Assembly: GCA_002726205.1 (NCBI GenBank)
Contig: PBSL01000019.1
Coordinates: 16,763 to 80,762 of the forward strand
Reading direction: 5' to 3'
DNA: 64,000 nucleotides
Origin: Planctomycetaceae bacterium
GTDB lineage: Bacteria > Planctomycetota > Planctomycetia > Planctomycetales > Planctomycetaceae
Part shown: in pieces, positions 1 to 64,000 of the stretch
Layout: each line of letters starts with the position of its first letter
Numbering within the stretch: the first letter of the stretch is position 1
Position numbers and translations under genes: made by a program
Notes under the pieces: model-generated
What the model was told of the DNA's origin: nothing
What the model saw: only the letters and a program-made list of their open reading frames with translations
Databases searched by the model: none

Positions 1-1146
1 ATGTTCCAGGCCGGCAGCGAACAAAACAAGCTGATGGATACCCCGTTTCGTTTTCAGCGGTACGGTGAGTCGGGGGCAGAGCTTTCGGAGGTGATCCCGG
101 GGATCGGCAGCGTGATTGACGAGATGACGTTGATTCGATCGATGCACACCGGGCACAACAACCACACCGAGGCGTTGGTGATGTTGATGACCGGAAAGAT
201 CTTCCAGGATCGTCCGGCACTGGGCGCCTGGATCAGTTACGGGCTGGGCACCGAGAACAACAGCTTGCCCTCGTACGTCGTTCTCCGTGACCCGGCCGGC
301 TACAACACCAGTGGAACGTTGACGTGGACCAACGGGTGGCTGTCGGCGCTGCACCGGGGCACCGAGTTCTCCAGCAGCGGAACGCCGGTCCTGAATCTTT
401 CGTCCTCGATTCCCGTCACCTCGCGTGAACAGCGAAACAATCTGGATTTCCTCTCGCGGTTGAACCGGATCCACCAGCGGCGACTGCCGCGGGAGGCGGA
501 GCTCGAAGCGAGAATCCAGAACTACGAACTGGCGGCCCGGATGCAGCTGGCTGCCGCGGATGTCCTGGACATTTCCGGTGAGACGGCAGCAACCAGGTCC
601 CTGTACGGGCTCGACAACAAGACGACCGAGCCGTACGGGCGTCGCTGCCTGATGGCCCGAAAACTGGTGGAGGCCGGAGTGCGGTTCGTGCAGGTGCATC
701 CCAGGCCATTCCAGCCCTGGGACAGTCACAGCAAGACCCGCAGCGGTCTCGGCTCGATTTGCGGCGCCTGTGACCGTCCCACGGCCGGCCTGATCACCGA
801 TCTGAAACAACGGGGATTGCTCGACGAGACGATCGTGATCTGGTCGGGCGAGTTCGGCCGGTTGCCGGTTTCGCAGAACGGCAGTGGCCGCGACCACAAC
901 CGCAACGCGTTCAGCCTGTTGGCGGCCGGGGGCGGATTTCGTGCCGGTTACATCCACGGGGCGACCGACGAAGTGGGCTACGCCGCTGCCGAGAACAAGG
1001 TCAGCGTGGCCGATCTTCACGCCACGATCCTGCACCAGCTCGGCATCGACCACGAGTCGCTGATCTATGAGCACGCCGGTCGCGAGGAGACGCTGACCGA
1101 TCCGCCGTTGACCGGGGCTCGTGTTGTTGACGAAGTGATTTCCTGA
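1..1146 (+). CDS. DUF1501 family protein, N-terminus cut by window edge
   Basis: The frame is open at the first base, so the real start lies outside the window. Against the complete DUF1501 proteins here, about 90 residues (export signal and the GGPSQxDxFDxKP-type motif) are missing. What remains is typical: RSMHT near residue 46, LGAWISYGLG near 74, a CLMARKLVEAGVRFVQV block near 214, WSGEFGR at 281 and GRDHN near 297. DUF1501 proteins are expanded in planctomycetes and are thought to have an alkaline-phosphatase/sulfatase-like fold; no substrate is established. The next gene starts 13 bases downstream on the same strand and is a multihaem cytochrome, so cotranscription is likely. The closest relative in the window by sequence pattern is the protein at 9036-10463. 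Confidence 0.9.
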   Translation: MFQAGSEQNKLMDTPFRFQRYGESGAELSEVIPGIGSVIDEMTLIRSMHTGHNNHTEALVMLMTGKIFQDRPALGAWISYGLGTENNSLPSYVVLRDPAGYNTSGTLTWTNGWLSALHRGTEFSSSGTPVLNLSSSIPVTSREQRNNLDFLSRLNRIHQRRLPREAELEARIQNYELAARMQLAAADVLDISGETAATRSLYGLDNKTTEPYGRRCLMARKLVEAGVRFVQVHPRPFQPWDSHSKTRSGLGSICGACDRPTAGLITDLKQRGLLDETIVIWSGEFGRLPVSQNGSGRDHNRNAFSLLAAGGGFRAGYIHGATDEVGYAAAENKVSVADLHATILHQLGIDHESLIYEHAGREETLTDPPLTGARVVDEVIS

Positions 1147-1159
1147 AAACGGGACCGCG

Positions 1160-3043
1160 ATGACCGCCGGGTCAGCAGAAGGTATCAGTCGACGGGGCCG
1201 GGGAGCGCTGGCGGCCGTCATCGTTGTCGTGGCGGTCACGTTGATCAACCGGCCGCGTGGCAACGATCCTCCAGCGCCGCTGCCGCCACCAGCGACAGCA
1301 GTACCGTTGACGGCACGCTTTGTCGGCAGCGACGCCTGCCGGGTCTGCCACGAGGAAATCTTCGAGCGTTACGCGGCTCACCCGATGTCGCAAGCACTCC
1401 GCAAGCTCGAGCCCGGGGATGTTGCGAAATTCTCCGAATCGGGACCCGGGCAGTTCTCGGCGGCGGGACGGACATACCGGATCGAACGCCGGGGGCCGCA
1501 GGGGCCGATGCTCCACGTCGAGTCGATGGCCGATTCAAAGGGCAAGGTACTCTACGAGCAGGTCGAACCGATCGACTACGTCATCGGTGCCGGCGTCAAG
1601 GGGCGCAGTTTTCTGCTGAAACGTGGCGGGTTGTTCTTCCAGTCCCCGTTGAGCTATTACACCCGCAAGGCCCGCTGGGATCTTTCGCCCGGTTTTCCCG
1701 CCGAACTTCACTACCGGTTCACCCGACGTGTAGGAAATCACTGCCTGTCGTGCCATTCCGGCCAGCTGGTCAACGAGCAACCCGCTGCCATGGACCGGTT
1801 CTCCGTCGAGACCCCTTTCCTGGAAGAGGGGATCGGATGCGAACGGTGCCACGGCCCTGGCAGTGCCCACGTCGCGGCCTACCAGGAGACGGAGGGCGAT
1901 CTGACCGAGACGCTGATCGTCAACCCGGCCCGGCTTTCTCACGAGCGTCAACAGGATGTCTGCAACCAGTGTCACCTGGAAGGCAAGGTGAGGATCCCGC
2001 GGCAGGGCCATCGCTTTGCCGACTACCGCCCGGGAGAACCGTTGTCGGAGACCTGGACGGTGTTTGTCGGCGAATCGCCCTTTGACGAGGAGGGCCGACC
2101 GCTGTTTACCAGCCACGTCGAACAAATGAATTCCAGCCGGTGTTTCCAGGGCAGCCAGGGCCGGCTCGGCTGCACGTCCTGCCACGACCCGCATGGGCGG
2201 CCACCAGCCGAACAGGCTGCCGCGTTCTACCGCGAACGCTGCAATCGCTGCCATGCCGAACAGGGCTGCCGGTTGCCGGAATCCCAGCGCCGCCGTCCCC
2301 CGGCGCTGGGATCGTGCATTCACTGCCACATGCCTCGTGTCCATTCCCGTGACGTGGCTCACACGACCCAGGCCAACCACGCGATCGTTCGCCGGCCGTC
2401 ACTGACGAGTCGCCAGGCACGCGTCGAGCGGGAGGCGGCCGGAGAGCCCTGGCATCCGTTTGGTCGAATGGGCATCGACATCCCCGAGGAGGCGTTGGCG
2501 CGAGCGAAGGGGCTGGCGTGGTTTCGTCAGGCAGTCGACACCAAGGACTCGCCGTTGATGGAGCAGGCGCGGGTTCATCTGGAGGAGTCCCAGCGGCGAA
2601 ATCCCGATGACCTGGAAGTGCTCCGCACGCTGGGGTTCCTTGCCTTCCGATCCCAGCAGCCGGACAAGGCGAGACGGCTGTTCGAAACGGTGTTGAAGCA
2701 GCATCCCGACGACGAGGGCTGCCTGTCTCACCTGTTGTTGATCTGTTTTCTTTCCCGTGATGACAAGGCCGGTGTCGTCGTCGCAAGGCGGTTGCTGGCA
2801 CTGAATCCCTGGGACGGTGAGGCCCATGGTCCGTATGCCGACATGCTGGAGGCAACCGGGCCGTTGGAGGCGGCGATTGCCGCGGCCGAACGCGGGTTGG
2901 CGCTGGATCCGACCGTGCTGGACATGAGGCGGTCGCTGGCTCGGTTTTACCGCAAGGCGGGTCGGGAAGAGGATGCGGCCGAGCAGGAGCGGTTGGCGCG
3001 AGAGATCGGCCGGCGGCTCGAGTCGTCTAGAACAGATCGGTGA
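1160..3043 (+). CDS. Seven-haem cytochrome c with C-terminal TPR domain
   Basis: A 627-residue protein. Residues 16-30 form one hydrophobic segment after an arginine-rich stretch, consistent with an uncleaved signal or membrane anchor. Seven CxxCH haem motifs follow between about residues 59 and 390: CRVCH, CLSCH, CERCH, CNQCH, CTSCH, CNRCH and CIHCH. Residues 450-620 are TPR-like helical repeats with spaced ALNP and ALDP signatures. The architecture matches periplasmic multihaem cytochromes related to the c554/nitrite-reductase group, presumably an electron carrier held in a complex by its TPR part; the redox partner is unknown. The order and spacing of the haem motifs are nearly the same as in the protein at 19561-21477. 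Its last 17 bases overlap the convergent DUF1501 gene, leaving no room for a classical terminator. Confidence 0.9.
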   Translation: MTAGSAEGISRRGRGALAAVIVVVAVTLINRPRGNDPPAPLPPPATAVPLTARFVGSDACRVCHEEIFERYAAHPMSQALRKLEPGDVAKFSESGPGQFSAAGRTYRIERRGPQGPMLHVESMADSKGKVLYEQVEPIDYVIGAGVKGRSFLLKRGGLFFQSPLSYYTRKARWDLSPGFPAELHYRFTRRVGNHCLSCHSGQLVNEQPAAMDRFSVETPFLEEGIGCERCHGPGSAHVAAYQETEGDLTETLIVNPARLSHERQQDVCNQCHLEGKVRIPRQGHRFADYRPGEPLSETWTVFVGESPFDEEGRPLFTSHVEQMNSSRCFQGSQGRLGCTSCHDPHGRPPAEQAAAFYRERCNRCHAEQGCRLPESQRRRPPALGSCIHCHMPRVHSRDVAHTTQANHAIVRRPSLTSRQARVEREAAGEPWHPFGRMGIDIPEEALARAKGLAWFRQAVDTKDSPLMEQARVHLEESQRRNPDDLEVLRTLGFLAFRSQQPDKARRLFETVLKQHPDDEGCLSHLLLICFLSRDDKAGVVVARRLLALNPWDGEAHGPYADMLEATGPLEAAIAAAERGLALDPTVLDMRRSLARFYRKAGREEDAAEQERLAREIGRRLESSRTDR

Positions 3044-4466
3044 GCGGTTCGCCTTCCTCGAGGATCCGGAACTGCCGGCCCTGGCTGTCGGTCGCCTCGG
3101 GATTTCCCAGCCCCATCGCATGGTAGACCGTCTTGGCCACGTCCTCGGGGGCGACCGGGCGATCGGCGGGGTAGCCGGCCGTCTTATCGGAAGTTCCGTA
3201 GGCCTGCCCACCACGAATGCCACCACCGGCCAGCAGGATGCTCTGGCAGTGTGTCCAGTGGTCGCGGCCCTGGCCGACCGCTCCACCCGAACGGGGATCG
3301 CCGACCTTGGGCTTTCGCCCCATTTCACTGTTGACCATGACGAGTGTCTCGTCGAGCAGGCCGCGTTCCGAGAGATCCTCGAGCAGCGCTGCAAACGGCC
3401 GGTCGAAACGGGGCAGCAGGTATTTTTCGAGACAGATGAAGTTGTTGCCGTGCGTGTCCCAGCCACCGCCGCTGGCACACTTCAACTTCTCGGCAGCTTT
3501 CTTGTCGCCTCGCCAGAAGACCGAGATGAACGGCACTCCGGCCTCGACCAATCGTCGTGCCATCAGCATGCTCATCGCGTTGAGATCATCCCCGTAGCGC
3601 CTCCGAACCGACTCGGGCTCGTCGCCGATGTTGAACGCGTCCTTGGTCGCCCGGGAGCCCAGAAAACTGAACGCCCGCTGCTGCTGGATCTCCCAGTCGG
3701 CGGTCGCCTGCGATCGATCCAGTCGGCGGACGGCTGAATCAAGGGTCTTGAGAAGCCCCCGCCGGTCCCCGAGTCGCCGGGGCGTGATGTCGCCGTTGAG
3801 TTCCAGAGCCGGGGCGGTGTATTTCAGGGGCTTGTCGGGATCCGCGTAAACATAAACCGGGTCGTGGATGATTCCCAGCTTTGCGGCGAACTGGCCCGGC
3901 CGGGTGTACTGGGGTGCTCCGGGCTTGTGCGGCAGCGAGACGGCCTGGGGCAGGTAGGGATGAGGTGGCAACTGGTGCCCGACCACGCTGCCCATGAATG
4001 GCCAGTCGGTCTTGCGTGGTTTGCGGGCGTTGAGCAGTTGACGAAAGCTGATGTCGGGGGCACGGCCGGTCAGGTTGTAGTAATAACCGGCATGGTGATC
4101 TCCGGTCCCACGGCGATAGTGGCCCAGTGAACGGATGATCGAGAAGTTGTGGGCCTGCTTGGCCAGCAACGGCAGGTGCTCACAGATCTCGACCCCGGGT
4201 GCGGAGGTGGGGATGGGCTGAAACGGGCCACGAAATTCCAGCGGCGCGTTGGGCTTCATGTCGAACGTGTCGATGTGAGACGCCCCGCCTCCGAGCCAGA
4301 CGAGGATTGTCGAACGGGCCGGCTTTTGGCCGGAACCCGAGACCGGAGCCGCACTGGACAGACGCGCCGCATCGAGCCCGTAGACACTTGTCGCACCGGC
4401 AACAAGAAACGTCCGCCGTGATACGGCCCGGGCAACCGGCGAGTGAGGATCAACGTGCATGATCAA
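3027..4466 (-). CDS. DUF1501 family protein with Tat-type signal
   Basis: A 479-residue exported protein. The N-terminus has a twin-arginine signal (VSRRTFLVAG around residue 17) followed by a short hydrophobic stretch. The first family motif reads GGGASHIDTFDMKP near residue 60. The C-terminal half holds ARRLVEAGVPFISV, VNSEMGRKP and GRDHW, then GGIRGGQAYGTSDK. The family is thought to share the alkaline-phosphatase-like fold, but no activity is established; the planctomycete members sit beside cytochrome and DUF1553 genes. It lies 27 bases after the DUF1501 gene at 4494-5951 and probably shares its transcript. ATG at 4460 (two codons downstream) is an alternative start. Confidence 0.92.
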   Translation of the reverse strand: MIMHVDPHSPVARAVSRRTFLVAGATSVYGLDAARLSSAAPVSGSGQKPARSTILVWLGGGASHIDTFDMKPNAPLEFRGPFQPIPTSAPGVEICEHLPLLAKQAHNFSIIRSLGHYRRGTGDHHAGYYYNLTGRAPDISFRQLLNARKPRKTDWPFMGSVVGHQLPPHPYLPQAVSLPHKPGAPQYTRPGQFAAKLGIIHDPVYVYADPDKPLKYTAPALELNGDITPRRLGDRRGLLKTLDSAVRRLDRSQATADWEIQQQRAFSFLGSRATKDAFNIGDEPESVRRRYGDDLNAMSMLMARRLVEAGVPFISVFWRGDKKAAEKLKCASGGGWDTHGNNFICLEKYLLPRFDRPFAALLEDLSERGLLDETLVMVNSEMGRKPKVGDPRSGGAVGQGRDHWTHCQSILLAGGGIRGGQAYGTSDKTAGYPADRPVAPEDVAKTVYHAMGLGNPEATDSQGRQFRILEEGEPLTDLF

Positions 4467-4493
4467 GAGTGGGTTGGATTGTGGACGTGTTGT

Positions 4494-5951
4494 TCAGGTC
4501 AAGCCGGCGATCGATTCCCCGTGATAGATTCGATTGGGGCGATCGACCTTGTCGGTCCAGGTCGCGTCCCGCGGGATGCCGAGGTGTTCGTAGATCGTCG
4601 CCGCCATGTTCTCGGGCTTGTAGGCGTTGGCGATCGGATAGCCACCAACCTTGTCGGTGGCACCGATGACCGTACCGCCGCGGACCCCACCGCCGGCAAA
4701 AAACACCGTTTGCACCGGACCCCAGTGATCGCGGCCGGGCGTGTTGTGTCGTTTCGACATCACGACCTTGGGAGTGCGGCCGAATTCCCCGGCCATCACG
4801 ATCAGCGTGTCCTCGAGCAGTCCTCGTTGGTCGAGGTCTTCGATGAGTGTCGCCACCGCGCGGTCGGTTGGCGGCAGCAGGTACTCGCGCATGTTCCGGA
4901 AACACTCCTCGTGGGTGTCCCACGACTCGTCGTTGCCGAGATTGACCTGGACCAGGCTGACACCGGCCTCGATCAACTGTCGCGCCATCAGGCAACTCCA
5001 GCCGAAACTGTTTCTCCCGTAGCGGTCCTGGAGGTCGGCATCGGCGGAGTGGACATCAAGTGCCTTGTGGACACCTCCGTCGAGCAGCAACGAAACGGCC
5101 TCCTGCTGATAGCGGTCGAAGCCCCCGACGGCGTGAGTCCGGTCGAGATGCCTGCGCTGCTGGTCGATTGTTTCGAGCAGTCCCAGGCGGCTCTTGAAGC
5201 GGGGTTCGAGGACCCCCGGTGGCAGTCCGAAGCTGGGGGCGGCGAAACGGTAGTTCGGAGGCGTGTAGGCTCCGGTCGTGCGGTGAAACCCGTACTCGGG
5301 AAACGCCCCGTGGTAGTACTGGTTTGATCGAAACCCGCTGGCCTCGATGAACCAAGGATCGTTCTCCGGACCCATCACGCCGCCAAACTGGCCGGGGATG
5401 ACGCGGCCCGACACATGGATCAGTTTTTCGGGCAGCGCCACCGTCGGCGGCAGGTTGTTGCGGCGGGGCATCTGCGAGCCGACGATACTGGCGATGCAGG
5501 GATGATCGGTCGGTTGGGGCTTGCTGCCACTGAAGCCGCGACCGCGGGGGGTTCTCCCGGTCAGCATCGCCGCGTGGCCCTGGGAGTGTTCGTTGTAGGG
5601 ATGAGTCAACGACCGCAGCAATGCCCACTTGTGAGCGATCCGTGACAGTTGTGGCAGGTGTTCACAGATGCGGATGTCGGGCACCGACGTGTCGATCGGC
5701 GTGAACTCACCACGGATCCCGTCGGGAGAGTCCGGCTTCATATCGAAGCTCTCGTGCTGCGAGAGGCCGCCGGAGAGAAAGATGTAGATGACCGACTTGT
5801 GATGGACCCGCGAGGCATTTTCTCCTGCGGCCTGCAGGGCCCGCAGGTGGCCACCGCCAAGTCCCAGCAGGCCAATCGCTCCGGCCTGGACTGCCGTGCG
5901 ACGGTCGAAGCGGGGATGAACGGCCGGGACGGGTGATCGATCGAGTGCCAT
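4494..5951 (-). CDS. DUF1501 family protein
   Basis: A 485-residue DUF1501 protein. Near residue 17 it has DRRTAVQAGAIGLLGLGGG, a Tat-like leader. The family signature reads LSGGLSQHESFDMKP near residue 60. Later blocks include SLTHPYNEHSQGHAAMLTG, CLMARQLIEAGVSLVQVNLG, MAGEFGRTPK, GRDHWGPVQ and the C-terminal GATDKVGGYP. It is the upstream member of a tandem pair with 3027-4466. The two are only moderately alike, so the pair looks old rather than a fresh duplication. A 114-base gap separates it from the oxidoreductase genes upstream; that gap shows no hairpin with a T-run. Confidence 0.92.
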   Translation of the reverse strand: MALDRSPVPAVHPRFDRRTAVQAGAIGLLGLGGGHLRALQAAGENASRVHHKSVIYIFLSGGLSQHESFDMKPDSPDGIRGEFTPIDTSVPDIRICEHLPQLSRIAHKWALLRSLTHPYNEHSQGHAAMLTGRTPRGRGFSGSKPQPTDHPCIASIVGSQMPRRNNLPPTVALPEKLIHVSGRVIPGQFGGVMGPENDPWFIEASGFRSNQYYHGAFPEYGFHRTTGAYTPPNYRFAAPSFGLPPGVLEPRFKSRLGLLETIDQQRRHLDRTHAVGGFDRYQQEAVSLLLDGGVHKALDVHSADADLQDRYGRNSFGWSCLMARQLIEAGVSLVQVNLGNDESWDTHEECFRNMREYLLPPTDRAVATLIEDLDQRGLLEDTLIVMAGEFGRTPKVVMSKRHNTPGRDHWGPVQTVFFAGGGVRGGTVIGATDKVGGYPIANAYKPENMAATIYEHLGIPRDATWTDKVDRPNRIYHGESIAGLT

Positions 5952-6065
5952 CGGTACGGTTCCACATGCTCGAGAAGCGAGAAGACCCTATCTGGTTGGA
6001 TCGGGTCCACCGCGACGTTCAGTTTACCCTTTCGTCACTATCGACCTCAACATCGGACCGCGGCA

Positions 6066-7385
6066 TTAGACCCGGGGCAGTTCGTAGCCCTTGCGATAGG
6101 CCTTTGTCAGCATCGCGTTGGCCTGCGGAGAATCGACGAATGTCTCGGTCTTCGGGTCAAAATCCAGCCGCCCCTGCGTGCGGAAGGCGACTTCACCCAG
6201 GTGCACGAGGCTGCAGGAGAGGTGTGCGATGTCGGCGTTGGCGCGGGTGTCGAAGTTGCGGGTACCGATGGCGTCGAGAAAATCGGCCAGATGCGGCGCG
6301 TAACCCCTGTTGGTCCGTGACTGCTTGGGTTCGGTCGGCCCGGGCTTGCTCTTGGGTCCCAGGTACGTCCGGAAGGCTCCGCGGCGCGAGAAGATCATGT
6401 ATCCCTCGGTGCCGTAAAACGCGTTCCCGCTGTCGAATCCGTGCATGCCGTAGGCGGTGAACAGCCGGTCCTCGTAGATCAACACCCGTCCGTCGGCGTA
6501 CTCGTAGTTGACCATCATGTTGTCGGGAAACTCACGGTCACCCCGGTTCTTGCCGCTGTAGAAGGTGTGGCTGCCGTGGGCGGTGACCCGAACAGGCTGG
6601 GTGGTCACACCGAGTCCCCAGCGAGCCATGTCGATGTCATGAATTCCGTCGTCGCCAATGTCGCCGTTTCCGTAATCCCGGTAAACCCGCCAGTTGCTGT
6701 GAAACCGGTTGACGTTGAAGCCCTTCACGGGTGCGGGGCCGAGCCAGCGGTCGTAGTCGACAGCGGCCGGGGGTTTCGTGTCGGGAACGACCTTTCGCGT
6801 TCCTCGCCGCTGCACGTTCCAGGCCTTGGTGATGCGAATTTCACCGAGCAGGCCCTCGGCGAGCAGTTTGCCGGCCGCGGCGGTGACCGGGCTGGACCGC
6901 ATCTGGGACCCGTGCTGGACAACCCGCTTGTACTTCTTCGCGGCCTCGATGATGGCCCGTCCCTCGTTGAAGACGTGCGACATCGGCTTCTCGATATAGG
7001 TATCCTTGCCGGCGGCCAGTGCCAGCAGGGCGATGCGAGCATGCCAGTGATGCGGTGTGCCGATGATCACCGCGTCGACGCTGCGGTCGGCGAGAACATC
7101 CTCGAAGCGGCTGGTTCGCCGGGGTGCCGTTTTCTGGTACCCGTCGACATTTGCCGCGATCCGGTCCATCTGCCGTGGATCGATATCGCAGAGCCACGAG
7201 ACGTGAGTGCCGGACCCGAAGTGCCCGAGATTGCGGGAATGGGCATTCATGATCCCGCCGCAGCCGATCAGGCCCAGCCGAATGGTCTCGTTCGCACTTG
7301 TCCGGCCGGCCGCGGCCGCACCGGTGGCCGCGAGGGCGGTTGTCGTACCGGAGAGAAATCCCCGTCGCGAGAGGTCGTGATCCAT
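6066..7385 (-). CDS. Gfo/Idh/MocA family oxidoreductase with Tat-type signal
   Basis: A 439-residue NAD(P)-dependent oxidoreductase of the glucose-fructose oxidoreductase/inositol dehydrogenase family. Residues 1-30 carry DLSRRGFLSG followed by an alanine-rich h-region, a twin-arginine signal that suggests export of the folded protein with its cofactor. The Rossmann glycine motif is LGLIGCGGIMNAH near residue 36, and the catalytic-lysine motif is IEKPMSHVF near 131. The C-terminal alpha/beta domain includes DDGIHDIDMARWGLG. The substrate cannot be read from the sequence; sugars or cyclitols are usual. It follows a second family member by 38 bases (7424-8407), and such pairs are common in planctomycete carbohydrate clusters. 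Confidence 0.92.
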   Translation of the reverse strand: MDHDLSRRGFLSGTTTALAATGAAAAGRTSANETIRLGLIGCGGIMNAHSRNLGHFGSGTHVSWLCDIDPRQMDRIAANVDGYQKTAPRRTSRFEDVLADRSVDAVIIGTPHHWHARIALLALAAGKDTYIEKPMSHVFNEGRAIIEAAKKYKRVVQHGSQMRSSPVTAAAGKLLAEGLLGEIRITKAWNVQRRGTRKVVPDTKPPAAVDYDRWLGPAPVKGFNVNRFHSNWRVYRDYGNGDIGDDGIHDIDMARWGLGVTTQPVRVTAHGSHTFYSGKNRGDREFPDNMMVNYEYADGRVLIYEDRLFTAYGMHGFDSGNAFYGTEGYMIFSRRGAFRTYLGPKSKPGPTEPKQSRTNRGYAPHLADFLDAIGTRNFDTRANADIAHLSCSLVHLGEVAFRTQGRLDFDPKTETFVDSPQANAMLTKAYRKGYELPRV

Positions 7386-7423
7386 CAGGGTGCCTTCCTG
7401 TGAAGCGGGACGTGTCCGGTGGC

Positions 7424-8407
7424 TCAGTCCAGCGGCAATGCCGAGGCCTGCAGCACCGTCTTTTGTACGTGATAGTCGTGCTCGTAACTGAAGTCGGCGT
7501 CCTTTTCACCACGGATGATCCGGGCCATATCGGCCGCGTCGTCGATGTAGCGGACGTACTTGGGAAACGTGACGTCCTGGTAACCCTTGCGGTACTTGCC
7601 CCGCCGGCTCGAGAGGGCGACGCGGGCGGATGGATTGTCGAGCGGCTGGACGTGCACCGTTCCCTGGCTGCCGCAGACGCAGAAGTGGCGCCGGGCTCCC
7701 CCGTCGACCTCGTTGACACTCGATCGGACCGTGACCGTCGCCCGGGGGTACTCGAGTACCGCGAGCATGTTGTCGGCAAGCGTATCGTCGTTGCGGGCCG
7801 AGTGGCGGGGGAAAGCGTGGACACGGGTGGGAGGCCCCAGGATCGACAACACGCCATCGGTGATGTGGCAGCCGAGTTCGAACATGGTCCCGCCCTTGTA
7901 CGCGGAGAGCTGTTTCCGCGAGTCGCTGTTGACGAGTTTGCTCATCACCGTGTGGATCTCGAAGATCTCGCCAAGCCAGCCCTGTTTGAGCAGGTCGCGG
8001 ATCAAGACGAAACCGGGGTTGTAGCGGTACATGTAGCCCATCTGCAGCAGCAGGTGCTTGCGGGCCGCCGTGTCGAGGATCTTCTTGAATTGCGGCAGGT
8101 TCGACCCGGCCGGTTTGTCCAGGTGCACGTGCATGCCGGCATCGATGCAGGCCTCGGCCGTATCGAGCAGGTCACGCACCCGGGTTTCGACGGCCACCGC
8201 CTTCAGGCCCGGCGAATTGAGCAACTGTTCCCGGGACATCCACTTGAGTCCCTTGTACGGGTCTCGTGTCCGGGCCGCGGCACGCAATGCCGAATCGGGT
8301 TCGACGATGCCGACCACCTCGTAGTCCTGCGAGGCCCGGTATGCGGCCATCTTGCCTGATGCGTGGGCATGTCCGACGCCGATCTGGCCAATCTTGATGG
8401 GTGCCAT
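7424..8407 (-). CDS. Gfo/Idh/MocA family oxidoreductase, cytoplasmic
   Basis: A 327-residue protein without a signal peptide, unlike its downstream neighbour. The nucleotide-binding motif is IGQIGVGHAHASGKM at residues 5-19. The catalytic-lysine motif reads HLDKPAGSNL near residue 95, with Asp replacing the usual Glu of EKP while keeping the lysine. LGCHITDGVLSILG fits the C-terminal substrate domain, where His is often the proton-relay residue. The family oxidises or reduces sugars, sugar acids or cyclitols with NAD(P); the substrate is unknown here. It is transcribed ahead of 6066-7385 and 93 bases after the fxsA-like gene. Confidence 0.9.
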   Translation of the reverse strand: MAPIKIGQIGVGHAHASGKMAAYRASQDYEVVGIVEPDSALRAAARTRDPYKGLKWMSREQLLNSPGLKAVAVETRVRDLLDTAEACIDAGMHVHLDKPAGSNLPQFKKILDTAARKHLLLQMGYMYRYNPGFVLIRDLLKQGWLGEIFEIHTVMSKLVNSDSRKQLSAYKGGTMFELGCHITDGVLSILGPPTRVHAFPRHSARNDDTLADNMLAVLEYPRATVTVRSSVNEVDGGARRHFCVCGSQGTVHVQPLDNPSARVALSSRRGKYRKGYQDVTFPKYVRYIDDAADMARIIRGEKDADFSYEHDYHVQKTVLQASALPLD

Positions 8408-8500
8408 TGTTGCCTCGTGGTGCGTGGATTGCTCGTGCTGCCAACGCGGACCGTCTCCGGTCCACCCGATCGTTCAGGCTCTCACGATCCCTCCGGGGGT

Positions 8501-9004
8501 TCAAGCGTCCGGCAGGTTTTCCGGATCGTCATGCACCCGGAACTCCGCATCGATCACTGTCGGATCAACCGGGGGATTCTCTGGCGAGAATCCGAACGGA
8601 GAGCTGCCGGGCGAAAAAGGTGAATCGACCGGGTGGATCTTGATGCGACGGCGTATCCAGCCCACGACGACACGGCCGACGATTCTCCGCAGGGGTGAGA
8701 TCAGCAGCAGGAGCCCGAACACGTCGGTGATCAGGCCCGGGGTGATCAAGACGGTCCCGGCGATCAGGATCAAGACGCCGTCGAGCAGTGCATCGGTGGG
8801 CAGGCCGCCCTGGCCGAGTTGTTCGTGCAGGCGTTGCCAGGCGCGCAGTCCCTGATGCCGAGCCAGTGCGGCTCCCAGGATCCCTGTTCCGATCACCAGG
8901 GCCACGGCGGTTCCGAACGAGAGAAACCCGTCTGAGAGCTTGAAAAGCAGCCAGAGATCAAGCAGCGGCAGCAGGGTGAAGAGAACCAGCAGTCGCAATA
9001 ACAC
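8501..9004 (-). CDS. fxsA: FxsA family membrane protein
   Basis: A 167-residue protein with about four hydrophobic segments in the first 115 residues: LLRLLVLFTLLPLLDLWLLF, GTAVALVIGTGILGAALA, ALLDGVLILIAGTVLITPG and LITDVFGLLLLISPLRR. The G-x-L-ITPGL-TD-G-LL-P-R pattern is characteristic of FxsA, an inner-membrane protein known in E. coli for relieving F-plasmid exclusion of phage T7; its cellular role is otherwise unclear. The C-terminal 50 residues are soluble, proline-rich and acidic. It sits 31 bases after a DUF1501 gene on the same strand, with no functional link apparent. Confidence 0.9.
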   Translation of the reverse strand: MLLRLLVLFTLLPLLDLWLLFKLSDGFLSFGTAVALVIGTGILGAALARHQGLRAWQRLHEQLGQGGLPTDALLDGVLILIAGTVLITPGLITDVFGLLLLISPLRRIVGRVVVGWIRRRIKIHPVDSPFSPGSSPFGFSPENPPVDPTVIDAEFRVHDDPENLPDA

Positions 9005-9035
9005 GGTGTCGCCCCTGCGGTGGCCCGGTGGCTTG

Positions 9036-10463
9036 CTAGCTGAACAGCCCGTGGACCACTTCGCCGCGGATGTCGGTCAGCCGGAACTCGCGTCCCGAGT
9101 AGCGGTAGGTCAGTCGTTCGTGATCGATGCCCAGCAGGTACAGGATCGAAGCGTGCAGGTCGTGCATGTGCACCTTCTTCTCGACCGCCTTGTGTCCGAA
9201 CTCGTCGGTCGCCCCGTAGGCGAAGCCCGGCTTGACCCCGCCACCGGCCAGCCAGACCGTGAAGCCGTCGGGGTTGTGGTCCCGCCCGGTGCCCTTGTTC
9301 TGGGCATACGGCGTCCGACCAAACTCGGCCCCCCACCAGACGATCGTGTCCTCCAGCAGGCCTCGCTGCTGCAGATCCTGTAGCAGCCCGGCGATCGGTC
9401 GGTCGACGCGCTGGGCGTGTTCGGCGTGTTTGGGCAGGTTGGTGTGCTGGTCCCAGGCCGGGTTGGGCGAACCGTCGCCGTAGGTGACCTGGACATAGCG
9501 GACGCCCGCCTCGCAGAGTTGCCGCGCCATCAGGCACTGGCGTCCGAAATCGTTGGTGGTTTTTCGGTTGATCCCGTACAGGTCCTGGGTCGCGGCGGTT
9601 TCGCGAGAGAGGTCCAGTACCTCCGGTGCATGGTTCTGCATTCGCCAGGCGAGTTCGAACGAGTTGACCACCGCCTCCAACTCGGCATCTCCCGGGTTAC
9701 GGTCGAGTTGTCCGGCATTCAATGCTCTCAACAACTCGAACTGGCTGCGTTGCTGGGCCGGGGTGTAGCGGGAATTGACCAGGTCACGGATCGTCGAACC
9801 GGCCGCCGGCCGGCCGGCGCTGCCGATGGTGGTTCCCTGGTAGACCGGGGGCAGGAAGGCGCTGCCGTAATTGCGTGCGCCGCCGTTGCCCGGAGAGGGT
9901 GCAATCGAGACAAACCCGGGCAGGTTGTTGCTCTCGTTGCCCAGCCCGTAGTTGATCCAGGCACCCATCGACGGCCGTACGAAGTTCGTCGATCCGCAGT
10001 GCAGGAACAGGGTGGCCGGACCGTGCGCGACACCCTCGGTGTGCATCGAATGCACCATGCACAACTTGTCGGCGTGACGGCCGACCTCGGGAAACAGGTC
10101 CGAGACCCAACGTCCGCAGTCACCGTAGCGACGGAAATTCCAGAGCGGCTTTTTCAGCAGCTGCGAACTGCCGAGCTTGCCCGTGTTGGCGATGACGCGG
10201 GCGTCGTCGAAGGCGAGCGTCTCGCCGTCGCGACGGTCAAGGATTGGCTTGTGGTCAAACGAGTCGACCTGGCTGGGTCCACCCTGCATGAACAGGAAGA
10301 TCACCCGCTTGGCGCGGGCGGGCACATGCGTTTGCCTGGCGGAAAGCGGATTGCTGACCGCCGCCCCGGCCCGGTCGCCAAGCAGCCCGGCCAGCGCCAG
10401 GTTGCCGAACCCGCAGGCTGACATCTTCAGTGCCTGGCGGCGATTGGGGAGGGGACAGGTCAT
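9036..10463 (-). CDS. DUF1501 family protein (partner of the DUF1553 gene)
   Basis: A 475-residue protein. Its Tat-like leader starts NRRQALKMSACGFGNLALAG. The family motif FMQGGPSQVDSFDHKP is near residue 60. Later blocks are MVHSMHTEGVAHGPAT, MGAWINYGLGNESNNLPGFV, CLMARQLCEAGVRYVQVTYG, WWGAEFGRTP, TGRDHNPDGF and GATDEFGHKAVEKKVHMHDL. Gene 1-1146 shows the same blocks, so these two form one subgroup and the pair at 3027-5951 another. It starts 43 bases after the DUF1553 gene at 10507-13338; this two-gene arrangement is a recurring planctomycete unit whose biochemical role remains uncharacterised. Confidence 0.93.
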   Translation of the reverse strand: MTCPLPNRRQALKMSACGFGNLALAGLLGDRAGAAVSNPLSARQTHVPARAKRVIFLFMQGGPSQVDSFDHKPILDRRDGETLAFDDARVIANTGKLGSSQLLKKPLWNFRRYGDCGRWVSDLFPEVGRHADKLCMVHSMHTEGVAHGPATLFLHCGSTNFVRPSMGAWINYGLGNESNNLPGFVSIAPSPGNGGARNYGSAFLPPVYQGTTIGSAGRPAAGSTIRDLVNSRYTPAQQRSQFELLRALNAGQLDRNPGDAELEAVVNSFELAWRMQNHAPEVLDLSRETAATQDLYGINRKTTNDFGRQCLMARQLCEAGVRYVQVTYGDGSPNPAWDQHTNLPKHAEHAQRVDRPIAGLLQDLQQRGLLEDTIVWWGAEFGRTPYAQNKGTGRDHNPDGFTVWLAGGGVKPGFAYGATDEFGHKAVEKKVHMHDLHASILYLLGIDHERLTYRYSGREFRLTDIRGEVVHGLFS

Positions 10464-10506
10464 GGTTCGGGAATTTTCTGGGCGGGCGACCGGCTCGTGA
10501 AACGGT

Positions 10507-13338
10507 CTAGTGAAGGTAGCGAAAGTCCACCGAGGAAAATAAGGCCTGGACCACCTGGGTCCAGCGGAGACGACGTGTTTTTTCGTTCCTCGAGCCGGAA
10601 CCCAGGAAGGACAGCATCACCCGGCGTTCGTGAGGCGAGGGGGGGCGTCCCAGCGTGGCCCGGACGAGTTGCTCCAGTCGCCGGCGGTCGTCGAGTTGTC
10701 GCTGGTTCAGCAGGCTGTCAGCAGCATGTTCGGACTGCTGGATCACCCAGGGGTTGTTCATCATCAACAACGCCTGCGGGGCACTGCTGCTGCTGTCGCG
10801 ACGGCCGACAACCATGCTCGGGTTGGCGAAATCAAAGACTTCGAAAATCTCCGGCAACGAATTTCGCAGGACCGGCCAGTAGACGGCGCGGCGGTCGCCG
10901 TCGTGCCGGTAGTTGTAGTCGTTGGGCGTGCCGGCCCTGATCGTCGAACCGCCGATCTCGGTCCTCAGCCGTCCGTTGATCATCAAGATCGCGTCGAGCA
11001 GGCTCTCGGCGTCCAGCCGTCGCCGGTTCATTCGCCAGAGCAACCGGTTTTCCGGATCGATTGTCGCCCGCCGCTGGTCGGGTCGTGAAGAGAGCCGGTA
11101 GGTTCGAGTGAGTACCATCTCCCGCAGCAGGCTCTTGATCGACCAGTTCCTCTCGATCAGCCGCAAGGCGAGATGGTCAAGCAACTCGGGATGCGAGGGG
11201 CGTTCGCCGGTGGTGCCGAAGTTGTCGGTCGTTCGTACCAGCCCCGTGCCGAACAACCAGTGCCATAGCCGGTTGGCCAGTACGCGGGCGGTCAGTGGAT
11301 TGCGTTCGTTGGCGATCCACTCGCCCAGTTCTCGACGACCACTTTGCTGATTGGAGAACGTGGAACGAGGTCCGAATTCGGCGACCTGCAGGAAGCCGCG
11401 AGGCACAGCGTCTCCCAGGCTGTGAACGTTGCCGCGAATGTGGATCCGGGCATTCTCGATGGTCTTTTCCTCCTGCACGCCCATGTGCCTGGGACGCGGA
11501 AGGGCCCGTTTTTTCAACGCGGCGAGTTCTTTCTGCAGTTGTTGCAACTTTCGTGGAGATTTCGGACTTGTGGAGGGCCCGGCGACGGGCTGCTTGTCGG
11601 CAAGGGTGACTGGCAGAAACTGGACCGCGTCGATGATCACGACACCGGTCGTGTTGCGGTTGCTGACAAATACCGAGGGCCTGCTGTCCGGGGTGATGCG
11701 GAACCGTCCCAGCGTGACGAAGCGACCGTCGATGGCGGGCCGCTGCTTCTGGTTGATCGTGGTCGTCTTTTCCGTGTTGCCGACGATCACCCTGACCGGG
11801 ACCGCCGGGCTACGGTTGGATCCCGGCGTGTAGGCGAACCTCACCTCGTATTCCCCGTCGAGCGGTTGTTCCGGGCGAAAGGTCGCCGTGTTGGACCCCT
11901 TGGTCGCTCCCTGGTCGTGCTGGTAACCGGTCCCGACGTAACTCTTGCTGTAGGTCGATCGCATCCAGGACCCGGTCAGTTTGGCCTGGAGATCGTCGAT
12001 GGCCAGCCCGGCCACCTTTTTCAGTGGCAGGGGAGCCAGTTTTCCGGAAGCGGGTTTGAGTGACTTGACCTGCGCCTGCAGGGAAGCCACGGCCGTTTCG
12101 TGCTCTTTGAACGAGACCTCGAGATCCGGTGTCAGTGGCAGCGGCATCTCGATCCACTTCGACACGTTGGCGTGGTTGAGGGTCTTGGTGCTGCGGAGGA
12201 TGCCGGCCAGCGCGTAGTAATCGCGTGTTGGAATCGGGTCGAACTTATGGTCGTGGCATCGTGCACAGCCGATCGTCTGGGCCAGGAAGCCGCGAATGAT
12301 CGTTTCCAGCTGTTCGTCAACGACGTCCATTCGCAGCTTGCCCTTGTCCTGGTCCTCGAGGTTGTTGTTGCCCATGGTCAGGAAGGTGGTGGCAACGAGA
12401 TTGCGTCGACGCTGCTCAACGGTGCTGTCGGTCAACAGGTCACCGGCAATCTGTTCTCTCACGAAGCGATCGAATGGTCGGTCGGCGTTGAATGTCTCGA
12501 TCACGTAGTCGCGGTATCTCCAGGCCTCGGGAAACAGAAAGCCTCTCAGGGTGATCGATTCGGCGAAGCGGACCACGTCGAGCCAGTGTCGTCCCCAGCG
12601 TTCACCGAAGCGGGGCGAGGCCAACAGGCGATCGACCAGCCGCTGGTAGGCATCTTGGCGATGGTCTTGCAGGAACGTGTCGAGTTGATCGGGCGTGGGC
12701 GGCAGACCCAGCAGGTCGAAGTACAGGCGGCGAGCCAGTACCGCACGGGGCGCCTCGACGGCCTGGTCGATCCCGGCTTCGTCAAGCCGGGCCAGCAGGA
12801 AGGCGTCGATGGCCGAAGTGGCCCGGGATGGCCCGGCAGGCGGGACCCTCATTTTCGGCAACGGTTGATAGGACCAGAACTGCCGACCGGACTTGATATC
12901 GATGGCTTTTCGCGTCGTGGTTCGGCCGCGGCGGGGATCGGGCGCGCCGCGGCGGATCCACTCGCCGAAGTCGGCGATGATCGCTGCCGGCAGCCTTCCC
13001 TTGGGCGGCATCTCCAGTGACTTGTACTGCAGTGATTCCAGCAGCAGGCTCTGGTCGGGTTTGCCCGCCACCAGTGCCGGGCCACTGTCGCCACCGGAGC
13101 GGACACCGCTGCGGCTGTCGAGGTTGAGGCCGCCGCGCAGCTTCTTCGATTTGGCAGCCCGGGTCGAGTGGCACGCGTAACAATGCTTGACCAGCACTGG
13201 ACGGATCTTCTTCTCAAAGAATGCTGTGTCCACGGCCGACAGAGCGGCCGGACTGTCATCGGCCGCATCGATCGCACCGGCCAGCAGCAGGACCTGGACG
13301 AGGATCGCAAGGCAGAGGTGTGAAGGTGTTCGGGTCAT
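10507..13338 (-). CDS. Planctomycete cytochrome DUF1549/DUF1553 protein
   Basis: A 943-residue exported protein. I start it at 13338, where a signal peptide begins (LCLAILVQVLLLAGAIDAAD), rather than at the longer open frame reaching 13398. Domains in order: a PSCyt1-type haem domain with CYACH and the closing EMPPKG motif; DUF1549 starting AIDAFLLARLDEAGI with RWGRHWLDVVRFAES; a second haem motif CARCHDHKFDPIPTRDYY; a beta-sandwich insert with YVGTGYQHDQG and VVIIDAVQFLP, resembling golvesin/xanthan-lyase carbohydrate-binding modules; and a DUF1553 C-terminal domain with NRLWHWLFGTGLVRTTDNFG. The family is proposed to act in surface redox chemistry on carbohydrates; no substrate is proven. 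DUF1501 follows in the same transcript. Confidence 0.93.
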   Translation of the reverse strand: MTRTPSHLCLAILVQVLLLAGAIDAADDSPAALSAVDTAFFEKKIRPVLVKHCYACHSTRAAKSKKLRGGLNLDSRSGVRSGGDSGPALVAGKPDQSLLLESLQYKSLEMPPKGRLPAAIIADFGEWIRRGAPDPRRGRTTTRKAIDIKSGRQFWSYQPLPKMRVPPAGPSRATSAIDAFLLARLDEAGIDQAVEAPRAVLARRLYFDLLGLPPTPDQLDTFLQDHRQDAYQRLVDRLLASPRFGERWGRHWLDVVRFAESITLRGFLFPEAWRYRDYVIETFNADRPFDRFVREQIAGDLLTDSTVEQRRRNLVATTFLTMGNNNLEDQDKGKLRMDVVDEQLETIIRGFLAQTIGCARCHDHKFDPIPTRDYYALAGILRSTKTLNHANVSKWIEMPLPLTPDLEVSFKEHETAVASLQAQVKSLKPASGKLAPLPLKKVAGLAIDDLQAKLTGSWMRSTYSKSYVGTGYQHDQGATKGSNTATFRPEQPLDGEYEVRFAYTPGSNRSPAVPVRVIVGNTEKTTTINQKQRPAIDGRFVTLGRFRITPDSRPSVFVSNRNTTGVVIIDAVQFLPVTLADKQPVAGPSTSPKSPRKLQQLQKELAALKKRALPRPRHMGVQEEKTIENARIHIRGNVHSLGDAVPRGFLQVAEFGPRSTFSNQQSGRRELGEWIANERNPLTARVLANRLWHWLFGTGLVRTTDNFGTTGERPSHPELLDHLALRLIERNWSIKSLLREMVLTRTYRLSSRPDQRRATIDPENRLLWRMNRRRLDAESLLDAILMINGRLRTEIGGSTIRAGTPNDYNYRHDGDRRAVYWPVLRNSLPEIFEVFDFANPSMVVGRRDSSSSAPQALLMMNNPWVIQQSEHAADSLLNQRQLDDRRRLEQLVRATLGRPPSPHERRVMLSFLGSGSRNEKTRRLRWTQVVQALFSSVDFRYLH

Positions 13339-13464
13339 GGGGACCGGGATCTGTCGCGGCAGGTGCCGGTGAAAGGGGGGCGTCGATCCTGTGACCAACG
13401 ATTGTCGTGACTGGGCATGCTCCCAGCAATGTCGCCCCGTCGGGCGAGAGCTGCTTTGCGACGG

Positions 13465-15381
13465 CTACTGGTTGTTGCCGATTCCCGATTCGGCTCCGAC
13501 CGCGGTGACCCGGCATTCAGGGAGCTTGCTGGCGAGTTTCAGTCGGCCGATGGTCGTCGTCGATGTCTCGAAGAGCCTGAGCCTCCGCAGTCGCTTGAGC
13601 TTTGCGAGTGACTCGATCGCCGTGTCGCTGACGACGGTCTTGCGGAGGTCAAGGAACTCGAGATCCTTGAGTGCCGTGAGTGATTCGATGCCGTCGTCGG
13701 TCAGCAGCGTGGCACCGAGGCTGAGGTGCTTGAGTGAGGGAAAGGTTGCCAGCGTCTGGAGTCCGGCGTCGGTGATCGGGGTCACCGACAGGTTGAGTGT
13801 CTCCAGGTTTGGCAGTTTTGCCAGTGGCGGCAGTGCCGCATCGCTGATCGGGGTGTCCCACAGCGACAATTCGGTCAGTTGCTTGAGTGCGGCCAGCTTG
13901 GCGACACCCAGTTCCGTCACGTGCGAATTGGTCAGGTCAAGCTGCCGCAGGCCGCGATAGGCAATGATGTGGTCGATCCCGTGATCAGTCAGGTAGGTCT
14001 GGCGAAGGCTCAGCGATTCGAGATTCGCGAAGGGCTTGGGGTGTTTGCCGATCAATTCCAGGCACTTGTCGGTGATCGTAAGGCCACGAAAATCCAGGGC
14101 GTTTGGCTGCTGACTGCCGGGTGGATTGGTGCGAACCTTGACCGCCTGCATCGCGGCAAGAAGATCCCCGCCATTCTTGTCAAAGGCCTCGGTCAACAGC
14201 CCGTGATTGCGGGTGATCTTGCAGTCGGGCAGCGCCTGCCGGATACGGGCCAGCCCCGCGTCGGTGACACGGGTTCGGTCCAGGGCCAACCGCTTGAGCT
14301 TCTTGAATTTCGCGAGGTCCGCCAGGCCCTTGTCGGTTACCTGGGTACTTTCCAGCCACAACTCTTCGAGATGTTCCAGGCCGGCCAGGTGCTTGAGCCC
14401 GTCGTCGGTGATCGCGTTGTAATTGAGGGCGATTTCTTTGAGGTGCTTGAGACCGGCGATGTGGGCCAGGCCCGCGTCGGTGATACGAATCTGTTCTGCC
14501 AGCAGGGCTTCGAGCTTGTCCAGGCCACGCAAGTGAACCATGCCGGCGTCGCTGACCCGGGTGCCCCGCAGGACGAGCCAGGTCAGGTTGCGCAGCTTGC
14601 CGACATGGACCATCCCCTTGTCGGTAACTGCCGTGCGGAACAGCACAAGTTCCTCGAGCCGGGGAAATGCCTCGACGTGCGACAGGCCCTCGTCATTGAA
14701 GTACCGACAGAAGGTCAGGTTCAGGTCAATCATCCCGGTCATGCCCCGCACATGTTGCAGTCCCCGTCCTGTGAGCGACGTCTGCGCGACGTCCAGGTAG
14801 CGGATCTGCGGCAGGACCTCGAGGTGCCTGAGGCCGTCGTCGGTAACCCTCGTGTCGGAGACGGTGATCATGTCCAGCTTCTTCATTCCCTTGACGTGGA
14901 CCAGTCCGTCGTTGGTGATGCCGGTCTTGTAGAGACCCAGCTGGAACAGGTTGGTCAGGCCGACCAGGTGTTCGAGTCCCTCGTTGGTGATCCGGGTACT
15001 GAAGAGATCCAGTACCATCAGCGTGCGAATCTGGCCCACGGCAGCCAGGTCGTCGTTGGTGATCGACGTTCGCGAGAGGTCGAGATTCTTGAGGTGTTTC
15101 AGGTCGGTGAGAATTGTCAGCCCGTTGACGGGCAGGCGACAGCCGTTCATGTTCAGGTACCGCACCCGGGGAGCACCCACGACAATCGCCTGCAGATCCT
15201 CCCGGGACAGCGGTCGATTGAGCACTGTCACCAGCTCGATCTCACCATTGTCTCCACGGACCAGCTTTCCGGGGACCGTGACAGCCGAGCCGCCCGGGTC
15301 AGCCCGGTCACCGTCGCCACCGCAGCTGGACAGGACCGGCAACAGGAGGGCAAGCAGTGTCAGGAGAACACGTGGGCGCAT
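13465..15381 (-). CDS. Leucine-rich-repeat lipoprotein
   Basis: A 638-residue protein. Residues 1-20 are a lipoprotein signal ending LLPVLSSC, so it should be lipid-anchored. From about residue 75 nearly the whole protein consists of about 20 leucine-rich repeats of about 24 residues with the pattern L-x2-L-x2-L-x-L-x2-T-x-I-T-D-x-GL-x2-L. They form two blocks separated by a non-repetitive linker around residues 395-430. This repeat type is abundant in planctomycetes and is expected to form an extracytoplasmic protein-binding solenoid; no enzymatic domain is present. A TACAAT hexamer at 15449-15454 (minus strand) could be a -10 element, but I see no convincing -35. It is separated by 126 bases from the DUF1553 gene as started here. 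Confidence 0.92.
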   Translation of the reverse strand: MRPRVLLTLLALLLPVLSSCGGDGDRADPGGSAVTVPGKLVRGDNGEIELVTVLNRPLSREDLQAIVVGAPRVRYLNMNGCRLPVNGLTILTDLKHLKNLDLSRTSITNDDLAAVGQIRTLMVLDLFSTRITNEGLEHLVGLTNLFQLGLYKTGITNDGLVHVKGMKKLDMITVSDTRVTDDGLRHLEVLPQIRYLDVAQTSLTGRGLQHVRGMTGMIDLNLTFCRYFNDEGLSHVEAFPRLEELVLFRTAVTDKGMVHVGKLRNLTWLVLRGTRVSDAGMVHLRGLDKLEALLAEQIRITDAGLAHIAGLKHLKEIALNYNAITDDGLKHLAGLEHLEELWLESTQVTDKGLADLAKFKKLKRLALDRTRVTDAGLARIRQALPDCKITRNHGLLTEAFDKNGGDLLAAMQAVKVRTNPPGSQQPNALDFRGLTITDKCLELIGKHPKPFANLESLSLRQTYLTDHGIDHIIAYRGLRQLDLTNSHVTELGVAKLAALKQLTELSLWDTPISDAALPPLAKLPNLETLNLSVTPITDAGLQTLATFPSLKHLSLGATLLTDDGIESLTALKDLEFLDLRKTVVSDTAIESLAKLKRLRRLRLFETSTTTIGRLKLASKLPECRVTAVGAESGIGNNQ

Positions 15382-15516
15382 CGGTCGGGAGATCGCAGTC
15401 AGTGGAGAGTGAAACCTAGCGGGCCGGGAACCTCGCCCCGGACACTCGATTGTACACTACCTACATGGCCGGGGCCTATAAGCCTTTGGCGGTTGGTCGC
15501 CGGGCCGTAGCGAAGC

Positions 15517-15559
15517 AAAAAAACAGGACCGGTTCACCTGTAGTGGCGAACCGGTCCTG
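15517..15559 (-). terminator. Intrinsic terminator downstream of the small lipoprotein gene
   Basis: On the minus strand a stem of 12 paired bases (extended by two more after one mismatch) with a six-base loop is followed directly by seven T residues. Stem arms are at 15524-15538 and 15545-15559, and the A-run on the plus strand is 15517-15523. Orientation and position, about 100 bases past the stop at 15658, make it the terminator of that gene. Confidence 0.85.
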
Positions 15560-15657
15560 GTCGAATTGCGAGGCCGATCTCTTTTCTTCCGGTTACCGAC
15601 AGCTGTGCGGGAATCGGAAAGTCGCGAGTAGCGGCTTCGTGGACTCAGCACCAAACG

Positions 15658-15918
15658 CTACTTCTTCTTCGCATCTGCGGGAGCAGGGGCGGCCGCTGCT
15701 GCCCCGTCAGGATCGGCTGGGCCACCGGGACCCATCTCATCGAGGATGTTCTTGTTGGACTTGGCTTTTTCGCCAGCGGGAGTCTTGACCTCATCTTCTC
15801 CAACCGTCGTGCCATCACCTGAGGGGTTGTCGCCGCTTGAACCAGCAGTTCCCGGACCACAGCCGATCGGGGCAACAGCCAGCAAGGCAACCATCAGCCA
15901 CATCGTGAACTTCTTCAT
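15658..15918 (-). CDS. Small lipoprotein, unknown function
   Basis: An 86-residue protein. The open frame extends to 16086, but the start at 15918 gives a proper signal (MKKFTMWLMVALLAVAPIGC) preceded by GGGGAG at good spacing. Cysteine 20 follows API-G, a plausible lipobox. The mature part is low complexity: Gly/Ser/Asp/Thr-rich, then KTPAGEKAKSNKNILDEMGP, and an Ala/Pro tail ending in KKK. Tiny lipoproteins of this composition occur near DUF1559 genes in planctomycetes, but no function is known. It is followed by an intrinsic terminator at 15517-15559, which supports real expression. Confidence 0.7.
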   Translation of the reverse strand: MKKFTMWLMVALLAVAPIGCGPGTAGSSGDNPSGDGTTVGEDEVKTPAGEKAKSNKNILDEMGPGGPADPDGAAAAAPAPADAKKK

Positions 15919-16122
15919 CGAAACTCCCCTTGTTGTCAAAAAAACAAATCTGTTTTGGACAGGATCGCCGCTCGTCTCGAGCACAAACGGCATCGTCAGG
16001 AACGACGATCCATTGCAACAGGTTGGATTCGCCACGGCCAGCGTATATTCCAAGTTTCGTGGAAAAACCGTGACGCCGGGAGGCAATTTCGTCAGCTCCG
16101 GGCGGTGGCCGGAGTCGCCGAC

Positions 16123-17088
16123 CTAGAATGGCGCCTCGACAAGTTCGTTTCTCGAGATGGTGCACAGCGATGTCAGGATCGTGTGGTCGATGCTCTCGGC
16201 GAGAAATCTGACACTGCCATCAACAAACAGCGCGTGTGCCCCGCCATCGTGGCGGCTGCCGGCGCCCCAGGCATAGGGTCGTCCCGTGCCCAGGTAGTCG
16301 TAATTGAGCCCGTACTGGATTGGCAGGATGGGGTGCGTGTGGGTGTAAGCCTGCAGGTACGGTCCGTAGGCCGCGTGCGTTTTCTGGAAGGGCGTCTCGA
16401 TCAGGAAGATCGTGTTCGTGTGGGGATCGAGGATATCCTGGAGCCGAGCGGCACCGTTCTTGCCGAAGGCGGTTTTCTGGTTGGAACGATCGGCACGGTA
16501 GGTCTTCGGGACCGCGTACTCGTGGTTGCGATGCACGAACCCGTAGCTGACCCGCGTGCCACCGGTGATGGCGTACATGTTCCCCGTCAGCACCGAGGTG
16601 CCTCCCGCCGTGTGGAAGACCTTGGTATGTGGATCGTCGAAGTTGGAGTCCGAGGGGCATCGAAAGAGCGACAGCGAAAATCCCTCGAGGACCGCCTGGC
16701 TGCCCCCTCCGCCGACTCCGTGCCAGTCGGCCGGCCCGGTCGCCTGGTTCCAGTTGATCTTGCTGAACAGCGGCTGCTGGTCGAGGTGGGGCAGCAGCAT
16801 CAGGTAACCGGTGTGGTTTCGGATCCTGCCGCCGGGAATGTAGCTCTGAGAATGCCACTCCCCGCCGTTGATGTAGGACGGGGGGAGGGTCTTGTGCTGC
16901 TGGTGATAGGTGATCAGGGCCAGGCCAAGTTGTTTCAACTGGGCCTTGCACTGGGTTTTGCGGGCCGCTTCGCGAGCTTGCTGGATGGCCGGCAACAGCA
17001 GCGCGATCAGCACCGCGAGGATCGCGACGACAACGAGCAATTCGATCAGTGTGAAGCCGCGGGCGGATCGTTGGCGAGGACGTGTCAT
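16123..17088 (-). CDS. DUF1559 prepilin-like protein
   Basis: A 321-residue protein with a type IV prepilin N-terminus: a basic leader, then [20 protein letters not shown], with cleavage expected after the glycine and the conserved Glu at +5. The body is the DUF1559 domain ([29 protein letters not shown]). It ends with an H-X9-DG motif (RHDGGAHALFVDGSVRF). DUF1559 proteins occur in large families in planctomycetes and are thought to be pseudopilin-like surface or envelope proteins. It shares gene order and many blocks with 18084-19022, with the carboxypeptidase-regulatory-like lipoprotein between them, which suggests the region grew by duplication. Confidence 0.92.
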   Translation of the reverse strand: MTRPRQRSARGFTLIELLVVVAILAVLIALLLPAIQQAREAARKTQCKAQLKQLGLALITYHQQHKTLPPSYINGGEWHSQSYIPGGRIRNHTGYLMLLPHLDQQPLFSKINWNQATGPADWHGVGGGGSQAVLEGFSLSLFRCPSDSNFDDPHTKVFHTAGGTSVLTGNMYAITGGTRVSYGFVHRNHEYAVPKTYRADRSNQKTAFGKNGAARLQDILDPHTNTIFLIETPFQKTHAAYGPYLQAYTHTHPILPIQYGLNYDYLGTGRPYAWGAGSRHDGGAHALFVDGSVRFLAESIDHTILTSLCTISRNELVEAPF

Positions 17089-17161
17089 TTAGGGCAACCG
17101 GAGATTGATTTCAGGGCGAGAGACGGGCCGTCGTCATCATCCCAGCAAATCGGTCAAAACG

Positions 17162-17965
17162 TCAACGGCTGTCGGACGGCACCTTTGGTTGAGGCGTCTT
17201 TTCGGCGCCGGAACCGACTATTGACGTCAGGCTGATCGGAAAATCGTTTTTCTCGGACTCGACAAATTGCGAGAGCATCGTCTTGGCGTTGTAGAGCGGC
17301 CGCAACGTTTCCTTGCCATTGGCATCGGGCTTGAAGACTCTCACGTGGTTGTGACCAATCGCAGCCCCGGGACGCTTTTCGGTGAAGACCAGTTGATATC
17401 GCCCTCGCTTGTCGGTCATCCCTATGCCCGAGCCCGAGCCCGAGTCGCTTTTCTCGCTCGTGAACTCCACGCGGGCCCCGACCAGCGGTTTGCCGTCGAG
17501 CAGGACCAGGCCGACGACCGGACCCAGTTCAGCCACCTGGCCGGCACCTGGCGTCGTGAGGTGGAAATTGATGACGTTGTAGCCTTCGCGGACGGTTGTC
17601 TTGAGAATCGTATTGGCGTTGTAGATGGCCGGCAGGGGTTCGGCGGCGGGGTCGGCCGCGTCGTTACCGAACAGGCCGATGCGAACACTGTGATCACCGG
17701 TGGGGGCGCCGCGAAGCTTGCGGTTGAACTTCAGTTCGTAGCGACCATTCTCGTCGGTGCCCGATGAACTGCGGCGAGTGACCTTGTTCATGAAATCGAC
17801 CTGGGCGCCGGCAAGCGGCTTGCCGTCGAGTGTCACCCAGCCGATGACATGACCCAGGATCCGGCCGTCGCCTGTTCTCAATCGCCGGGGGGGATCCTGG
17901 CCGCATCCCGAGATCGAGATCAACAACGCCAGTGTGATTGGCAAGGTCGTGGTGCGTTGAGGCAT
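17162..17965 (-). CDS. Lipoprotein with two carboxypeptidase-regulatory-like domains
   Basis: A 267-residue protein. The open frame continues to 18055 but the upstream part runs through the terminator hairpin at 18004-18046, so I start at 17965, where MPQRTTTLPITLALLISISG precedes a lipobox cysteine. Two similar beta-sandwich units follow. Each begins G-x-V-x-LDGKPL-x-GA-x-V-x-F, has a D-x2-GRY-x-L-x-F strand, and then a G-A-x2-G-x-H-x-VR segment and a YNA(N/K) turn. This is an internal duplication of about 100 residues. The fold resembles CarboxypepD_reg-like domains common beside DUF1559 genes in planctomycetes; a structural or binding role in the envelope is likely, but nothing more can be inferred. 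Confidence 0.82.
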   Translation of the reverse strand: MPQRTTTLPITLALLISISGCGQDPPRRLRTGDGRILGHVIGWVTLDGKPLAGAQVDFMNKVTRRSSSGTDENGRYELKFNRKLRGAPTGDHSVRIGLFGNDAADPAAEPLPAIYNANTILKTTVREGYNVINFHLTTPGAGQVAELGPVVGLVLLDGKPLVGARVEFTSEKSDSGSGSGIGMTDKRGRYQLVFTEKRPGAAIGHNHVRVFKPDANGKETLRPLYNAKTMLSQFVESEKNDFPISLTSIVGSGAEKTPQPKVPSDSR

Positions 17966-18003
17966 GACGGGGATACTCCGAAAGCAGTCAGTCGGTTCGA
18001 CTG

Positions 18004-18046
18004 AAAAAAAGGCCGGGCACGGGTCATGTTCGACCCGTGCCCGGCC
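18004..18046 (-). terminator. Strong intrinsic terminator after the DUF1559 gene
   Basis: A perfect 15-bp GC-rich stem (18011-18025 with 18032-18046) and a six-base loop, followed on the minus strand by seven T residues (plus-strand A-run 18004-18010). It ends transcription of the DUF1559 gene stopping at 18084 and shows that the downstream lipoprotein gene needs its own promoter or read-through. Confidence 0.92.
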
Positions 18047-18083
18047 CTGTGGCATTCATCGCGATGCGATGAGAAACCGAGCC

Positions 18084-19022
18084 CTAGAAGCTCGTAGGCA
18101 TCTCAATCGCTTCACGACCTTGAATCGTCGTCAGGGCGTTCAGCAGACCCTGTTCGACCGATTCGTTGACAAACCTGACACCACCGTCACCGAAGAGCAT
18201 GTGAGCCCCTCCATCGTGCCGGCTGCCGGGACCCCACGCATAGGGACGTCCCGTGTCAGCGTAGTCGTAGTTAAGACCATACTGCCGGGGCAGGATGTTA
18301 TGCGTGTGCGTGTAGGCCTGCAGGTAAGGCCCGTACGCCCGCGACCACTTCCGGAACGGCGTTTCGACCAACAAGGCCGTCTGGGCAGCCCCGTCGTCGA
18401 TGTCGGTGAACTTGGCAGAACCGTTCTTGCCGAAGGCCGACTTGTACCACGCGGCATCCATCCCGTAGGGGGGATAGATGGCATATTCGTGATGCCGATG
18501 GATGAACCCGTAGCTAACCCGCGACGAGTTGTGGATCGTGTACATGTTCTGCGAACCGTACGTGTGAGGATCGTCGTAGTTCGCGTCCGAGGGACAGCGG
18601 TACACCGCAAGCGATTTGCCTTCGCACGCTGTCTGTCGCATACCGCCACCACGGCCTCGCCAATCGGCCCGGCCGGTGGCGAAACGCCAGTCGATGGCGT
18701 TGTAGAGCGGCTGCTGGTCCAGGTAGGGCAGCAACATCAGGTAGCCGGTGTGGTTCTTGATCTGCCCGTACGGCAGGTACCCGTAACTGCGGACCTCGCC
18801 ACCATTGACGTAGGATGGCGGAAAGCAGTTGTAGGTTTCGTGGTAGTTGTTCAGTGCAATGCCGATCTGCTTCAAGTTGTTGCGGCACTGGCTACGGCGG
18901 GCGGCCTCACGGGCCTGCTGCACGGCGGGCAGCAGCAACGCGATGAGGATGGCGATGATCGCGATCACCACCAACAGCTCGATCAGCGTGAAGCCCCGCT
19001 TTCGTGATCGAAGTTTACGCAT
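18084..19022 (-). CDS. DUF1559 prepilin-like protein
   Basis: A 312-residue protein when started at 19022, where AAAGGA precedes the ATG and the prepilin leader begins ([19 protein letters not shown]); the frame extending to 19184 adds 54 residues unrelated to the family. It has the type III signal [20 protein letters not shown], the DUF1559 core ([19 protein letters not shown]) and the H-X9-DG end ([20 protein letters not shown]). It is expected to be processed by a prepilin peptidase and exported. It is transcribed alone: a strong terminator lies 38 bases after its stop and a long non-coding leader region precedes it. A 14-bp palindrome lies 42 bases before the start. Confidence 0.93.
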
Positions 19023-19560
19023 GTGACAAGTCCTTTCTAACAGCCTCGAGAAGTCTGGAATGAATCTGAATTCAGATCGATGAACTCCGTTTCGGTCGCC
19101 ACGTGATATCAACGGCGACGGGTTCCTGGGTCCTGTTGGCGGGCTTGTCGCTCCCGCATCCCCTACAGGGGAATCAGTCGGCAATCACCTATGATGCGAA
19201 TGAATGAAATAAAGAGGTCAGGTGTTTCTGCCAGGTCCACGTCGAAATCGGAGGCGGCGGATAATTGCGAGGTCACGCAATATGAAGAAATATGAAGAAT
19301 GCCGGACCAACGTCGAACAGCTGGATCGTTCAACAGGGTCGTTCCTGTGTCATACCGGAAGAGCTGGTACTCCTTTCCCTAGAAGGAAACTGGGACTATC
19401 GAGTGAATACCCGGACGGGGAGAATTCCCCACCATAGGACTCAAATGTTCAAACGGTATTGTGTCGTTGCAGAAGACGGGATGTCAAACCAAGTTAGGTC
19501 TTTTTGGTCCGTAAGGGTCGATCGAAGGTCGGTCTAAGGTGTGGCGGATTTGTGCCGTCG
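19023..19560. other. Gene-poor 538-base interval with lower GC
   Basis: No convincing coding region was seen on either strand; a short plus-strand frame at 19222-19437 has no recognisable protein character or ribosome site. The interval separates the 3' end of the haem-TPR gene from the 5' end of a DUF1559 gene, and is visibly more AT-rich than its neighbours in 19195-19310 and 19430-19510. It holds a tandem pair of TATGAAGAA nonamers (19281-19299), two weak 5-bp hairpins (near 19159-19172 and 19417-19430) and the palindrome at 19064. It probably holds the promoter for 18084-19022; a small RNA is possible but unsupported. Confidence 0.4.
19064..19077. promoter_or_regulatory. Perfect 14-bp palindrome upstream of a DUF1559 gene
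   Basis: ATCTGAATTCAGAT reads the same on both strands and lies 42-55 bases upstream of the start codon at 19022, within the probable leader or promoter. Its size fits a dimeric repressor site. No known operator was recognised, and a single occurrence could be chance. Confidence 0.3.
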
Positions 19561-21477
19561 CTAGTCGGGCTGTCGCTGCCGGAACCCGCCGGCGGGAAAT
19601 CGCCGGGCCTGTCGATCGTGGTAGCCTGCCTTGGACTGGTCGTCGATCCGTTCGTACAGCGGTACAAGTGCCGCGTGCAATGCCCCCTGGCCCGGGGCGA
19701 TAACCAGGGCCTTTTCGAAGGCGGCGATTGCCTGGTCGAGGCGCTCGGTTCGGGCACAGCAGTGGCCCAGCAGGGCCCAGAAAAGCGGATCGCGCCGTTT
19801 TGCCGTGATCTCCCGCAGCAGATCGATCGCCCCGGTGAAATCCTGCCTCTCGATCAGGGCTCGGGCCTTGACGCGAGCTGCCAGGATGCGGTCGTTGGTC
19901 GTCGAAGGGCCATCCAGCACGCGGTCGGCAAGTTGCTCGGCCTGCTCGCGCCTGCGTGACTCCCAGGCGATCTCGGCGCGGGCTGCCGAGAGTGTCGCGT
20001 CTCCACGGATCCGCTTCGCGGCCCGGTCGAGCAGCCGGTCAGCCCGGGCCAGGAATTTCGCGTGTCGCCACGGTCGCTGAAAATGAAGCCGGAAGTAGGC
20101 CAGTCCGAGCATGCGTTCCTGTTCGGGCTTGGAGAATCCCGAGAGATCCTGGCTGGTGGTGAGTTCGCCTTCGGCGGTGAAATCGGGTTCGTGGTCGGGC
20201 TTGGCCTCGGCGGAGGTGTCACCGGCCGTGGCATGAACGGCAATCCGGTGATGGGTGAAAGCGATGTGAGGTATTTCGGTGGCGACCCGGGGCATGTGGC
20301 AACTGGTGCAGGCGTCGGCGATCGGCGCGGTTTCCCGTCTCCGGTCCGGGTTCTCGCCGCAGGCCTTGGCCCGGTGGCAGTCCAGGCAGATCCGCCGCTG
20401 GTAGGTTGCCTCGTCGCTGTCTGTTCGAGGTTGGTGAGGATCGTGGGGGTCGTGACAGGTCACGCATGACAGCCCGCCGGCCTGTTGGTAGCAACGACTT
20501 TGATGCAGCTGATCGACATGACCGACCACGGTCATCTCGGGACCGGTTCCGGTGAGCTGGTACTCGATCCGCTCGTCGACCAGCGGGTGGCCGGGCCGGA
20601 AATCACCCGGCCGTCGGCCGCGGACGATGACCTTGACGTCGGCCTGCAGGTGGCACTGCTGGCAGACAGCTTCGGCCAGGGCCCGCGGCAGGTGTTTCGG
20701 GTTGACGATCGTGTGGTCGATGTCGTGGTTGCCGGCGGGTTTGGCTGGTGAAGTCGACTTGCGGTGGTGCTCGACGTGCAGTGATCCGGGCCCGTGGCAT
20801 CGTTCACAGCCGATCGACAACTCGTTGTGGGGGAAGCTGAAGCCGTGCGGTTCCCGCCGCTCGACCAGCCCGGCGTGGCACAGCAGGCAGCCACGAGTGG
20901 CACGGCGACGGAATGAATCGTGGATCAGGTAGTCATAGCCGGGCGACATGTCCCAGCTCTTTCGCGAGGCATACCAGGTCACCGGGGACTCGACTAAGTG
21001 TCCGTCGAGTTCGACGAGGTAGGTTCTGGAAAACCGTCCCGATCCAACCAGGTAGTCGACAGGATGGTCGCTGAGCGTGACGCGAGTGCCGTCGTCGAGA
21101 ACCAGGGATTCCCGATGATGCATTCGTTTGCCGACACGGGCCACCTCGTAGTGTCGACCGCTCTTGTCGTGATCGAAGCGTGCATCGGGTGGTTCGTTTG
21201 CCGGCACCACCTTCGACATCGACCGCGCGTGTGCGGTTGCCGTCCAGGTCGCGTGCTGATCGGCGTGGCATTTGGTGCACCGTTGCGAGCCGACGAAGGC
21301 GACCAGCGGATCCGCGTTGAGGAACACCGTGGTGGGCCGTGACGGGATCGGCGTGGGGTCGGTGGCGGCAGGTGCCGCCACCGGCGGAGCCACCCGTTGA
21401 CAACCGGTGACGATGACCAGGCAGGCCAGCAGCAGGAAACGCGGTCCCGGGCGGTGGATGGGGATGTTGGAGGTCAT
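19561..21477 (-). CDS. Seven-haem cytochrome c lipoprotein with TPR domain
   Basis: A 638-residue protein. The signal (LLLACLVIVTGC) ends in a lipobox cysteine near residue 26, so it is probably a lipid-anchored periplasmic or surface cytochrome. Seven haem motifs follow: CTKCH, CLLCH, CERCH, CQQCH, CVTCH, CLDCH and CTSCHMPR. TPR-like helices fill residues 440-625, ending ALVIAPGQGALHAALVPLY. Haem order and the interspersed blocks (HPVDYLVGSGRFSRTYL, WDMSPGYDY, SIGCERCHGPGS) parallel the cytochrome at 1160-3043, so they are paralogues. Its start overlaps the stop of the UnbV/FG-GAP gene by four bases (ATGA), so translation should be coupled and the products may act together. Confidence 0.92.
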   Translation of the reverse strand: MTSNIPIHRPGPRFLLLACLVIVTGCQRVAPPVAAPAATDPTPIPSRPTTVFLNADPLVAFVGSQRCTKCHADQHATWTATAHARSMSKVVPANEPPDARFDHDKSGRHYEVARVGKRMHHRESLVLDDGTRVTLSDHPVDYLVGSGRFSRTYLVELDGHLVESPVTWYASRKSWDMSPGYDYLIHDSFRRRATRGCLLCHAGLVERREPHGFSFPHNELSIGCERCHGPGSLHVEHHRKSTSPAKPAGNHDIDHTIVNPKHLPRALAEAVCQQCHLQADVKVIVRGRRPGDFRPGHPLVDERIEYQLTGTGPEMTVVGHVDQLHQSRCYQQAGGLSCVTCHDPHDPHQPRTDSDEATYQRRICLDCHRAKACGENPDRRRETAPIADACTSCHMPRVATEIPHIAFTHHRIAVHATAGDTSAEAKPDHEPDFTAEGELTTSQDLSGFSKPEQERMLGLAYFRLHFQRPWRHAKFLARADRLLDRAAKRIRGDATLSAARAEIAWESRRREQAEQLADRVLDGPSTTNDRILAARVKARALIERQDFTGAIDLLREITAKRRDPLFWALLGHCCARTERLDQAIAAFEKALVIAPGQGALHAALVPLYERIDDQSKAGYHDRQARRFPAGGFRQRQPD

Positions 21478-24400
21478 TGCCGGACCCGTTGTCGTGTCAC
21501 GATTGGGGGCGGCGGTCTGTTATCGATCGCGAAACCGCCCCGGCCCTCGACAATGACCAGCGTGCGGTCGGCGTCGATCCGGGCCAGTTGCTGCTGGTGG
21601 CCGGAGGGCCAGCGGATCGAGATGGAATCCAGTGTCGAGGTGGCGCCCAGGCCGATGACGAGCTGGTGCTGGTTGCTGACCAGAAAGCCGTCACCGGCAG
21701 TCAACTGGCCGGTCCAGGTGCGGCCACCGGCGACGGCCGTCACGGTCGTTCCAATCGCGTCGCGGGCGGAACGCGTGCCGACCAGTCGCAGGACAAGGTG
21801 GTGGCCGACCTTTGCGGTGGTGTTGGTCAGCAGGGCCAGTGGGGCATCGAGGTGAGTGATCACTGCATCCTCGCGACCGTCGCGATTCCAGTCGATTCGT
21901 GCCAGGCCGCGTCCGATGTGATCGACGGCGAAGTAGCTGCCCAGTTGATCGGCCGGGACGGTTGCGAATCGGCCCCGGCCGCTGTTGCGGAAACACAACG
22001 GCGGCATCGCCAGTTGTTCTCCGTCGCGGACGTGACCGGGAAGATGGCCGTTGGTCACCAGCAGGTCGAGGTCGCCGTCGAGGTCGCCGTCGAGGAACTC
22101 GGTGCCCCAGCCGACCAGCGGAAAACCCTCGCTGAAGAGTCCCGCGTTGCGGGTGCGGTCCAGAAAATGGCTGCCGGATCCGCTTGCCGCGGTTTTCTGC
22201 AGCGAGTACAGCGTATTGGACTGCCCGGCGTAGTTGGTGACGAACAGGTCGAGGGTGCCGTCGCCGTCGGCGTCACCGACGGCAATCCCCATGCAGCTTT
22301 CCGGCTCGCCCTCGTCGCTGAAGGCCAGCCCGGTTCTTGCGGCGGTTTCCCTGAGTGACAGCTGGCCCGGCTTGCCGTCGGCCGGGTTCTGGAACAGGAA
22401 ATTCGGCCGGGTGTCGTTGACGACGAACAGATCGAGCCGTCCGGACCCGTTGAAATCGGCAGCCACGACTCCCAGCCCCTTGCCTCCGGAGTGGACGATT
22501 CCGCTGGTTGCCGTCACGTCCCGGAATCCACCGTCGCCGGTGTTGAGGAACAGGCGATCCTGGGCGGCTGCGAAGTCACCGGGTCCGCAAGGGTGCGGGG
22601 TGCTGGATCCCGGCGGGCACGCTGTCAGAAAGAGGTTCTCGCCGGCGAGATAGTTGACGACGTAGAGGTCCGCAAGGGCGTCGCCGTCAAGATCAGCCAA
22701 CAGGCTGCTGACCGACCAATGGTCGCCGGCAATCCCGGCGGCCTTCGTCTCGTCGCTGTAAGTGCCGTCGCCGTTGTTGATCAACAGCCGGTTGCCGCCG
22801 ATGTTGGCGACATGGATGTCGGCAAACCCGTCGCCGTTGATGTCGCCAACGGCCACGCCCTGCCCGTAACCGGTCTGATCGATCCCCGCCTCCACGGTGA
22901 CATCGACAAACCTGCCCGTGCCAGTGTTGCGGAACAGGCGATCGCGGGGCGGAACGGCCGGGGGACGGGCGGTAGGCCGGGCCAGGGGATCGCGTCGATC
23001 GACAGGTTGGTGGTTGCCCTGGGGCAGGTAGAGATCAGGCCAGCCGTCGTGATCGAAATCAACGACCCCGATTCCTCCCCCGTTGGTTTCCGGCAGGCGG
23101 CTCTGTTGGATCGGGTCGGTGGCATCGCTGTAATACCGGAAATCCAGTCCCACCGCCCGGGCATCGTCACGAAAGCTGATCGGCCCGGTCCCGTTGCGAT
23201 CAGAGCCGGGATCCTCTCCCGCCACCGCTGCCGCGTCAGTCCACTCGGGTGTCGGCAGCGAGGAGAGGTCGTGTTGTGTGACTGGATTGAAGGTGTCTAC
23301 CGTTCGCGGATCGCCGGGCCTGGCGATGAACGGTCGCAGTTGCTTGAGTTGTTCCTGCGGCCAGTCCAGTGTCGGGTTGTTCTTCAGGGCGAACAGTGAC
23401 CAGGCCGTGGCTTCCCAGGCCCTCCCCAGTTGAGCGTTGAGTTCGACCACGCGGCGAAGGCGATTGCCGGTGCCGGCATCGCCGTAGCGGGGATTGCCGG
23501 CGAGGCCTTTAAGAAGGGTGACGAGTTCCGAGAGTTGCCGGGCCCGCTGGCGGAAGGGAACCGATTCGCTGTCGCGACCGAGCCGGGTCAGGACCTGGGC
23601 CAGTTGCAGGTTGGCGGCCAGCTGGTTGGGATCGCGGCGGAGGCATTCCCAGTAACATCGTGCCGCCACCTTGTCCTGCCGCCTGCCGCGGGCCCAGCTG
23701 GCCCGGGCCAGCCAGGTTCGCGGATCCTGATCGGCTTGGCCGGGCAGGCGGCGGTGCCAGTCCAGGAACGCACCGGCATCGCCGCCGCGGGCCAGCAGCA
23801 CGCCGAGCAGGCCCCAGGCCTCGTCTTGTCGCGGATCGCCGGCGACGACTGTTTCGAGCAACGCGATCGCGTCCTGGTCGCGGTTTCCCGATTCGGCCAG
23901 TCGTGCCAACCCGATTGCCGGAACCGGGTCGTCGGGCATCGCCTGTCGCGCCAGCCTGAGAAAGTCGTCTCGACGCATCGTCCTGGGACCGGACCGGATC
24001 TTGAACGATATGGTCTCGATCACCCACTCGGCGTTGCCCAGCAGAAAGAGATGTTGTTCGGTGGACTGGCCGCTGCGGACCAGGTCCATCAGCAGCGTCT
24101 CGGCCGACCGCCGCCGACCCTCGGCCACCAGCAGGTTGAGCAGTCCATTGCGGGCGTTGTCCTGGTCGGGTTTGATTTCCAGCGCCCGGCGATAGTGCTT
24201 TTCGGCCCGGCCGAGCTGGTGAAGCTGCAGGGCGAGAATATCAGCGGCCAACGCGTGTGCCAGGGCCCGGTCGTCGGGCTTGTCGCTGACTTTGATCACC
24301 TCCAGGAAACACTCGACCGCGTCTTCGAACCGTTTCTGCTGCACGATTGATTCGCCGGCAATGATCCACGCGTCGACGGCCAATTCGGTGCCCTGGTCGA

Positions 24401-24596
24401 TTGCCTTTCGTGCGAATTCCTCCGCGGTGACAAATTCCCTGCGGTCGAGCGACTGCTTGGCCTGGGTCAACAGGAGATCGGCCTCGGAGAGATCGGGTGG
24501 CCGTTCGATCAGGCCGGCGCAGATCAACGCGACCAGTCCACCGATCGCAACAAACACGACCGACACGATCAGGGGTGCCTTGAACCGACCGGCCAT
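21474..24596 (-). CDS. TPR - FG-GAP/VCBS - UnbV (ASPIC) surface protein
   Basis: A 1040-residue protein. Residues 8-30 form an N-terminal membrane segment (LIVSVVFVAIGGLVALICAG). TPR repeats occupy about 35-420. From about 490 to 920 there are FG-GAP/VCBS propeller blades with calcium-loop motifs such as FDHDGWPDLYLPQG, INGDGFADIHVANIG, ADGDGTLDLFVTNY and LDGDLDLLVTNGH. The C-terminus is an ASPIC/UnbV domain (GTTVTAVAGGRTWTGQLTAG, then ISIRWPSGHQQQL). Proteins of this CRTAC1-like type are expected to be extracytoplasmic, calcium-stabilised binding proteins. The coupled downstream gene is a seven-haem TPR cytochrome, so the two may form one envelope complex. Confidence 0.93.
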   Translation of the reverse strand: MAGRFKAPLIVSVVFVAIGGLVALICAGLIERPPDLSEADLLLTQAKQSLDRREFVTAEEFARKAIDQGTELAVDAWIIAGESIVQQKRFEDAVECFLEVIKVSDKPDDRALAHALAADILALQLHQLGRAEKHYRRALEIKPDQDNARNGLLNLLVAEGRRRSAETLLMDLVRSGQSTEQHLFLLGNAEWVIETISFKIRSGPRTMRRDDFLRLARQAMPDDPVPAIGLARLAESGNRDQDAIALLETVVAGDPRQDEAWGLLGVLLARGGDAGAFLDWHRRLPGQADQDPRTWLARASWARGRRQDKVAARCYWECLRRDPNQLAANLQLAQVLTRLGRDSESVPFRQRARQLSELVTLLKGLAGNPRYGDAGTGNRLRRVVELNAQLGRAWEATAWSLFALKNNPTLDWPQEQLKQLRPFIARPGDPRTVDTFNPVTQHDLSSLPTPEWTDAAAVAGEDPGSDRNGTGPISFRDDARAVGLDFRYYSDATDPIQQSRLPETNGGGIGVVDFDHDGWPDLYLPQGNHQPVDRRDPLARPTARPPAVPPRDRLFRNTGTGRFVDVTVEAGIDQTGYGQGVAVGDINGDGFADIHVANIGGNRLLINNGDGTYSDETKAAGIAGDHWSVSSLLADLDGDALADLYVVNYLAGENLFLTACPPGSSTPHPCGPGDFAAAQDRLFLNTGDGGFRDVTATSGIVHSGGKGLGVVAADFNGSGRLDLFVVNDTRPNFLFQNPADGKPGQLSLRETAARTGLAFSDEGEPESCMGIAVGDADGDGTLDLFVTNYAGQSNTLYSLQKTAASGSGSHFLDRTRNAGLFSEGFPLVGWGTEFLDGDLDGDLDLLVTNGHLPGHVRDGEQLAMPPLCFRNSGRGRFATVPADQLGSYFAVDHIGRGLARIDWNRDGREDAVITHLDAPLALLTNTTAKVGHHLVLRLVGTRSARDAIGTTVTAVAGGRTWTGQLTAGDGFLVSNQHQLVIGLGATSTLDSISIRWPSGHQQQLARIDADRTLVIVEGRGGFAIDNRPPPPIVTRQRVRQ

Positions 24597-24814
24597 CCAG
24601 TGAATCTCCCGCTAAGCAGAACGTGGCCGGTTCCGACCACTCGAACCACGGGGATCCCGTCCCTGTCGACCCCACTGGAATTCTCGCCTAACTCGCGGCA
24701 TGATCTCAAGATAGTGGTGGCTCCCCCGTCCCGCAATCGGGGTTGGTCGCTTCCGGTGGACGATCAAGCAGCCCGCCGAAGTTTCTTTCCGGTAACCCGC
24801 CTGGGACTGACAGC

Positions 24815-25801
24815 ATGACGACCGAGAATGACGCGGTGGGCCAGGGAGAGTTTCGCTACGAGCCGTTGCCGGGCTGGGACCAGTTGCCTGCCGACTGGAG
24901 TTACGGTGAGGTTGTCGGTGCTGCCACCGATTCATCCGGCAACCTCTATGCCTTCAACCGGGGTGCGCACCCGGTGATCGTCTACTCGGCTGAGGGAACC
25001 TGCCAGGGGTCGTGGGGTGAGGGGCAGTTCCAGCGGCCCCATGGAATCTGGGTGACCAGTGACGACCAGTTGTGGCTGAGCGACGACCATGGCCACGTGG
25101 TGCACCGCTACACGACCGACGGTCGACGTTTGCAGACGCTGGGAACCGAGGGTGTGCCCAGCGACACCGGTGTGGTCGACATGGACTACCGGACACTGAA
25201 ACAACCGGCCGGTCCGTTCAACCTGCCGACCAATCTTGCCGTGGCCCCCGACGGGCGGCTGTTCGTCACCGATGGCTACGGCAACTGCCGGGTGCACCGG
25301 TTCTCGGCAGAGGGAGAACACGAGACGAGCTGGGGAACGCCCGGTGCAGGGCCGGGCCAGTTCCACCTGCCGCACGGGATCGATGTCGATTCCGCGGGAG
25401 TGGTTTTCGTCTGCGATCGCGAGAACAGCCGGTTGCAGCTGTTTGACTCCGACGGCGGGTTCCTGGAAGAGTGGACCGACGTCGCGCGACCGTGCGAGGT
25501 CTTTCTCGACGCCGATGACACGGTCTATGTCGCCGAACTTGGCTGGCACGCCGGCACCAACGACCCGCGGTTCGACGAAACCGGCGGACGCGTCAGTATC
25601 TTCAGCCGCCAGGGCGAACTGCTGTCGCGGTTTGGTGGAGGCAGCGATCCGTACGCTCCCGGTGATTTCGCGGCACCGCATGACATCTGGGTCGATTCGC
25701 AGGGTGACATCTACACGTCGGAGGTCATCGCTTCGGCCGCCGTGCCGCGAGGGCTGGTCGGCCCGGATTGCCCGACGTTGCAGAAGTTTCGCAAGATCTG
25801 A
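24815..25801 (+). CDS. NHL-repeat six-bladed beta-propeller protein
   Basis: A 328-residue protein when started at ATG 24815; the frame opens earlier, at 24743, but that extension lies in the divergent promoter region and is not propeller-like. It has no signal peptide, so is probably cytoplasmic. Repeating blades have the NHL pattern: GQFQRPHGIWVTSDDQLWLS, GPFNLPTNLAVAPDGRLFVT, DGYGNCRVHRFSAEG, GQFHLPHGIDVDSAGVVFVC and DRENSRLQLFDSDGG. The family includes lactonases, the lyase part of peptidylglycine amidating enzymes and pure binding proteins. The next gene, 42 bases on, is an acetamidase/formamidase, so a joint role in amide or lactone breakdown is possible but unproven. Confidence 0.85.
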   Translation: MTTENDAVGQGEFRYEPLPGWDQLPADWSYGEVVGAATDSSGNLYAFNRGAHPVIVYSAEGTCQGSWGEGQFQRPHGIWVTSDDQLWLSDDHGHVVHRYTTDGRRLQTLGTEGVPSDTGVVDMDYRTLKQPAGPFNLPTNLAVAPDGRLFVTDGYGNCRVHRFSAEGEHETSWGTPGAGPGQFHLPHGIDVDSAGVVFVCDRENSRLQLFDSDGGFLEEWTDVARPCEVFLDADDTVYVAELGWHAGTNDPRFDETGGRVSIFSRQGELLSRFGGGSDPYAPGDFAAPHDIWVDSQGDIYTSEVIASAAVPRGLVGPDCPTLQKFRKI

Positions 25802-25843
25802 TCCCGTCGATTTGCCGGTTCTCAAACAGGACACCCGGTTGCC

Positions 25844-26755
25844 ATGGAACACCAGTTCACACCCACGCACTACTTCACCACCCTGGGGTCTCACGAGCCG
25901 GTCCTGACCGTCCAGCCGGGCGATTCGGTTGTGACCACGACCGTTGATGCTCGCGGCAAGGACGCCAATCGCGAGCAGGTGACACCCCGGGGGAATCCCC
26001 AGACCGGGCCGTTTTTTGTCGAGGGCGCCGAGCCGGGCGACACGCTGATCGTCAGGCTCGACTCGATCGCTCCCAATCGTGACTGGGCGTTTTGTGGATC
26101 CAGTGTGGCACCCAACGTCGTCCGCCCGGATTTCGTTCTCGAATTGCCCGAGGCGGGGATGGCCGAGTGGGACGTGGATGTCGTCAACGGGACGGCGACG
26201 CTGACGACGCCCGAGTCGAAGCTCGGCCGGCTGACGCTTCCTTTGGACCCGATGATCGGCTGCTTTGGCGTTGCCGCGAAAGGTGGGCAGGCCATCTCCA
26301 CGGCCACCTCGGCCGAGCACGGCGGCAACATGGATTACCGGGGTTTTCGGACGGGCGTGACGGTGTATTTTCCGGTGTTCGAACCCGGGGCCCTGTTTTT
26401 CCTGGGCGATGGACACGCGTTGCAGGGAGATGGCGAGATCGTCGGATCGGGACTGGAGATCTCGATGGACGTTCGATTCACGCTGGACTTGATCAAGGAG
26501 CACGAGATCGGTTGGCCGCGTGGCGAGAACGACGAGGAGATCTTCAGCGTCGGCAACGCGCGGCCGCTGGACGAGGCGACTCAGAACGCAACGACCGAAA
26601 TGCTGCGTTGGCTGGTCCAGGACCACGGTCTCGACGCACGGGGTGCCAACCTGCTGCTGGCACAGTGTGTCCGCTATGACCTGGGCAACATGTTCGACCC
26701 CGCCTACACGATGGTCTGCCGGGTCGCGAAGTCGCTGTTGCCGTCAGGGTCCTGA
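25844..26755 (+). CDS. Acetamidase/formamidase family protein
   Basis: A 303-residue cytoplasmic protein of the FmdA/AmdA family, which hydrolyses formamide or acetamide to the acid and ammonia. Recognisable segments are the VQPGDSVVTTTVDARGKDAN block near residue 24, TGPFFVEGAEPGDTLIVRL near 50, PLDPMIGCFGVA near 135, the GGNMDYR motif near 160, and LGDGHALQGDGEI near 185, where family members bind metal. Substrate preference cannot be read from the sequence. Its last 12 bases overlap the convergent SGNH hydrolase gene at 26744. Confidence 0.92.
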   Translation: MEHQFTPTHYFTTLGSHEPVLTVQPGDSVVTTTVDARGKDANREQVTPRGNPQTGPFFVEGAEPGDTLIVRLDSIAPNRDWAFCGSSVAPNVVRPDFVLELPEAGMAEWDVDVVNGTATLTTPESKLGRLTLPLDPMIGCFGVAAKGGQAISTATSAEHGGNMDYRGFRTGVTVYFPVFEPGALFFLGDGHALQGDGEIVGSGLEISMDVRFTLDLIKEHEIGWPRGENDEEIFSVGNARPLDEATQNATTEMLRWLVQDHGLDARGANLLLAQCVRYDLGNMFDPAYTMVCRVAKSLLPSGS

Positions 26756-27928
26756 GCTGGCAGCGTCGGCAGACGCCGCCAGCATCGATCTGATCGCCTC
26801 GGCGATCTGTCGGGCGACGGTCGCGTGAGCGATTTCGTTGGGGTGCTGATCGGCCGGATCGACCCACAGCCGTCGAGTTTCCCCTGCGGCCCTTCGCGCC
26901 AGCGGTTCCCACAGGTCGGCCACCGTGGCCCGACCACAGTGGGCGGCGACCCGTTCATGGATTGCGCGGAAGGGGTGATTGGCGAGATCAAACAGCAGCG
27001 GGAACACGGCCACCAGCAACGGGGGTTCGATCTGCTGCAGGGCGTCGATCGAGGCCGCGCACGACTTCCAGCCACCGGTGGTCTCGGAAAACGTCGCCCG
27101 GTAATACGCGGCGGTTGCCGAGTCGAGTCGATTGGCCGCCCACAGGCTCCAGGCTCCCCGGACCAGCCGCGAGCGGAAGGGCCAGCCATCCGGCGATCGT
27201 GTCAGCCGGTCGCGCTGGCGTTCGATCGACCGTGGCACCCGGCCCGGTTCCTCCCCGTTTGTGTCGATCCGGAACAGCCGCTCCTCGGCGTCGTTGAGCG
27301 TGAAGGTGTAGACGACCAGGTCGGGATCGAGGTGGACGGCGTAACGTTGCCAGGTCCAGACCGCATCCGAGGCGTTGTGACCTCCGACGCCGAGGTTGTA
27401 GACCTCGAGACGGCGTCCCGAGGCGGCCAGTTCTGGACCCAGTTTGTCGGCGACCCGTTCGACGAACGTGTCGTTGTCGTGAACCCCCTCGCCGAAGGTG
27501 ATCGAATCTCCGAGAAAGACGATGCGAATCGTACCGGCGGGTTTTTCGCCGGCGGGCTGGATCCGTCCGTCAGCCTGCTCGGCCAGCGGAAACTCGCCTC
27601 CCCGGAATCCCAACCGGTTGGTGACGTGTTCGACGGTGCGATCTGCTCCGAAGTAACCTCGCGGGTTCCGCGCGTACCGGAAGCGGATCGTTTCGGAGGG
27701 CTTGTTCACGTGGCGGATCCACCCCCCGTCGTCGGGGGGAGGAATCAGCTTGAACTGGGCAGGAAACGTGTGCGGTTCCGGGAACCGGGGCTGGTCGACA
27801 AGCCACAGCAGGCATTCGCCCAGCAGCACGGCGACGAAAAGTCCGCCGGCGGTCACCGCCAGCCTGTGTTTCCGCGGCCGGGCCGGTGGCGACATCTCCG
27901 GATCCGGGGTGGTGGTCTCGGCGTTCAT
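26744..27928 (-). CDS. Membrane-anchored SGNH/GDSL hydrolase
   Basis: A 394-residue protein when started at 27928; that ATG shares one base with the stop of the upstream gene (TGATG), so translation is coupled, and the longer open frame to 28060 is not needed. One membrane segment (LAVTAGGLFVAVLLGECLLWL) near residues 23-43 anchors it. SGNH blocks: VFLGDSITFGEGV with the nucleophile Ser, NLGVGGHNASD, FTLND as block III, and DQHPNEIAH with the Asp-His pair. The fold is typical of ester hydrolases or O-acetyl-transfer partners working on envelope polysaccharide. It is paralogous to the gene immediately upstream. Confidence 0.88.
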   Translation of the reverse strand: MNAETTTPDPEMSPPARPRKHRLAVTAGGLFVAVLLGECLLWLVDQPRFPEPHTFPAQFKLIPPPDDGGWIRHVNKPSETIRFRYARNPRGYFGADRTVEHVTNRLGFRGGEFPLAEQADGRIQPAGEKPAGTIRIVFLGDSITFGEGVHDNDTFVERVADKLGPELAASGRRLEVYNLGVGGHNASDAVWTWQRYAVHLDPDLVVYTFTLNDAEERLFRIDTNGEEPGRVPRSIERQRDRLTRSPDGWPFRSRLVRGAWSLWAANRLDSATAAYYRATFSETTGGWKSCAASIDALQQIEPPLLVAVFPLLFDLANHPFRAIHERVAAHCGRATVADLWEPLARRAAGETRRLWVDPADQHPNEIAHATVARQIAEAIRSMLAASADAASSGP

Positions 27929-28983
27929 CACCTTGCGTCTCCGCCCGGCAGCAGTGGCACGAGTGCCTCGACCGCGAGACCGGCAATCCGTGAGTGGGCC
28001 GCCGGGGTGACGTGGATGATGTCCAGGAACAGCGACGGCTGATCCGGTGGGCGGTTCCATTTCTGCATGGCCGGGACAAGATCGACCAGGGGCAGCTCGT
28101 GCTCACGAGCAAACCGGTACAGTTCGACCTGCCACGGCGTTCGCTCGTCGCGGCTGTTCTCGACCTGGAACCGCTCACACCAGGCGATCAGTGCCAGTCG
28201 CGATCCGAGTTGACGGGTTCGAGCATGAAGCCGCGACAGCAGTTGGCGGTACTCGGCGGGTGTCACCCGCGGTCGAGACCCGCTGCCGGCGAGAGGGGCG
28301 TTGGTTCTCCAGAGCCTGCGGGCCAAGTGGCTGTTGCCGAGAAATCCGGGTGGGCCGAGCGCAGCGTGTTCGAGGTCACCCAGGCCGTCCCAGGCCGCAC
28401 GATCGTTGAAGCCGAAGCAGGCGACGACCACGTCGGGCTTGACGCGTGGACCCTCCTGGTCGAGCACGCGGCAGCCCTGGAAGAGCGTGTACCCCGGAAC
28501 GCCCGCGTTGAGGCACTCGAATCGATGTCCCGGGTTCTGCTCGTTGAGCCGGTCCTCGCAGTGAGCCACGAAGGTCTGGTCGTGGGCCACGCCAAATCCG
28601 AATGTGCAGGAATCGCCCAGGAAGAGCAGGCGGACCTCGTTGTCCGGCTTGACCGCGGCGATCTCGTGGTCCTCGCGAAATCCCTGCCGGTTGGCGATCA
28701 CGCCGAAGAACGGACCGCGATCGGTTTCCGTGATCGGTGCCGGCAGCGTGCTGCCGGGAACCAGCCGCCAGAAGCGTTCGCGGTCGTTGATCAATACGCC
28801 GGCGAATCGATCCAGCTTCAATCGCCGCAGTTCGTCGGTGTCCTGGGTGAAACGGATCGAAGGCGATTCGGGCAACGCCCGCACGAAGGCCTCGGCCAAC
28901 AGCAGCGCGGTGATCAGAACGATGCCCGACAGCGCCAATCGCTTGCCGAGTGAACCAGGAGGGCGGGGGGGCGTATCGGTCAC
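27928..28983 (-). CDS. Membrane-anchored SGNH/GDSL hydrolase
   Basis: A 351-residue protein with an N-terminal membrane segment (LALSGIVLITALLLAEAFV). Catalytic blocks are LLFLGDSCTFGFGVAHDQTF, LNAGVPGYTLFQG, ACFGFNDRAAW and DIIHVTPAAHSRIAG, so the Ser-Asn-His set appears complete. Expected to be an ester hydrolase facing the periplasm. It begins a two-gene unit with 26744-27928 and faces, across a 100-base divergent gap, a TMTC-like membrane protein and a third SGNH hydrolase, suggesting one polymer- or glycan-modification locus. Confidence 0.88.
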   Translation of the reverse strand: MTDTPPRPPGSLGKRLALSGIVLITALLLAEAFVRALPESPSIRFTQDTDELRRLKLDRFAGVLINDRERFWRLVPGSTLPAPITETDRGPFFGVIANRQGFREDHEIAAVKPDNEVRLLFLGDSCTFGFGVAHDQTFVAHCEDRLNEQNPGHRFECLNAGVPGYTLFQGCRVLDQEGPRVKPDVVVACFGFNDRAAWDGLGDLEHAALGPPGFLGNSHLARRLWRTNAPLAGSGSRPRVTPAEYRQLLSRLHARTRQLGSRLALIAWCERFQVENSRDERTPWQVELYRFAREHELPLVDLVPAMQKWNRPPDQPSLFLDIIHVTPAAHSRIAGLAVEALVPLLPGGDAR

Positions 28984-29025
28984 GCGGTGAGTTTACTGCA
29001 ACGGCCTCGGCCGCGCCGAGAAGAC

Positions 29026-29055
29026 TTCGCAGCGACGGTGGCGATGCCGTATGCT
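29026..29055 (+). promoter_or_regulatory. Possible sigma-70-type promoter for the TMTC-like gene
   Basis: TTCGCA at 29026-29031 and TATGCT at 29050-29055 are separated by 18 bases, 28 bases before the GTG start at 29084. Four of six bases match consensus in each box. The same TATGCT -10 with an 18-base spacer occurs before the Mo/W operon. Weak evidence only. Confidence 0.3.
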
Positions 29056-29083
29056 CGATGGTCTCGATCAGACGAGGTGACCG

Positions 29084-30754
29084 GTGGCCGGGTGGAAAGA
29101 ACTGCTGAGAGGCGATCCGCGGGTGGCGGCCGGGGTGCTGGTCCTGCTTGTCGTCTGCACCTACCTGCCGGCGCTCAGCGGCGATTTCCTCTGGGATGAC
29201 GACGCCCACGTGACCGACAGCCGTCCGGTTGTCGAGGCCGCAGGCCTGGCGGCGATCTGGATTCAGCCCGGCAGCGTGCCGCAGTACTACCCGTTGACGC
29301 ATACGAGTTTCTGGCTCGAGTACCGCTTGTGGAGTGATCGGCCGCTGGGGTACCACGCCGTCAACATCCTGCTGCACGCGGGCTCGGCGGTGTTGCTGTG
29401 GCGGGTGCTGCTGGGGCTTGGCTTGCCCGGTGCCTGGCTGGCGGCGGCACTGTTCGCGGTGCATCCGGTGCATGTCGAGAGCGTGGCGTGGATCAGCGAA
29501 CGCAAGAACACGCTCTCGGGCTTGTTTTGTCTGGCGGCGGCCGGGGCCTGGCTACGCTGGTGGCGGGCCGAGCCGGGGACTGCCCGCCGATGGTGGTGGG
29601 GTTCGCTGGGGCTGTTCCTGGCGGCACTGTTGTCGAAAACCGTCACCGGTACGCTGCCGGCGGCGCTGCTGGTCGTGGCCTGGTGGCAGACCGGTCGGAT
29701 CGGACGACGCGAGTGGCTCGGCGTGCTGCCGCTGATTGCACTGGCCGTGCCGCTGGGAGTGCTGACGATCTGGATGGAACACCAGCACATCGGTGCCGGT
29801 CGCCTCGATCTGGATCTTTCCCTGCTCGACCGCCTGCTGATTGCCGGCCGGGCTTGCTGGTTCTATGCCGGCAAGCTGGCCTGGCCGGTCGGCCTGGCCT
29901 TCATCTACCCCCGCTGGTTAGTCGACGTCGATTCACCCGTCGACTGGTGCTACCCGCTGGCGGCCGCGGCAACGATCGCCGGGCTCTGGTGGAGCCGGGG
30001 CCGGATTGGCCGGGGACCGCTGGCGGTCGTGTTGCTGTTTGCCGGCACGCTGACTCCGGCACTGGGGTTCGTGGATGTTTACCCCATGCAGTTCTCGTTC
30101 GTCGCCGATCATTTCCAGTACCTGGCGAGCATCGCGGTGCTGGTGGGAGTGGCCTGGATCGTCGCGACAAGAACCGACGTCGTCTATGGAACGATCCTGG
30201 TCGTGGGAATGGCCGTTCTCTCGTGGCAACAGTGCGGGATCTACCATGACCGGGAGACACTCTGGAGGGACACGGTGGCGAAGAACCCGGGTTCGTCACT
30301 GGCCCAGACCAGCCTTGGCAACGAACTCGGATCGCGCGGAGCCCACGTTCAGGCGGAACGGCGGCACCGTGCGGCGATTGCCATCGATTCGACCTATGCC
30401 GATGCCTGGACGAACCTGGCGGTGGAATTGAATGCGCAGGGGCGCGATTCGGAGGCGCTCGAAGCCGCCCGGGAGGCGGTCCGGCAGGCCGATTGGTTGC
30501 CGGTGGCACGATTGAACCTGGCGTTGGGGCTGGCTGCCGTCGAACGTTACGATGAGGCCGTCGCGCAACTGCACCGGGCAGTGGATCTTGACGAACGGTT
30601 CGTGGCCGCCTGGGTCCAACTGGCCCGCGTCGAGTGGCTACGAAATGACCCGGCGGCGGCCAACCAGGCAATTCAACAACTCCGTCAACTCGACCCGGCA
30701 CTTGCCCAACAACTTGGCCGGGAACTTGCCAGGGAACAGGCCAGGGATCGATGA
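29084..30754 (+). CDS. TMTC-like polytopic membrane protein with TPR domain (GT-C type)
   Basis: A 556-residue protein beginning with GTG after a GAGG ribosome site. About ten membrane segments span residues 15-385. The first extracytoplasmic loop carries FLWDDDAHVTDSRPV, an acidic motif typical of GT-C glycosyltransferases of the PMT/TMTC kind, followed by YYPLTHTSFWLEY and FAVHPVHVESVAWISERKN, a block shared with the TMTC/DUF1736 family. Residues 395-550 are TPR repeats (SSLAQTSLGNEL, YADAWTNLAVELNAQGRDSE). Likely function: lipid-linked sugar transfer to protein or polymer at the membrane, inferred from family. Its stop overlaps the next start by four bases (ATGA). Confidence 0.85.
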   Translation: MAGWKELLRGDPRVAAGVLVLLVVCTYLPALSGDFLWDDDAHVTDSRPVVEAAGLAAIWIQPGSVPQYYPLTHTSFWLEYRLWSDRPLGYHAVNILLHAGSAVLLWRVLLGLGLPGAWLAAALFAVHPVHVESVAWISERKNTLSGLFCLAAAGAWLRWWRAEPGTARRWWWGSLGLFLAALLSKTVTGTLPAALLVVAWWQTGRIGRREWLGVLPLIALAVPLGVLTIWMEHQHIGAGRLDLDLSLLDRLLIAGRACWFYAGKLAWPVGLAFIYPRWLVDVDSPVDWCYPLAAAATIAGLWWSRGRIGRGPLAVVLLFAGTLTPALGFVDVYPMQFSFVADHFQYLASIAVLVGVAWIVATRTDVVYGTILVVGMAVLSWQQCGIYHDRETLWRDTVAKNPGSSLAQTSLGNELGSRGAHVQAERRHRAAIAIDSTYADAWTNLAVELNAQGRDSEALEAAREAVRQADWLPVARLNLALGLAAVERYDEAVAQLHRAVDLDERFVAAWVQLARVEWLRNDPAAANQAIQQLRQLDPALAQQLGRELAREQARDR

Positions 30755-32025
30755 ACGAACCGATCGCACCGACACCCGGCAGCCGGCGGACGTGGACGAT
30801 GCGGTTGCTGGCGCTGTCGCTGCCGTTGGTCGTACTGGTTGCCTGCGAACTCGCGTTACGCCTTGCCGGGCTGTTTCCCGACAGCAGCCGGCAGTTGACC
30901 CCGGTGGGCTTTGCGGCGGGGACGAATTTCTTTCCCGAGTGGGAAGACGAGCTCGAGATGCCCAGGCCGAAGGGCCAGTTGAGGATCTTTACGATGGGTG
31001 GTTCGACGACGCACGGCTTCGGTGTCGAGGAACCCTTTGCCGTCCTGTTGCAGAAACGATTCGACGTCGAACGTTCCGATCGGGCCGCGACATCTGCGGT
31101 CGAGGTGATCAATGCGGGCTACCCGTCCTATGGCAGCCACCGTGTGCTGGCGATCGCCCGCCGGGCCAGCGGCTTTTCACCGAATTGGTTAATCGTCTAT
31201 ATGGGCCACAACGAGTTTCTCGAGGACGTGTTCTACGACCCCGACGGACTCGTGGCACGAATGGAACACACCGCCGAGTTTGCTCGCAGCCTCCGCGTGG
31301 TCAACGGGATGCGGCTTCTGCTCGGCGAACCCCAGATGGGCATCCGTAGTCAGTTGCCGGCCCAGTTTTTCAAGAACGACAACTACCCGCTGATCCACTC
31401 GCGGGCCGAGGTCATCCTGAGATTGAAGTTGCTGCGAGAGCACATCCGGGAAATCATTGCAGCGGCGAACCGGGTGGGAGCGGGGGTCGTGATCATCCCG
31501 GCGGTTCCCAACCTGCTGGTGCCTCCGGGCGATTCGGTGCATGGGCCGGGGGTCGACGGCAGCTCGGGCCGCTGGCTGGAACTGGAAGGATTGGCGGCAG
31601 GTCAATTCGAGGCCCGCGACTGGGATGGGTTGAGCAACAGCTGTGACGAGTTGTTGCGGATGGACGATGGTTACGCGATCTCGCATTACTGGTCGGGCAT
31701 GTCGCTGTTGGGCCGCGGCCGGATTGATGAGGGACGGACGGCACTGGTCGAGGCCAATCGCCGGGATCAGCGTGGCATCCGCAGCAACGCCGACGTGATC
31801 GAGACGATGGTCGAGGCCACCCGGGAGGAGGGGGCGATCCTGCTGACCGTCGACCCACTTTTCGACAGGGAGTTCGAGGCCGAGTTCAAGCGACGCATGG
31901 CCGGTCGTGACCAGTCGCTGTTTATCGACCACTGCCATCCCAGCCAGCGGGGTCACGCGATGATCGCCAACGCCGTCTTCGAACTGCTGCAGGAACGACA
32001 GCCCGGCGGTTCCGGCAGGGAATAG
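30751..32025 (+). CDS. SGNH hydrolase-like protein with TPR-like insert
   Basis: A 424-residue protein, translationally coupled to the TMTC-like gene by an ATGA overlap. One N-terminal membrane segment (LLALSLPLVVLVACELALRL). SGNH blocks: FTMGGSTTHGFGVEEPFAVL (nucleophile Ser in GGST), INAGYPSYGSHRV, VYMGHNEFLEDVF, and C-terminal DHCHPSQRGHAMIANAVFE, with Asp and His. A helical TPR-like stretch (about residues 275-335) separates blocks III and V. Membrane-anchored SGNH proteins beside glycosyltransferases usually edit acyl groups on exported glycans; that role is inferred here from context. Confidence 0.85.
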   Translation: MNEPIAPTPGSRRTWTMRLLALSLPLVVLVACELALRLAGLFPDSSRQLTPVGFAAGTNFFPEWEDELEMPRPKGQLRIFTMGGSTTHGFGVEEPFAVLLQKRFDVERSDRAATSAVEVINAGYPSYGSHRVLAIARRASGFSPNWLIVYMGHNEFLEDVFYDPDGLVARMEHTAEFARSLRVVNGMRLLLGEPQMGIRSQLPAQFFKNDNYPLIHSRAEVILRLKLLREHIREIIAAANRVGAGVVIIPAVPNLLVPPGDSVHGPGVDGSSGRWLELEGLAAGQFEARDWDGLSNSCDELLRMDDGYAISHYWSGMSLLGRGRIDEGRTALVEANRRDQRGIRSNADVIETMVEATREEGAILLTVDPLFDREFEAEFKRRMAGRDQSLFIDHCHPSQRGHAMIANAVFELLQERQPGGSGRE

Positions 32026-32134
32026 GCCAACCGCGTCCCATCCCGACACCGGGATACTGTCGACTTCGACGCGCTCGACCGCCACACTGGCATTGCCAGG
32101 CCAGGCGGCAACAGATTTTCGAGAGGACCGATTG

Positions 32135-35100
32135 ATGTCATCCTTCACCGGTTTCGGCAACCGCTGGAGGTTGGTCGGATTGCTGGCCCTGCTGCCAATC
32201 CTCTTGACTCGCTCGCTTGCCGCAGCCGACTGGCCGATGTGGCGTCACGACGCGGGTCGATCGGCCGCCACCGATGAGGAACTGGCCACGACGCTGCATC
32301 GACGCTGGACCCGGCACCTGCCTCGCCTGCAGGGCGCCTGGCTCGACCAGGACCACCTGACCATCGATGCCGTTTACCAGCCCATCGTGGCCAACGGCCT
32401 GTTGTATGTCGGCTCGTCGTACAACGACACGCTGGTGGCCTGGGACCTTGCCACCGGAAAACCGCGGTGGCGGTTCGCTGCCGAGGGTCCGATCCGATAC
32501 GCGCCCGTCGCCGACAAGGGCCGGATCTATTTCGTGGCCGACGACGGCTGTCTTTACTGCCTCGACGGTCTGACCGGCAAGCTGCGCTGGCGCAACCGGG
32601 CGGCTCCCACCAATCGCAAGGTCCTGGGCAACGGTCGCCTGGTTTCAGCCTGGCCCGCCCGCGGGGCCCCCGTGTTGCTTGGCGGCCAGGTCTACTTTGC
32701 CGCCAGCATCTGGCCGTTCATGGGAATCTTCATCCAGGCGGTTGATGCCGAAACCGGCCGGATCACCTGGCGCAACGACGGCACCGGATCGCTGTACATG
32801 TTGCAGCCCCACAACAGCCCGGCCTTTGCCGGCCTGGCTCCCCAGGGCTATCTTGCCGCACACGGCGACACGCTGATGATTCCCAACGGTCGCAGTGTTC
32901 CGGCTCGTCTCGACCGGCACACCGGCCAGCTGAAGTACTTTCAACTGGCGGCTCATCGCGCCGACGGCGGCGATCAACTTGCGGTATCGGCCAAAGCGTT
33001 CTTCAGCGGCGGTGTCGCCTTCGACCTCGAGACCGGGGTCAACAGGATCAGTCTCGGCGGCAACCGTTGCCCGGTCTTTTCCGGAGGGATTGCCTACACC
33101 GGGGGCAACGTTCTGAAGGCCTGGAACATTGCGCCGTTGGCAGCCACCACGACCGTCGATCGCAAGGGGCAGCCCAAGGCGGCGTTTGCGTTCCCCGAGG
33201 CCTGGTCGGCCGACATCAAGGCCGAGGTGTTCCTCAAGGCCGGCAAACGTCTTTACGGCACCAGTCCCGGGGGGCTGGTTGCGATCGACCTTCCCGTCGG
33301 TGACCGGAAAGCCGGGATCTCGTGGACAACACCGCTGGAGGGGACCACGGCCAGCGGTTCGGTCACCGGTATGCTGGCCGCCGCCGGGCACCTGGTCGTC
33401 GTGACCAGCGGCGGTGCAATCTCCTGCTACGGACCCGATGCGACAAGCAACCCGGTGGAATTTCCGGCGGTCGTCCCGTTGACCCTGCCTCCGACCGATC
33501 CTGCCCGACAACGGGTTGCTGCACTCTTGAAAACGACAGGTGTCCGCGACGGCATCGCCGTTGTCCTGGGCCTGAAGGACGGCGGCCTCGTGCAGGCGCT
33601 GGCGCTGGTACCGCGCCTGCAGGTCATCGGTGTCGATGCCGATGCCGGTCGGGTCCGGTCGATCCGGCGGCGGCTTGATGCCGCCGGGATTTCCCGAACG
33701 CGAGCGGCCGTTCATGTCGGAGATCCTCTCGACTTCGAATTTCCTCCGTACCTGGCCAATCTGGTCACGACCGAGAACCTGGCGACCCTGGGAAATGGCG
33801 GCGAGCGAATTGTCCGGCAGGCCTTCAACGTGCTGCGTCCCTACGGCGGCGTGGCCGTGTTGCCGCTGGACAACATCGGGCACATCGGGATGGCGGCAGC
33901 CGTCGAGCGGTCCGGGATCGTCGGCGGCCACCTGCGTCGCGGCGGGGGGTTGACGCTGCTCGAGCGTCGCGGCCCGTTGCCGGGGTCGGCTCCGTGGACG
34001 CACCAGTATGCCGATGTCGGCAACACCTCGGTTTCCCAGGACAATCGTGTCAGGGCTCCGCTGGGCCTGCTGTGGTTCGGGGGCAGCTCGAACAAGAGCA
34101 TTCTGCCCCGTCACGGTCACGGGCCGACCGAGCAGGTCATCGGGGGTCGCCTGTTCATCGAGGGACCGGACCTGATCCGTGCCGTTGATGTCTACACCGG
34201 CCGAGTGCTCTGGGAAGCCCGCCTGCCGGGTGTCGGCAAGGACTTCAACTTCACCGGTCACCAGCCCGGCGCCAACGCCACCGGCAGTAATTACGCCAGC
34301 GTCGAGGACGGCGTCTACGTCGCCTACCGTTCCCGCTGTGTTCGGCTTGACCCGGTCACCGGCAGCGTCGTCTCCGAGTTTTCCCTGCCACCGTTGCCCG
34401 GCGGTGGACGGCCGAAATGGGGATACATCGGCGTCTGGCAGGACTTGCTGATCGCCGGCGCCGACCCGCTCGTCTACGAGAAGAAGCGGGTCGGCGGCAA
34501 AACTCATGATGGGACAACCAGCCGTTTCCTGGTCGTGATGAATCGCCACAACGGCCGTGTGCTCTGGAGCCGCGAGGCCCGTTACGGATTCCGCCACAAC
34601 GCGATCGTGCTGGGCAATGGAAAGCTGTACACGATTGACCGGCTGCCCGAGACGATCATTGCCCTGATGGCCCGCCGGGGTCGCAAGCCGACCGGCAGGC
34701 CGCAACTGCTGGCACTGGACGCCCGGTCCGGCAGGGAGGTCTGGAGTACCACCCGGGACGTGTTTGGGACCTGGCTGGGTTTTTCCAGCGAGCACGATCT
34801 GCTGCTGCACTGCGGTCGCGCGGCCAGCGATATGCTTCTTGATGAACCCAGCAACCGGATGGTTGTTTACCGGGGCCGCGACGGAACCGTTCGTTGGGAC
34901 AAGCCGCAGTCGCACGGCGGACCCTGCCTGATCAACGGCCGGATGATCTTCACGCAGGGAGCGGCCGTTTCACTGCTGACCGGGGAAACGCTCAACCGCA
35001 TCAATCCATTGACCGGGAAAATCGAGCCCTGGAACTACACCCGCAACTACGGTTGCAACTCGGCCGTGGGCAGCCGTCACCTGCTGACATTTCGTTCGGC

Positions 35101-35830
35101 CGCGGCGGGTTTCTTCGACCTCGCCCGCGACGGTGGGACCGGTAACCTCGGCGGCTTTCGTTCGAGTTGTTCGACCAACCTGATCTGCGCCGACGGGGTG
35201 CTCAACGCGCCCGACTACACCCGGACCTGCACCTGTTCCTACCAGAACCAGGCCTCGCTGGCCCTGGTGCACGATCCGACCGCGGAGATGTGGACCTTCA
35301 ACAAGCTGGTGTTGGGCAGTTCGCCGATCAGAAGAATGGGTCTGAACCTGGGGGCCCCCGGCGACCGGCGGCACGACGATGGGACGCTCTGGCTGGAGTA
35401 CCCAATCGTGGGAGGGCCTTCGCCGCAACTCGATGTCAAGATCGGGTCCGGGACGCTCGAATGGTACTGCGGCCACTCCGCGCGGATGAACGGCGGGAAC
35501 GGGCCGGCCTGGATCGGCGCCTCCGGAGTCCGTGGTATCGGCAGCCTGAGTCTGGGACTGCCCGGGAAGGGGCGCTACACGATTCGCCTGCATTTTGCCG
35601 AACCCGATGCGATCAAGCCCGGCCGCCGTCGATTCTCGGTTTTGGTCCAGGGTCGCGTGGTACTCGAGGACCTCGATATCATCCGCACCGCCGGCCGCCG
35701 CCGTCGGACGTTGGTCCACGAGGTGACCGGTGTGGAAATCGCCGACCAGCTTCGGCTGCAACTGGTGCCGTTTGCCGGTTCGCTGCCGGCGGTCCTGAGT
35801 GGGATCGAGGTACTGGCGGAGGAAAAATAA
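32135..35830 (+). CDS. PQQ-like beta-propeller protein with internal methyltransferase-like and C-terminal malectin-like domains
   Basis: A 1231-residue exported protein. I start it at 32135 after GAGAGGA; the signal ends SLAAADWPMWRHDAGRSA, the usual beginning of planctomycete PQQ propellers. Residues 40-450 and 620-1080 are propeller repeats with blades such as LVAWDLATGKPRWRF, LDGLTGKLRWRNRA and LDARSGREVWSTTRD. Between them, about residues 455-615, lies a Rossmann-like segment: GIAVVLGLKDGGLVQALALV, VIGVDADAGRVRSIRRRLDA and NVLRPYGGVAVLPL, matching class I SAM methyltransferases but with a degraded glycine motif. Residues 1100-1230 look like a malectin carbohydrate-binding domain (YTIRLHFAEPD, FSVLVQGRVVLEDLDI). 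Substrate unknown. Confidence 0.85.
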   Translation: MSSFTGFGNRWRLVGLLALLPILLTRSLAAADWPMWRHDAGRSAATDEELATTLHRRWTRHLPRLQGAWLDQDHLTIDAVYQPIVANGLLYVGSSYNDTLVAWDLATGKPRWRFAAEGPIRYAPVADKGRIYFVADDGCLYCLDGLTGKLRWRNRAAPTNRKVLGNGRLVSAWPARGAPVLLGGQVYFAASIWPFMGIFIQAVDAETGRITWRNDGTGSLYMLQPHNSPAFAGLAPQGYLAAHGDTLMIPNGRSVPARLDRHTGQLKYFQLAAHRADGGDQLAVSAKAFFSGGVAFDLETGVNRISLGGNRCPVFSGGIAYTGGNVLKAWNIAPLAATTTVDRKGQPKAAFAFPEAWSADIKAEVFLKAGKRLYGTSPGGLVAIDLPVGDRKAGISWTTPLEGTTASGSVTGMLAAAGHLVVVTSGGAISCYGPDATSNPVEFPAVVPLTLPPTDPARQRVAALLKTTGVRDGIAVVLGLKDGGLVQALALVPRLQVIGVDADAGRVRSIRRRLDAAGISRTRAAVHVGDPLDFEFPPYLANLVTTENLATLGNGGERIVRQAFNVLRPYGGVAVLPLDNIGHIGMAAAVERSGIVGGHLRRGGGLTLLERRGPLPGSAPWTHQYADVGNTSVSQDNRVRAPLGLLWFGGSSNKSILPRHGHGPTEQVIGGRLFIEGPDLIRAVDVYTGRVLWEARLPGVGKDFNFTGHQPGANATGSNYASVEDGVYVAYRSRCVRLDPVTGSVVSEFSLPPLPGGGRPKWGYIGVWQDLLIAGADPLVYEKKRVGGKTHDGTTSRFLVVMNRHNGRVLWSREARYGFRHNAIVLGNGKLYTIDRLPETIIALMARRGRKPTGRPQLLALDARSGREVWSTTRDVFGTWLGFSSEHDLLLHCGRAASDMLLDEPSNRMVVYRGRDGTVRWDKPQSHGGPCLINGRMIFTQGAAVSLLTGETLNRINPLTGKIEPWNYTRNYGCNSAVGSRHLLTFRSAAAGFFDLARDGGTGNLGGFRSSCSTNLICADGVLNAPDYTRTCTCSYQNQASLALVHDPTAEMWTFNKLVLGSSPIRRMGLNLGAPGDRRHDDGTLWLEYPIVGGPSPQLDVKIGSGTLEWYCGHSARMNGGNGPAWIGASGVRGIGSLSLGLPGKGRYTIRLHFAEPDAIKPGRRRFSVLVQGRVVLEDLDIIRTAGRRRRTLVHEVTGVEIADQLRLQLVPFAGSLPAVLSGIEVLAEEK

Positions 35831-35857
35831 ACGGTTTCACCGGGAAATCGCTGCCAG

Positions 35858-35887
35858 TTGTTCGTTCACCGGCCGACAGTGTATGCT
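35858..35887 (+). promoter_or_regulatory. Possible promoter for the Mo/W transport and cofactor operon
   Basis: TTGTTC at 35858-35863 and TATGCT at 35882-35887 with an 18-base spacer, about 50 bases before the first gene. No ModE-like palindrome and no room for a molybdenum-cofactor riboswitch were seen. A strong AGGAGG at 35902-35907 lies downstream within the predicted leader. Confidence 0.33.
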
Positions 35888-35938
35888 GGTCGATCCTGAT
35901 CAGGAGGAGCCGGTCAAATTCGTTCCAGGAAACGACTC

Positions 35939-37501
35939 TTGAGTTATTTCGCCAACCGCAGTGGGTCAGCCAGTCACTACGGCTTGCTGACCCTCGTCGG
36001 GGTTTTGCTCGTTGTGGTGCTGGGTTGGATGCTCAGCGACATGGGCGGTCCCGCGGTTGACCGGATCGCTGGCGGCGAGGTGCAGTCGTTGACGATGTTC
36101 TGCGCTGCGGGCATCCGGGGACCGGTCGAGGCCGCGGCGAAGCAGTACGAGCAGGAGTACCAGATACGGGTCAATCTCGACTACGGCGGTTCCAACACGT
36201 TGCTCAACCGCCTGCAGGTGGCCCACCAGGGTGACCTGTTCCTTGCCGCCGACGAGAGTTACATCAAGACCGCCCAGGAGAAGGGGCTGGTGGCCGAGTC
36301 GATTCCGTTGGCTCACATGAAGCCGGTTCTGGCCGTGGCGGCGGGCAATCCGAAGAAGATCCACAGCATCAAGGACCTGCTGCGAGACGACGTCCGCACG
36401 GCGATCGGGAATCCCGAACAGGCAGCCATCGGCAAGCGGGCCCGCAAGCTGCTGACGGCATCGGGAGACTGGAAGGATATCCAGGCCTTCGTCACCAGGA
36501 CCGGGACCTTCCTGCCGACGGTTCCGGAAGTGGCCAACGCGGTCAAGATCGGCAGCGTCGACGCGGCAATCATCTGGGACACGACCACTGTACTTGTCGA
36601 TGGCATCGATGCGGTTTCGGTTCCCGAACTGGACAAGGGCCGGGTGCTGGTGACGGTTGGCGTTCTCAAGAGTTCAGAGAATCCGACCGCGGCAATCCGC
36701 TTCGCCCGCTACCTGGCCGCCCGCGACCGGGGCCTGTTGAAATTCAAGGAGAAGGGCTTCCAGCCCGTCGAGGGAGATGAGTGGTCCGAGATTCCGGAAC
36801 TGACGTTTTTCTGTGGGTCGATCAACCGGCGAGCGGTCGAGGGAGTGATCACCGCGTTCCAGCAGCGGGAGGGTGTGCAGGTCAACACCATTTACAACGG
36901 TTGCGGAATCCTGACAGCCCAGATGAAGACGATTCGCGACCAGGAAACGGTCGGATTTCCCGATACCTACATGGCTTGTGATACCTATTATCTGGACGCC
37001 GTCGGGGACCTGTTCCAGGAAGCGGTCGAGGTTTCAGACACCGAGGTGGTGATTGCCTTGCCCAAGGGGAACCCCCGGGGCATCAAGTCACTGGTCGACC
37101 TGACGAAACCGGGAGTTCGCGTGGCGATCGGTCAGCCCGAACAGTGTACGATCGGGATCCTGACGCGACAGGTGCTGCGGGCCGAGGGAGTTTTCGATGC
37201 GATCACGAAAAACGTGGTCACCCAGACCGCCACGTCGGCACTGCTGATCGCCCCGGTCGCAACCGGGGCCGCCGATGCCTCGCTGGCCTACCTGACCGAC
37301 GCCATCGCCGAGAGCGACAAGGTCGACACGGTCCGCATTTCGTCGGAGGCGGCCAAGGCAATCCAGCCTTTCGGCATCGCGCGATCCAGCCGACAGAAAC
37401 ACCTCGCCCGCCGACTGAAGCAGCACATTACCCGCAGCCGCGAGGACTTCGAGTCCGCCGGTTTCCACTGGCGACTCGAGACCGACAAGTCCAACCCGTA
37501 A
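35939..37501 (+). CDS. Double-domain molybdate/tungstate-type substrate-binding protein
   Basis: A 520-residue protein. An N-terminal membrane segment (YGLLTLVGVLLVVVLGWML, residues 14-32) is followed by two ModA-like modules in one chain. The first (about 48-283) begins SLTMFCAAGIRGPVEAAAK and has DYGGSNTLLNRL and AIGNPEQAAIGKRARKLL. The second (about 286-500) begins ELTFFCGSINRRAVEGVITA and has IYNGCGILTAQMK and AIGQPEQCTIGILTRQVL. These are the anion-loop and hinge motifs of molybdate/tungstate binders. The start is uncertain: TTG 35939 has AGGA eight bases upstream, while the perfect AGGAGG at 35902 would suit a rare ATT start at 35918. A permease gene follows by 13 bases. Confidence 0.88.
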   Translation: MSYFANRSGSASHYGLLTLVGVLLVVVLGWMLSDMGGPAVDRIAGGEVQSLTMFCAAGIRGPVEAAAKQYEQEYQIRVNLDYGGSNTLLNRLQVAHQGDLFLAADESYIKTAQEKGLVAESIPLAHMKPVLAVAAGNPKKIHSIKDLLRDDVRTAIGNPEQAAIGKRARKLLTASGDWKDIQAFVTRTGTFLPTVPEVANAVKIGSVDAAIIWDTTTVLVDGIDAVSVPELDKGRVLVTVGVLKSSENPTAAIRFARYLAARDRGLLKFKEKGFQPVEGDEWSEIPELTFFCGSINRRAVEGVITAFQQREGVQVNTIYNGCGILTAQMKTIRDQETVGFPDTYMACDTYYLDAVGDLFQEAVEVSDTEVVIALPKGNPRGIKSLVDLTKPGVRVAIGQPEQCTIGILTRQVLRAEGVFDAITKNVVTQTATSALLIAPVATGAADASLAYLTDAIAESDKVDTVRISSEAAKAIQPFGIARSSRQKHLARRLKQHITRSREDFESAGFHWRLETDKSNP

Positions 37502-37514
37502 TGTCACCGGTCCA

Positions 37515-38414
37515 ATGTCCACGGGATCTTCCTCGACCGAACCTGCCGAGACGGATGCGTTCCAGCCGCGTTCGGACCTGCCGTTCTATATCGGCCTGAT
37601 GCTCATTTCGGGTGTCTACGTCGTCCTGCTGATCGGGTTGCTGGTCGCCGATGTCGCCTACATGGGACTCGACGCGTCCGCCGACACCGTCTCGTTGCCG
37701 GCAGCCCTGGAATGGTCGCGGCCCGTTTTGCGGCCGATCCTGGCGATGGGAACGGCGCTGGCAAAACCCGAGATTCGTTACGCGGTCAAGCTGACGATGA
37801 TCAGTTGCCTGGTCACCGCAATTCTCTCGCTGCTGACGGCGGTGCCGGCGGCCTACCTGATCAGTCGCAGGGACTTCCCCGGCAAGAACCTGCTCGACGC
37901 AATTCTCGACATCCCGATCGTGCTGCCGCCACTGGTCGTGGGTCTGAGCCTGTTGATCCTGTTCCAGTTCTGGCCGTTTCGCCTGTTCAGCCGTGACATC
38001 GTCTTCCAGGTCCCCGCCGTCGTGCTGGCCCAGTACATGGTTGCCACCGCCTTCGCCGTTCGAGTGATGCGGGCCACCTTCGACCAGATAGACCCCCGGC
38101 TGGAACAGGTGGCGCTGACGCTGGGTTGCAACCAGTCGCAGGCGTTCTGGCGGATTGTCCTGCCGCAGGCCGGCCAGGGCATGCTGACCGCCGGTACGCT
38201 GGCCTGGGCCCGGGCACTGGGGGAATTCGGACCGCTGCTGATTTTTGCCGGGGCGACCCGTATGAAGACCGAGGTGCTCTCGACAACGGTGTTCCTGGAA
38301 ATGAGTATCGGAAATCTCGAGGGGGCCGTTGCCGTGTCGCTGTTGATGGTCGGGTGTGCCGTTGCCGTGCTGGTCATCGCCCGGATCTGGGGGTCACGTG
38401 GGTTGTCGTTGTAG
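37515..38414 (+). CDS. modB: Molybdate/tungstate-type ABC transporter permease (ModB/WtpB-like)
   Basis: A 299-residue polytopic inner-membrane protein with about six hydrophobic segments. An N-terminal extension of about 85 residues includes an extra membrane span, making it longer than typical ModB of about 230. The core matches ModB/WtpB: AVKLTMISCLVTAILSLLTA, IPIVLPPLVVGLSLLI and the cytoplasmic EAA loop near residue 200 (LEQVALTLGCNQSQAFWRIV), followed by ALGEFGPLLIFAGATRMKTE. It should move molybdate or tungstate delivered by the upstream binding protein. No ModC-type ATPase follows; the ATPase downstream is of the NosF/CcmA type, so the energy source for this permease is probably encoded elsewhere. 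Confidence 0.88.
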   Translation: MSTGSSSTEPAETDAFQPRSDLPFYIGLMLISGVYVVLLIGLLVADVAYMGLDASADTVSLPAALEWSRPVLRPILAMGTALAKPEIRYAVKLTMISCLVTAILSLLTAVPAAYLISRRDFPGKNLLDAILDIPIVLPPLVVGLSLLILFQFWPFRLFSRDIVFQVPAVVLAQYMVATAFAVRVMRATFDQIDPRLEQVALTLGCNQSQAFWRIVLPQAGQGMLTAGTLAWARALGEFGPLLIFAGATRMKTEVLSTTVFLEMSIGNLEGAVAVSLLMVGCAVAVLVIARIWGSRGLSL

Positions 38415-38456
38415 CTGTCAATCGGGACGATCTGGAGTCAAGACACCGGGAGTGCG

Positions 38457-38738
38457 ATGAACGTTACCGTGGAATATGCCGCCCAGGTCAAGCAGGTTGC
38501 CGGGATCGGGTCCGAGTCGATCGAACTCGCCGCCCCGTGCACGATCGCCGAGTTGGCACGGCAGGTCGCCGAGCGGCACGGCGGACCGCTCAGCAACATC
38601 CTGCTGGATGGTGAGGGTGCGCCTCGACGATCGATCCTGGTTTTTCTCGGCGAGGACCAGGTTCGCTGGGACGACGATTCGACCCTGGTTCGCGACGGCG
38701 ACACCGTCACGCTGCTGTCACCGGTTTCGGGAGGATGA
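38457..38738 (+). CDS. MoaD/ThiS-like sulfur carrier protein
   Basis: A 93-residue ubiquitin-fold protein. It starts MNVTVEYAAQVKQVAGIGSE and has the typical TIAELARQVAERHG helix, LVFLGEDQVRWDDDSTLVRD, and ends DGDTVTLLSPVSGG. The C-terminal Gly-Gly is what an E1-like enzyme adenylates, so sulfur-carrier activity is likely. MoaD supplies sulfur to molybdopterin, ThiS to thiazole; the adjacent Mo/W transporter favours the molybdopterin role. It lies 42 bases after the permease and 7 bases before the E1-like gene. GGGAG precedes the ATG. Confidence 0.88.
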   Translation: MNVTVEYAAQVKQVAGIGSESIELAAPCTIAELARQVAERHGGPLSNILLDGEGAPRRSILVFLGEDQVRWDDDSTLVRDGDTVTLLSPVSGG

Positions 38739-38745
38739 CACCGCG

Positions 38746-39507
38746 ATGCCGCCGCTGACCGATGAAGAACGCGCCGTTTACGAGTGGCAAATCTGGGTGC
38801 CGGGATTCGGCGAGACCGGGCAGCAGAAACTTCGCGACGCCTCGGTGCTGGTTTCCCGTGTCGGTGGACTCGGCAGCGTCGTCGCCTATGAACTGGCCGC
38901 CGCCGGCATCGGCCGGCTGGTGCTGGCCCACGCCGGCAACATCAAGCCCAGCGATCTGAATCGCCAGTTGCTGATGACCCACGCCGGGCTGGGAACATCG
39001 CGGGTAGAATCGGCCCAGCGGCGGCTCAAGGAACTCAATCCACGGCTGGAAATCCTGTCGGTCGCCGAGAACCTCTCGGAAGCAAACGCCGAGCGGCTTG
39101 TCGGCGAGGTCGACCTGGTTGTCGATTGCGCGCCGTTGTTTCCCGAGCGGTTTGCCATGAACCGGCAGTGCATCGAACAGAAAAAGCCGCTCGTTGATTG
39201 TGCGATGTACGATCTGGAGGGGCAGGTGACCACGATCCTTCCCGGGGAAACCCCCTGCCTGGCCTGCCTGTATCCGGAGGATCCTCCCAGCTGGCGGCGC
39301 GAGTTCCCGGTCTTTGGTGCGGTCTCGGGAACGATCGGCTGCCTGGGAGCCATGGAAGCGATCAAGGTACTTTCCGGACTGGGCGAACCACTGGCCGGCA
39401 CGCTGTTGACCTACGATCTTCGTGACATGACGTTCCGACGACGGCGATTGCTGAAACTCGATAACTGCTCGGTTTGCGGATCCACCACTGATTCGGGGGA
39501 ATCGTGA
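38746..39507 (+). CDS. HesA/MoeB/ThiF-family E1-like adenylyltransferase, divergent
   Basis: A 253-residue protein started at ATG 38746; the frame is open further back but overlaps the carrier gene. Features: nucleotide-binding SRVGGLGSVVAYELAAAGIG near residue 37, PSDLNRQLL near 68, VDCAPLFPERFAMN near 125, and two Cys pairs (CLAC near 169, CSVC near 244) that should bind structural zinc. Odd: in canonical MoeB/ThiF the strand before SNLxRQ reads DFDxV or DxDxV and its Asp binds Mg-ATP; here it reads AHAGNI, so those acidic residues are missing and the usual Asn is Asp. Expected to activate the neighbouring GG-ending carrier, though the chemistry may differ. The next gene begins at GTG overlapping its stop. 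Confidence 0.87.
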   Translation: MPPLTDEERAVYEWQIWVPGFGETGQQKLRDASVLVSRVGGLGSVVAYELAAAGIGRLVLAHAGNIKPSDLNRQLLMTHAGLGTSRVESAQRRLKELNPRLEILSVAENLSEANAERLVGEVDLVVDCAPLFPERFAMNRQCIEQKKPLVDCAMYDLEGQVTTILPGETPCLACLYPEDPPSWRREFPVFGAVSGTIGCLGAMEAIKVLSGLGEPLAGTLLTYDLRDMTFRRRRLLKLDNCSVCGSTTDSGES

Positions 39508-40469
39508 CGACCACTGAGCTTGTCATCCGCGTCAACGATCTCGGCAAAGTCTACCGCGACGGCTGGTTGCGTCGACGGCGGATCGAGGCGCTGCGGGACG
39601 TGTCGTTGGAGATTGGTCGCGGTGAGATCTTCGGGTTGCTCGGTCCCAACGGGGCCGGCAAGACCACGCTGATCAAGGTGTTGCTGGGGATCGTCCGCAA
39701 GACGGCCGGCGAGGCGACGCTGTTGGGGTATCCGGCCGGTCAACGGGTCGGGCGAAAGCAGGTGGGATACCTGCCCGAAGGGCACCGGATTCCCCGGCAC
39801 CTGACCGGCAACTCGGCACTGGAATTCTACGGCAGTCTCAGCGGATTGACCGTGTCCGAAACCCGGCGGCGGCGGCAGCAACTGCTCGAAACCGTCGGGC
39901 TGTCCGAGTGGGGTCGCACCTCGGTCACCAAGTACTCCAAGGGTATGCTGCAAAGGCTGGGACTCGCCCAGGCGATGCTGCACGAGCCCAACCTGTTGAT
40001 CCTCGACGAGCCGACCGACGGCGTCGATCCGGTCGGCCGCTCGGAAATCCGCGATGTGCTGAACCTGCTCAAGAGCCAGGGCAAGACGATCTTTCTCAAC
40101 AGTCACCTGTTGCAGGAAGTGGAACTTGTCTGCGACCGTGTTGCGGTTCTCCACAAGGGAGAAGTTCTGCGGGTGGGTCCTGTCGAGGAACTGACCAAGC
40201 TGACCGACGCGGCCGCCGCCGAGGTGGTTCTCGAACTGAGCGGTGATGCCGAGTCGATCAACCGGATCCTGCCGGCGGTGGTCGTGGAACGTGTGCGGGA
40301 CGGCGACCGCTGGAAGGTAACCGTCCCGGCACTTGACCAGGCGGCACTCGACGCTCTCGTCGATCAATTCCGGCAGGCCGACGTCAGCCTGCTCGCGATC
40401 ACCCGGCGACGGCTGACCCTGGAAGAGGCATTCCTGGAAATGGTGCGAACGGCCGGGGGTGGGCGATGA
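39504..40469 (+). CDS. ABC transporter ATP-binding protein (CcmA/NosF type)
   Basis: A 321-residue ATPase beginning with GTG in a four-base overlap with the previous stop. Walker A is GPNGAGKTTLIKVL near residue 48, the signature is YSKGMLQRLGLAQ near 145, Walker B is LLILDEPTDGVDP near 165 and the switch His is in LNSHLLQEVE. The C-terminal 100 residues form the extra domain usual in ABC-2 drug/copper-type exporters. It couples by ATGA overlap to the permease at 40466, so the two form one exporter. It is in the Mo/W operon by position, but its type does not match a ModB permease. Confidence 0.92.
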   Translation: MTTTELVIRVNDLGKVYRDGWLRRRRIEALRDVSLEIGRGEIFGLLGPNGAGKTTLIKVLLGIVRKTAGEATLLGYPAGQRVGRKQVGYLPEGHRIPRHLTGNSALEFYGSLSGLTVSETRRRRQQLLETVGLSEWGRTSVTKYSKGMLQRLGLAQAMLHEPNLLILDEPTDGVDPVGRSEIRDVLNLLKSQGKTIFLNSHLLQEVELVCDRVAVLHKGEVLRVGPVEELTKLTDAAAAEVVLELSGDAESINRILPAVVVERVRDGDRWKVTVPALDQAALDALVDQFRQADVSLLAITRRRLTLEEAFLEMVRTAGGGR

Positions 40470-42760
40470 GAGCTTACCTTGCCGTGCTGAAGGATGCGTT
40501 TCGCGAGACGTTGGCCTCGAAGGTTCTCTGGGTCCTGCTGATCCTGATCACGGGGTTCCTGGTCCTGTTCAGCGGACTCTCGGTCGCCCCGGCCGTGCGA
40601 ACCGGGCTGGATTTCCGTGACGTTTTCGACTGGCCCGATTTCGTCGTGCGACTCCGCGACGTCCCGGCCGATTCTCCGGTCGGCCGCCTGCGGCATCGGC
40701 TGACCGACGAGTTGCAGAAGCAGGTCGAGAGTTTCACTCGCGACGGCGGCGGTCGGCGGCGGTTCCTGCGTGAAATCCGCGAGGCCATCGACTCGCAACT
40801 TGAGACCGACGACTTCGCCACGGTGCTGGACGTGGCCGACGCGTCGCTTTCGGATGAGGCCCGGAAGCTGAAGGCCACCGGCGATGTCTCGAAACAGCAA
40901 CGCCAGCGGCTGAACCGGTTGGTCCTGGAGGCGGCGCTGCCCGATGACGTTCGTCCAAGCCCACGTGATGTCGTCACGCCGACCTACCTCGGCTATGTGC
41001 TGTTTGACGATTTCAGCCTCGATGACAAGGAACTCGACACATCGGTCAAGGGGGTGTTGCAGGCTTTCATCTTCTTTTTCGTTTCCGTGCTTGGCACGTT
41101 CATCGCGATTCTTGTCACCGCGCCGATTGTGCCACGGATGTTCGAACCGGGCGCGATCGACCTGCTGCTTTCCAAGCCGGTCTCCCGCTCGCTGGTGTTT
41201 CTCTCGAAGTTCTTCGGCGGCTGCGCGTTCACCCTTTTGAACGCCGGGTACCTGATCATCGGCATGTGGCTGATCGTCGGTTGGCGATTTGGGATCTGGA
41301 GTGACGGGTTGCTGTTGAGCCTGCCGATCTACCTGTTCCTGTTCGTCCTCTATTACTCGGTTTCAGCCGCCACGGGGGTACTGTTTCGCGGCCCGATCCT
41401 TTCGGTCGTGATGGTCGTCGTTTTCTGGTTCGCCTGTTTTGTCGTCGATGCGGCCAAGAGCTCGGCCGAACAGTTCGAGTTGAACGGGACGCGGGTGCAC
41501 ACGATCGTCCCGGCCGGCGAAGCCCTGCTGGCAACCAGTTCGGCGGGCAAGACATTCGGCTGGTCGAAGGCGGCCGGGGCATGGGAAGAAGTGTTCGATT
41601 CAACCGAAGACCTGCAGGGACTGCGGGCCGTTGCCGTTCGGGTCGGACGTGGATTCCCGTTCCTGGGTCCGCTCTATGATCCCGAAAAGCAACGACTGGT
41701 TGCTGTCAGCAAGGCGGCACCGGTCTTTCTGCCCGGGGGAGGGCCGGGACGGTTGTTCGTGGCCGGCGCCGCCGACAACTGGTCACGGCGGGGTGGCATC
41801 ACCGTGCCGCTTTCTCCTCGGGGACTGTTTCTCTCGTCGGCAGGTGAAATTCTGGTCATCGGGCCGGGCGGGTTGTTTCGATTCGAGGGGAACCCGGAGA
41901 AGACTCATCGTCCATTCAAGATCTTCGGATTGGATTTCGGGAACCGGGACGGACTGGGGAAGTTCGTCGAAGCCACAGCCGGCAAGTTGCCACGCTGGCC
42001 AGTCCCGTTCGCCGCCGCGATGGATCCGGCCACCAACAACATTGTCGTCTACAGCAAGGGGCAACTCGCCCTGTTGGCTCGCGGTGAGGGCGAAACCGAG
42101 CAGATCTACTCGAAAACGGTCAGCAAGGACCTGGCGACCGAAAAGGCGGCGATCCTGGCGATCGCCGGCGACCGGGTGCTGGTCGCCCTGGCCGAGGGCA
42201 ACTACCGGATGTTCGATGCCCGGACACTTCAACCCGTCGACACACAGGTTCCCGGGGGCCCATCCAAGCCGCGATGGGCCGCGGGATCGTCCGATGGTCG
42301 TTTCCTGGCCGTCCTGAACCATACCGGCCAGGCCTGGCTGTTCGACACGACCACGCAGCGACTGGTCACCGGGAGGGCGATTGGCGGCACGGTGCGGGCG
42401 CTGGCCTTCACAGAAAAAAACACGCTGCTCGTCGGCGACTTGTTCATGAGAATCAACGAGTACCAGCTGCCCGACCTGGCCCCGCTCCGCTCGTTCGATC
42501 CGCCACTGACGACATTGCAGGCGGTCTACCACTATGCCCTGCTGCCGATCTACACCGTCTTTCCCAAGCCGGGGCAACTCAATGCCGTCGTGCAAAGGTT
42601 GTTCGAGGACGAAGACACGGTCTCGGTCTCGGGCGACAACGATGACCTGCAGGCCGACCAGTTCGAGATCGACGTTCGTACGCCACTCGTCAGCAACGCG
42701 ATGTTCCTGGTCGTGATTCTCGGGCTGACCTGCCTGTACGTCTCACGCAAGGACTTCTAG
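40466..42760 (+). CDS. ABC-2 (NosY-like) permease with large propeller-like extracytoplasmic domain
   Basis: A 764-residue protein, nearly three times the usual length of NosY-type permeases. Membrane segments: residues 16-36 (VLWVLLILITGFLVLFSG), then 195-222, 249-272, 282-306, 310-330, and a last one at 745-760 (AMFLVVILGLTCLYV). The first loop (40-190) is a soluble extracytoplasmic region. Between the fifth and last spans are about 410 residues of beta-repeat sequence (GLFLSSAGEILVIGPGGLFR, RFLAVLNHTGQAWLFDTTTQ, ALAFTEKNTLLVGDLFM) that look like propeller blades. It ends YVSRKDF. Coupled to the ATPase before it. The exported substrate is unknown. Confidence 0.87.
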   Translation: MRAYLAVLKDAFRETLASKVLWVLLILITGFLVLFSGLSVAPAVRTGLDFRDVFDWPDFVVRLRDVPADSPVGRLRHRLTDELQKQVESFTRDGGGRRRFLREIREAIDSQLETDDFATVLDVADASLSDEARKLKATGDVSKQQRQRLNRLVLEAALPDDVRPSPRDVVTPTYLGYVLFDDFSLDDKELDTSVKGVLQAFIFFFVSVLGTFIAILVTAPIVPRMFEPGAIDLLLSKPVSRSLVFLSKFFGGCAFTLLNAGYLIIGMWLIVGWRFGIWSDGLLLSLPIYLFLFVLYYSVSAATGVLFRGPILSVVMVVVFWFACFVVDAAKSSAEQFELNGTRVHTIVPAGEALLATSSAGKTFGWSKAAGAWEEVFDSTEDLQGLRAVAVRVGRGFPFLGPLYDPEKQRLVAVSKAAPVFLPGGGPGRLFVAGAADNWSRRGGITVPLSPRGLFLSSAGEILVIGPGGLFRFEGNPEKTHRPFKIFGLDFGNRDGLGKFVEATAGKLPRWPVPFAAAMDPATNNIVVYSKGQLALLARGEGETEQIYSKTVSKDLATEKAAILAIAGDRVLVALAEGNYRMFDARTLQPVDTQVPGGPSKPRWAAGSSDGRFLAVLNHTGQAWLFDTTTQRLVTGRAIGGTVRALAFTEKNTLLVGDLFMRINEYQLPDLAPLRSFDPPLTTLQAVYHYALLPIYTVFPKPGQLNAVVQRLFEDEDTVSVSGDNDDLQADQFEIDVRTPLVSNAMFLVVILGLTCLYVSRKDF

Positions 42761-42775
42761 GCCCGCCGACCTGGA

Positions 42776-44137
42776 TCAGTCGAGCGAGGCGGCGGTCGCC
42801 CGCAGCACGTCCGTGGCATCCGAGCCGGTCTGCAGCTGGTCATGGTCGGGCGGGGCGTAGGTTGCCACCGGATCGAAGTGACGACCCTCGACGGCCATCG
42901 CGATCAGGTCCTCGGCCGAGAGGGTCATGCGACCGGCACGGCGGGTCAGGTTGAAACGGATGTCGCCGATCCCTTCAAACGACCGGTACACCACTTCGGT
43001 GCAGACCAGTCGATCGGAACGGGTGAAGTCAAAATCGAAGTCGTAGGGCTTGCCCGTGTGAGACATTCCACGGACCAGTCCAGCGAGCACCTGTGACTGG
43101 TCGAGCCGGGGTCTGAGGATGGTGATCGCGTCGCTGTGCAGGGGCGACTGGAACGAACGAATCCAGACCCCGTCCTTCTTGGCCTCCTGCACGCGGCACG
43201 GTTCATCGGGATCGCATGACAACAGCCGGTCCCAGTGACGACCGGCCTGTTCGCTGCGGTCGAAACCCAGTTCGGCAAGCTCGTCACAACTTCCCAGGTA
43301 CAGCGCGGCGTGGGGCCAGAACCCGGGCAGGAAATAGTTCGTGACCGCGTGTTCCTTGCGGACGATGATCACGTCGCCGGGACGAATCAGCGTCCGCAGT
43401 TCTGAGACGATGGATTCCGGCAAGCCGGGATCGTGGCCGGGCACCAGGTAGAGATCGGCAACGGCACTCGAGACCGACTTCTGCAACCCGTAGAGGGCTC
43501 GGTGCAGCAGGTCGCCGCGCAACCTCGATACCAGTTGCCGGGCTCGCACCCGGGTACTCTGCACCGCATACTCGCCCAGCGACACGTGAGCCGACGTCTG
43601 CAGCTGTTCGATGATTCCGGGCAGGACCGCCAGCGGCGAACCTTCAACCATCGCCTGCAGGTCAGTTCGGTTCTCGTCGAAGTAGCTGGCGGCATGGTAG
43701 AGGTGCCAGGCGTGCACGGGATTCGCCAGCGAGGCCTGGACCCGGTCGTAGACGCCTTTGGGAATCCCGAAGGCCGGCGCTGGTTCGTTGAGTTTCTCGC
43801 GAACGACGGGCCGGTCATCGAATTCCCGGCGGAGGAACCGGGCCGCGTCGGCCAGGACCAGGGCACCGGCATAACCGACCAGGAAGGCGTCTTCGCGTTC
43901 CTGGGTGTCCTTCATTTCCAGTACGACCTCGAGCAGCGCGTTGCGGCTCTGCCAGTACGAGATCAGCAGGTGCCGTGTCTCCTCGTCCTCGCTCGGCGTG
44001 AAATATCCCCGGTCGCTCGACCGTGCCACGTCCGAGAGGACCTGGGCTGACTGCTTGAGCCGCTGGAAATGCTCGTGGACGGCAAACACCGTCCGAGCCC
44101 CTTCGACGGCGATGCTGCTGAGGGAGTCACCGGGCAT
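42776..44137 (-). CDS. YiiX-like permuted papain (NlpC/P60-like) hydrolase
   Basis: A 453-residue protein without a clear signal peptide. Residues 1-245 are helical and unrecognised. The C-terminal half matches the YiiX/YebB permuted papain-fold group: LIRPGDVIIVRKEH near 248, the catalytic His in FWPHAALYLGS near 275, and the Cys in RLVCTEVVYRSF near 385. His before Cys is the permuted order. Family members are amidases or lipid-thioester/ester enzymes; no substrate can be assigned. It ends 15 bases from the convergent ABC permease stop and starts 12 bases after the amidohydrolase gene, suggesting cotranscription. Confidence 0.85.
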   Translation of the reverse strand: MPGDSLSSIAVEGARTVFAVHEHFQRLKQSAQVLSDVARSSDRGYFTPSEDEETRHLLISYWQSRNALLEVVLEMKDTQEREDAFLVGYAGALVLADAARFLRREFDDRPVVREKLNEPAPAFGIPKGVYDRVQASLANPVHAWHLYHAASYFDENRTDLQAMVEGSPLAVLPGIIEQLQTSAHVSLGEYAVQSTRVRARQLVSRLRGDLLHRALYGLQKSVSSAVADLYLVPGHDPGLPESIVSELRTLIRPGDVIIVRKEHAVTNYFLPGFWPHAALYLGSCDELAELGFDRSEQAGRHWDRLLSCDPDEPCRVQEAKKDGVWIRSFQSPLHSDAITILRPRLDQSQVLAGLVRGMSHTGKPYDFDFDFTRSDRLVCTEVVYRSFEGIGDIRFNLTRRAGRMTLSAEDLIAMAVEGRHFDPVATYAPPDHDQLQTGSDATDVLRATAASLD

Positions 44138-44149
44138 GGCGCGTTGATT

Positions 44150-45157
44150 TCATCCGTCCCAGGGAGCGGCCATCCTAGCACAGACCGCAGCCGCCTCGAC
44201 CGTCTCGACCGATGAATCCGGTTCCAGCCACTGCAGCCCCCGGGTTGCGTAATCCGGTCCCAGGTCGAAGGAGCGCTTGATCGCCAGGTCGACATCCAGC
44301 GGATTGCCGCTGCCGGCGGCCGAGAAGCCGATGCGGTGGAGATAAGGGATGCGGGCAGGCGGAAACGGGAAATCGCTGCCGTGCAACAGTCGCCGCCTGA
44401 GCGATTCGGGTTCGGCCGCCAGTCGTGCCAACGCGCGTCGCCGCGGCCAGGTGGCCAGGATCGACGTGTCACCGTACAGGTTCTCGTAGGCATGCATCAT
44501 CTCGACAAACCCCGGATAGTAATCCTCGCGGTCAAAAAACGCGCACGTTCCACAGTGGGCCGCGATGACTCTCAACCCGTGTTCCAGCGGACGGGCCAGG
44601 CGACGGGGATCGGTGAAGGCCTGCGAGATCACCTGGCAGGAGTGTTCGTAGCCGGTATGAAACATCAGCGTGACGTCGAGTTGGGCGGCGAGTCGATAGA
44701 ACGCGTCGAACCGGGGCAGCGACGGATCGACTCCCTGGATCGCCGTGTGCACCTTGACCAGCCGGCCACCGGCCAGGGCACATCGCTCGAGTTCCTCCAG
44801 CGCGTCTTCCCGGACCGGGTTGATCGAGCATCCCGGCAGGATCTTCTCGTGGCGACCGGCCAGTTCGAGCACGTAGTCGTTGGAGACGTAAAAGTGGGTT
44901 CTCGAGAGGTCCGGCTGACCGTCATCGCGGTAAACAGCGTCCTGGGCCAGGACCACGGCGCGTTGCAGTCGCGATTCGTCCAACTGGCGGATGAGCCGGT
45001 TGCGGATCTGCTCGCTTCGTGTCTCTCCCGGTTCGCGGTTCAAGCCAGTCAGCCTGACGATCAGCCGCGTCAACCAGCGACGGCGGGTCTGTTCGGACAG
45101 GAATCCCTGTTCGGGGTTCTCTCCCCAGCAGAAAACGTGCGTGTGAATATCCAGCAT
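44150..45157 (-). CDS. Metal-dependent hydrolase, amidohydrolase_2 type
   Basis: A 335-residue TIM-barrel protein without a signal. Metal-ligand motifs: HTHVF at residues 5-9 (HxH), KVHTAIQG near 135, FHTGYEH near 165, IAAHCGTCAF near 198 and the catalytic Asp in LHGSDFPFPPARIPYL near 275. The pattern fits the amidohydrolase_2 group, which hydrolyses lactones or amides or decarboxylates aromatic acids. It lies 67 bases after the selenoprotein gene and 12 before the YiiX-like gene on the same strand. Substrate not predictable. Confidence 0.88.
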   Translation of the reverse strand: MLDIHTHVFCWGENPEQGFLSEQTRRRWLTRLIVRLTGLNREPGETRSEQIRNRLIRQLDESRLQRAVVLAQDAVYRDDGQPDLSRTHFYVSNDYVLELAGRHEKILPGCSINPVREDALEELERCALAGGRLVKVHTAIQGVDPSLPRFDAFYRLAAQLDVTLMFHTGYEHSCQVISQAFTDPRRLARPLEHGLRVIAAHCGTCAFFDREDYYPGFVEMMHAYENLYGDTSILATWPRRRALARLAAEPESLRRRLLHGSDFPFPPARIPYLHRIGFSAAGSGNPLDVDLAIKRSFDLGPDYATRGLQWLEPDSSVETVEAAAVCARMAAPWDG

Positions 45158-45224
45158 CGAGAGATCTCGGGGACTCGGTGGTTGACCTGGCCGGTTTCTT
45201 CAGGGCGAGTCGTTTGGCCGGATG

Positions 45225-45728
45225 TCACGCGCGAACCATCTCCAGAATCGATTCGACAGGGGGTCGATCCACGGGGGTCCTGGTCACGTGGTGAAACCGT
45301 GTGATGCCGTCGGGGTCGATCAGCACGTCACCGCCGAGCTGGTAGACGTCACCGGCGGGTGGCCGCAACCGTCGCCCCTTGAAGATCAACTTCAGGAATC
45401 CCCACCACGACGCCGGACCCCAGATCGCCCAGTACCCTCCACGGGGAAGGGCATGGGTCGTGTAGAGTGTCCGCTGGGTATCGACCAGCAGCGGCCACGG
45501 CCAGCCAGTCTCCTCGACGTAGGCCCGCGCCGGCTCGGGTGGCTGAAACGTTACCGCCAGCACATCCAACTCCAGGCGGTTGATTTCCTCGGCCGACTGC
45601 TGCAACTGCAGCAGGTGTTCCCGTCAGGGCAGTCACGTCAGGTGCCGGTGAAACACCAGCAGCAGCCAGCGGCCGTTGCGGTCCTCGAGCCTGTGTTCCT
45701 TCCCGGTCGTGTCACGCAGCGTCGACAT
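45225..45728 (-). CDS. SelL-related AhpC/TSA-type redox protein with UxxU selenocysteine motif
   Basis: Read through two in-frame TGA codons this is a single 167-residue thioredoxin-fold protein. Start MSTLRDTTGKEHRLEDRNG at 45728 has GGAG six bases upstream; ATG 45758, overlapping the symporter stop (TGATG), is an alternative. The active site translates RHLT-U-LP-U-REHLLQLQ, with TGA codons at 45633-45635 and 45624-45626 exactly replacing the cysteines of the CxxCREH motif of AhpC/TSA_2 proteins. The rest is intact: LDVLAVTFQPPEPARAYVEE, WPWPLLVDTQRTLY and QLGGDVLIDPDGITRF. The SelL family is known to use a diselenide UxxU. A SECIS-like hairpin follows. Other genes here use TGA as stop, so general recoding is excluded. 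The alternative is a pseudogene with two exact Cys-codon mutations. Confidence 0.85.
45597..45614 (-). promoter_or_regulatory. Candidate bacterial SECIS hairpin for the UxxU protein
   Basis: On the minus strand a perfect 7-bp stem (CTGCTGC with GCAGCAG) closes a four-base loop AGTT. The loop G is 18 bases after the second TGA and 27 after the first. Bacterial SECIS elements are compact hairpins just downstream of the UGA with a G in the first two loop positions, roughly 16-37 bases away, so one hairpin could serve both codons. Derived by eye; no energy was computed. Confidence 0.6.
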
Positions 45729-45757
45729 CACAGACTCCGATCGGATTGTCGTCGACA

Positions 45758-47497
45758 TCACCAGAGGACGACGAGGTTCAGGTAGGCCAGAATGCCCAAC
45801 ACGATGGTGGCCCACAACCAGGGCTGTTTTCTCAGTGGCAACCGGGTCCGGGCATCATCGAACGGATGCCTCGGCAGTTCGATCAACTCGCGGCGTGTTT
45901 TCTCGAGCCAATTGCCCTCGTCGGCTTGACGCTCGGAGCGCATTTCTCCCGACGCTTCGATCTCGCCGACCGGCACCGGTCCCTCACCGGCGGTCGCGGG
46001 CAACCAGACGACCAGTCCCTGCAGTTCCTCTCGCCGGGCCCGTCCCAGCACGAGTGTTGTCAGCAGCACGCCCAGTGCGGTTGCGCCGATGCTCCAGAGA
46101 AACCCGTACCATTTGTTGGACCACCAGACGGGGAACGCATGGTCGGACATCTCGCAGAGAAACCTTGCCAGCCCGCAACTGCAGCCAAACGCCAGGCCGA
46201 CCAGACCGCTCTTGCGATGTGCGGGCGTGAAGATGCCGGCCAGGTACACCGTCATCAACGGCAGCACGGTGACGCTGATCATCTCGAGATAGAACTTCAC
46301 CATCCCGATTTTCAGGAAGGGAACGTAGGCGAACGAGGCGCCGATCACGACGAAGGTGGTGATGCGGGAGACCCGGAGGTAGTGGTAGTCGTTGGCATTG
46401 CGGACGAGGAACCTCGCGTAGAGGTCGCGGGTGAAGACGACCGAGAGGGACGAACCGATCGAGTCGAAGGTCGAGATGCCTCCGGCCAGCAATCCGGCGA
46501 CAACGATCCCGGCCAACCCCCCGCCCAGCGGGACCAGGTGTTCGGAAATCAGGATCGGGAAAATGTCGTCGGCCCGTTCGGCCGGCAGGTTGGGCCGCAC
46601 CCCCCGTCCGAGGATTCCCAGCGTGACGTTGAACCACATCACGCCGGCGGTCACCGCGGCGGCGACGACCGCGGCCATCTTCACGTCCCACTCGCTGCGT
46701 GCGGCCAGCATTCTCATCGACTGGCTGTGATTGACGACGCAGTAGGCCGTCAGCGTGATGATCCAGCCGACGATCACCAGCCAGGCCGGGACGCCTTCTT
46801 CGAGGTGTTTTCCCACGTGCGTCATGGCCCCGCGGACCCGCTCGCTCACGTTTGCCTCGACCATTGTCTTTTCCATCCCGGCAAATCCGCCGACGGCCTG
46901 GTAGACGACGACCCACATCACCACCGCGGCAGCCAGCATCACGACCGACTGGATCGAATCGGTCAGCACCACCGATTTCAGGCCTCCCATCGCCGTGTAG
47001 GCCGCCGCCCCGGCGGCGATCGCCACCACGAGGTACCACGTGGCGTCACCCCAGCCGGTCAGCAGGCTGAACGTCAGGTACAGCGAATAGGCCACGTTGC
47101 CCAGGACGTTGGTGCGGTAAAGTACCTGCACGATCACGGCGATCACACGGGCCCCCGGATCAAATCGCCGTTCCAGGTATTCGGCGTTGGTGAACATCCC
47201 GCTGCGGTACATTGGCAGGAAGACGGCCCAGGCGACCAGGAACCAGCCAATCGTGATACCCAGCCACCAGTCGGTGATGAAGTTCATCCCGTTCTGGTAG
47301 GCCGCGCCGGCCACGGCGACGTAATCGCCGCTGTCAACGGCGGTGGCGAACATCGACAGGCCCACCATCCACCAGGGCAGCCCGCGGGCCGCCAGCATCC
47401 AGTCCACCGCCCGGTTTGTCTCGCGAGACTTCCAGAGTCCGAACGCAATGATCGCGCCGTTGATTCCGACAACCAGGCACCAGCCGAATGCATTCAC
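45758..47497 (-). CDS. Sodium:solute symporter family protein
   Basis: A 579-residue polytopic membrane protein of the SSS family with about 13 hydrophobic segments. Recognisable regions: WMLAARGLPWWMVGLSMFAT then AVDSGDYVAVAGAAYQNG (substrate and sodium region), YLERRFDPGARVIAVIVQVL, GGLKSVVLTDSIQSVVMLAA, and GLLAGGISTFDSIGSSLSVV, the conserved sodium-site helix. Couples sodium entry to uptake of a small solute such as a sugar, amino or carboxylic acid; the substrate is not evident. Its stop overlaps one possible start of the selenoprotein gene by one base, so they probably share a transcript. Confidence 0.92.
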   Translation of the reverse strand: MNAFGWCLVVGINGAIIAFGLWKSRETNRAVDWMLAARGLPWWMVGLSMFATAVDSGDYVAVAGAAYQNGMNFITDWWLGITIGWFLVAWAVFLPMYRSGMFTNAEYLERRFDPGARVIAVIVQVLYRTNVLGNVAYSLYLTFSLLTGWGDATWYLVVAIAAGAAAYTAMGGLKSVVLTDSIQSVVMLAAAVVMWVVVYQAVGGFAGMEKTMVEANVSERVRGAMTHVGKHLEEGVPAWLVIVGWIITLTAYCVVNHSQSMRMLAARSEWDVKMAAVVAAAVTAGVMWFNVTLGILGRGVRPNLPAERADDIFPILISEHLVPLGGGLAGIVVAGLLAGGISTFDSIGSSLSVVFTRDLYARFLVRNANDYHYLRVSRITTFVVIGASFAYVPFLKIGMVKFYLEMISVTVLPLMTVYLAGIFTPAHRKSGLVGLAFGCSCGLARFLCEMSDHAFPVWWSNKWYGFLWSIGATALGVLLTTLVLGRARREELQGLVVWLPATAGEGPVPVGEIEASGEMRSERQADEGNWLEKTRRELIELPRHPFDDARTRLPLRKQPWLWATIVLGILAYLNLVVLW

Positions 47498-47595
47498 GAC
47501 GGCGAGCCTATCTGCGGTCCGTTGATGGTGTCAATCGGCTGCTGCCGCACCGGCCATCAACCCCGGTCCCGGGAATCTGCTAGACTCAGCGGACC

Positions 47596-49371
47596 ATGCG
47601 TGGGCGTCGTCGTTGGCCATTGATCGCCGTATTGCTGCCGGTCTTGTTGCTGGAGTCGGCCTGTCAGGCCCCGCTGGCCGCGTCCGGCAAGCCGACCGGT
47701 GTTCCGTTGGCCCGCCGGTTCCGCCGCCCCGTTGCCCTGGTCGCGGTTGACGGGGGTCGTCAACTGCTGGTCGCCAACCGCGACAGCGGCACGATCAGCC
47801 GCATCGACGTGGCGAAACGACGAGTACTCGACGAAACCTCGATCGGCGGCCGTCCCAGCGATCTCGCCGTGACTCCCGACGGCCGCCGGGTCCTGGTGGC
47901 CGACGCCGGCCGGCGACAGATTGTCGTACTCGACCTCGGCAAGGGACAACCAGCAGCGGTCGCCCGGGTGCCGTTGGCCGACGAACCGGCGCAGCTGGTC
48001 GTTGACCCGCGAGGTGGTTGGGCCGGTGTGACGTCGCCGTGGTCCCGGTCGCTGACACTGTTGGACCTGTCGAAGGAAGTCCCCATCCCGCGAACCCGGC
48101 TGGCACTGCCCATGGCGGCCCGGCACCTGCTCTGGCTGCCCGGTACCGACATGCTGGTCGTCGCCGATGCGGTCGGTGGTCAACTGTCGGTCGTCGATGT
48201 CGCCGCCGGCCGCGTGCGGCGCACTCATCAACTGTCGGCGCACAACATCAGTGGCCTGGCCCTGTCGCCGTCTGGTCGCCACCTGGTGCTCTCGCACCAG
48301 GTGCTCAACTCCGCAGCCCGCAGTTCTCCCAACGATGTTCTCTGGGGCCTGTTGATCACCAATAATCTCCGGCGAATCCCGCTTCCGGACCTGCTCGCCG
48401 ACTCGAGGTTGCCGGTCCGGCCCGGCTCGGTCGTTCTGCTTGGCCAGGCCGGCAATGCCGCCGGGGATCCGGCCGGGGTGGCCGTGCGGCACGACGGGTC
48501 GTTCGTCGTGGCACTCTCGGGTGTTCACCAACTGGGGATCGGTCACCACGACCGCATCGAACTGACCCGGGTAGGTACCGGGCATCGGCCGACCCGGGTG
48601 TGGCTGGCTCCGGATCGTCGCCACGCCGTCGTCGTCGCCACGCTCGACGATCGGCTCAGCTTCATCGATCTCGACACCGCCCGCCGTGTTGCCGACGTGT
48701 CACTGGGTCCGCAACCCGAGCAGGGGGCGCACGAGCGTGGCGAACGGCTGTTCTTCGATGCCCGGTTGTCGCGGGATGGGTGGATGAGCTGCCACAGTTG
48801 CCACACCAATGGTCACAGCAATGGGCTGCTGGCCGACACGCTCGGCGACGGTGGCTTCGGTTCCGGCAAACGGGTTCTTTCGCTGCTGGGCACAATCGAC
48901 ACCCGTCCCTGGGCCTGGGACGGCCGGATGGCCTCGCTCCGCGACCAGATGGTCGAGTCGGTGACAACCACCATGCGAGGCGCTCGCCCGACATCCGGAC
49001 AACTTCACGACCTGGAAATCTTTGTCAGCAGCCTGGTGCGTCCCGCCCCGGGACGACCGCCCGAATCATCCGACGAGCGAGCCATGATCGCCCGTGGCCG
49101 GCAGCTCTTCCGGGATTTCCGTTGTGGCCGTTGCCATACTCCCCCGCTGTATACCTCGCCGGACATCTACGACGTGGGGCTTGCCGGTCCAAACGGACCC
49201 ACCCGCTCCAATCCCCCGTCATTGCGCGGTGTCGGGCAACGCCGGAGGATGTTTCACGACAATCGGGCGAGATCGCTCGAGGAGGTGTTCAGACGTTTCC
49301 GGCACCAGTTGCCCAGGAAAATCTCCCCTCGTGAAAGCCGCGACCTGGTGCGATTCCTGGAGGGGCTGTAG
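47596..49371 (+). CDS. Beta-propeller dihaem cytochrome c lipoprotein (MauG/CCP-like end)
   Basis: A 591-residue protein. The signal (LIAVLLPVLLLESAC) ends at a likely lipobox cysteine. Residues 45-370 are YVTN-type propeller repeats such as LVANRDSGTISRIDVAKRRV and DLAVTPDGRRVLVADAGRRQ. The C-terminal part resembles dihaem peroxidase/MauG proteins: FFDARLSRDGWMSCHSCH near residue 385, TIDTRPWAWDGRM, and the second haem in FRDFRCGRCHTPPLYTSPDI near 508, followed by NPPSLRGVGQRRRMFHDN. Probably an outer-envelope electron-transfer or peroxidase-like protein. A TAGACT hexamer at 47581, only 10 bases before the ATG, could be a -10 giving an almost leaderless message. It ends nine bases from the convergent ABC gene. 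Confidence 0.9.
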   Translation: MRGRRRWPLIAVLLPVLLLESACQAPLAASGKPTGVPLARRFRRPVALVAVDGGRQLLVANRDSGTISRIDVAKRRVLDETSIGGRPSDLAVTPDGRRVLVADAGRRQIVVLDLGKGQPAAVARVPLADEPAQLVVDPRGGWAGVTSPWSRSLTLLDLSKEVPIPRTRLALPMAARHLLWLPGTDMLVVADAVGGQLSVVDVAAGRVRRTHQLSAHNISGLALSPSGRHLVLSHQVLNSAARSSPNDVLWGLLITNNLRRIPLPDLLADSRLPVRPGSVVLLGQAGNAAGDPAGVAVRHDGSFVVALSGVHQLGIGHHDRIELTRVGTGHRPTRVWLAPDRRHAVVVATLDDRLSFIDLDTARRVADVSLGPQPEQGAHERGERLFFDARLSRDGWMSCHSCHTNGHSNGLLADTLGDGGFGSGKRVLSLLGTIDTRPWAWDGRMASLRDQMVESVTTTMRGARPTSGQLHDLEIFVSSLVRPAPGRPPESSDERAMIARGRQLFRDFRCGRCHTPPLYTSPDIYDVGLAGPNGPTRSNPPSLRGVGQRRRMFHDNRARSLEEVFRRFRHQLPRKISPRESRDLVRFLEGL

Positions 49372-49380
49372 AGAGCGTGG

Positions 49381-50070
49381 TCAGTCGGAGGCCACTTTTT
49401 CTTGACCTGTCTGCATCGCGACCTGTCCGTTGTCGAGGGTGACCGTGCGTCCGGCAAAGGCGACCGCATCCGGGTCGTGCGTGACCAGCAGCACCGCGCC
49501 CCCGTCGTTGGCAAATGTCTGCAGTGCCTGCAGGACGTCCTCGCTGTTCTCTCCGTCGAGGTTCCCGGTCGGTTCGTCGGCCAGGATCACCCGGGGATCG
49601 TTGAGCAACGCACGGGCCAGTGCCACCCGTTGTCGTTCTCCGGTGCTCAGCTGTCCCGGTCGGTGGTTCCGGCGGTCGCTGAGTCCGAAACGATCGATCA
49701 GCGCCAAGGCCCGGTCGGCGGCATCGCGCTCACCGGTGACCAGCGCGGGAGCGAGAACGTTGTCGAGCACGCTCAGGTAGGGAACGAGATGGAATTGCTG
49801 GAAGACAAACCCGATCCGCTCGGCGCGAAACCGGGCCCGCTGGTCTGCCGACAGCGCGTAGGGATCCTGGAGGTCGATCTGGACCTCGCCGCTGTCGGGG
49901 CCCAGCAGCCCTCCGGCAACCAGCAACAGCGTGGTCTTGCCGCAGCCGCTGGGACCGACAACTGCGACGAATTCTCCGGCGGCGACTTCAACCGAGACAT
50001 CGTTGACGGCGACCACGGGTTGATCGTTGCCACGATAGGTCTTGGTGACGTGATCCAGGGAAATCAGCAT
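49381..50070 (-). CDS. ABC transporter ATP-binding protein (LolD/MacB type)
   Basis: A 229-residue ATPase from ATG 50070; a TTG nine bases upstream is possible but less likely. Walker A is GPSGCGKTTLLLVAGG, the signature is LSTGERQRVALARALL (Thr for the usual Gly), Walker B is VILADEPTGNLDGEN and the switch His is in LLVTHDPD. The Q-loop segment FVFQQFHLVPYLSVLDNVLA is typical of the LolD/MacB/FtsE group, which powers mechanotransmission permeases. It follows the permease gene at 50122-51453 and is the last gene of that three-gene unit. Confidence 0.92.
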   Translation of the reverse strand: MLISLDHVTKTYRGNDQPVVAVNDVSVEVAAGEFVAVVGPSGCGKTTLLLVAGGLLGPDSGEVQIDLQDPYALSADQRARFRAERIGFVFQQFHLVPYLSVLDNVLAPALVTGERDAADRALALIDRFGLSDRRNHRPGQLSTGERQRVALARALLNDPRVILADEPTGNLDGENSEDVLQALQTFANDGGAVLLVTHDPDAVAFAGRTVTLDNGQVAMQTGQEKVASD

Positions 50071-50121
50071 GTGGAACAAACCGGGGTGGAATCGAAAAAT
50101 GACGTGGCGGGTGCCATCAGA

Positions 50122-51453
50122 TTACTGCTCCTGCAGTACGACGGCAGGATCCTGCCGCGAAGCGAGCAACGCGGGAATCCAGCTGGCCGCCGCCGACAGT
50201 AGCGGGGCCAACAGTAGCGCCGTGACCAGCCAGCGGGCCTGGTACAGGTCGGCATCGACGGCGGCTCCCCATCGTGATCCGGCCAGGAAGCCGATCGCAT
50301 ACCCGATCGCTCCTCCGGTCAGTCCAACCAGCAGGGCTTTGCCGAGAAACAGCACCAGGACCTGGCGGCTGCCCAGGCCGATGGCGCGGAGAATGCCAAT
50401 CTCGGAGCGTCGCTGACGCGAGTTGCCCAGGGCCAATAGAGCGATCCAGGCAAAACTGCCGATCATCGCAACCGGAACCATCACCGAGGTCAGTTCCTGG
50501 CGGTCGGCCATCAATCGTGCCCCCGACGCCTCGGCATCGGCCATCAGTCGTGTCCCCGACGCCTCGGCCTCGGCCACGGCCCGGTCGGCACTCTTCTTCG
50601 CCTTGTTGCGGGCCTCGGCGCGTGCCAGTGCCTTGCGGCCCCGTTCGAGCACTTTCGTTCCGGGCAGCACCTTGGCGATCTCGCCACGGATCTCGGCGAC
50701 CCGGTCGACCGTGGCGCAGTTGCACTCGAGTGCCAGGATCGCGTTGACCAGGTTCTGCATGCCGAGCATTTCCTGGGCTTCCTCGAGATTGAGCCAGGCG
50801 GTGACGTCATCGACGCTGCCTCGCTCGGGGTGGCACTTGAGAACTTCGAATTTTCGTTGCTTGAGCGTCAGTGTGTCTCCGGGCTTGAGATTCTGCGAGG
50901 TGTGCAGGTGATGGCCGAGGACGATCTTTCCCGGGGGGACGAGATCCAGCAGAGGCTTTTTCAGATCACGGTGTGCCTGGGGCACCTCGCCACGTGTCCC
51001 GGTCAGCACGATCGTCTGCTTGGCCTCGGGCCACTCGATCTTCCTGGTCACGATCGGCAGCAGGTGATTGATGACGACGATCGGCGACTTGGCCAGCCGG
51101 GTGACGTATTCCTGGGGCATCGTCTTTGTCGGTGTGCCCTCGGCATGAAACGCTCCCAGGTCCTCGTCCTCGGCCAGTACCACGATATTGAAACCCAGGC
51201 CCTTGGTGATCTTCCGCATTTCATCCTGCAGTTGCTTGCCGGCCTTCTCGGCAGCCTGCTTGCTCTTCCGGACGGCCTTCTCTGCAGCCTGCTTGCTTTC
51301 CCGGATGGCCTGTTCGGTCTGGATCTCGCCGGCGTTGAGCATCGTGGCGGCACCGACCAGGCAGGCGATGGCGACGGAGACTCCGAACACGGCGAGCAGG
51401 AAATTCAGGCGGCGGTGGACAATTTCCTGGACGACCAGGTGACTGATCTTCAT
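50122..51453 (-). CDS. FtsX/MacB-type ABC permease with hendecad-repeat stalk
   Basis: A 443-residue protein. Membrane helix 1 covers residues 17-38, then a large extracytoplasmic domain (40-315), then three C-terminal helices around SVMVPVAMIGSFAWIALLAL, LVLFLGKALLVGLTGGAIGY and WLVTALLLAPLLSAAASWIP, the FtsX topology. Right after helix 1 lies a doubled 11-residue unit (AIRESKQAAEK / AVRKSKQAAEK, residues 49-70), and just before helix 2 another doubled 11-residue unit (AEASGTRLMAD / AEASGARLMAD). Both are 33-bp DNA duplications and look like the rising and falling helices of a coiled-coil stalk. Probably a mechanotransmission exporter or lipoprotein/peptide-handling complex; cargo unknown. 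Confidence 0.9.
   Translation of the reverse strand: MKISHLVVQEIVHRRLNFLLAVFGVSVAIACLVGAATMLNAGEIQTEQAIRESKQAAEKAVRKSKQAAEKAGKQLQDEMRKITKGLGFNIVVLAEDEDLGAFHAEGTPTKTMPQEYVTRLAKSPIVVINHLLPIVTRKIEWPEAKQTIVLTGTRGEVPQAHRDLKKPLLDLVPPGKIVLGHHLHTSQNLKPGDTLTLKQRKFEVLKCHPERGSVDDVTAWLNLEEAQEMLGMQNLVNAILALECNCATVDRVAEIRGEIAKVLPGTKVLERGRKALARAEARNKAKKSADRAVAEAEASGTRLMADAEASGARLMADRQELTSVMVPVAMIGSFAWIALLALGNSRQRRSEIGILRAIGLGSRQVLVLFLGKALLVGLTGGAIGYAIGFLAGSRWGAAVDADLYQARWLVTALLLAPLLSAAASWIPALLASRQDPAVVLQEQ
50504..50569. repeat. 33-bp tandem duplication in the permease gene (descending stalk helix)
   Basis: Two adjacent 33-bp units, 50504-50536 and 50537-50569, differ at three positions. They encode two copies of an 11-residue AEASGxRLMAD unit directly before the second membrane helix of the FtsX-like permease. 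Confidence 0.85.
51244..51309. repeat. 33-bp tandem duplication in the permease gene (ascending stalk helix)
   Basis: Two adjacent imperfect 33-bp units, 51244-51276 and 51277-51309, encode AVRKSKQAAEK and AIRESKQAAEK, just after the first membrane helix. Same period as the repeat at 50504-50569 but unrelated in sequence. Confidence 0.85.
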
Positions 51454-51527
51454 CGGGACGGCTCCGGAAGAAAACCGGGTGATCAGAGGTGTCGGTGACC
51501 GAACCGGTCACCCGGGCCCGCTCGCTA

Positions 51528-52745
51528 TCAGCCTCGGCCACGGCCGATGAAGAACCAGCCCAGTCCGAGGCCGAAGATCAAGGCGCCAATCGAGGCCAGC
51601 AGACCGCTACTCAACGGCTTGACGGAACTGCTGGTCGTTGTGGTCGGTGTCGTGATTTCCTGTGTGTCCGGGATTGCCTCTTCGGCAACCGTTTCTCCGG
51701 AAGAGCCGTGCTGATCGTCGGCCGGCGAGGTTTCCTCATCTGGTTCGGCAGCCTGCTGTTCGGGTTCCTCGTCGAATCCGGCCAGGCCGACCAGTGGGGG
51801 CAACGACTTGTCCGCCTCGGGCACCTTCTGGACCAGGTCATCCCAGGCCACTGGCATCAGCATGTCGATGCCCGGGTTTTGTTCCTTGATCGTGCAGGTG
51901 CATGGGCCGGTCAGGTCGGCACCGGCCTGGTCGATCGTCTCGTTGTTGATGCCCTTGCCGACCAGGGCGTAGAGTGCCCGGCCGCGTCCGAAGATCGGGA
52001 AGGCCATCGGCAGTGGCGGGTCGCTGCGGAGATCATCTTCGCTGGAGAGCAGCATCTCGACGAACATCGCCTCGACCGGATCGGTGCGGGAGAGTCGCAC
52101 CAGCGAGAACTTCAGTTTCAGGTCCTCGGGATCGATCAGGACCAGGCCCTGCGCAATGTCTTCCTCGGAGATCTCGGGCAGCTTCAGTGTTTTTTCCAGG
52201 TGAGCCATCCGCTTGGTCAGCAACGCGGCGGCCGCGTCGTCGGCGGCCTTGTTGCCGCTTTCCAGCACCACCCAGACCGCCGTGTGGCCCTTGATCAAGC
52301 GGTCGGCGATGGTCTTGCGCAGCGGTGACTTCAGCAGGCCACTGACACGTGATTCCTCGAGCCGCCCCCGCCAGACCGGCGTGGGGTTTCTCGAGGCCAC
52401 CGGATAGTGAACCACCAGCCAGGGTAGCACGTCGGTTTTCTGGGCTTCCCAGAGTTGCAGCAGGTCGGGGTCGGGATTGTCATCAAGGTCGCAGGTGGTC
52501 GCCCGCACGTTGGCGAATGTCTTGCCCGCCTCGCCCTCGCGCTTCAGACGGTCGACCTGGGCCTGCTGGTCGGGGGGCAGCGGTCCCCTGTGAAACACGA
52601 CGACCTCGTAGGGGTCCGCCTGCCAGCGTTCCAGCGCGTAACGAAATACCGGAACTGAACAGGCCTGGGCCACCACGGCCACCGTCCCAACCAGGGCGAC
52701 AGCAACAAGCAACCGTCGAGCATGTCGATAACGAGAATCGGCCAT
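51528..52745 (-). CDS. Unknown exported protein, C-terminally membrane-anchored, with ABC exporter
   Basis: A 405-residue protein I do not recognise by name. Residues 10-28 form a signal (LLVAVALVGTVAVVAQAC). The mature part contains YEVVVFHRGPLPPDQQAQVD, a VLPWLVVHYP segment and VWRGRLEESRVSGLLKSPLR, then LRSDPPLPMAFPIFGRGRAL and CTCTIKEQNPGIDMLMPVAW. Around residues 335-375 it is Glu/Thr/Ser-rich, followed by a final membrane helix (LLASIGALIFGLGLGWFFIG) and a short RGRG tail. This suggests a periplasmic domain held by a flexible linker at the membrane. It is the first gene of a unit with the FtsX-type permease and its ATPase, so it may be the exporter's periplasmic partner. Confidence 0.7.
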   Translation of the reverse strand: MADSRYRHARRLLVAVALVGTVAVVAQACSVPVFRYALERWQADPYEVVVFHRGPLPPDQQAQVDRLKREGEAGKTFANVRATTCDLDDNPDPDLLQLWEAQKTDVLPWLVVHYPVASRNPTPVWRGRLEESRVSGLLKSPLRKTIADRLIKGHTAVWVVLESGNKAADDAAAALLTKRMAHLEKTLKLPEISEEDIAQGLVLIDPEDLKLKFSLVRLSRTDPVEAMFVEMLLSSEDDLRSDPPLPMAFPIFGRGRALYALVGKGINNETIDQAGADLTGPCTCTIKEQNPGIDMLMPVAWDDLVQKVPEADKSLPPLVGLAGFDEEPEQQAAEPDEETSPADDQHGSSGETVAEEAIPDTQEITTPTTTTSSSVKPLSSGLLASIGALIFGLGLGWFFIGRGRG

Positions 52746-52898
52746 CGCGTTTCCTCCTCGAGAACCAACCGACAGACTAAATCACCACGGGCGGCGCCGC
52801 AACAAGAACGCGACCGTGCGACGGGTCGGGTACCCTGTAGAAAACCGTTAATCGCGTTAGAATATGACGGTTTCCGATCCCGTAGAGCCGGACGCTTC

Positions 52899-54260
52899 AT
52901 GATACGCCACACCGGGTTTTTGATCATTCTGGTCCTGTGCTGTTGGCAATCACCGGGGGTCGCCGTAGCGGCCGATCCGGCCAAGGCCCCGGTGCCGCTG
53001 TCACTCGAACCCGGCGATCGGCTGGTGCTGCTGGGCGGTACGTTTGCCGAGCGGATGGGGCAATTCGGGTACTTCGAGACACTGTTGGCCAGTCGCCGGG
53101 CCCGGTTGCGATTGACGTTGAGGAGTCTGGCCTGGCCGGCCGACGAGGTGACGCGCCGCGAGTGGCAGTTTGCGCTGATCAGGTACATGGGTGGCCGGAA
53201 GGGGTGGGCCGACGGCGGTGAAGTGCTGTTGCAACCCCGGCCACGGGATTTCGGCAACGTCTACTCGCACCTGAAACAGCAGAAGCCGACGGTGCTGTTG
53301 ATGTGTTTCGGGTTCAACGAGTCGTTTCAGGGTAAGGCCGGCCTGGTGAAGTTCGGTGTCGACCTGGCCCGATTCGTCGGTGAAATGAAAAGACCGCTGG
53401 CGACTGGCCGGGAGGCCGGGAAGGCAACCGGTCCCCGGATCGTCCTGGTTTCGCCGATTGCCCAGGAACGTATTGGTCGTTTCGGACCCGACCCACGATC
53501 ACGCAACAGCCAGTTGAAGATGTACACCGGGAAGATCCGTTCGGTGGCCGCTGCTTCGGGGGTTTCCTTTGTCGATCTGTTCACCGCGACACAACGCCTG
53601 GTCACTGCCGCGGAGTCGCCGCGGCTGACATTCAACGGTGTTCACCTGACCGGTTTCGGCAACTGGATCGTGGCACAACTGATGGCTGATGGCCTGGGCC
53701 TTGTCGCCAGGCCCTGGCGGGTCAGCATCGATGGTCGATCCGCGAAGGCCACCGCGACGGCGACAACTGTGGCCGATGTCGGTGTTGCTGCCGACCGCGT
53801 CGTGTTCGTCACCGGTGACGCGGTTTTGCCCGTGCCGCCACCTTCCAGCGACGGATCACCCCGGAAGTTGACGCCGGTCCTGGCCGAGCCGCTGCCGCGG
53901 TTGACGGTCAGCGGGTTGGCGACGGGTCGTTGGACCCTGTTGATCAACGGCCAGGTCAGTGCGAAGGCGACCGCCGACGAGTGGGCCCGGGGCGTGAGGT
54001 TGACCCGGGGCGGTTCACTGGCGGCAGCCGAGGAGCTGAGGTCGGCGGTGATCGAAAAAAACCGGCAGTTCTTTTTTCGCTGGCGAGCGGTCAATGGCGA
54101 ATACAACTACGGGCGACGCAAGAACCCGTTCGGTACCAAGTCGTTTCCGTCCGAGATGAAAAAGCTGGACCGGATGGTCCGCGACCGTGACGAGAAGATC
54201 TGGTACCTGGCGCGACCGCGCCCGGCCATGCAGTTCGAATTGAAACGAGACGTCTCATGA
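52899..54260 (+). CDS. SGNH-hydrolase-like protein with altered catalytic residues
   Basis: A 453-residue exported protein from ATG 52899; the signal (FLIILVLCCWQSPGVAVAAD) begins there, so the frame open from 52722 is not used. SGNH block I reads LVLLGGTFAERMGQFGYFET, with Thr where the GDS nucleophile Ser should be. Block III is MCFGFNESF, and the last block is FNGVHLTGFGNWIVAQLM, with Asn in place of the usual Asp before His. The C-terminal 150 residues are unrelated beta-rich sequence. In planctomycetes this gene type commonly precedes the PVC haem protein, to which it is coupled here by an ATGA overlap. It may bind rather than cleave its ligand. Confidence 0.83.
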   Translation: MIRHTGFLIILVLCCWQSPGVAVAADPAKAPVPLSLEPGDRLVLLGGTFAERMGQFGYFETLLASRRARLRLTLRSLAWPADEVTRREWQFALIRYMGGRKGWADGGEVLLQPRPRDFGNVYSHLKQQKPTVLLMCFGFNESFQGKAGLVKFGVDLARFVGEMKRPLATGREAGKATGPRIVLVSPIAQERIGRFGPDPRSRNSQLKMYTGKIRSVAAASGVSFVDLFTATQRLVTAAESPRLTFNGVHLTGFGNWIVAQLMADGLGLVARPWRVSIDGRSAKATATATTVADVGVAADRVVFVTGDAVLPVPPPSSDGSPRKLTPVLAEPLPRLTVSGLATGRWTLLINGQVSAKATADEWARGVRLTRGGSLAAAEELRSAVIEKNRQFFFRWRAVNGEYNYGRRKNPFGTKSFPSEMKKLDRMVRDRDEKIWYLARPRPAMQFELKRDVS

Positions 54261-57200
54261 AGTCACTCGCCAAACCCGTCGCCGGCCTGGTCACCCTCGT
54301 CGTCGTCCTGTCGGCGGCCCTGGCCCTGACGGCGCCGCCGACCGCCGAAGCGGTCGCGCAGGTTCGAGCGGCCAAGCAGAAGAATGCAGACAAGGGCCGC
54401 AAGAAAAAGGGGAAGCGGAAAGGGAAAAAGGCAAAGCGCCGCAAGAAATCCACGGTAAACAACGTCAAGGGCAAGGAACCCAACCGCGGAGGAACGCTCG
54501 ACCTGAAGTCAGTCGATCCGCAGGTGGCGATCAAGCACCTGAATCTTCCCAAGGGATTTCGGATCGAGCTGTTTGCCTCGGAGAAGGATTTTCCGTTGCA
54601 TAACCCGGTGTCGATGACCTGGGATGGTCGCGGGCGATTATGGGTTTCGACGATGCCCACCTATCCGCAATACGTGCCCGGTGTTCCCCCGTCGGACAAG
54701 TTGATTGTTCTCGAGGACACCGATGGTGACGGCAAGGCCGACAAGCACAGCGTGTTTGCCGATCGTCTGCACCTGGCGACCGGATTCGAGCTCGGCGACG
54801 GCGGTGTCTATGTCGCCCAGCAACCCAACCTGGTTTTTCTGAAGGACACCGATGGCGATGGCCGTGCCGATTTCAAGCGGGTGATCTTGCACGGGTTCGG
54901 GACCGAGGATTCGCACCATGCGATCAGCGCCTTCACCTGGGGTCCCGGGGGCGGACTCTACATCCACGAGGGCACCTTTCACCACAGCCAGGTCGAGACG
55001 CCTTATGGGCCGGTCCGGCTGCAGTATGCGGGGATTTTCCGTTACGAACCGAAGACCTTTCTGCTGGAGGTTTTTGTTTCGTACCCGTTCGCCAACCCGT
55101 GGGGCCACGTCTTTGACCGCTGGGGCCAGAACTTCGTCGCCGACGCCTCGGGTGGATCCAACTACTTCGGCACCGCTTTCTCCGGAAGAATCGACTATCC
55201 GCACAAGCACGCCCGGATGAAGGAGTTCACCTCGACGAAGGTTCGGCCGACCTGCGGTTGCGAACTGGTTTCGAGCCGGCACTTTCCTGATGAGTTCCAG
55301 GGAGATTTTCTGCTCAACAACTGCATCGGGTTCCAGGGAGTCAAGCACCATCGGGTGATTCCCGAGGGAAGCGGGTTCACGACCAAGGAGCTTGAGCCGC
55401 TGGTCTTCTCGACCGACATCAATTTCCGGCCGGTCGACATCCAGTTTGGCCCCGACGGGGCGTTGTACCTGTGTGACTGGTTCAACCCGCTGATCGGCCA
55501 CATGCAGTACTCGCTTCGAGACGAGCGGCGGGACCACTTTCACGGTCGCATCTGGCGGATCCGGCATACGGGCAAACCGCTGTTGAAACCGGTTCGTGCG
55601 GCGGGGCGGTCGATCGCGACCCTGTTGAATCAGCTGACCAGTTACGAGGATCGCACCCGCTATCGTGCGCGACGGGAACTCTGGCAACGTGATCCCGAAG
55701 AAGTGCTGTCGGCGGTCGATGCCTGGGTCGAGTCGCTCGAGGGATCCGACGACGAGCAGGCCGAGCATCACCGACTGGAGGCGTTGTGGGTCACCCAGGG
55801 ATTGCATGCCCCGCGACCGGCGTTGCTGAAACGGTTGCTGCGCAGCGGCAATCCGCACGCTCGTGCCGCTGCAACGCGGGTGTTGTGTTTTCAGCGTCGA
55901 GACTTCCCCGCTGCACTGGAACTGATCCGGGTGCAGGCCAACGACGAGTTTCCTCGAGTGCGGCTCGAGGCGGTGCGGGCCTGTAGCTGGTTTCCCGAGC
56001 CGCTGGCCGCCGAGGTGGCCCTGGAGGTCATCAAGCACGATCGGGACTACTACATTGATTACACGCTCAAGGAGACCATGCGTCAGCTCGAACAGTACTG
56101 GAAGCCGGCGATGACCTCCGGCCGGCCCTTTGCGATCGGCAACCCCGCTGGGGTCAGGTATTTGCTGGCGAACATCTCGCCCTCGGAGCTGGCCAGGCTG
56201 AAGCCCAGCCGCATGGTCTTTGAGGCGATGCTCTCTCGTACCCAGGTCCCCATGGCCGATCGCCGTCGCGCCTTGGTCGGCATGGCGAAGTTGAAGAAGA
56301 CCGACATGATGACCGAGCTGCTGGCGGCGATCGAAGCTGTTGATCGCGGCCAGCCGGGCGAAACAGACACGGTGTTGTTTGACCTGGGGCACGTGTTGAC
56401 CGGTCACGCTGCCGCGGAACTTGGACGTGTGCGAAAACGGCTCGAGATTCTCGCCACCGGATCACAGCGACCCGTCTCTCGCCAAATCGGCTACGTCTCG
56501 CTGCTGACAGCCGATGGAAACTCCGACGCCGCCTGGCGGTTGGCCGCGCGTTCAAGCGCGGGTCGCAAGGATCTGCTGGACGGTCTGGTATTGCTCCCGG
56601 ATCCGAAGTTGAGAGCTTCGCTGCATCGGCGTGTCAGTCCGCTGTTGGAAAAACCTGTCGGCCGGTCGAAAGCAGCTCGGAACCTTCGCCTGGCCGCCTT
56701 TTCGGCGGCGACGGTGCTGCCGGGTCACGAGACCGACGTGTTTCGGACGCTGGCCGCTTTTGCTCGCAGCGGCGACGAACGCCATGCCGCGGTCCAGGCG
56801 ATCTCGAAGATCCCCAAGTACCGCTGGGATAAGGCCCAGGCGGCTCCGTTGATCACCAGCCTGATCGCCTTTGCCGCCTCGATTCCTCCCAAGCAGCGAA
56901 CGCGGGCCGATGTGCGAGACGCGCTGGGATTGGCCGGCGAGTTGACGACTCTGGTTCCCGAGAAAATTGGGGGACCGGCCCGCGACGAGATCAATCGGCT
57001 GGGTGTTCGTCGGATCATGATCCGGCCGGTGCCTCACCGCATGAAATACGATCGCAATGTGATCGCCGTCCAGGCCGGCAAGCCCGTCGAGATTGTCTTC
57101 GACAACGCCGACATCATGCCGCACAACCTGATCATCACGCGACCGGGACAGATGATCGCGGTGGCCCGGGCCGCCGAGCGGATGGCGACCCGGCCCGACG

Positions 57201-57982
57201 CTTTCGTGAAGCACTTTGTTCCCCAGTCCGACCAGATCGTGGCCGCAACCCGGCTGTTGCAAGCCCGGCAGTCGCAGCGGTTGGTCATCGAGGTTCCGAC
57301 ACAGACTGGCGAATACCCGTATGTCTGCACGTTCCCCAACCACTGGCGGACGATGAACGGCGTGATGCACGTCGTCGACAACCTGAAGGAATTCCTGGCC
57401 AACAATCCGATCGCCGAGCCGATTCCCATCGAGTCGCGTCCCTTCGTGCGGAACTGGAGTCTTGGAGATCTTGCCGGTGACCTGGATTCGCTGGACCGCG
57501 GCCGGAGCTACGTCCGCGGCAAGTCGCTGTTTGAGGCAGGGGCCTGTACGCGGTGCCACCGGATGAACGAGGTCGGCGGCAACGTTGGGCCGGATCTCGG
57601 GAAGCTGGAAGCCAAGGTCACGCGGCAGCAGATCCTGCAGTCGATCATCGAACCATCCAAGGAGATCAAGGACAAGTTCCGCAGCTTCCTGGTCGTGACC
57701 GACGACGGCAGGCAGCACACCGGGATGATCCTGGAACGAACGCCCAAGATCGTTCGACTGGTGTCGAACCCGCTGGGCAAGGCGCAGCACAAACCGATGG
57801 AGATTCCCGTCGAGTCAATCGAACTCACCAAGCCGTTGACCGTGTCGCTGATGCCCGAAAAACTGCTCAGCACGTTGTCGCGGGAGGAGATTTTCGATCT
57901 GCTGGCCTATATCGAAGCCCGTGGCCGTGCCGATCATCGGCTGTATCGGACCGCTGATGGCAAACCCGATCGGTCCAGGTAG
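54257..57982 (+). CDS. PVC-type haem/copper protein: propeller, HEAT, cupredoxin, cytochrome c
   Basis: A 1241-residue exported protein. A signal (LVTLVVVLSAALALTAPPTA) is followed at residues 38-72 by a strikingly basic stretch (GRKKKGKRKGKKAKRRKKS). Residues 90-440 form a propeller of the PVC membrane-bound dehydrogenase type, with calcium-like loops LEDTDGDGKADKH and LKDTDGDGRADF. HEAT-like helices cover about 470-900. A cupredoxin domain (930-1040) has type-1 copper ligands in MPHNLII near 953 and VCTFPNHWRTMNGVM near 1022-1036. A cytochrome c domain has ACTRCHRMNEVGGNVGPDLG near 1095. The order copper then haem suggests an internal electron path, perhaps from an oxidised carbohydrate; the substrate is not established. 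Confidence 0.92.
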   Translation: MKSLAKPVAGLVTLVVVLSAALALTAPPTAEAVAQVRAAKQKNADKGRKKKGKRKGKKAKRRKKSTVNNVKGKEPNRGGTLDLKSVDPQVAIKHLNLPKGFRIELFASEKDFPLHNPVSMTWDGRGRLWVSTMPTYPQYVPGVPPSDKLIVLEDTDGDGKADKHSVFADRLHLATGFELGDGGVYVAQQPNLVFLKDTDGDGRADFKRVILHGFGTEDSHHAISAFTWGPGGGLYIHEGTFHHSQVETPYGPVRLQYAGIFRYEPKTFLLEVFVSYPFANPWGHVFDRWGQNFVADASGGSNYFGTAFSGRIDYPHKHARMKEFTSTKVRPTCGCELVSSRHFPDEFQGDFLLNNCIGFQGVKHHRVIPEGSGFTTKELEPLVFSTDINFRPVDIQFGPDGALYLCDWFNPLIGHMQYSLRDERRDHFHGRIWRIRHTGKPLLKPVRAAGRSIATLLNQLTSYEDRTRYRARRELWQRDPEEVLSAVDAWVESLEGSDDEQAEHHRLEALWVTQGLHAPRPALLKRLLRSGNPHARAAATRVLCFQRRDFPAALELIRVQANDEFPRVRLEAVRACSWFPEPLAAEVALEVIKHDRDYYIDYTLKETMRQLEQYWKPAMTSGRPFAIGNPAGVRYLLANISPSELARLKPSRMVFEAMLSRTQVPMADRRRALVGMAKLKKTDMMTELLAAIEAVDRGQPGETDTVLFDLGHVLTGHAAAELGRVRKRLEILATGSQRPVSRQIGYVSLLTADGNSDAAWRLAARSSAGRKDLLDGLVLLPDPKLRASLHRRVSPLLEKPVGRSKAARNLRLAAFSAATVLPGHETDVFRTLAAFARSGDERHAAVQAISKIPKYRWDKAQAAPLITSLIAFAASIPPKQRTRADVRDALGLAGELTTLVPEKIGGPARDEINRLGVRRIMIRPVPHRMKYDRNVIAVQAGKPVEIVFDNADIMPHNLIITRPGQMIAVARAAERMATRPDAFVKHFVPQSDQIVAATRLLQARQSQRLVIEVPTQTGEYPYVCTFPNHWRTMNGVMHVVDNLKEFLANNPIAEPIPIESRPFVRNWSLGDLAGDLDSLDRGRSYVRGKSLFEAGACTRCHRMNEVGGNVGPDLGKLEAKVTRQQILQSIIEPSKEIKDKFRSFLVVTDDGRQHTGMILERTPKIVRLVSNPLGKAQHKPMEIPVESIELTKPLTVSLMPEKLLSTLSREEIFDLLAYIEARGRADHRLYRTADGKPDRSR

Positions 57983-58061
57983 TTTTGTCTCGTTGTTCTC
58001 TTTGCTGTCGCTGACGTACTAAGATAGGGCACCCTGCCAGGGAAAAAGAAAAGAGGCGACG

Positions 58062-58904
58062 ATGCAGTTGGCGGCCGAGATCCGCGATCTCCACAAATAC
58101 TACGACCTCGGTCCGGTTGTCGTGAAGGCCTTGCGTGGTGTGACCACCGAGTTTCCCCAGGGAGATTTCGTCGCGATCATGGGAGCATCGGGAAGTGGCA
58201 AGAGCACCCTGCTCAACGTCCTGGGCGCTCTGGATCGTCCGACCTCCGGGCAGTACATTCTCGGCGGACAGGATACCTCGCAACTCAACGACGATCAGCT
58301 CTCGGCCATCCGCAACCAGATGATCGGGTTCATCTTCCAGTCCTACAACCTGATTCCACAGTTCACGGTGATCGAGAACATCGGCGTGCCGTTGCAGTAT
58401 ATGCGAGGTGTCAGGGCGTCGGAGGAGGACTGGTGCGTCGAGTTGGCCGAACGGGTGGGATTGGCCGATCGACTTGACCACCGCCCCACCCAGCTCTCCG
58501 GCGGCCAGCAGCAACGTGTCGCCATCGCCCGGGCGCTGGTCAATGACCCCGAGATCATTCTTGCCGACGAACCGACCGGGAACCTGGACTCCGAGACCGA
58601 GGCCGAGATCATGCAGGTCCTGGTGGATCTCAATGCCGAGGGCCGTACGATCCTGATGGTGACCCACGAGCAGGAAGTGGCCAAGCTGGCCAAGCGGCAG
58701 TTGCACCTGAAGGACGGGATGAAGGTCTTCGAGGGTGTTGTCAGGGATGGACAGATGATATCCGACGGGGAGGTTGTCCTGGCCGACGATGCCGATTCGC
58801 CGCCCTCTCCGATTTCCGCTCCGCCGGATGCTGGAAGCGACCTGTACGAAGTCGATGATTCCGGTTCGACTGACGGAGCGAATTTCAACGAGTGGAATGA
58901 GTAG
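58062..58904 (+). CDS. ABC transporter ATP-binding protein with acidic C-terminal tail
   Basis: A 280-residue ATPase of the LolD/MacB type preceded by AGAGG. Walker A GASGSGKSTLLNVLG, Q-loop FIFQSYNLIPQFTVIENIGV, signature LSGGQQQRVAIARALV, Walker B IILADEPTGNLDSET and switch MVTHEQE are all intact. After about residue 225 the protein continues with an acidic, Ser/Pro-rich tail (DDADSPPSPISAPPDAG and onward) not usual in this group. No permease lies next to it; a DHDPS-family gene follows after six bases. It must work with permeases encoded elsewhere. Confidence 0.9.
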   Translation: MQLAAEIRDLHKYYDLGPVVVKALRGVTTEFPQGDFVAIMGASGSGKSTLLNVLGALDRPTSGQYILGGQDTSQLNDDQLSAIRNQMIGFIFQSYNLIPQFTVIENIGVPLQYMRGVRASEEDWCVELAERVGLADRLDHRPTQLSGGQQQRVAIARALVNDPEIILADEPTGNLDSETEAEIMQVLVDLNAEGRTILMVTHEQEVAKLAKRQLHLKDGMKVFEGVVRDGQMISDGEVVLADDADSPPSPISAPPDAGSDLYEVDDSGSTDGANFNEWNE

Positions 58905-58910
58905 GTCGTG

Positions 58911-59813
58911 ATGGCCGAGCAACCGGTCCGTGGCGTACAGATCGTCTTCCAGTTGCCGTTGCACGATGACGAGACGGTCGATTTCGACACGCTGGGTGTG
59001 GAGATCGACCACGTTTTCGAGGCCGGTGCCGATGGCCTGGTGATGGCCATGGTGACCGAGGTGCTCAGGCTTTCCGACTCCGAGCGTCACGAGGTGGCCC
59101 GGTTCAGCTGCCAGGCCGCGGCCGGGCGCGGGCCGGTGGTGGTCAGCGTTGGTGCCGAGAGCAGTCGGCTGGCCTGCGGTTTTGCCGAGCAGGCTCAGCG
59201 GGATGGCGCGGCAGCCGTGATGGCGATTCCCCCGGTCTCGATCGGCGTTGATGAGAGCCAGTTGCGGCAGTACTACGAGCGGATCCTGCAGGCGACGTCA
59301 CTGCCGGTGATTGTCCAGGATGCCAGTGGATACGTGGGCCGGCCGATGTCGATCGCCCTGCAGGCCGGGTTGATGGAGAGATGGGGCGAGGACCGGGTGT
59401 TGTTCAAGCCCGAGGCCAATCCGATCGGGCCACGGTTGACGGCCTTGCGCGAAGCGACCGGTGGCCGGGCCCGGGTGTTCGAGGGCAGTGGCGGGATCGC
59501 GTTGTTGGACAGTTTTCGTCGCGGCGTGGTGGGGACGATGCCCGGGGCCGACCTGGTCGAACCCCTGGTCGCGTTGTGGCAGTCGCTGGAAGCCGGCGAC
59601 TGGGATCGCGCCGTGGCAATCTCCGAACCGCTGACCTCGCTGGTGATGCTGCAGGAAAGCCTCGACTCGTTCCTGGCGGTCGAGAAGCACATCCTGGTGC
59701 GGAAGGGGATTTTCGGGAACGAGATCATCCGCGGCCCGGTCGGGTTCGTGCTCGACGACGAGACGCGGGCCGAGGTCGATCGTCGATACGATCGACTGAT
59801 GAAGGTGATCTAG
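58911..59813 (+). CDS. Dihydrodipicolinate synthase (DapA) family aldolase/lyase
   Basis: A 300-residue TIM-barrel protein started at ATG 58911 (a GTG one codon upstream is possible). The DHDPS layout is clear: DFDTLGVEIDHVFEAGADGL near residue 25, VVSVGAESS near 80, AVMAIPPVSIGVDESQLRQYY near 105, and RVLFKPEANPIGPRLTAL, whose Lys (about 166) should form the Schiff base. The usual catalytic Tyr before the N-x-P turn is absent: the segment reads VIVQDASGYVGRP. This places it in the broad family of pyruvate/keto-acid lyases rather than true lysine-pathway DapA. Substrate unknown. Confidence 0.88.
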   Translation: MAEQPVRGVQIVFQLPLHDDETVDFDTLGVEIDHVFEAGADGLVMAMVTEVLRLSDSERHEVARFSCQAAAGRGPVVVSVGAESSRLACGFAEQAQRDGAAAVMAIPPVSIGVDESQLRQYYERILQATSLPVIVQDASGYVGRPMSIALQAGLMERWGEDRVLFKPEANPIGPRLTALREATGGRARVFEGSGGIALLDSFRRGVVGTMPGADLVEPLVALWQSLEAGDWDRAVAISEPLTSLVMLQESLDSFLAVEKHILVRKGIFGNEIIRGPVGFVLDDETRAEVDRRYDRLMKVI

Positions 59814-59826
59814 TTCCGGCGGCTGC

Positions 59827-61317
59827 CTAGCCGTTTTCCATCGCTTCGGCTGCCGCCACCAGCGTACGGACCATGCAACCGGTTCCCCCGCCCTCGCGAT
59901 GAGCCTTGTTGCTCGACGCGAAGCTCGGTCCGGCGATATCCAGGTGCACCCAGGGGGTGTCGTCGACGAAGCGTTCGAGGAATTTTGCCGCGGTGATCGC
60001 GCCGCCCCAGCGAGGTCCCACGTTCTTGATGTCGGCCACATCGCTTTTGATCAGGTCGTCAAACAGGTCCAGCATCGGCATCGGCCAGGCCGGTTCCCCC
60101 GAACGGGCTGACGCCTCCACGACCTGGTCTCTCCACTCATCGTCATTGGAGAAGACCCCGGTGACTTCCTCGCCCAGTGCCACGACACAGGCCCCGGTCA
60201 GCGTGGCCAGGTCGATCAGCCGCCGGGCGCCCAGGTCGACGGCGTAAGCCAGTACGTCGGCCAGGACCAGGCGGCCCTCGGCGTCGGTGTTGAGGACTTC
60301 GATGGTCGTTCCGTTGCGAGCCGTCAGGACATCGCCAAGCTTGAACGAGTTGCCGTCGGGCATGTTCTCGACCAGGCCGGCCAGGCCGATCACGTTGACC
60401 GGCAGATCGAGCCGGGCGATGGCCGTCATTGCCCCGAGCATCGTCGCCGCGCCGGCCATGTCGCATTTCATCGTCTTCATGCCCTCGTTGGACTTCAGCG
60501 ACAGCCCTCCCGAATCAAACGTGACACCCTTGCCGACGATTGCCAGCGACGGAGCGTCCTGGCCAGCTCCGTTGTGACGCAGTACGACCACCCGCGGGGG
60601 GCGGGTACTCCCCTGGGCCACCGCGAGCAGTGATCCCATCCGCTCGTCCCTCAGTCGGTTCTCGTCGAGCACTTCGCATTCGAGGCCACACTCGTTGGCC
60701 ACCGTCACCGCCCGGTCCGCAAATGTCTCGGGGTAAACCTCCATTGCCGTTCGGTTGACCATTTCGCGGGTGAGATTGATTGCCTGTCCCAGGATGCTGC
60801 CACGATCAACGGCGGCTGATTGCTGGGCATCGCTGACAACAGTGGCCTCGGAGAACGCGTGTCGTCCGGGCTCGGTTCGGTACAACGACTGTCCGACACA
60901 ACCGGTCTGCAGGGCCATTGCCGCAAGGCCGGCCGCGGAATTGTCGTCGAGGATTCCGTCTTCCTGCGAGGGCAGGGCGATGGCCGCTCGGACCGACGCC
61001 GCCTTCGACGCCCGCCGTGTTGCCGTCACCAGGGCTTTCTCCAGTTTCGCCGAGGTCAACCTGTCGATCGAACCCACGCCCACCAACAGCAGTCGCCCCG
61101 CGGCGATGCCGGGAACATCGGCCAGCAGGTGCAACTCGGCCAGCTTGCCGGTGATGTCGCCCGACGAGATCAGCCGGGCGATCGTGCCATCAAGAGCCTC
61201 GTCGAGTGCGGCCAGGGGAGCGGGGAATGTCTCCGGCGAGTCAGCCGGGGCGTATCCGACAATCAGCCAGTCGGTGTCCACGTCCTGCCAGGGGCCGGCT
61301 GCAAGCGTGATATCCAT
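59827..61317 (-). CDS. pepA: Leucyl aminopeptidase, M17 family
   Basis: A 496-residue cytosolic metallo-exopeptidase that removes N-terminal residues from peptides, normally a hexamer with two metal ions. I start it at 61317 (MDITLAAGPWQDVDTDWLIV) because the frame up to 61398 adds unrelated sequence. Catalytic-domain motifs: IVGKGVTFDSGGLSLK (active-site Lys and metal Asp), MKCDMAGAATMLGAM, NTDAEGRLVLADVLAYA (metal Asp/Glu and catalytic Arg) and TLTGACVVALG. The signature is complete, so it should be active. It converges on the DapA-family gene with 13 bases between stops. Confidence 0.96.
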   Translation of the reverse strand: MDITLAAGPWQDVDTDWLIVGYAPADSPETFPAPLAALDEALDGTIARLISSGDITGKLAELHLLADVPGIAAGRLLLVGVGSIDRLTSAKLEKALVTATRRASKAASVRAAIALPSQEDGILDDNSAAGLAAMALQTGCVGQSLYRTEPGRHAFSEATVVSDAQQSAAVDRGSILGQAINLTREMVNRTAMEVYPETFADRAVTVANECGLECEVLDENRLRDERMGSLLAVAQGSTRPPRVVVLRHNGAGQDAPSLAIVGKGVTFDSGGLSLKSNEGMKTMKCDMAGAATMLGAMTAIARLDLPVNVIGLAGLVENMPDGNSFKLGDVLTARNGTTIEVLNTDAEGRLVLADVLAYAVDLGARRLIDLATLTGACVVALGEEVTGVFSNDDEWRDQVVEASARSGEPAWPMPMLDLFDDLIKSDVADIKNVGPRWGGAITAAKFLERFVDDTPWVHLDIAGPSFASSNKAHREGGGTGCMVRTLVAAAEAMENG

Positions 61318-61517
61318 GTGGTGAATCCTGTAGGGGCAAGTCCTTGATTGGATGCAATTGGATCCAAACCATCCCCGGCCCGCAAGCCGGTCGATCATGA
61401 GGACTGTTGCTGCTCCGATCGCCGCTGGAAATGAACCGATTCGGGGAATATGATCGAGGGAGTCCGGACCCGTGGTTCCGGGAACTCGCCCGGCTGGCCC
61501 TTTGTTGAGATTCCACG

Positions 61518-61889
61518 ATGCCGACGATCAAGTTTGTCAGGGAAAAGAAGACCGTCGAGGTGGAGACAGGTGAGAAGATTCGCAAGGTGGCGATGGAAGA
61601 AGGGGTCGAGGTCTACCCGGGGATTCACAAGAGCCTGCACTGTCCGGGACTGGGTCTTTGCACCAGTTGCCGGGTCAGGATCACCAGCGGCCGGGAACAC
61701 TGCAGCAAGGCGTCGCTGTGGGAGAAGCTGAACATGCTGCTCAACCCACTGGCGTTTTTCGCCAGGATCGGTTGCGAGGACGAGATGCGGCTTAGTTGCC
61801 AGACGAAGGTCCACGGGGCCGCTGATGTCGAGGTCGAGGTCGAGACGCAGCCCGAGTTCAACTGGCACGGTGAGAACTTCTGGAGCTAG
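61518..61889 (+). CDS. 2Fe-2S ferredoxin
   Basis: A 123-residue beta-grasp ferredoxin. It starts MPTIKFVREKKTVEVETGEK. The cluster cysteines are C42, C48 and C51 in LHCPGLGLCTSCRVRI and a fourth, C94, in RLSCQTKVHG, giving the C-x5-C-x2-C...C spacing of adrenodoxin/Isc-like proteins. Two further cysteines (62, 86) are present. It carries electrons for an unknown oxidoreductase. It shares the strand with the nitrilase 36 bases downstream and faces pepA across a 200-base divergent region. Confidence 0.93.
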   Translation: MPTIKFVREKKTVEVETGEKIRKVAMEEGVEVYPGIHKSLHCPGLGLCTSCRVRITSGREHCSKASLWEKLNMLLNPLAFFARIGCEDEMRLSCQTKVHGAADVEVEVETQPEFNWHGENFWS

Positions 61890-61925
61890 TCGCCGCCCGG
61901 GCGGGACGCCTCGAGACACACGGTC

Positions 61926-62888
61926 ATGCGTGACATCCGGATTGCCGCCGCGCAGTTCGAGCATCGCGATGGTGACAAGGACTTCAACCTCGGTCGCATC
62001 GATTCGCTGACCGCCCGTGCCGTGGCTGCCGGAGCCGAGGTTGTCAGTTTCCACGAGTGTTCGATTTCGGCCTACAGCTACCTGCAGTCGGCGACTCGCG
62101 AAGAGTTGATGGATGTGGCCGAAGCGGTACCCGGGGGACCTGCTTGCCGGGCACTTCATGAAATTGCCGTTCGCCATGGTGTGCCGGTGCTGGCAGGACT
62201 GGTCGAGCGCGACGGCGAGGAACTGTTCAACACGTATGTCTGCATGACGCCCGAGGGCCCGGTCGCTCGATTCCGGAAGATCCACGCGTTCCTCAACCCG
62301 CACATTTCCAGTGGTAACGAGTTCTGTGTGTTCGACTTGTTGGGATGCCGGGTCGGTATCCTGATCTGCTACGACAACAACCTGGTGGAAAACGTCAGGA
62401 TCACCGCCTTGATGGGGGCCGAGATCGTGTTCATGCCACACGTGACCGGGTGTCTGCCGTCGGTCATGCCCGGTCGAGGTACGGTCGATCCGCAACTGTG
62501 GACCGATCGAGACACCGATCCGGTTGCGCTGGCCCAGGAACTCAATGGCCCGAAGGGGCGAGGCTGGTTGATGCGCTGGTTGCCGGCGCGGGCCTACGAA
62601 AACGGGATCTACGCGGTATTTTCGAACCCGATCGGGATCGATGACGGGCAGGTCCGCAATGGCAACGCGATGGTTCTGGACCCGTTCGGCGAGGTGATCA
62701 GCGAGTGTCACCAGCTGGGAGACGACGTTTGCGTGGGGTTGTGTACCGGGGAGAAAGTCGCTGTTTCCAGCGGGCAACGATACCTCAAGGCCCGACGCCC
62801 CGACCTCTACAACCGGCTGGTACAGCCCGCGTCCGAACCTCCGGTGACATCGCCGGGATGGCAACGAAAACGGCCGGCCGACGGCTGA
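61926..62888 (+). CDS. Carbon-nitrogen hydrolase (nitrilase superfamily)
   Basis: A 320-residue cytoplasmic enzyme. The catalytic triad is readable: Glu44 in SFHECSIS, Lys118 in ARFRKIHAFL and Cys148 in ILICYDNNLVEN. It follows the alpha-beta-beta-alpha layout of the superfamily, which hydrolyses nitriles, amides or carbamoyl groups. An RGWLMRWLPARAYENGIYAV segment fits the usual region after the nucleophile. The C-terminus (residues 285-320) is basic and probably flexible. Exact substrate cannot be assigned. Confidence 0.92.
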   Translation: MRDIRIAAAQFEHRDGDKDFNLGRIDSLTARAVAAGAEVVSFHECSISAYSYLQSATREELMDVAEAVPGGPACRALHEIAVRHGVPVLAGLVERDGEELFNTYVCMTPEGPVARFRKIHAFLNPHISSGNEFCVFDLLGCRVGILICYDNNLVENVRITALMGAEIVFMPHVTGCLPSVMPGRGTVDPQLWTDRDTDPVALAQELNGPKGRGWLMRWLPARAYENGIYAVFSNPIGIDDGQVRNGNAMVLDPFGEVISECHQLGDDVCVGLCTGEKVAVSSGQRYLKARRPDLYNRLVQPASEPPVTSPGWQRKRPADG

Positions 62889-62993
62889 TTGCCTCGCTGT
62901 AGGCGTGAAACAGACCGGGGTGGCGAGACACCGGTACCACGGTTACACTGGAGTGTTCACCCGGGTGGATCCGCGTTTTTGAGAGGCGTGTCG

Positions 62994-64000
62994 ATGCGGT
63001 GTTCGTTGGTTTTGGCGATCCTGTGGGCAGCTTGTCTGGCCCCCTGCGACGTTTTCGGGCAAAGCAAACCGTCGGCTGACAAGAAGTCGACCGCCGACGA
63101 GAAGCCGGTCAGTTTCTACCGCCAGGTGCGGCCGGTTCTGCAGCGGCATTGCTCGGGCTGCCATTTCGCCGCCAAGCAGGGCGGGCGGTTGATGTTGACC
63201 AGCTATGCGCAGTTCAAGAAGGGCGGAGAAAACGGTGCCTCGTTTGTGCCGGGCAAGCCCGACGACAGCCTGCTCATCGACTACATCGCCGGCGACGAGC
63301 CGGCGATGCCCCTGGAAGCCGATCCGCTGACTCCTCGGCAGGTGTCGCTGATCTCTCGCTGGATTGCCCAGGGAGCCAAGGACGATACGCCGGCGACGGT
63401 CCAGGACAACATCAGCGCCAAGAATCCTCCCAAGTACGCCGCGGCCCCGGTGATCACCGCCCTGGCCTATTCTCCCGACAGCAAGACGTTGGCGATCAGC
63501 GGTTACCGCGAGATCATCATCTATGCCGCTGATGGCAGTGCCCCGGTGTCGCGACTGGTGGGACGGTCGCAGAGGATCGAGTCGCTGCGATTTTCTCCCG
63601 ACGGCAAGCTGGTGGGAGCTGTCGGGGGAACACCAGCCCTGTTTGGCGAAGTGCAGTTCTGGGATCCGGTCGCCAAGAAACTCGTCCGCTCGGTCACGAT
63701 CAGCTACGACACGCTGTTTGGAGCCCGTTTCTCGCCGGACGGCAAGTTGTTCAGTTACGGTGGCGCGGACAACCGGTTGCGAGTACTCAAGGTGGCCGAT
63801 GGCAAGCAGGTGATGCGAATGGACGCTCACTCCGACTGGGTCTTTGGCTCGACGTTCTCGTTGAAAGGCACGCACGTGATTTCGGTCAGCCGTGACCGGG
63901 CGATGAAGCTGTCGATTGTCGCGAGCGGCCAGTTTGTCGACAACGTGACCAGTATCACGCCCGGGGCCCTCAAGGGAGGACTGCTGGCGGTGCAGCGTCG
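62994..64000 (+). CDS. Planctomycete cytochrome (PSCyt1-like) - WD40 protein, 3' end outside window
   Basis: The frame opens at ATG 62994 after GAGAGG and stays open to the last base, so only the first 335 residues are seen. A signal peptide (MRCSLVLAILWAACLAPCDV) is followed by a planctomycete haem domain: FYRQVRPVLQRHCSGCHF near residue 42 with the CSGCH motif, GASFVPGKPDDSLL and the closing EPAMPLEADPLT region, where the usual distal Met is in AMPL. From about residue 150 there are WD40 blades: VITALAYSPDSKTLAISGY, ESLRFSPDGKLVGAVGG, GARFSPDGKLFSYGGADNRL. Typical planctomycete proteins of this kind pair the haem domain with a WD40 propeller and sit near DUF1549 genes. Function unknown. Confidence 0.9.
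   Translation, partial: MRCSLVLAILWAACLAPCDVFGQSKPSADKKSTADEKPVSFYRQVRPVLQRHCSGCHFAAKQGGRLMLTSYAQFKKGGENGASFVPGKPDDSLLIDYIAGDEPAMPLEADPLTPRQVSLISRWIAQGAKDDTPATVQDNISAKNPPKYAAAPVITALAYSPDSKTLAISGYREIIIYAADGSAPVSRLVGRSQRIESLRFSPDGKLVGAVGGTPALFGEVQFWDPVAKKLVRSVTISYDTLFGARFSPDGKLFSYGGADNRLRVLKVADGKQVMRMDAHSDWVFGSTFSLKGTHVISVSRDRAMKLSIVASGQFVDNVTSITPGALKGGLLAVQR

Follow-up and report, generated by a model that had tools for sequence, protein, structure and literature searches.

The locus

The window, which is the whole 64,000-nucleotide stretch of DNA analysed here, carries on its minus strand a gene for a redox protein with two in-frame UGA codons, flanked by genes whose arrangement recurs at related loci (given below by L numbers).

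45758..47497, minus strand: sodium:solute symporter (PF00474), upstream of the redox gene; synteny kept in L052/L057 and L053
45225..45758, minus strand: SelL-related redox protein gene with a UxxU motif, 178 codons including the final TGA
45728, minus strand: second possible ATG start of the redox gene
45633..45635, minus strand: UGA1, codon 42, aligned with the first redox cysteine; common to the UxxC clade
45624..45626, minus strand: UGA2, codon 45, aligned with the second redox cysteine; TGC or TGT in UxxC relatives
45597..45614, minus strand: predicted bacterial SECIS hairpin CTGCTGC-AGTT-GCAGCAG, 7 bp, loop at 45604-45607
44150..45157, minus strand: amidohydrolase (PF04909), downstream; syntenic in L052/L057, L053 and L067
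42776..44137, minus strand: permuted papain-like amidase (Peptidase_C92, PF05708), further downstream; syntenic in L052/L057, L053 and L067

The order symporter, redox gene, amidohydrolase and C92 peptidase is the same in the window, L052/L057 and L053, and the symporter's TGA stop and the first ATG of the redox gene share one base (TGATG). TGA is the terminal codon in four of the six neighbouring genes checked, and is therefore a normal stop in this genome. At the 5' end of the redox gene (45715-45760, minus strand), TGATGTCGACG occurs twice, 30 bases apart, and because of these copies two in-frame ATG codons have the same surroundings, giving two candidate starts.

When TGA is read as U, positions 45225-45758 translate as a single open frame, and the read-through product (MSTT...HRHLT-U-LP-U-REHLLQLQ...MVRA) contains U at residues 42 and 45 and ends at a TGA codon. 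The redox pair is encoded by TGA CTG CCC TGA, and these two UGAs are the only interruptions of the frame. In profile searches the read-through protein matches AhpC-TSA (3.2e-14) and AhpC-TSA_2 (1.3e-13), and with 171.8 bits it exceeds the curated cut-off of 120 for NCBIfam NF040769, ‘SelL-related redox protein’. A tblastn search of the product against its relatives aligns both TGAs with the two cysteines of CxxC homologues, so that an in-frame UGA stands at a redox cysteine of homologous proteins, as is looked for in bacterial selenoproteins.

The initial annotation of this DNA had joined two minus-strand frames across TGA-CTG-CCC-TGA, placed each TGA on a redox cysteine and described the rest of the gene as undamaged; translation confirms one AhpC/TSA-type frame, the alignment to CxxC homologues agrees on the cysteines, and the frame contains no other stop or break. 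It had also expected automated annotation to split the gene, and mechanical ORF calling does indeed split it at its UGAs; standard annotation is likely to split or drop it.

Relatives and the origin of the second UGA

Among 61 distinct motif stretches, 31 are UxxC and 27 are CxxC, and the others are single cases of UxxU (the window), UGA followed by ACC, and Cys followed by GCG. Ten of the 11 related loci in named genomes reach the motif, and all ten have TGA only at the first position. In a tree of 59 rows (L055 was too short and was left out, and one of two same-named L087 rows was lost), the window gene falls inside a group of 27 rows, 26 of which are UxxC and whose fork has a support of 88/80. 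It is sister to L052 and L053 (support 100/97), in which the second motif position is TGT (L052/L057) and TGC (L053). As both the syntenic orthologues and the clade are UxxC, the second TGA is derived and lies one substitution away, and in this lineage one base change next to a SECIS already present is likely to have added a second Sec. With the first UGA present throughout the clade, the SECIS would already have been in place before UGA2 arose.

Compared with L052, dN and dS are 0.22 and 1.13 before the motif, 0.22 and 1.06 after it, and 0.21 and 1.03 over the whole redox gene. The resulting dN/dS of approximately 0.2 on either side of the motif fits purifying selection, although dS is near saturation, such that a very recent loss would not show. 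In the same comparison dN is 0.12 for the amidohydrolase and 0.25 for the first 126 codons of the C92 gene. The end branch of the window gene (0.18) falls between those of L052 (0.11) and L053 (0.30) and therefore gives no sign of decay; in a comparison with the outgroup L054, the window protein (53%) stands nearer to it than L052 (51%) and L053 (49%) do, and is therefore not speeding up.

Two observations concern the wider family. L077 combines a first-position UGA with ACC (Thr) at the second redox position, a UxxT form in which the hairpin is kept. L058 and L063-L066 are close UxxC relatives, most of them with the hairpin, in bins labelled delta proteobacterium/Myxococcota, Bacillota and Armatimonadota, which suggests either horizontal transfer or mislabelled bins.

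The SECIS-like hairpin

In the bacterial SECIS model, as given in the relevant passage of a recent review, the loop is 3-9 nt and the stem 4-16 bp, the loop lies 16-37 nt after the UGA, a G is present within the first two loop bases, and the minimum free energy is at most -7.5 kcal/mol (PMC13188914). The window hairpin falls within these limits, with a 4-nt loop (AGUU), 7 bp, and a loop distance of 25 nt from UGA1 and 16 nt from UGA2, the two UGAs being separated by six bases. Its energy of -11.1 kcal/mol is that of the hairpin alone, and in the scoring for UGA1 this hairpin is listed with a loop of 8 nt at a distance of 23 nt. The spacing of UGA2 is at the lower edge of the range; the other UGAs checked in this genome have spacings of 22, 22, 28-29 and 31 nt.

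Folding energy was rejected as evidence for a SECIS, as z-scores of -0.59 to -1.78 are unremarkable for the composition; five neighbouring genes with 2577 codon positions have an equally stable legal hairpin at 4.6% of them. The case for the predicted hairpin is instead a comparative one, made up of covariation, the contrast with Cys relatives, and recurrence.

Across 24 UGA rows (including that of the window and omitting L057, which is a copy of L052), 81% of pair cells are paired and all seven pairs have changed on both sides. The covariation score is 0.471 compared with 0.208 +/- 0.030 for shuffled alignments, with none of 500 shuffles as high and all slid controls exceeded. Cys relatives provide a better control, because related sequences can exceed every shuffle in a test of this type. 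With identical stretches removed and later-fetched loci added, 18 of 24 UGA rows but none of 13 Cys rows retain all four core (inner) pairs, as do, among new rows that lay outside the definition of the hairpin, 6 of 9 UGA rows but none of 15 Cys rows. The loop AGTT follows the same division (19/24 and 6/9 UGA rows versus 3/13 and 0/15 Cys rows). RNAalifold retains only the four inner pairs, and in this register the hairpin is missing from some distant UGA relatives, with two of seven pairs in L056 and L041 and three of seven in L091 and L106. CTGCAGTTGCAG has one occurrence in the 64 kb window, against a mean of 0.00 over 100 shuffles.

The predicted RNA fold puts UGA2 itself into a hairpin loop closed by a weak stem of 3 bp, CCC-TGAC-GGG (45620-45629, minus strand), which is probably a chance product of the LPxR codons.

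Selenocysteine machinery

The source genome (4.86 Mb in 76 contigs, 96.04% complete and 1.17% contaminated) contains a tRNA-Sec with a UCA anticodon (69.6 bits, gathering threshold 47) as well as selA (510 bits), selB (354 bits) and selD (347 bits), each over its cut-off, and thus has the selA, selB, selC and selD set that accompanies bacterial selenoproteins. selA adjoins selB on contig C76, whilst selD, on contig C13 (L020), has an in-frame TGA of its own (SCAG-U-AGK), followed at 31 nt by a hairpin with the loop AGGTC and an energy of -9.2 kcal/mol, within the SECIS rules. Sec genes and selenoproteins are noted for two of three planctomycete genomes in a passage of an earlier survey (PMC4807772), and, according to a passage of a review, a SECIS follows every Sec codon in bacteria (PMC3541580).

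Searches for other UxxU copies

In a search of 392 genomes of the phylum, 139 of which matched, two TGAs were seen, among the matches listed, only in the window's own row. A search of the family (170 genomes, seven matching) found two TGAs only in the window itself, and none of the seven matching genomes among 154 from the class of G249 had two. Across 392 phylum genomes, a table of rows over the NF040769 cut-off, in which the window's genome does not appear, holds 52 rows, of which none has two TGAs, 19 have one and 33 have none; the two 392-genome searches cover largely the same genomes. The pattern H-[LF]-x-U-x-x-U-x-[DE]-H is present in four of the 170 genomes, namely the window's and three in which the surroundings, judged by eye, indicate no kinship. 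The viral contigs searched contained no relative.

UxxU copies read as WxxW by gene callers using code 4 were also sought. Of 55 protein matches seven span the motif, and these comprise three WxxC and four CxxC but no WxxW; a region-restricted search yielded two candidates only and no match. P0002, a 92%-identical protein, begins downstream of both codons, where UxxC and UxxU are indistinguishable. Three metagenome proteins of the redox family (P0010, P0024 and P0026) have W at the first redox position (WLPC), which is probably UGA read by the gene caller under code 4.

Relation to known proteins

Selenoprotein L (SelL), reportedly described by Shchedrina et al. in 2007, has a two-Sec motif of the form UxxU, and the two predicted Sec codons of the window gene have this spacing. 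Passages on SelL describe two Sec residues with a diselenide bond, in fish, invertebrates and marine bacteria (PMC2397514), and, in a section on eukaryotic genes, two Sec residues served by one SECIS (PMC3541580). The eukaryotic SECIS is located in the 3'-UTR, whereas the window gene has a predicted bacterial in-frame hairpin, and the tie between animal SelL and the window gene is the NCBI family name alone. The phrase ‘SelL-related redox protein’ was not found in the literature searched. Within NF040769, whose cut-off the window gene passes, many relatives have a first-position UGA and the same hairpin, but the 52 rows over the cut-off in the 392 genomes have one UGA or none, compared with two in the window gene.

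The UxxU active-site form of Prx-like proteins is already in print. A passage of the GOS paper mentions ‘Several UxxU-containing sequences’ within Prx-like 2 (PMC2398784), and in a table of a 2026 review the entry for a Prx-like thiol:disulfide oxidoreductase reads ‘UxxC, UxxU, 1~2’ (PMC13188914). These proteins are likened to the window gene by description and may belong to the same subfamily or to another; the passages that mention them come without genome machinery, synteny or a UxxC ancestor, all of which are available for the window gene. What appears to be fresh is the predicted lineage-specific gain of a second Sec beside a pre-existing, covarying SECIS, with the unusual feature that one SECIS is predicted for two UGAs. 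A literature search covering mainly titles and abstract openings found nothing on one bacterial SECIS serving two UGAs.

The predicted fold of the redox protein (mean pLDDT 75.5, pTM 0.73; residues 1-10, 107-114 and 131-136 are each below 50 pLDDT) has a two-residue-spaced redox pair at the start of a helix after a core strand (residues 32-37), with the helix (43-54) beginning at the UxxU motif. The best matches among solved folds are Bcp/peroxiredoxin Q proteins, and ResA and human prostamide/PGF synthase (PGFS) are also matched. Bcp4 (3hjp_A; E 4.2e-10, TMq 0.70) and human PGFS (C44/C47; 9usa, TMq 0.73) are cysteine proteins with 13-20% identity to the redox protein, which in contrast is UxxU. 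A sequence search of solved structures returned only 2ywn, a peroxiredoxin-like protein (E 2e-4).

Interpretation and alternatives

The locus is best read, with a probability of roughly 0.8, as encoding a SelL-related UxxU protein in which both UGAs are read as Sec via one downstream SECIS-like hairpin, a reading made from sequence comparison. The initial annotation had likewise proposed a probable UxxU selenoprotein, and the Sec machinery, the ancestral first UGA and a covarying hairpin at legal distances support this. Of the checks it had put forward, the search of the full genome found selA, selB, selD and tRNA-Sec all present, and the family search placed the product over the NF040769 cut-off with a match to AhpC-TSA_2.

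Under this reading the first UGA is old, being present in the syntenic orthologues and the surrounding UxxC clade, and the second would have arisen by a single TGC or TGT to TGA change on this lineage, beside the SECIS that serves the first. From its binding site on the hairpin, SelB would bring Sec-tRNA to UGA1, 25 nt from the loop, and a second time to UGA2, 16 nt from it. Where the first long helix begins, at its N-terminus, a low-potential diselenide would form and be reduced again to two selenols, and the protein would serve as a thiol/selenol oxidoreductase or peroxidase. That one bacterial SECIS decodes two UGAs two codons apart, with a point mutation converting a UxxC protein into a UxxU diselenide protein, seems to us a reasonably likely proposal.

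The alternatives differ mainly in what they make of UGA2. The initial annotation had argued that a pseudogene would need two independent Cys-codon to TGA changes, but this is wrong, as UGA1 is common to the clade and one change suffices; an error or a fresh null mutation at UGA2 is consequently cheaper than was assumed. On one such account UGA1 is a real Sec codon, in an ordinary UxxC selenoprotein, and UGA2 came into the assembly (76 contigs, 96% complete) through a mistake in sequencing or consensus building, or as a variant from a minority strain. The TGC or TGT of UxxC relatives is one base from TGA, and the genome searches found no second UxxU copy; however, such an error must hit exactly the second redox Cys with the sole stop codon that the gene can decode, in a gene that has no other stop or frame break, and we consider it unlikely. 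UGA2 could also be a genuine recent nonsense mutation, with Sec inserted at UGA1, termination at UGA2 and a freshly dead gene, in keeping with its derived state and its position at the edge of the published spacing range (PMC13188914). This appears quite unlikely given a gene that has no other lesion, constraint on both sides of the motif, an end branch that is not long, a perfectly kept hairpin, and an active-site form that is known, from the passages cited above, in Prx-like proteins.

A further alternative, in which UGA is generally reassigned or read through (as Trp, for instance) instead of specifying Sec, would be compatible with a frame that is open under code 4. It is scarcely credible in view of the four of six checked neighbours that end in TGA, the tRNA-Sec with a UCA anticodon in the genome, and the placement of both TGAs on Cys positions, and the initial annotation was right to regard code reassignment as improbable on the basis of neighbouring stop codons.

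If the Sec reading of both codons is correct, the syntenic UxxC orthologues and the UxxU gene form a natural before-and-after pair for the gain of a second Sec in bacteria. Were both UGAs decoded, they would provide an ordered test case, as the hairpin is at the same place in the UxxC and UxxU genes. The questions thereby opened are the minimum UGA-SECIS distance in bacteria, the use of one hairpin for two successive codons, and the effect of a second selenium on redox potential.

Other candidate selenoprotein genes in the genome

Four further genes of the source genome have an in-frame UGA at likely active sites. An AhpC-TSA family search of this genome gave 21 matches, with two TGAs in one (the window gene) and one TGA in three. 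Two of the latter have a glutathione-peroxidase domain (GSHPx; 123 and 148 bits, below the NCBIfam cut-offs), and their TGA contexts are NVANY-U-G and NLASQ-U-G.

L121:312-848 (contig C8) and L122:280-846 (contig C15), minus strand: two glutathione-peroxidase-like genes, UGA at the likely Sec site
L120:503-1063 (contig C57), minus strand: thioredoxin-like (ResA-like) protein, UGA in FLH-U-GGC

Both GSHPx genes contain CCTGCAGTTGCAGG, in which the AGTT loop lies 22 nt downstream of the UGA and the core is the same as that of the window gene; one hairpin has an energy of -6.8 kcal/mol, which misses the -7.5 rule, and the other -9.7 kcal/mol. The GC-AGUU-GC hairpin in two predicted Sec genes of another family hints at what the SelB of this genome may recognise. 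In the GSHPx genes the CCTGCAGTTGCAGG hairpin encodes LQLQ, as in the window gene of a different family, and the shared hairpin seems to dictate this peptide across families.

The L120 gene is a candidate for a further selenoprotein. Its thioredoxin-like product has ResA as its best NCBIfam match (42.7 bits against a cut-off of 170), and a hairpin, CCACCTGGTCAGGTGG, lies 28-29 nt downstream of its UGA.
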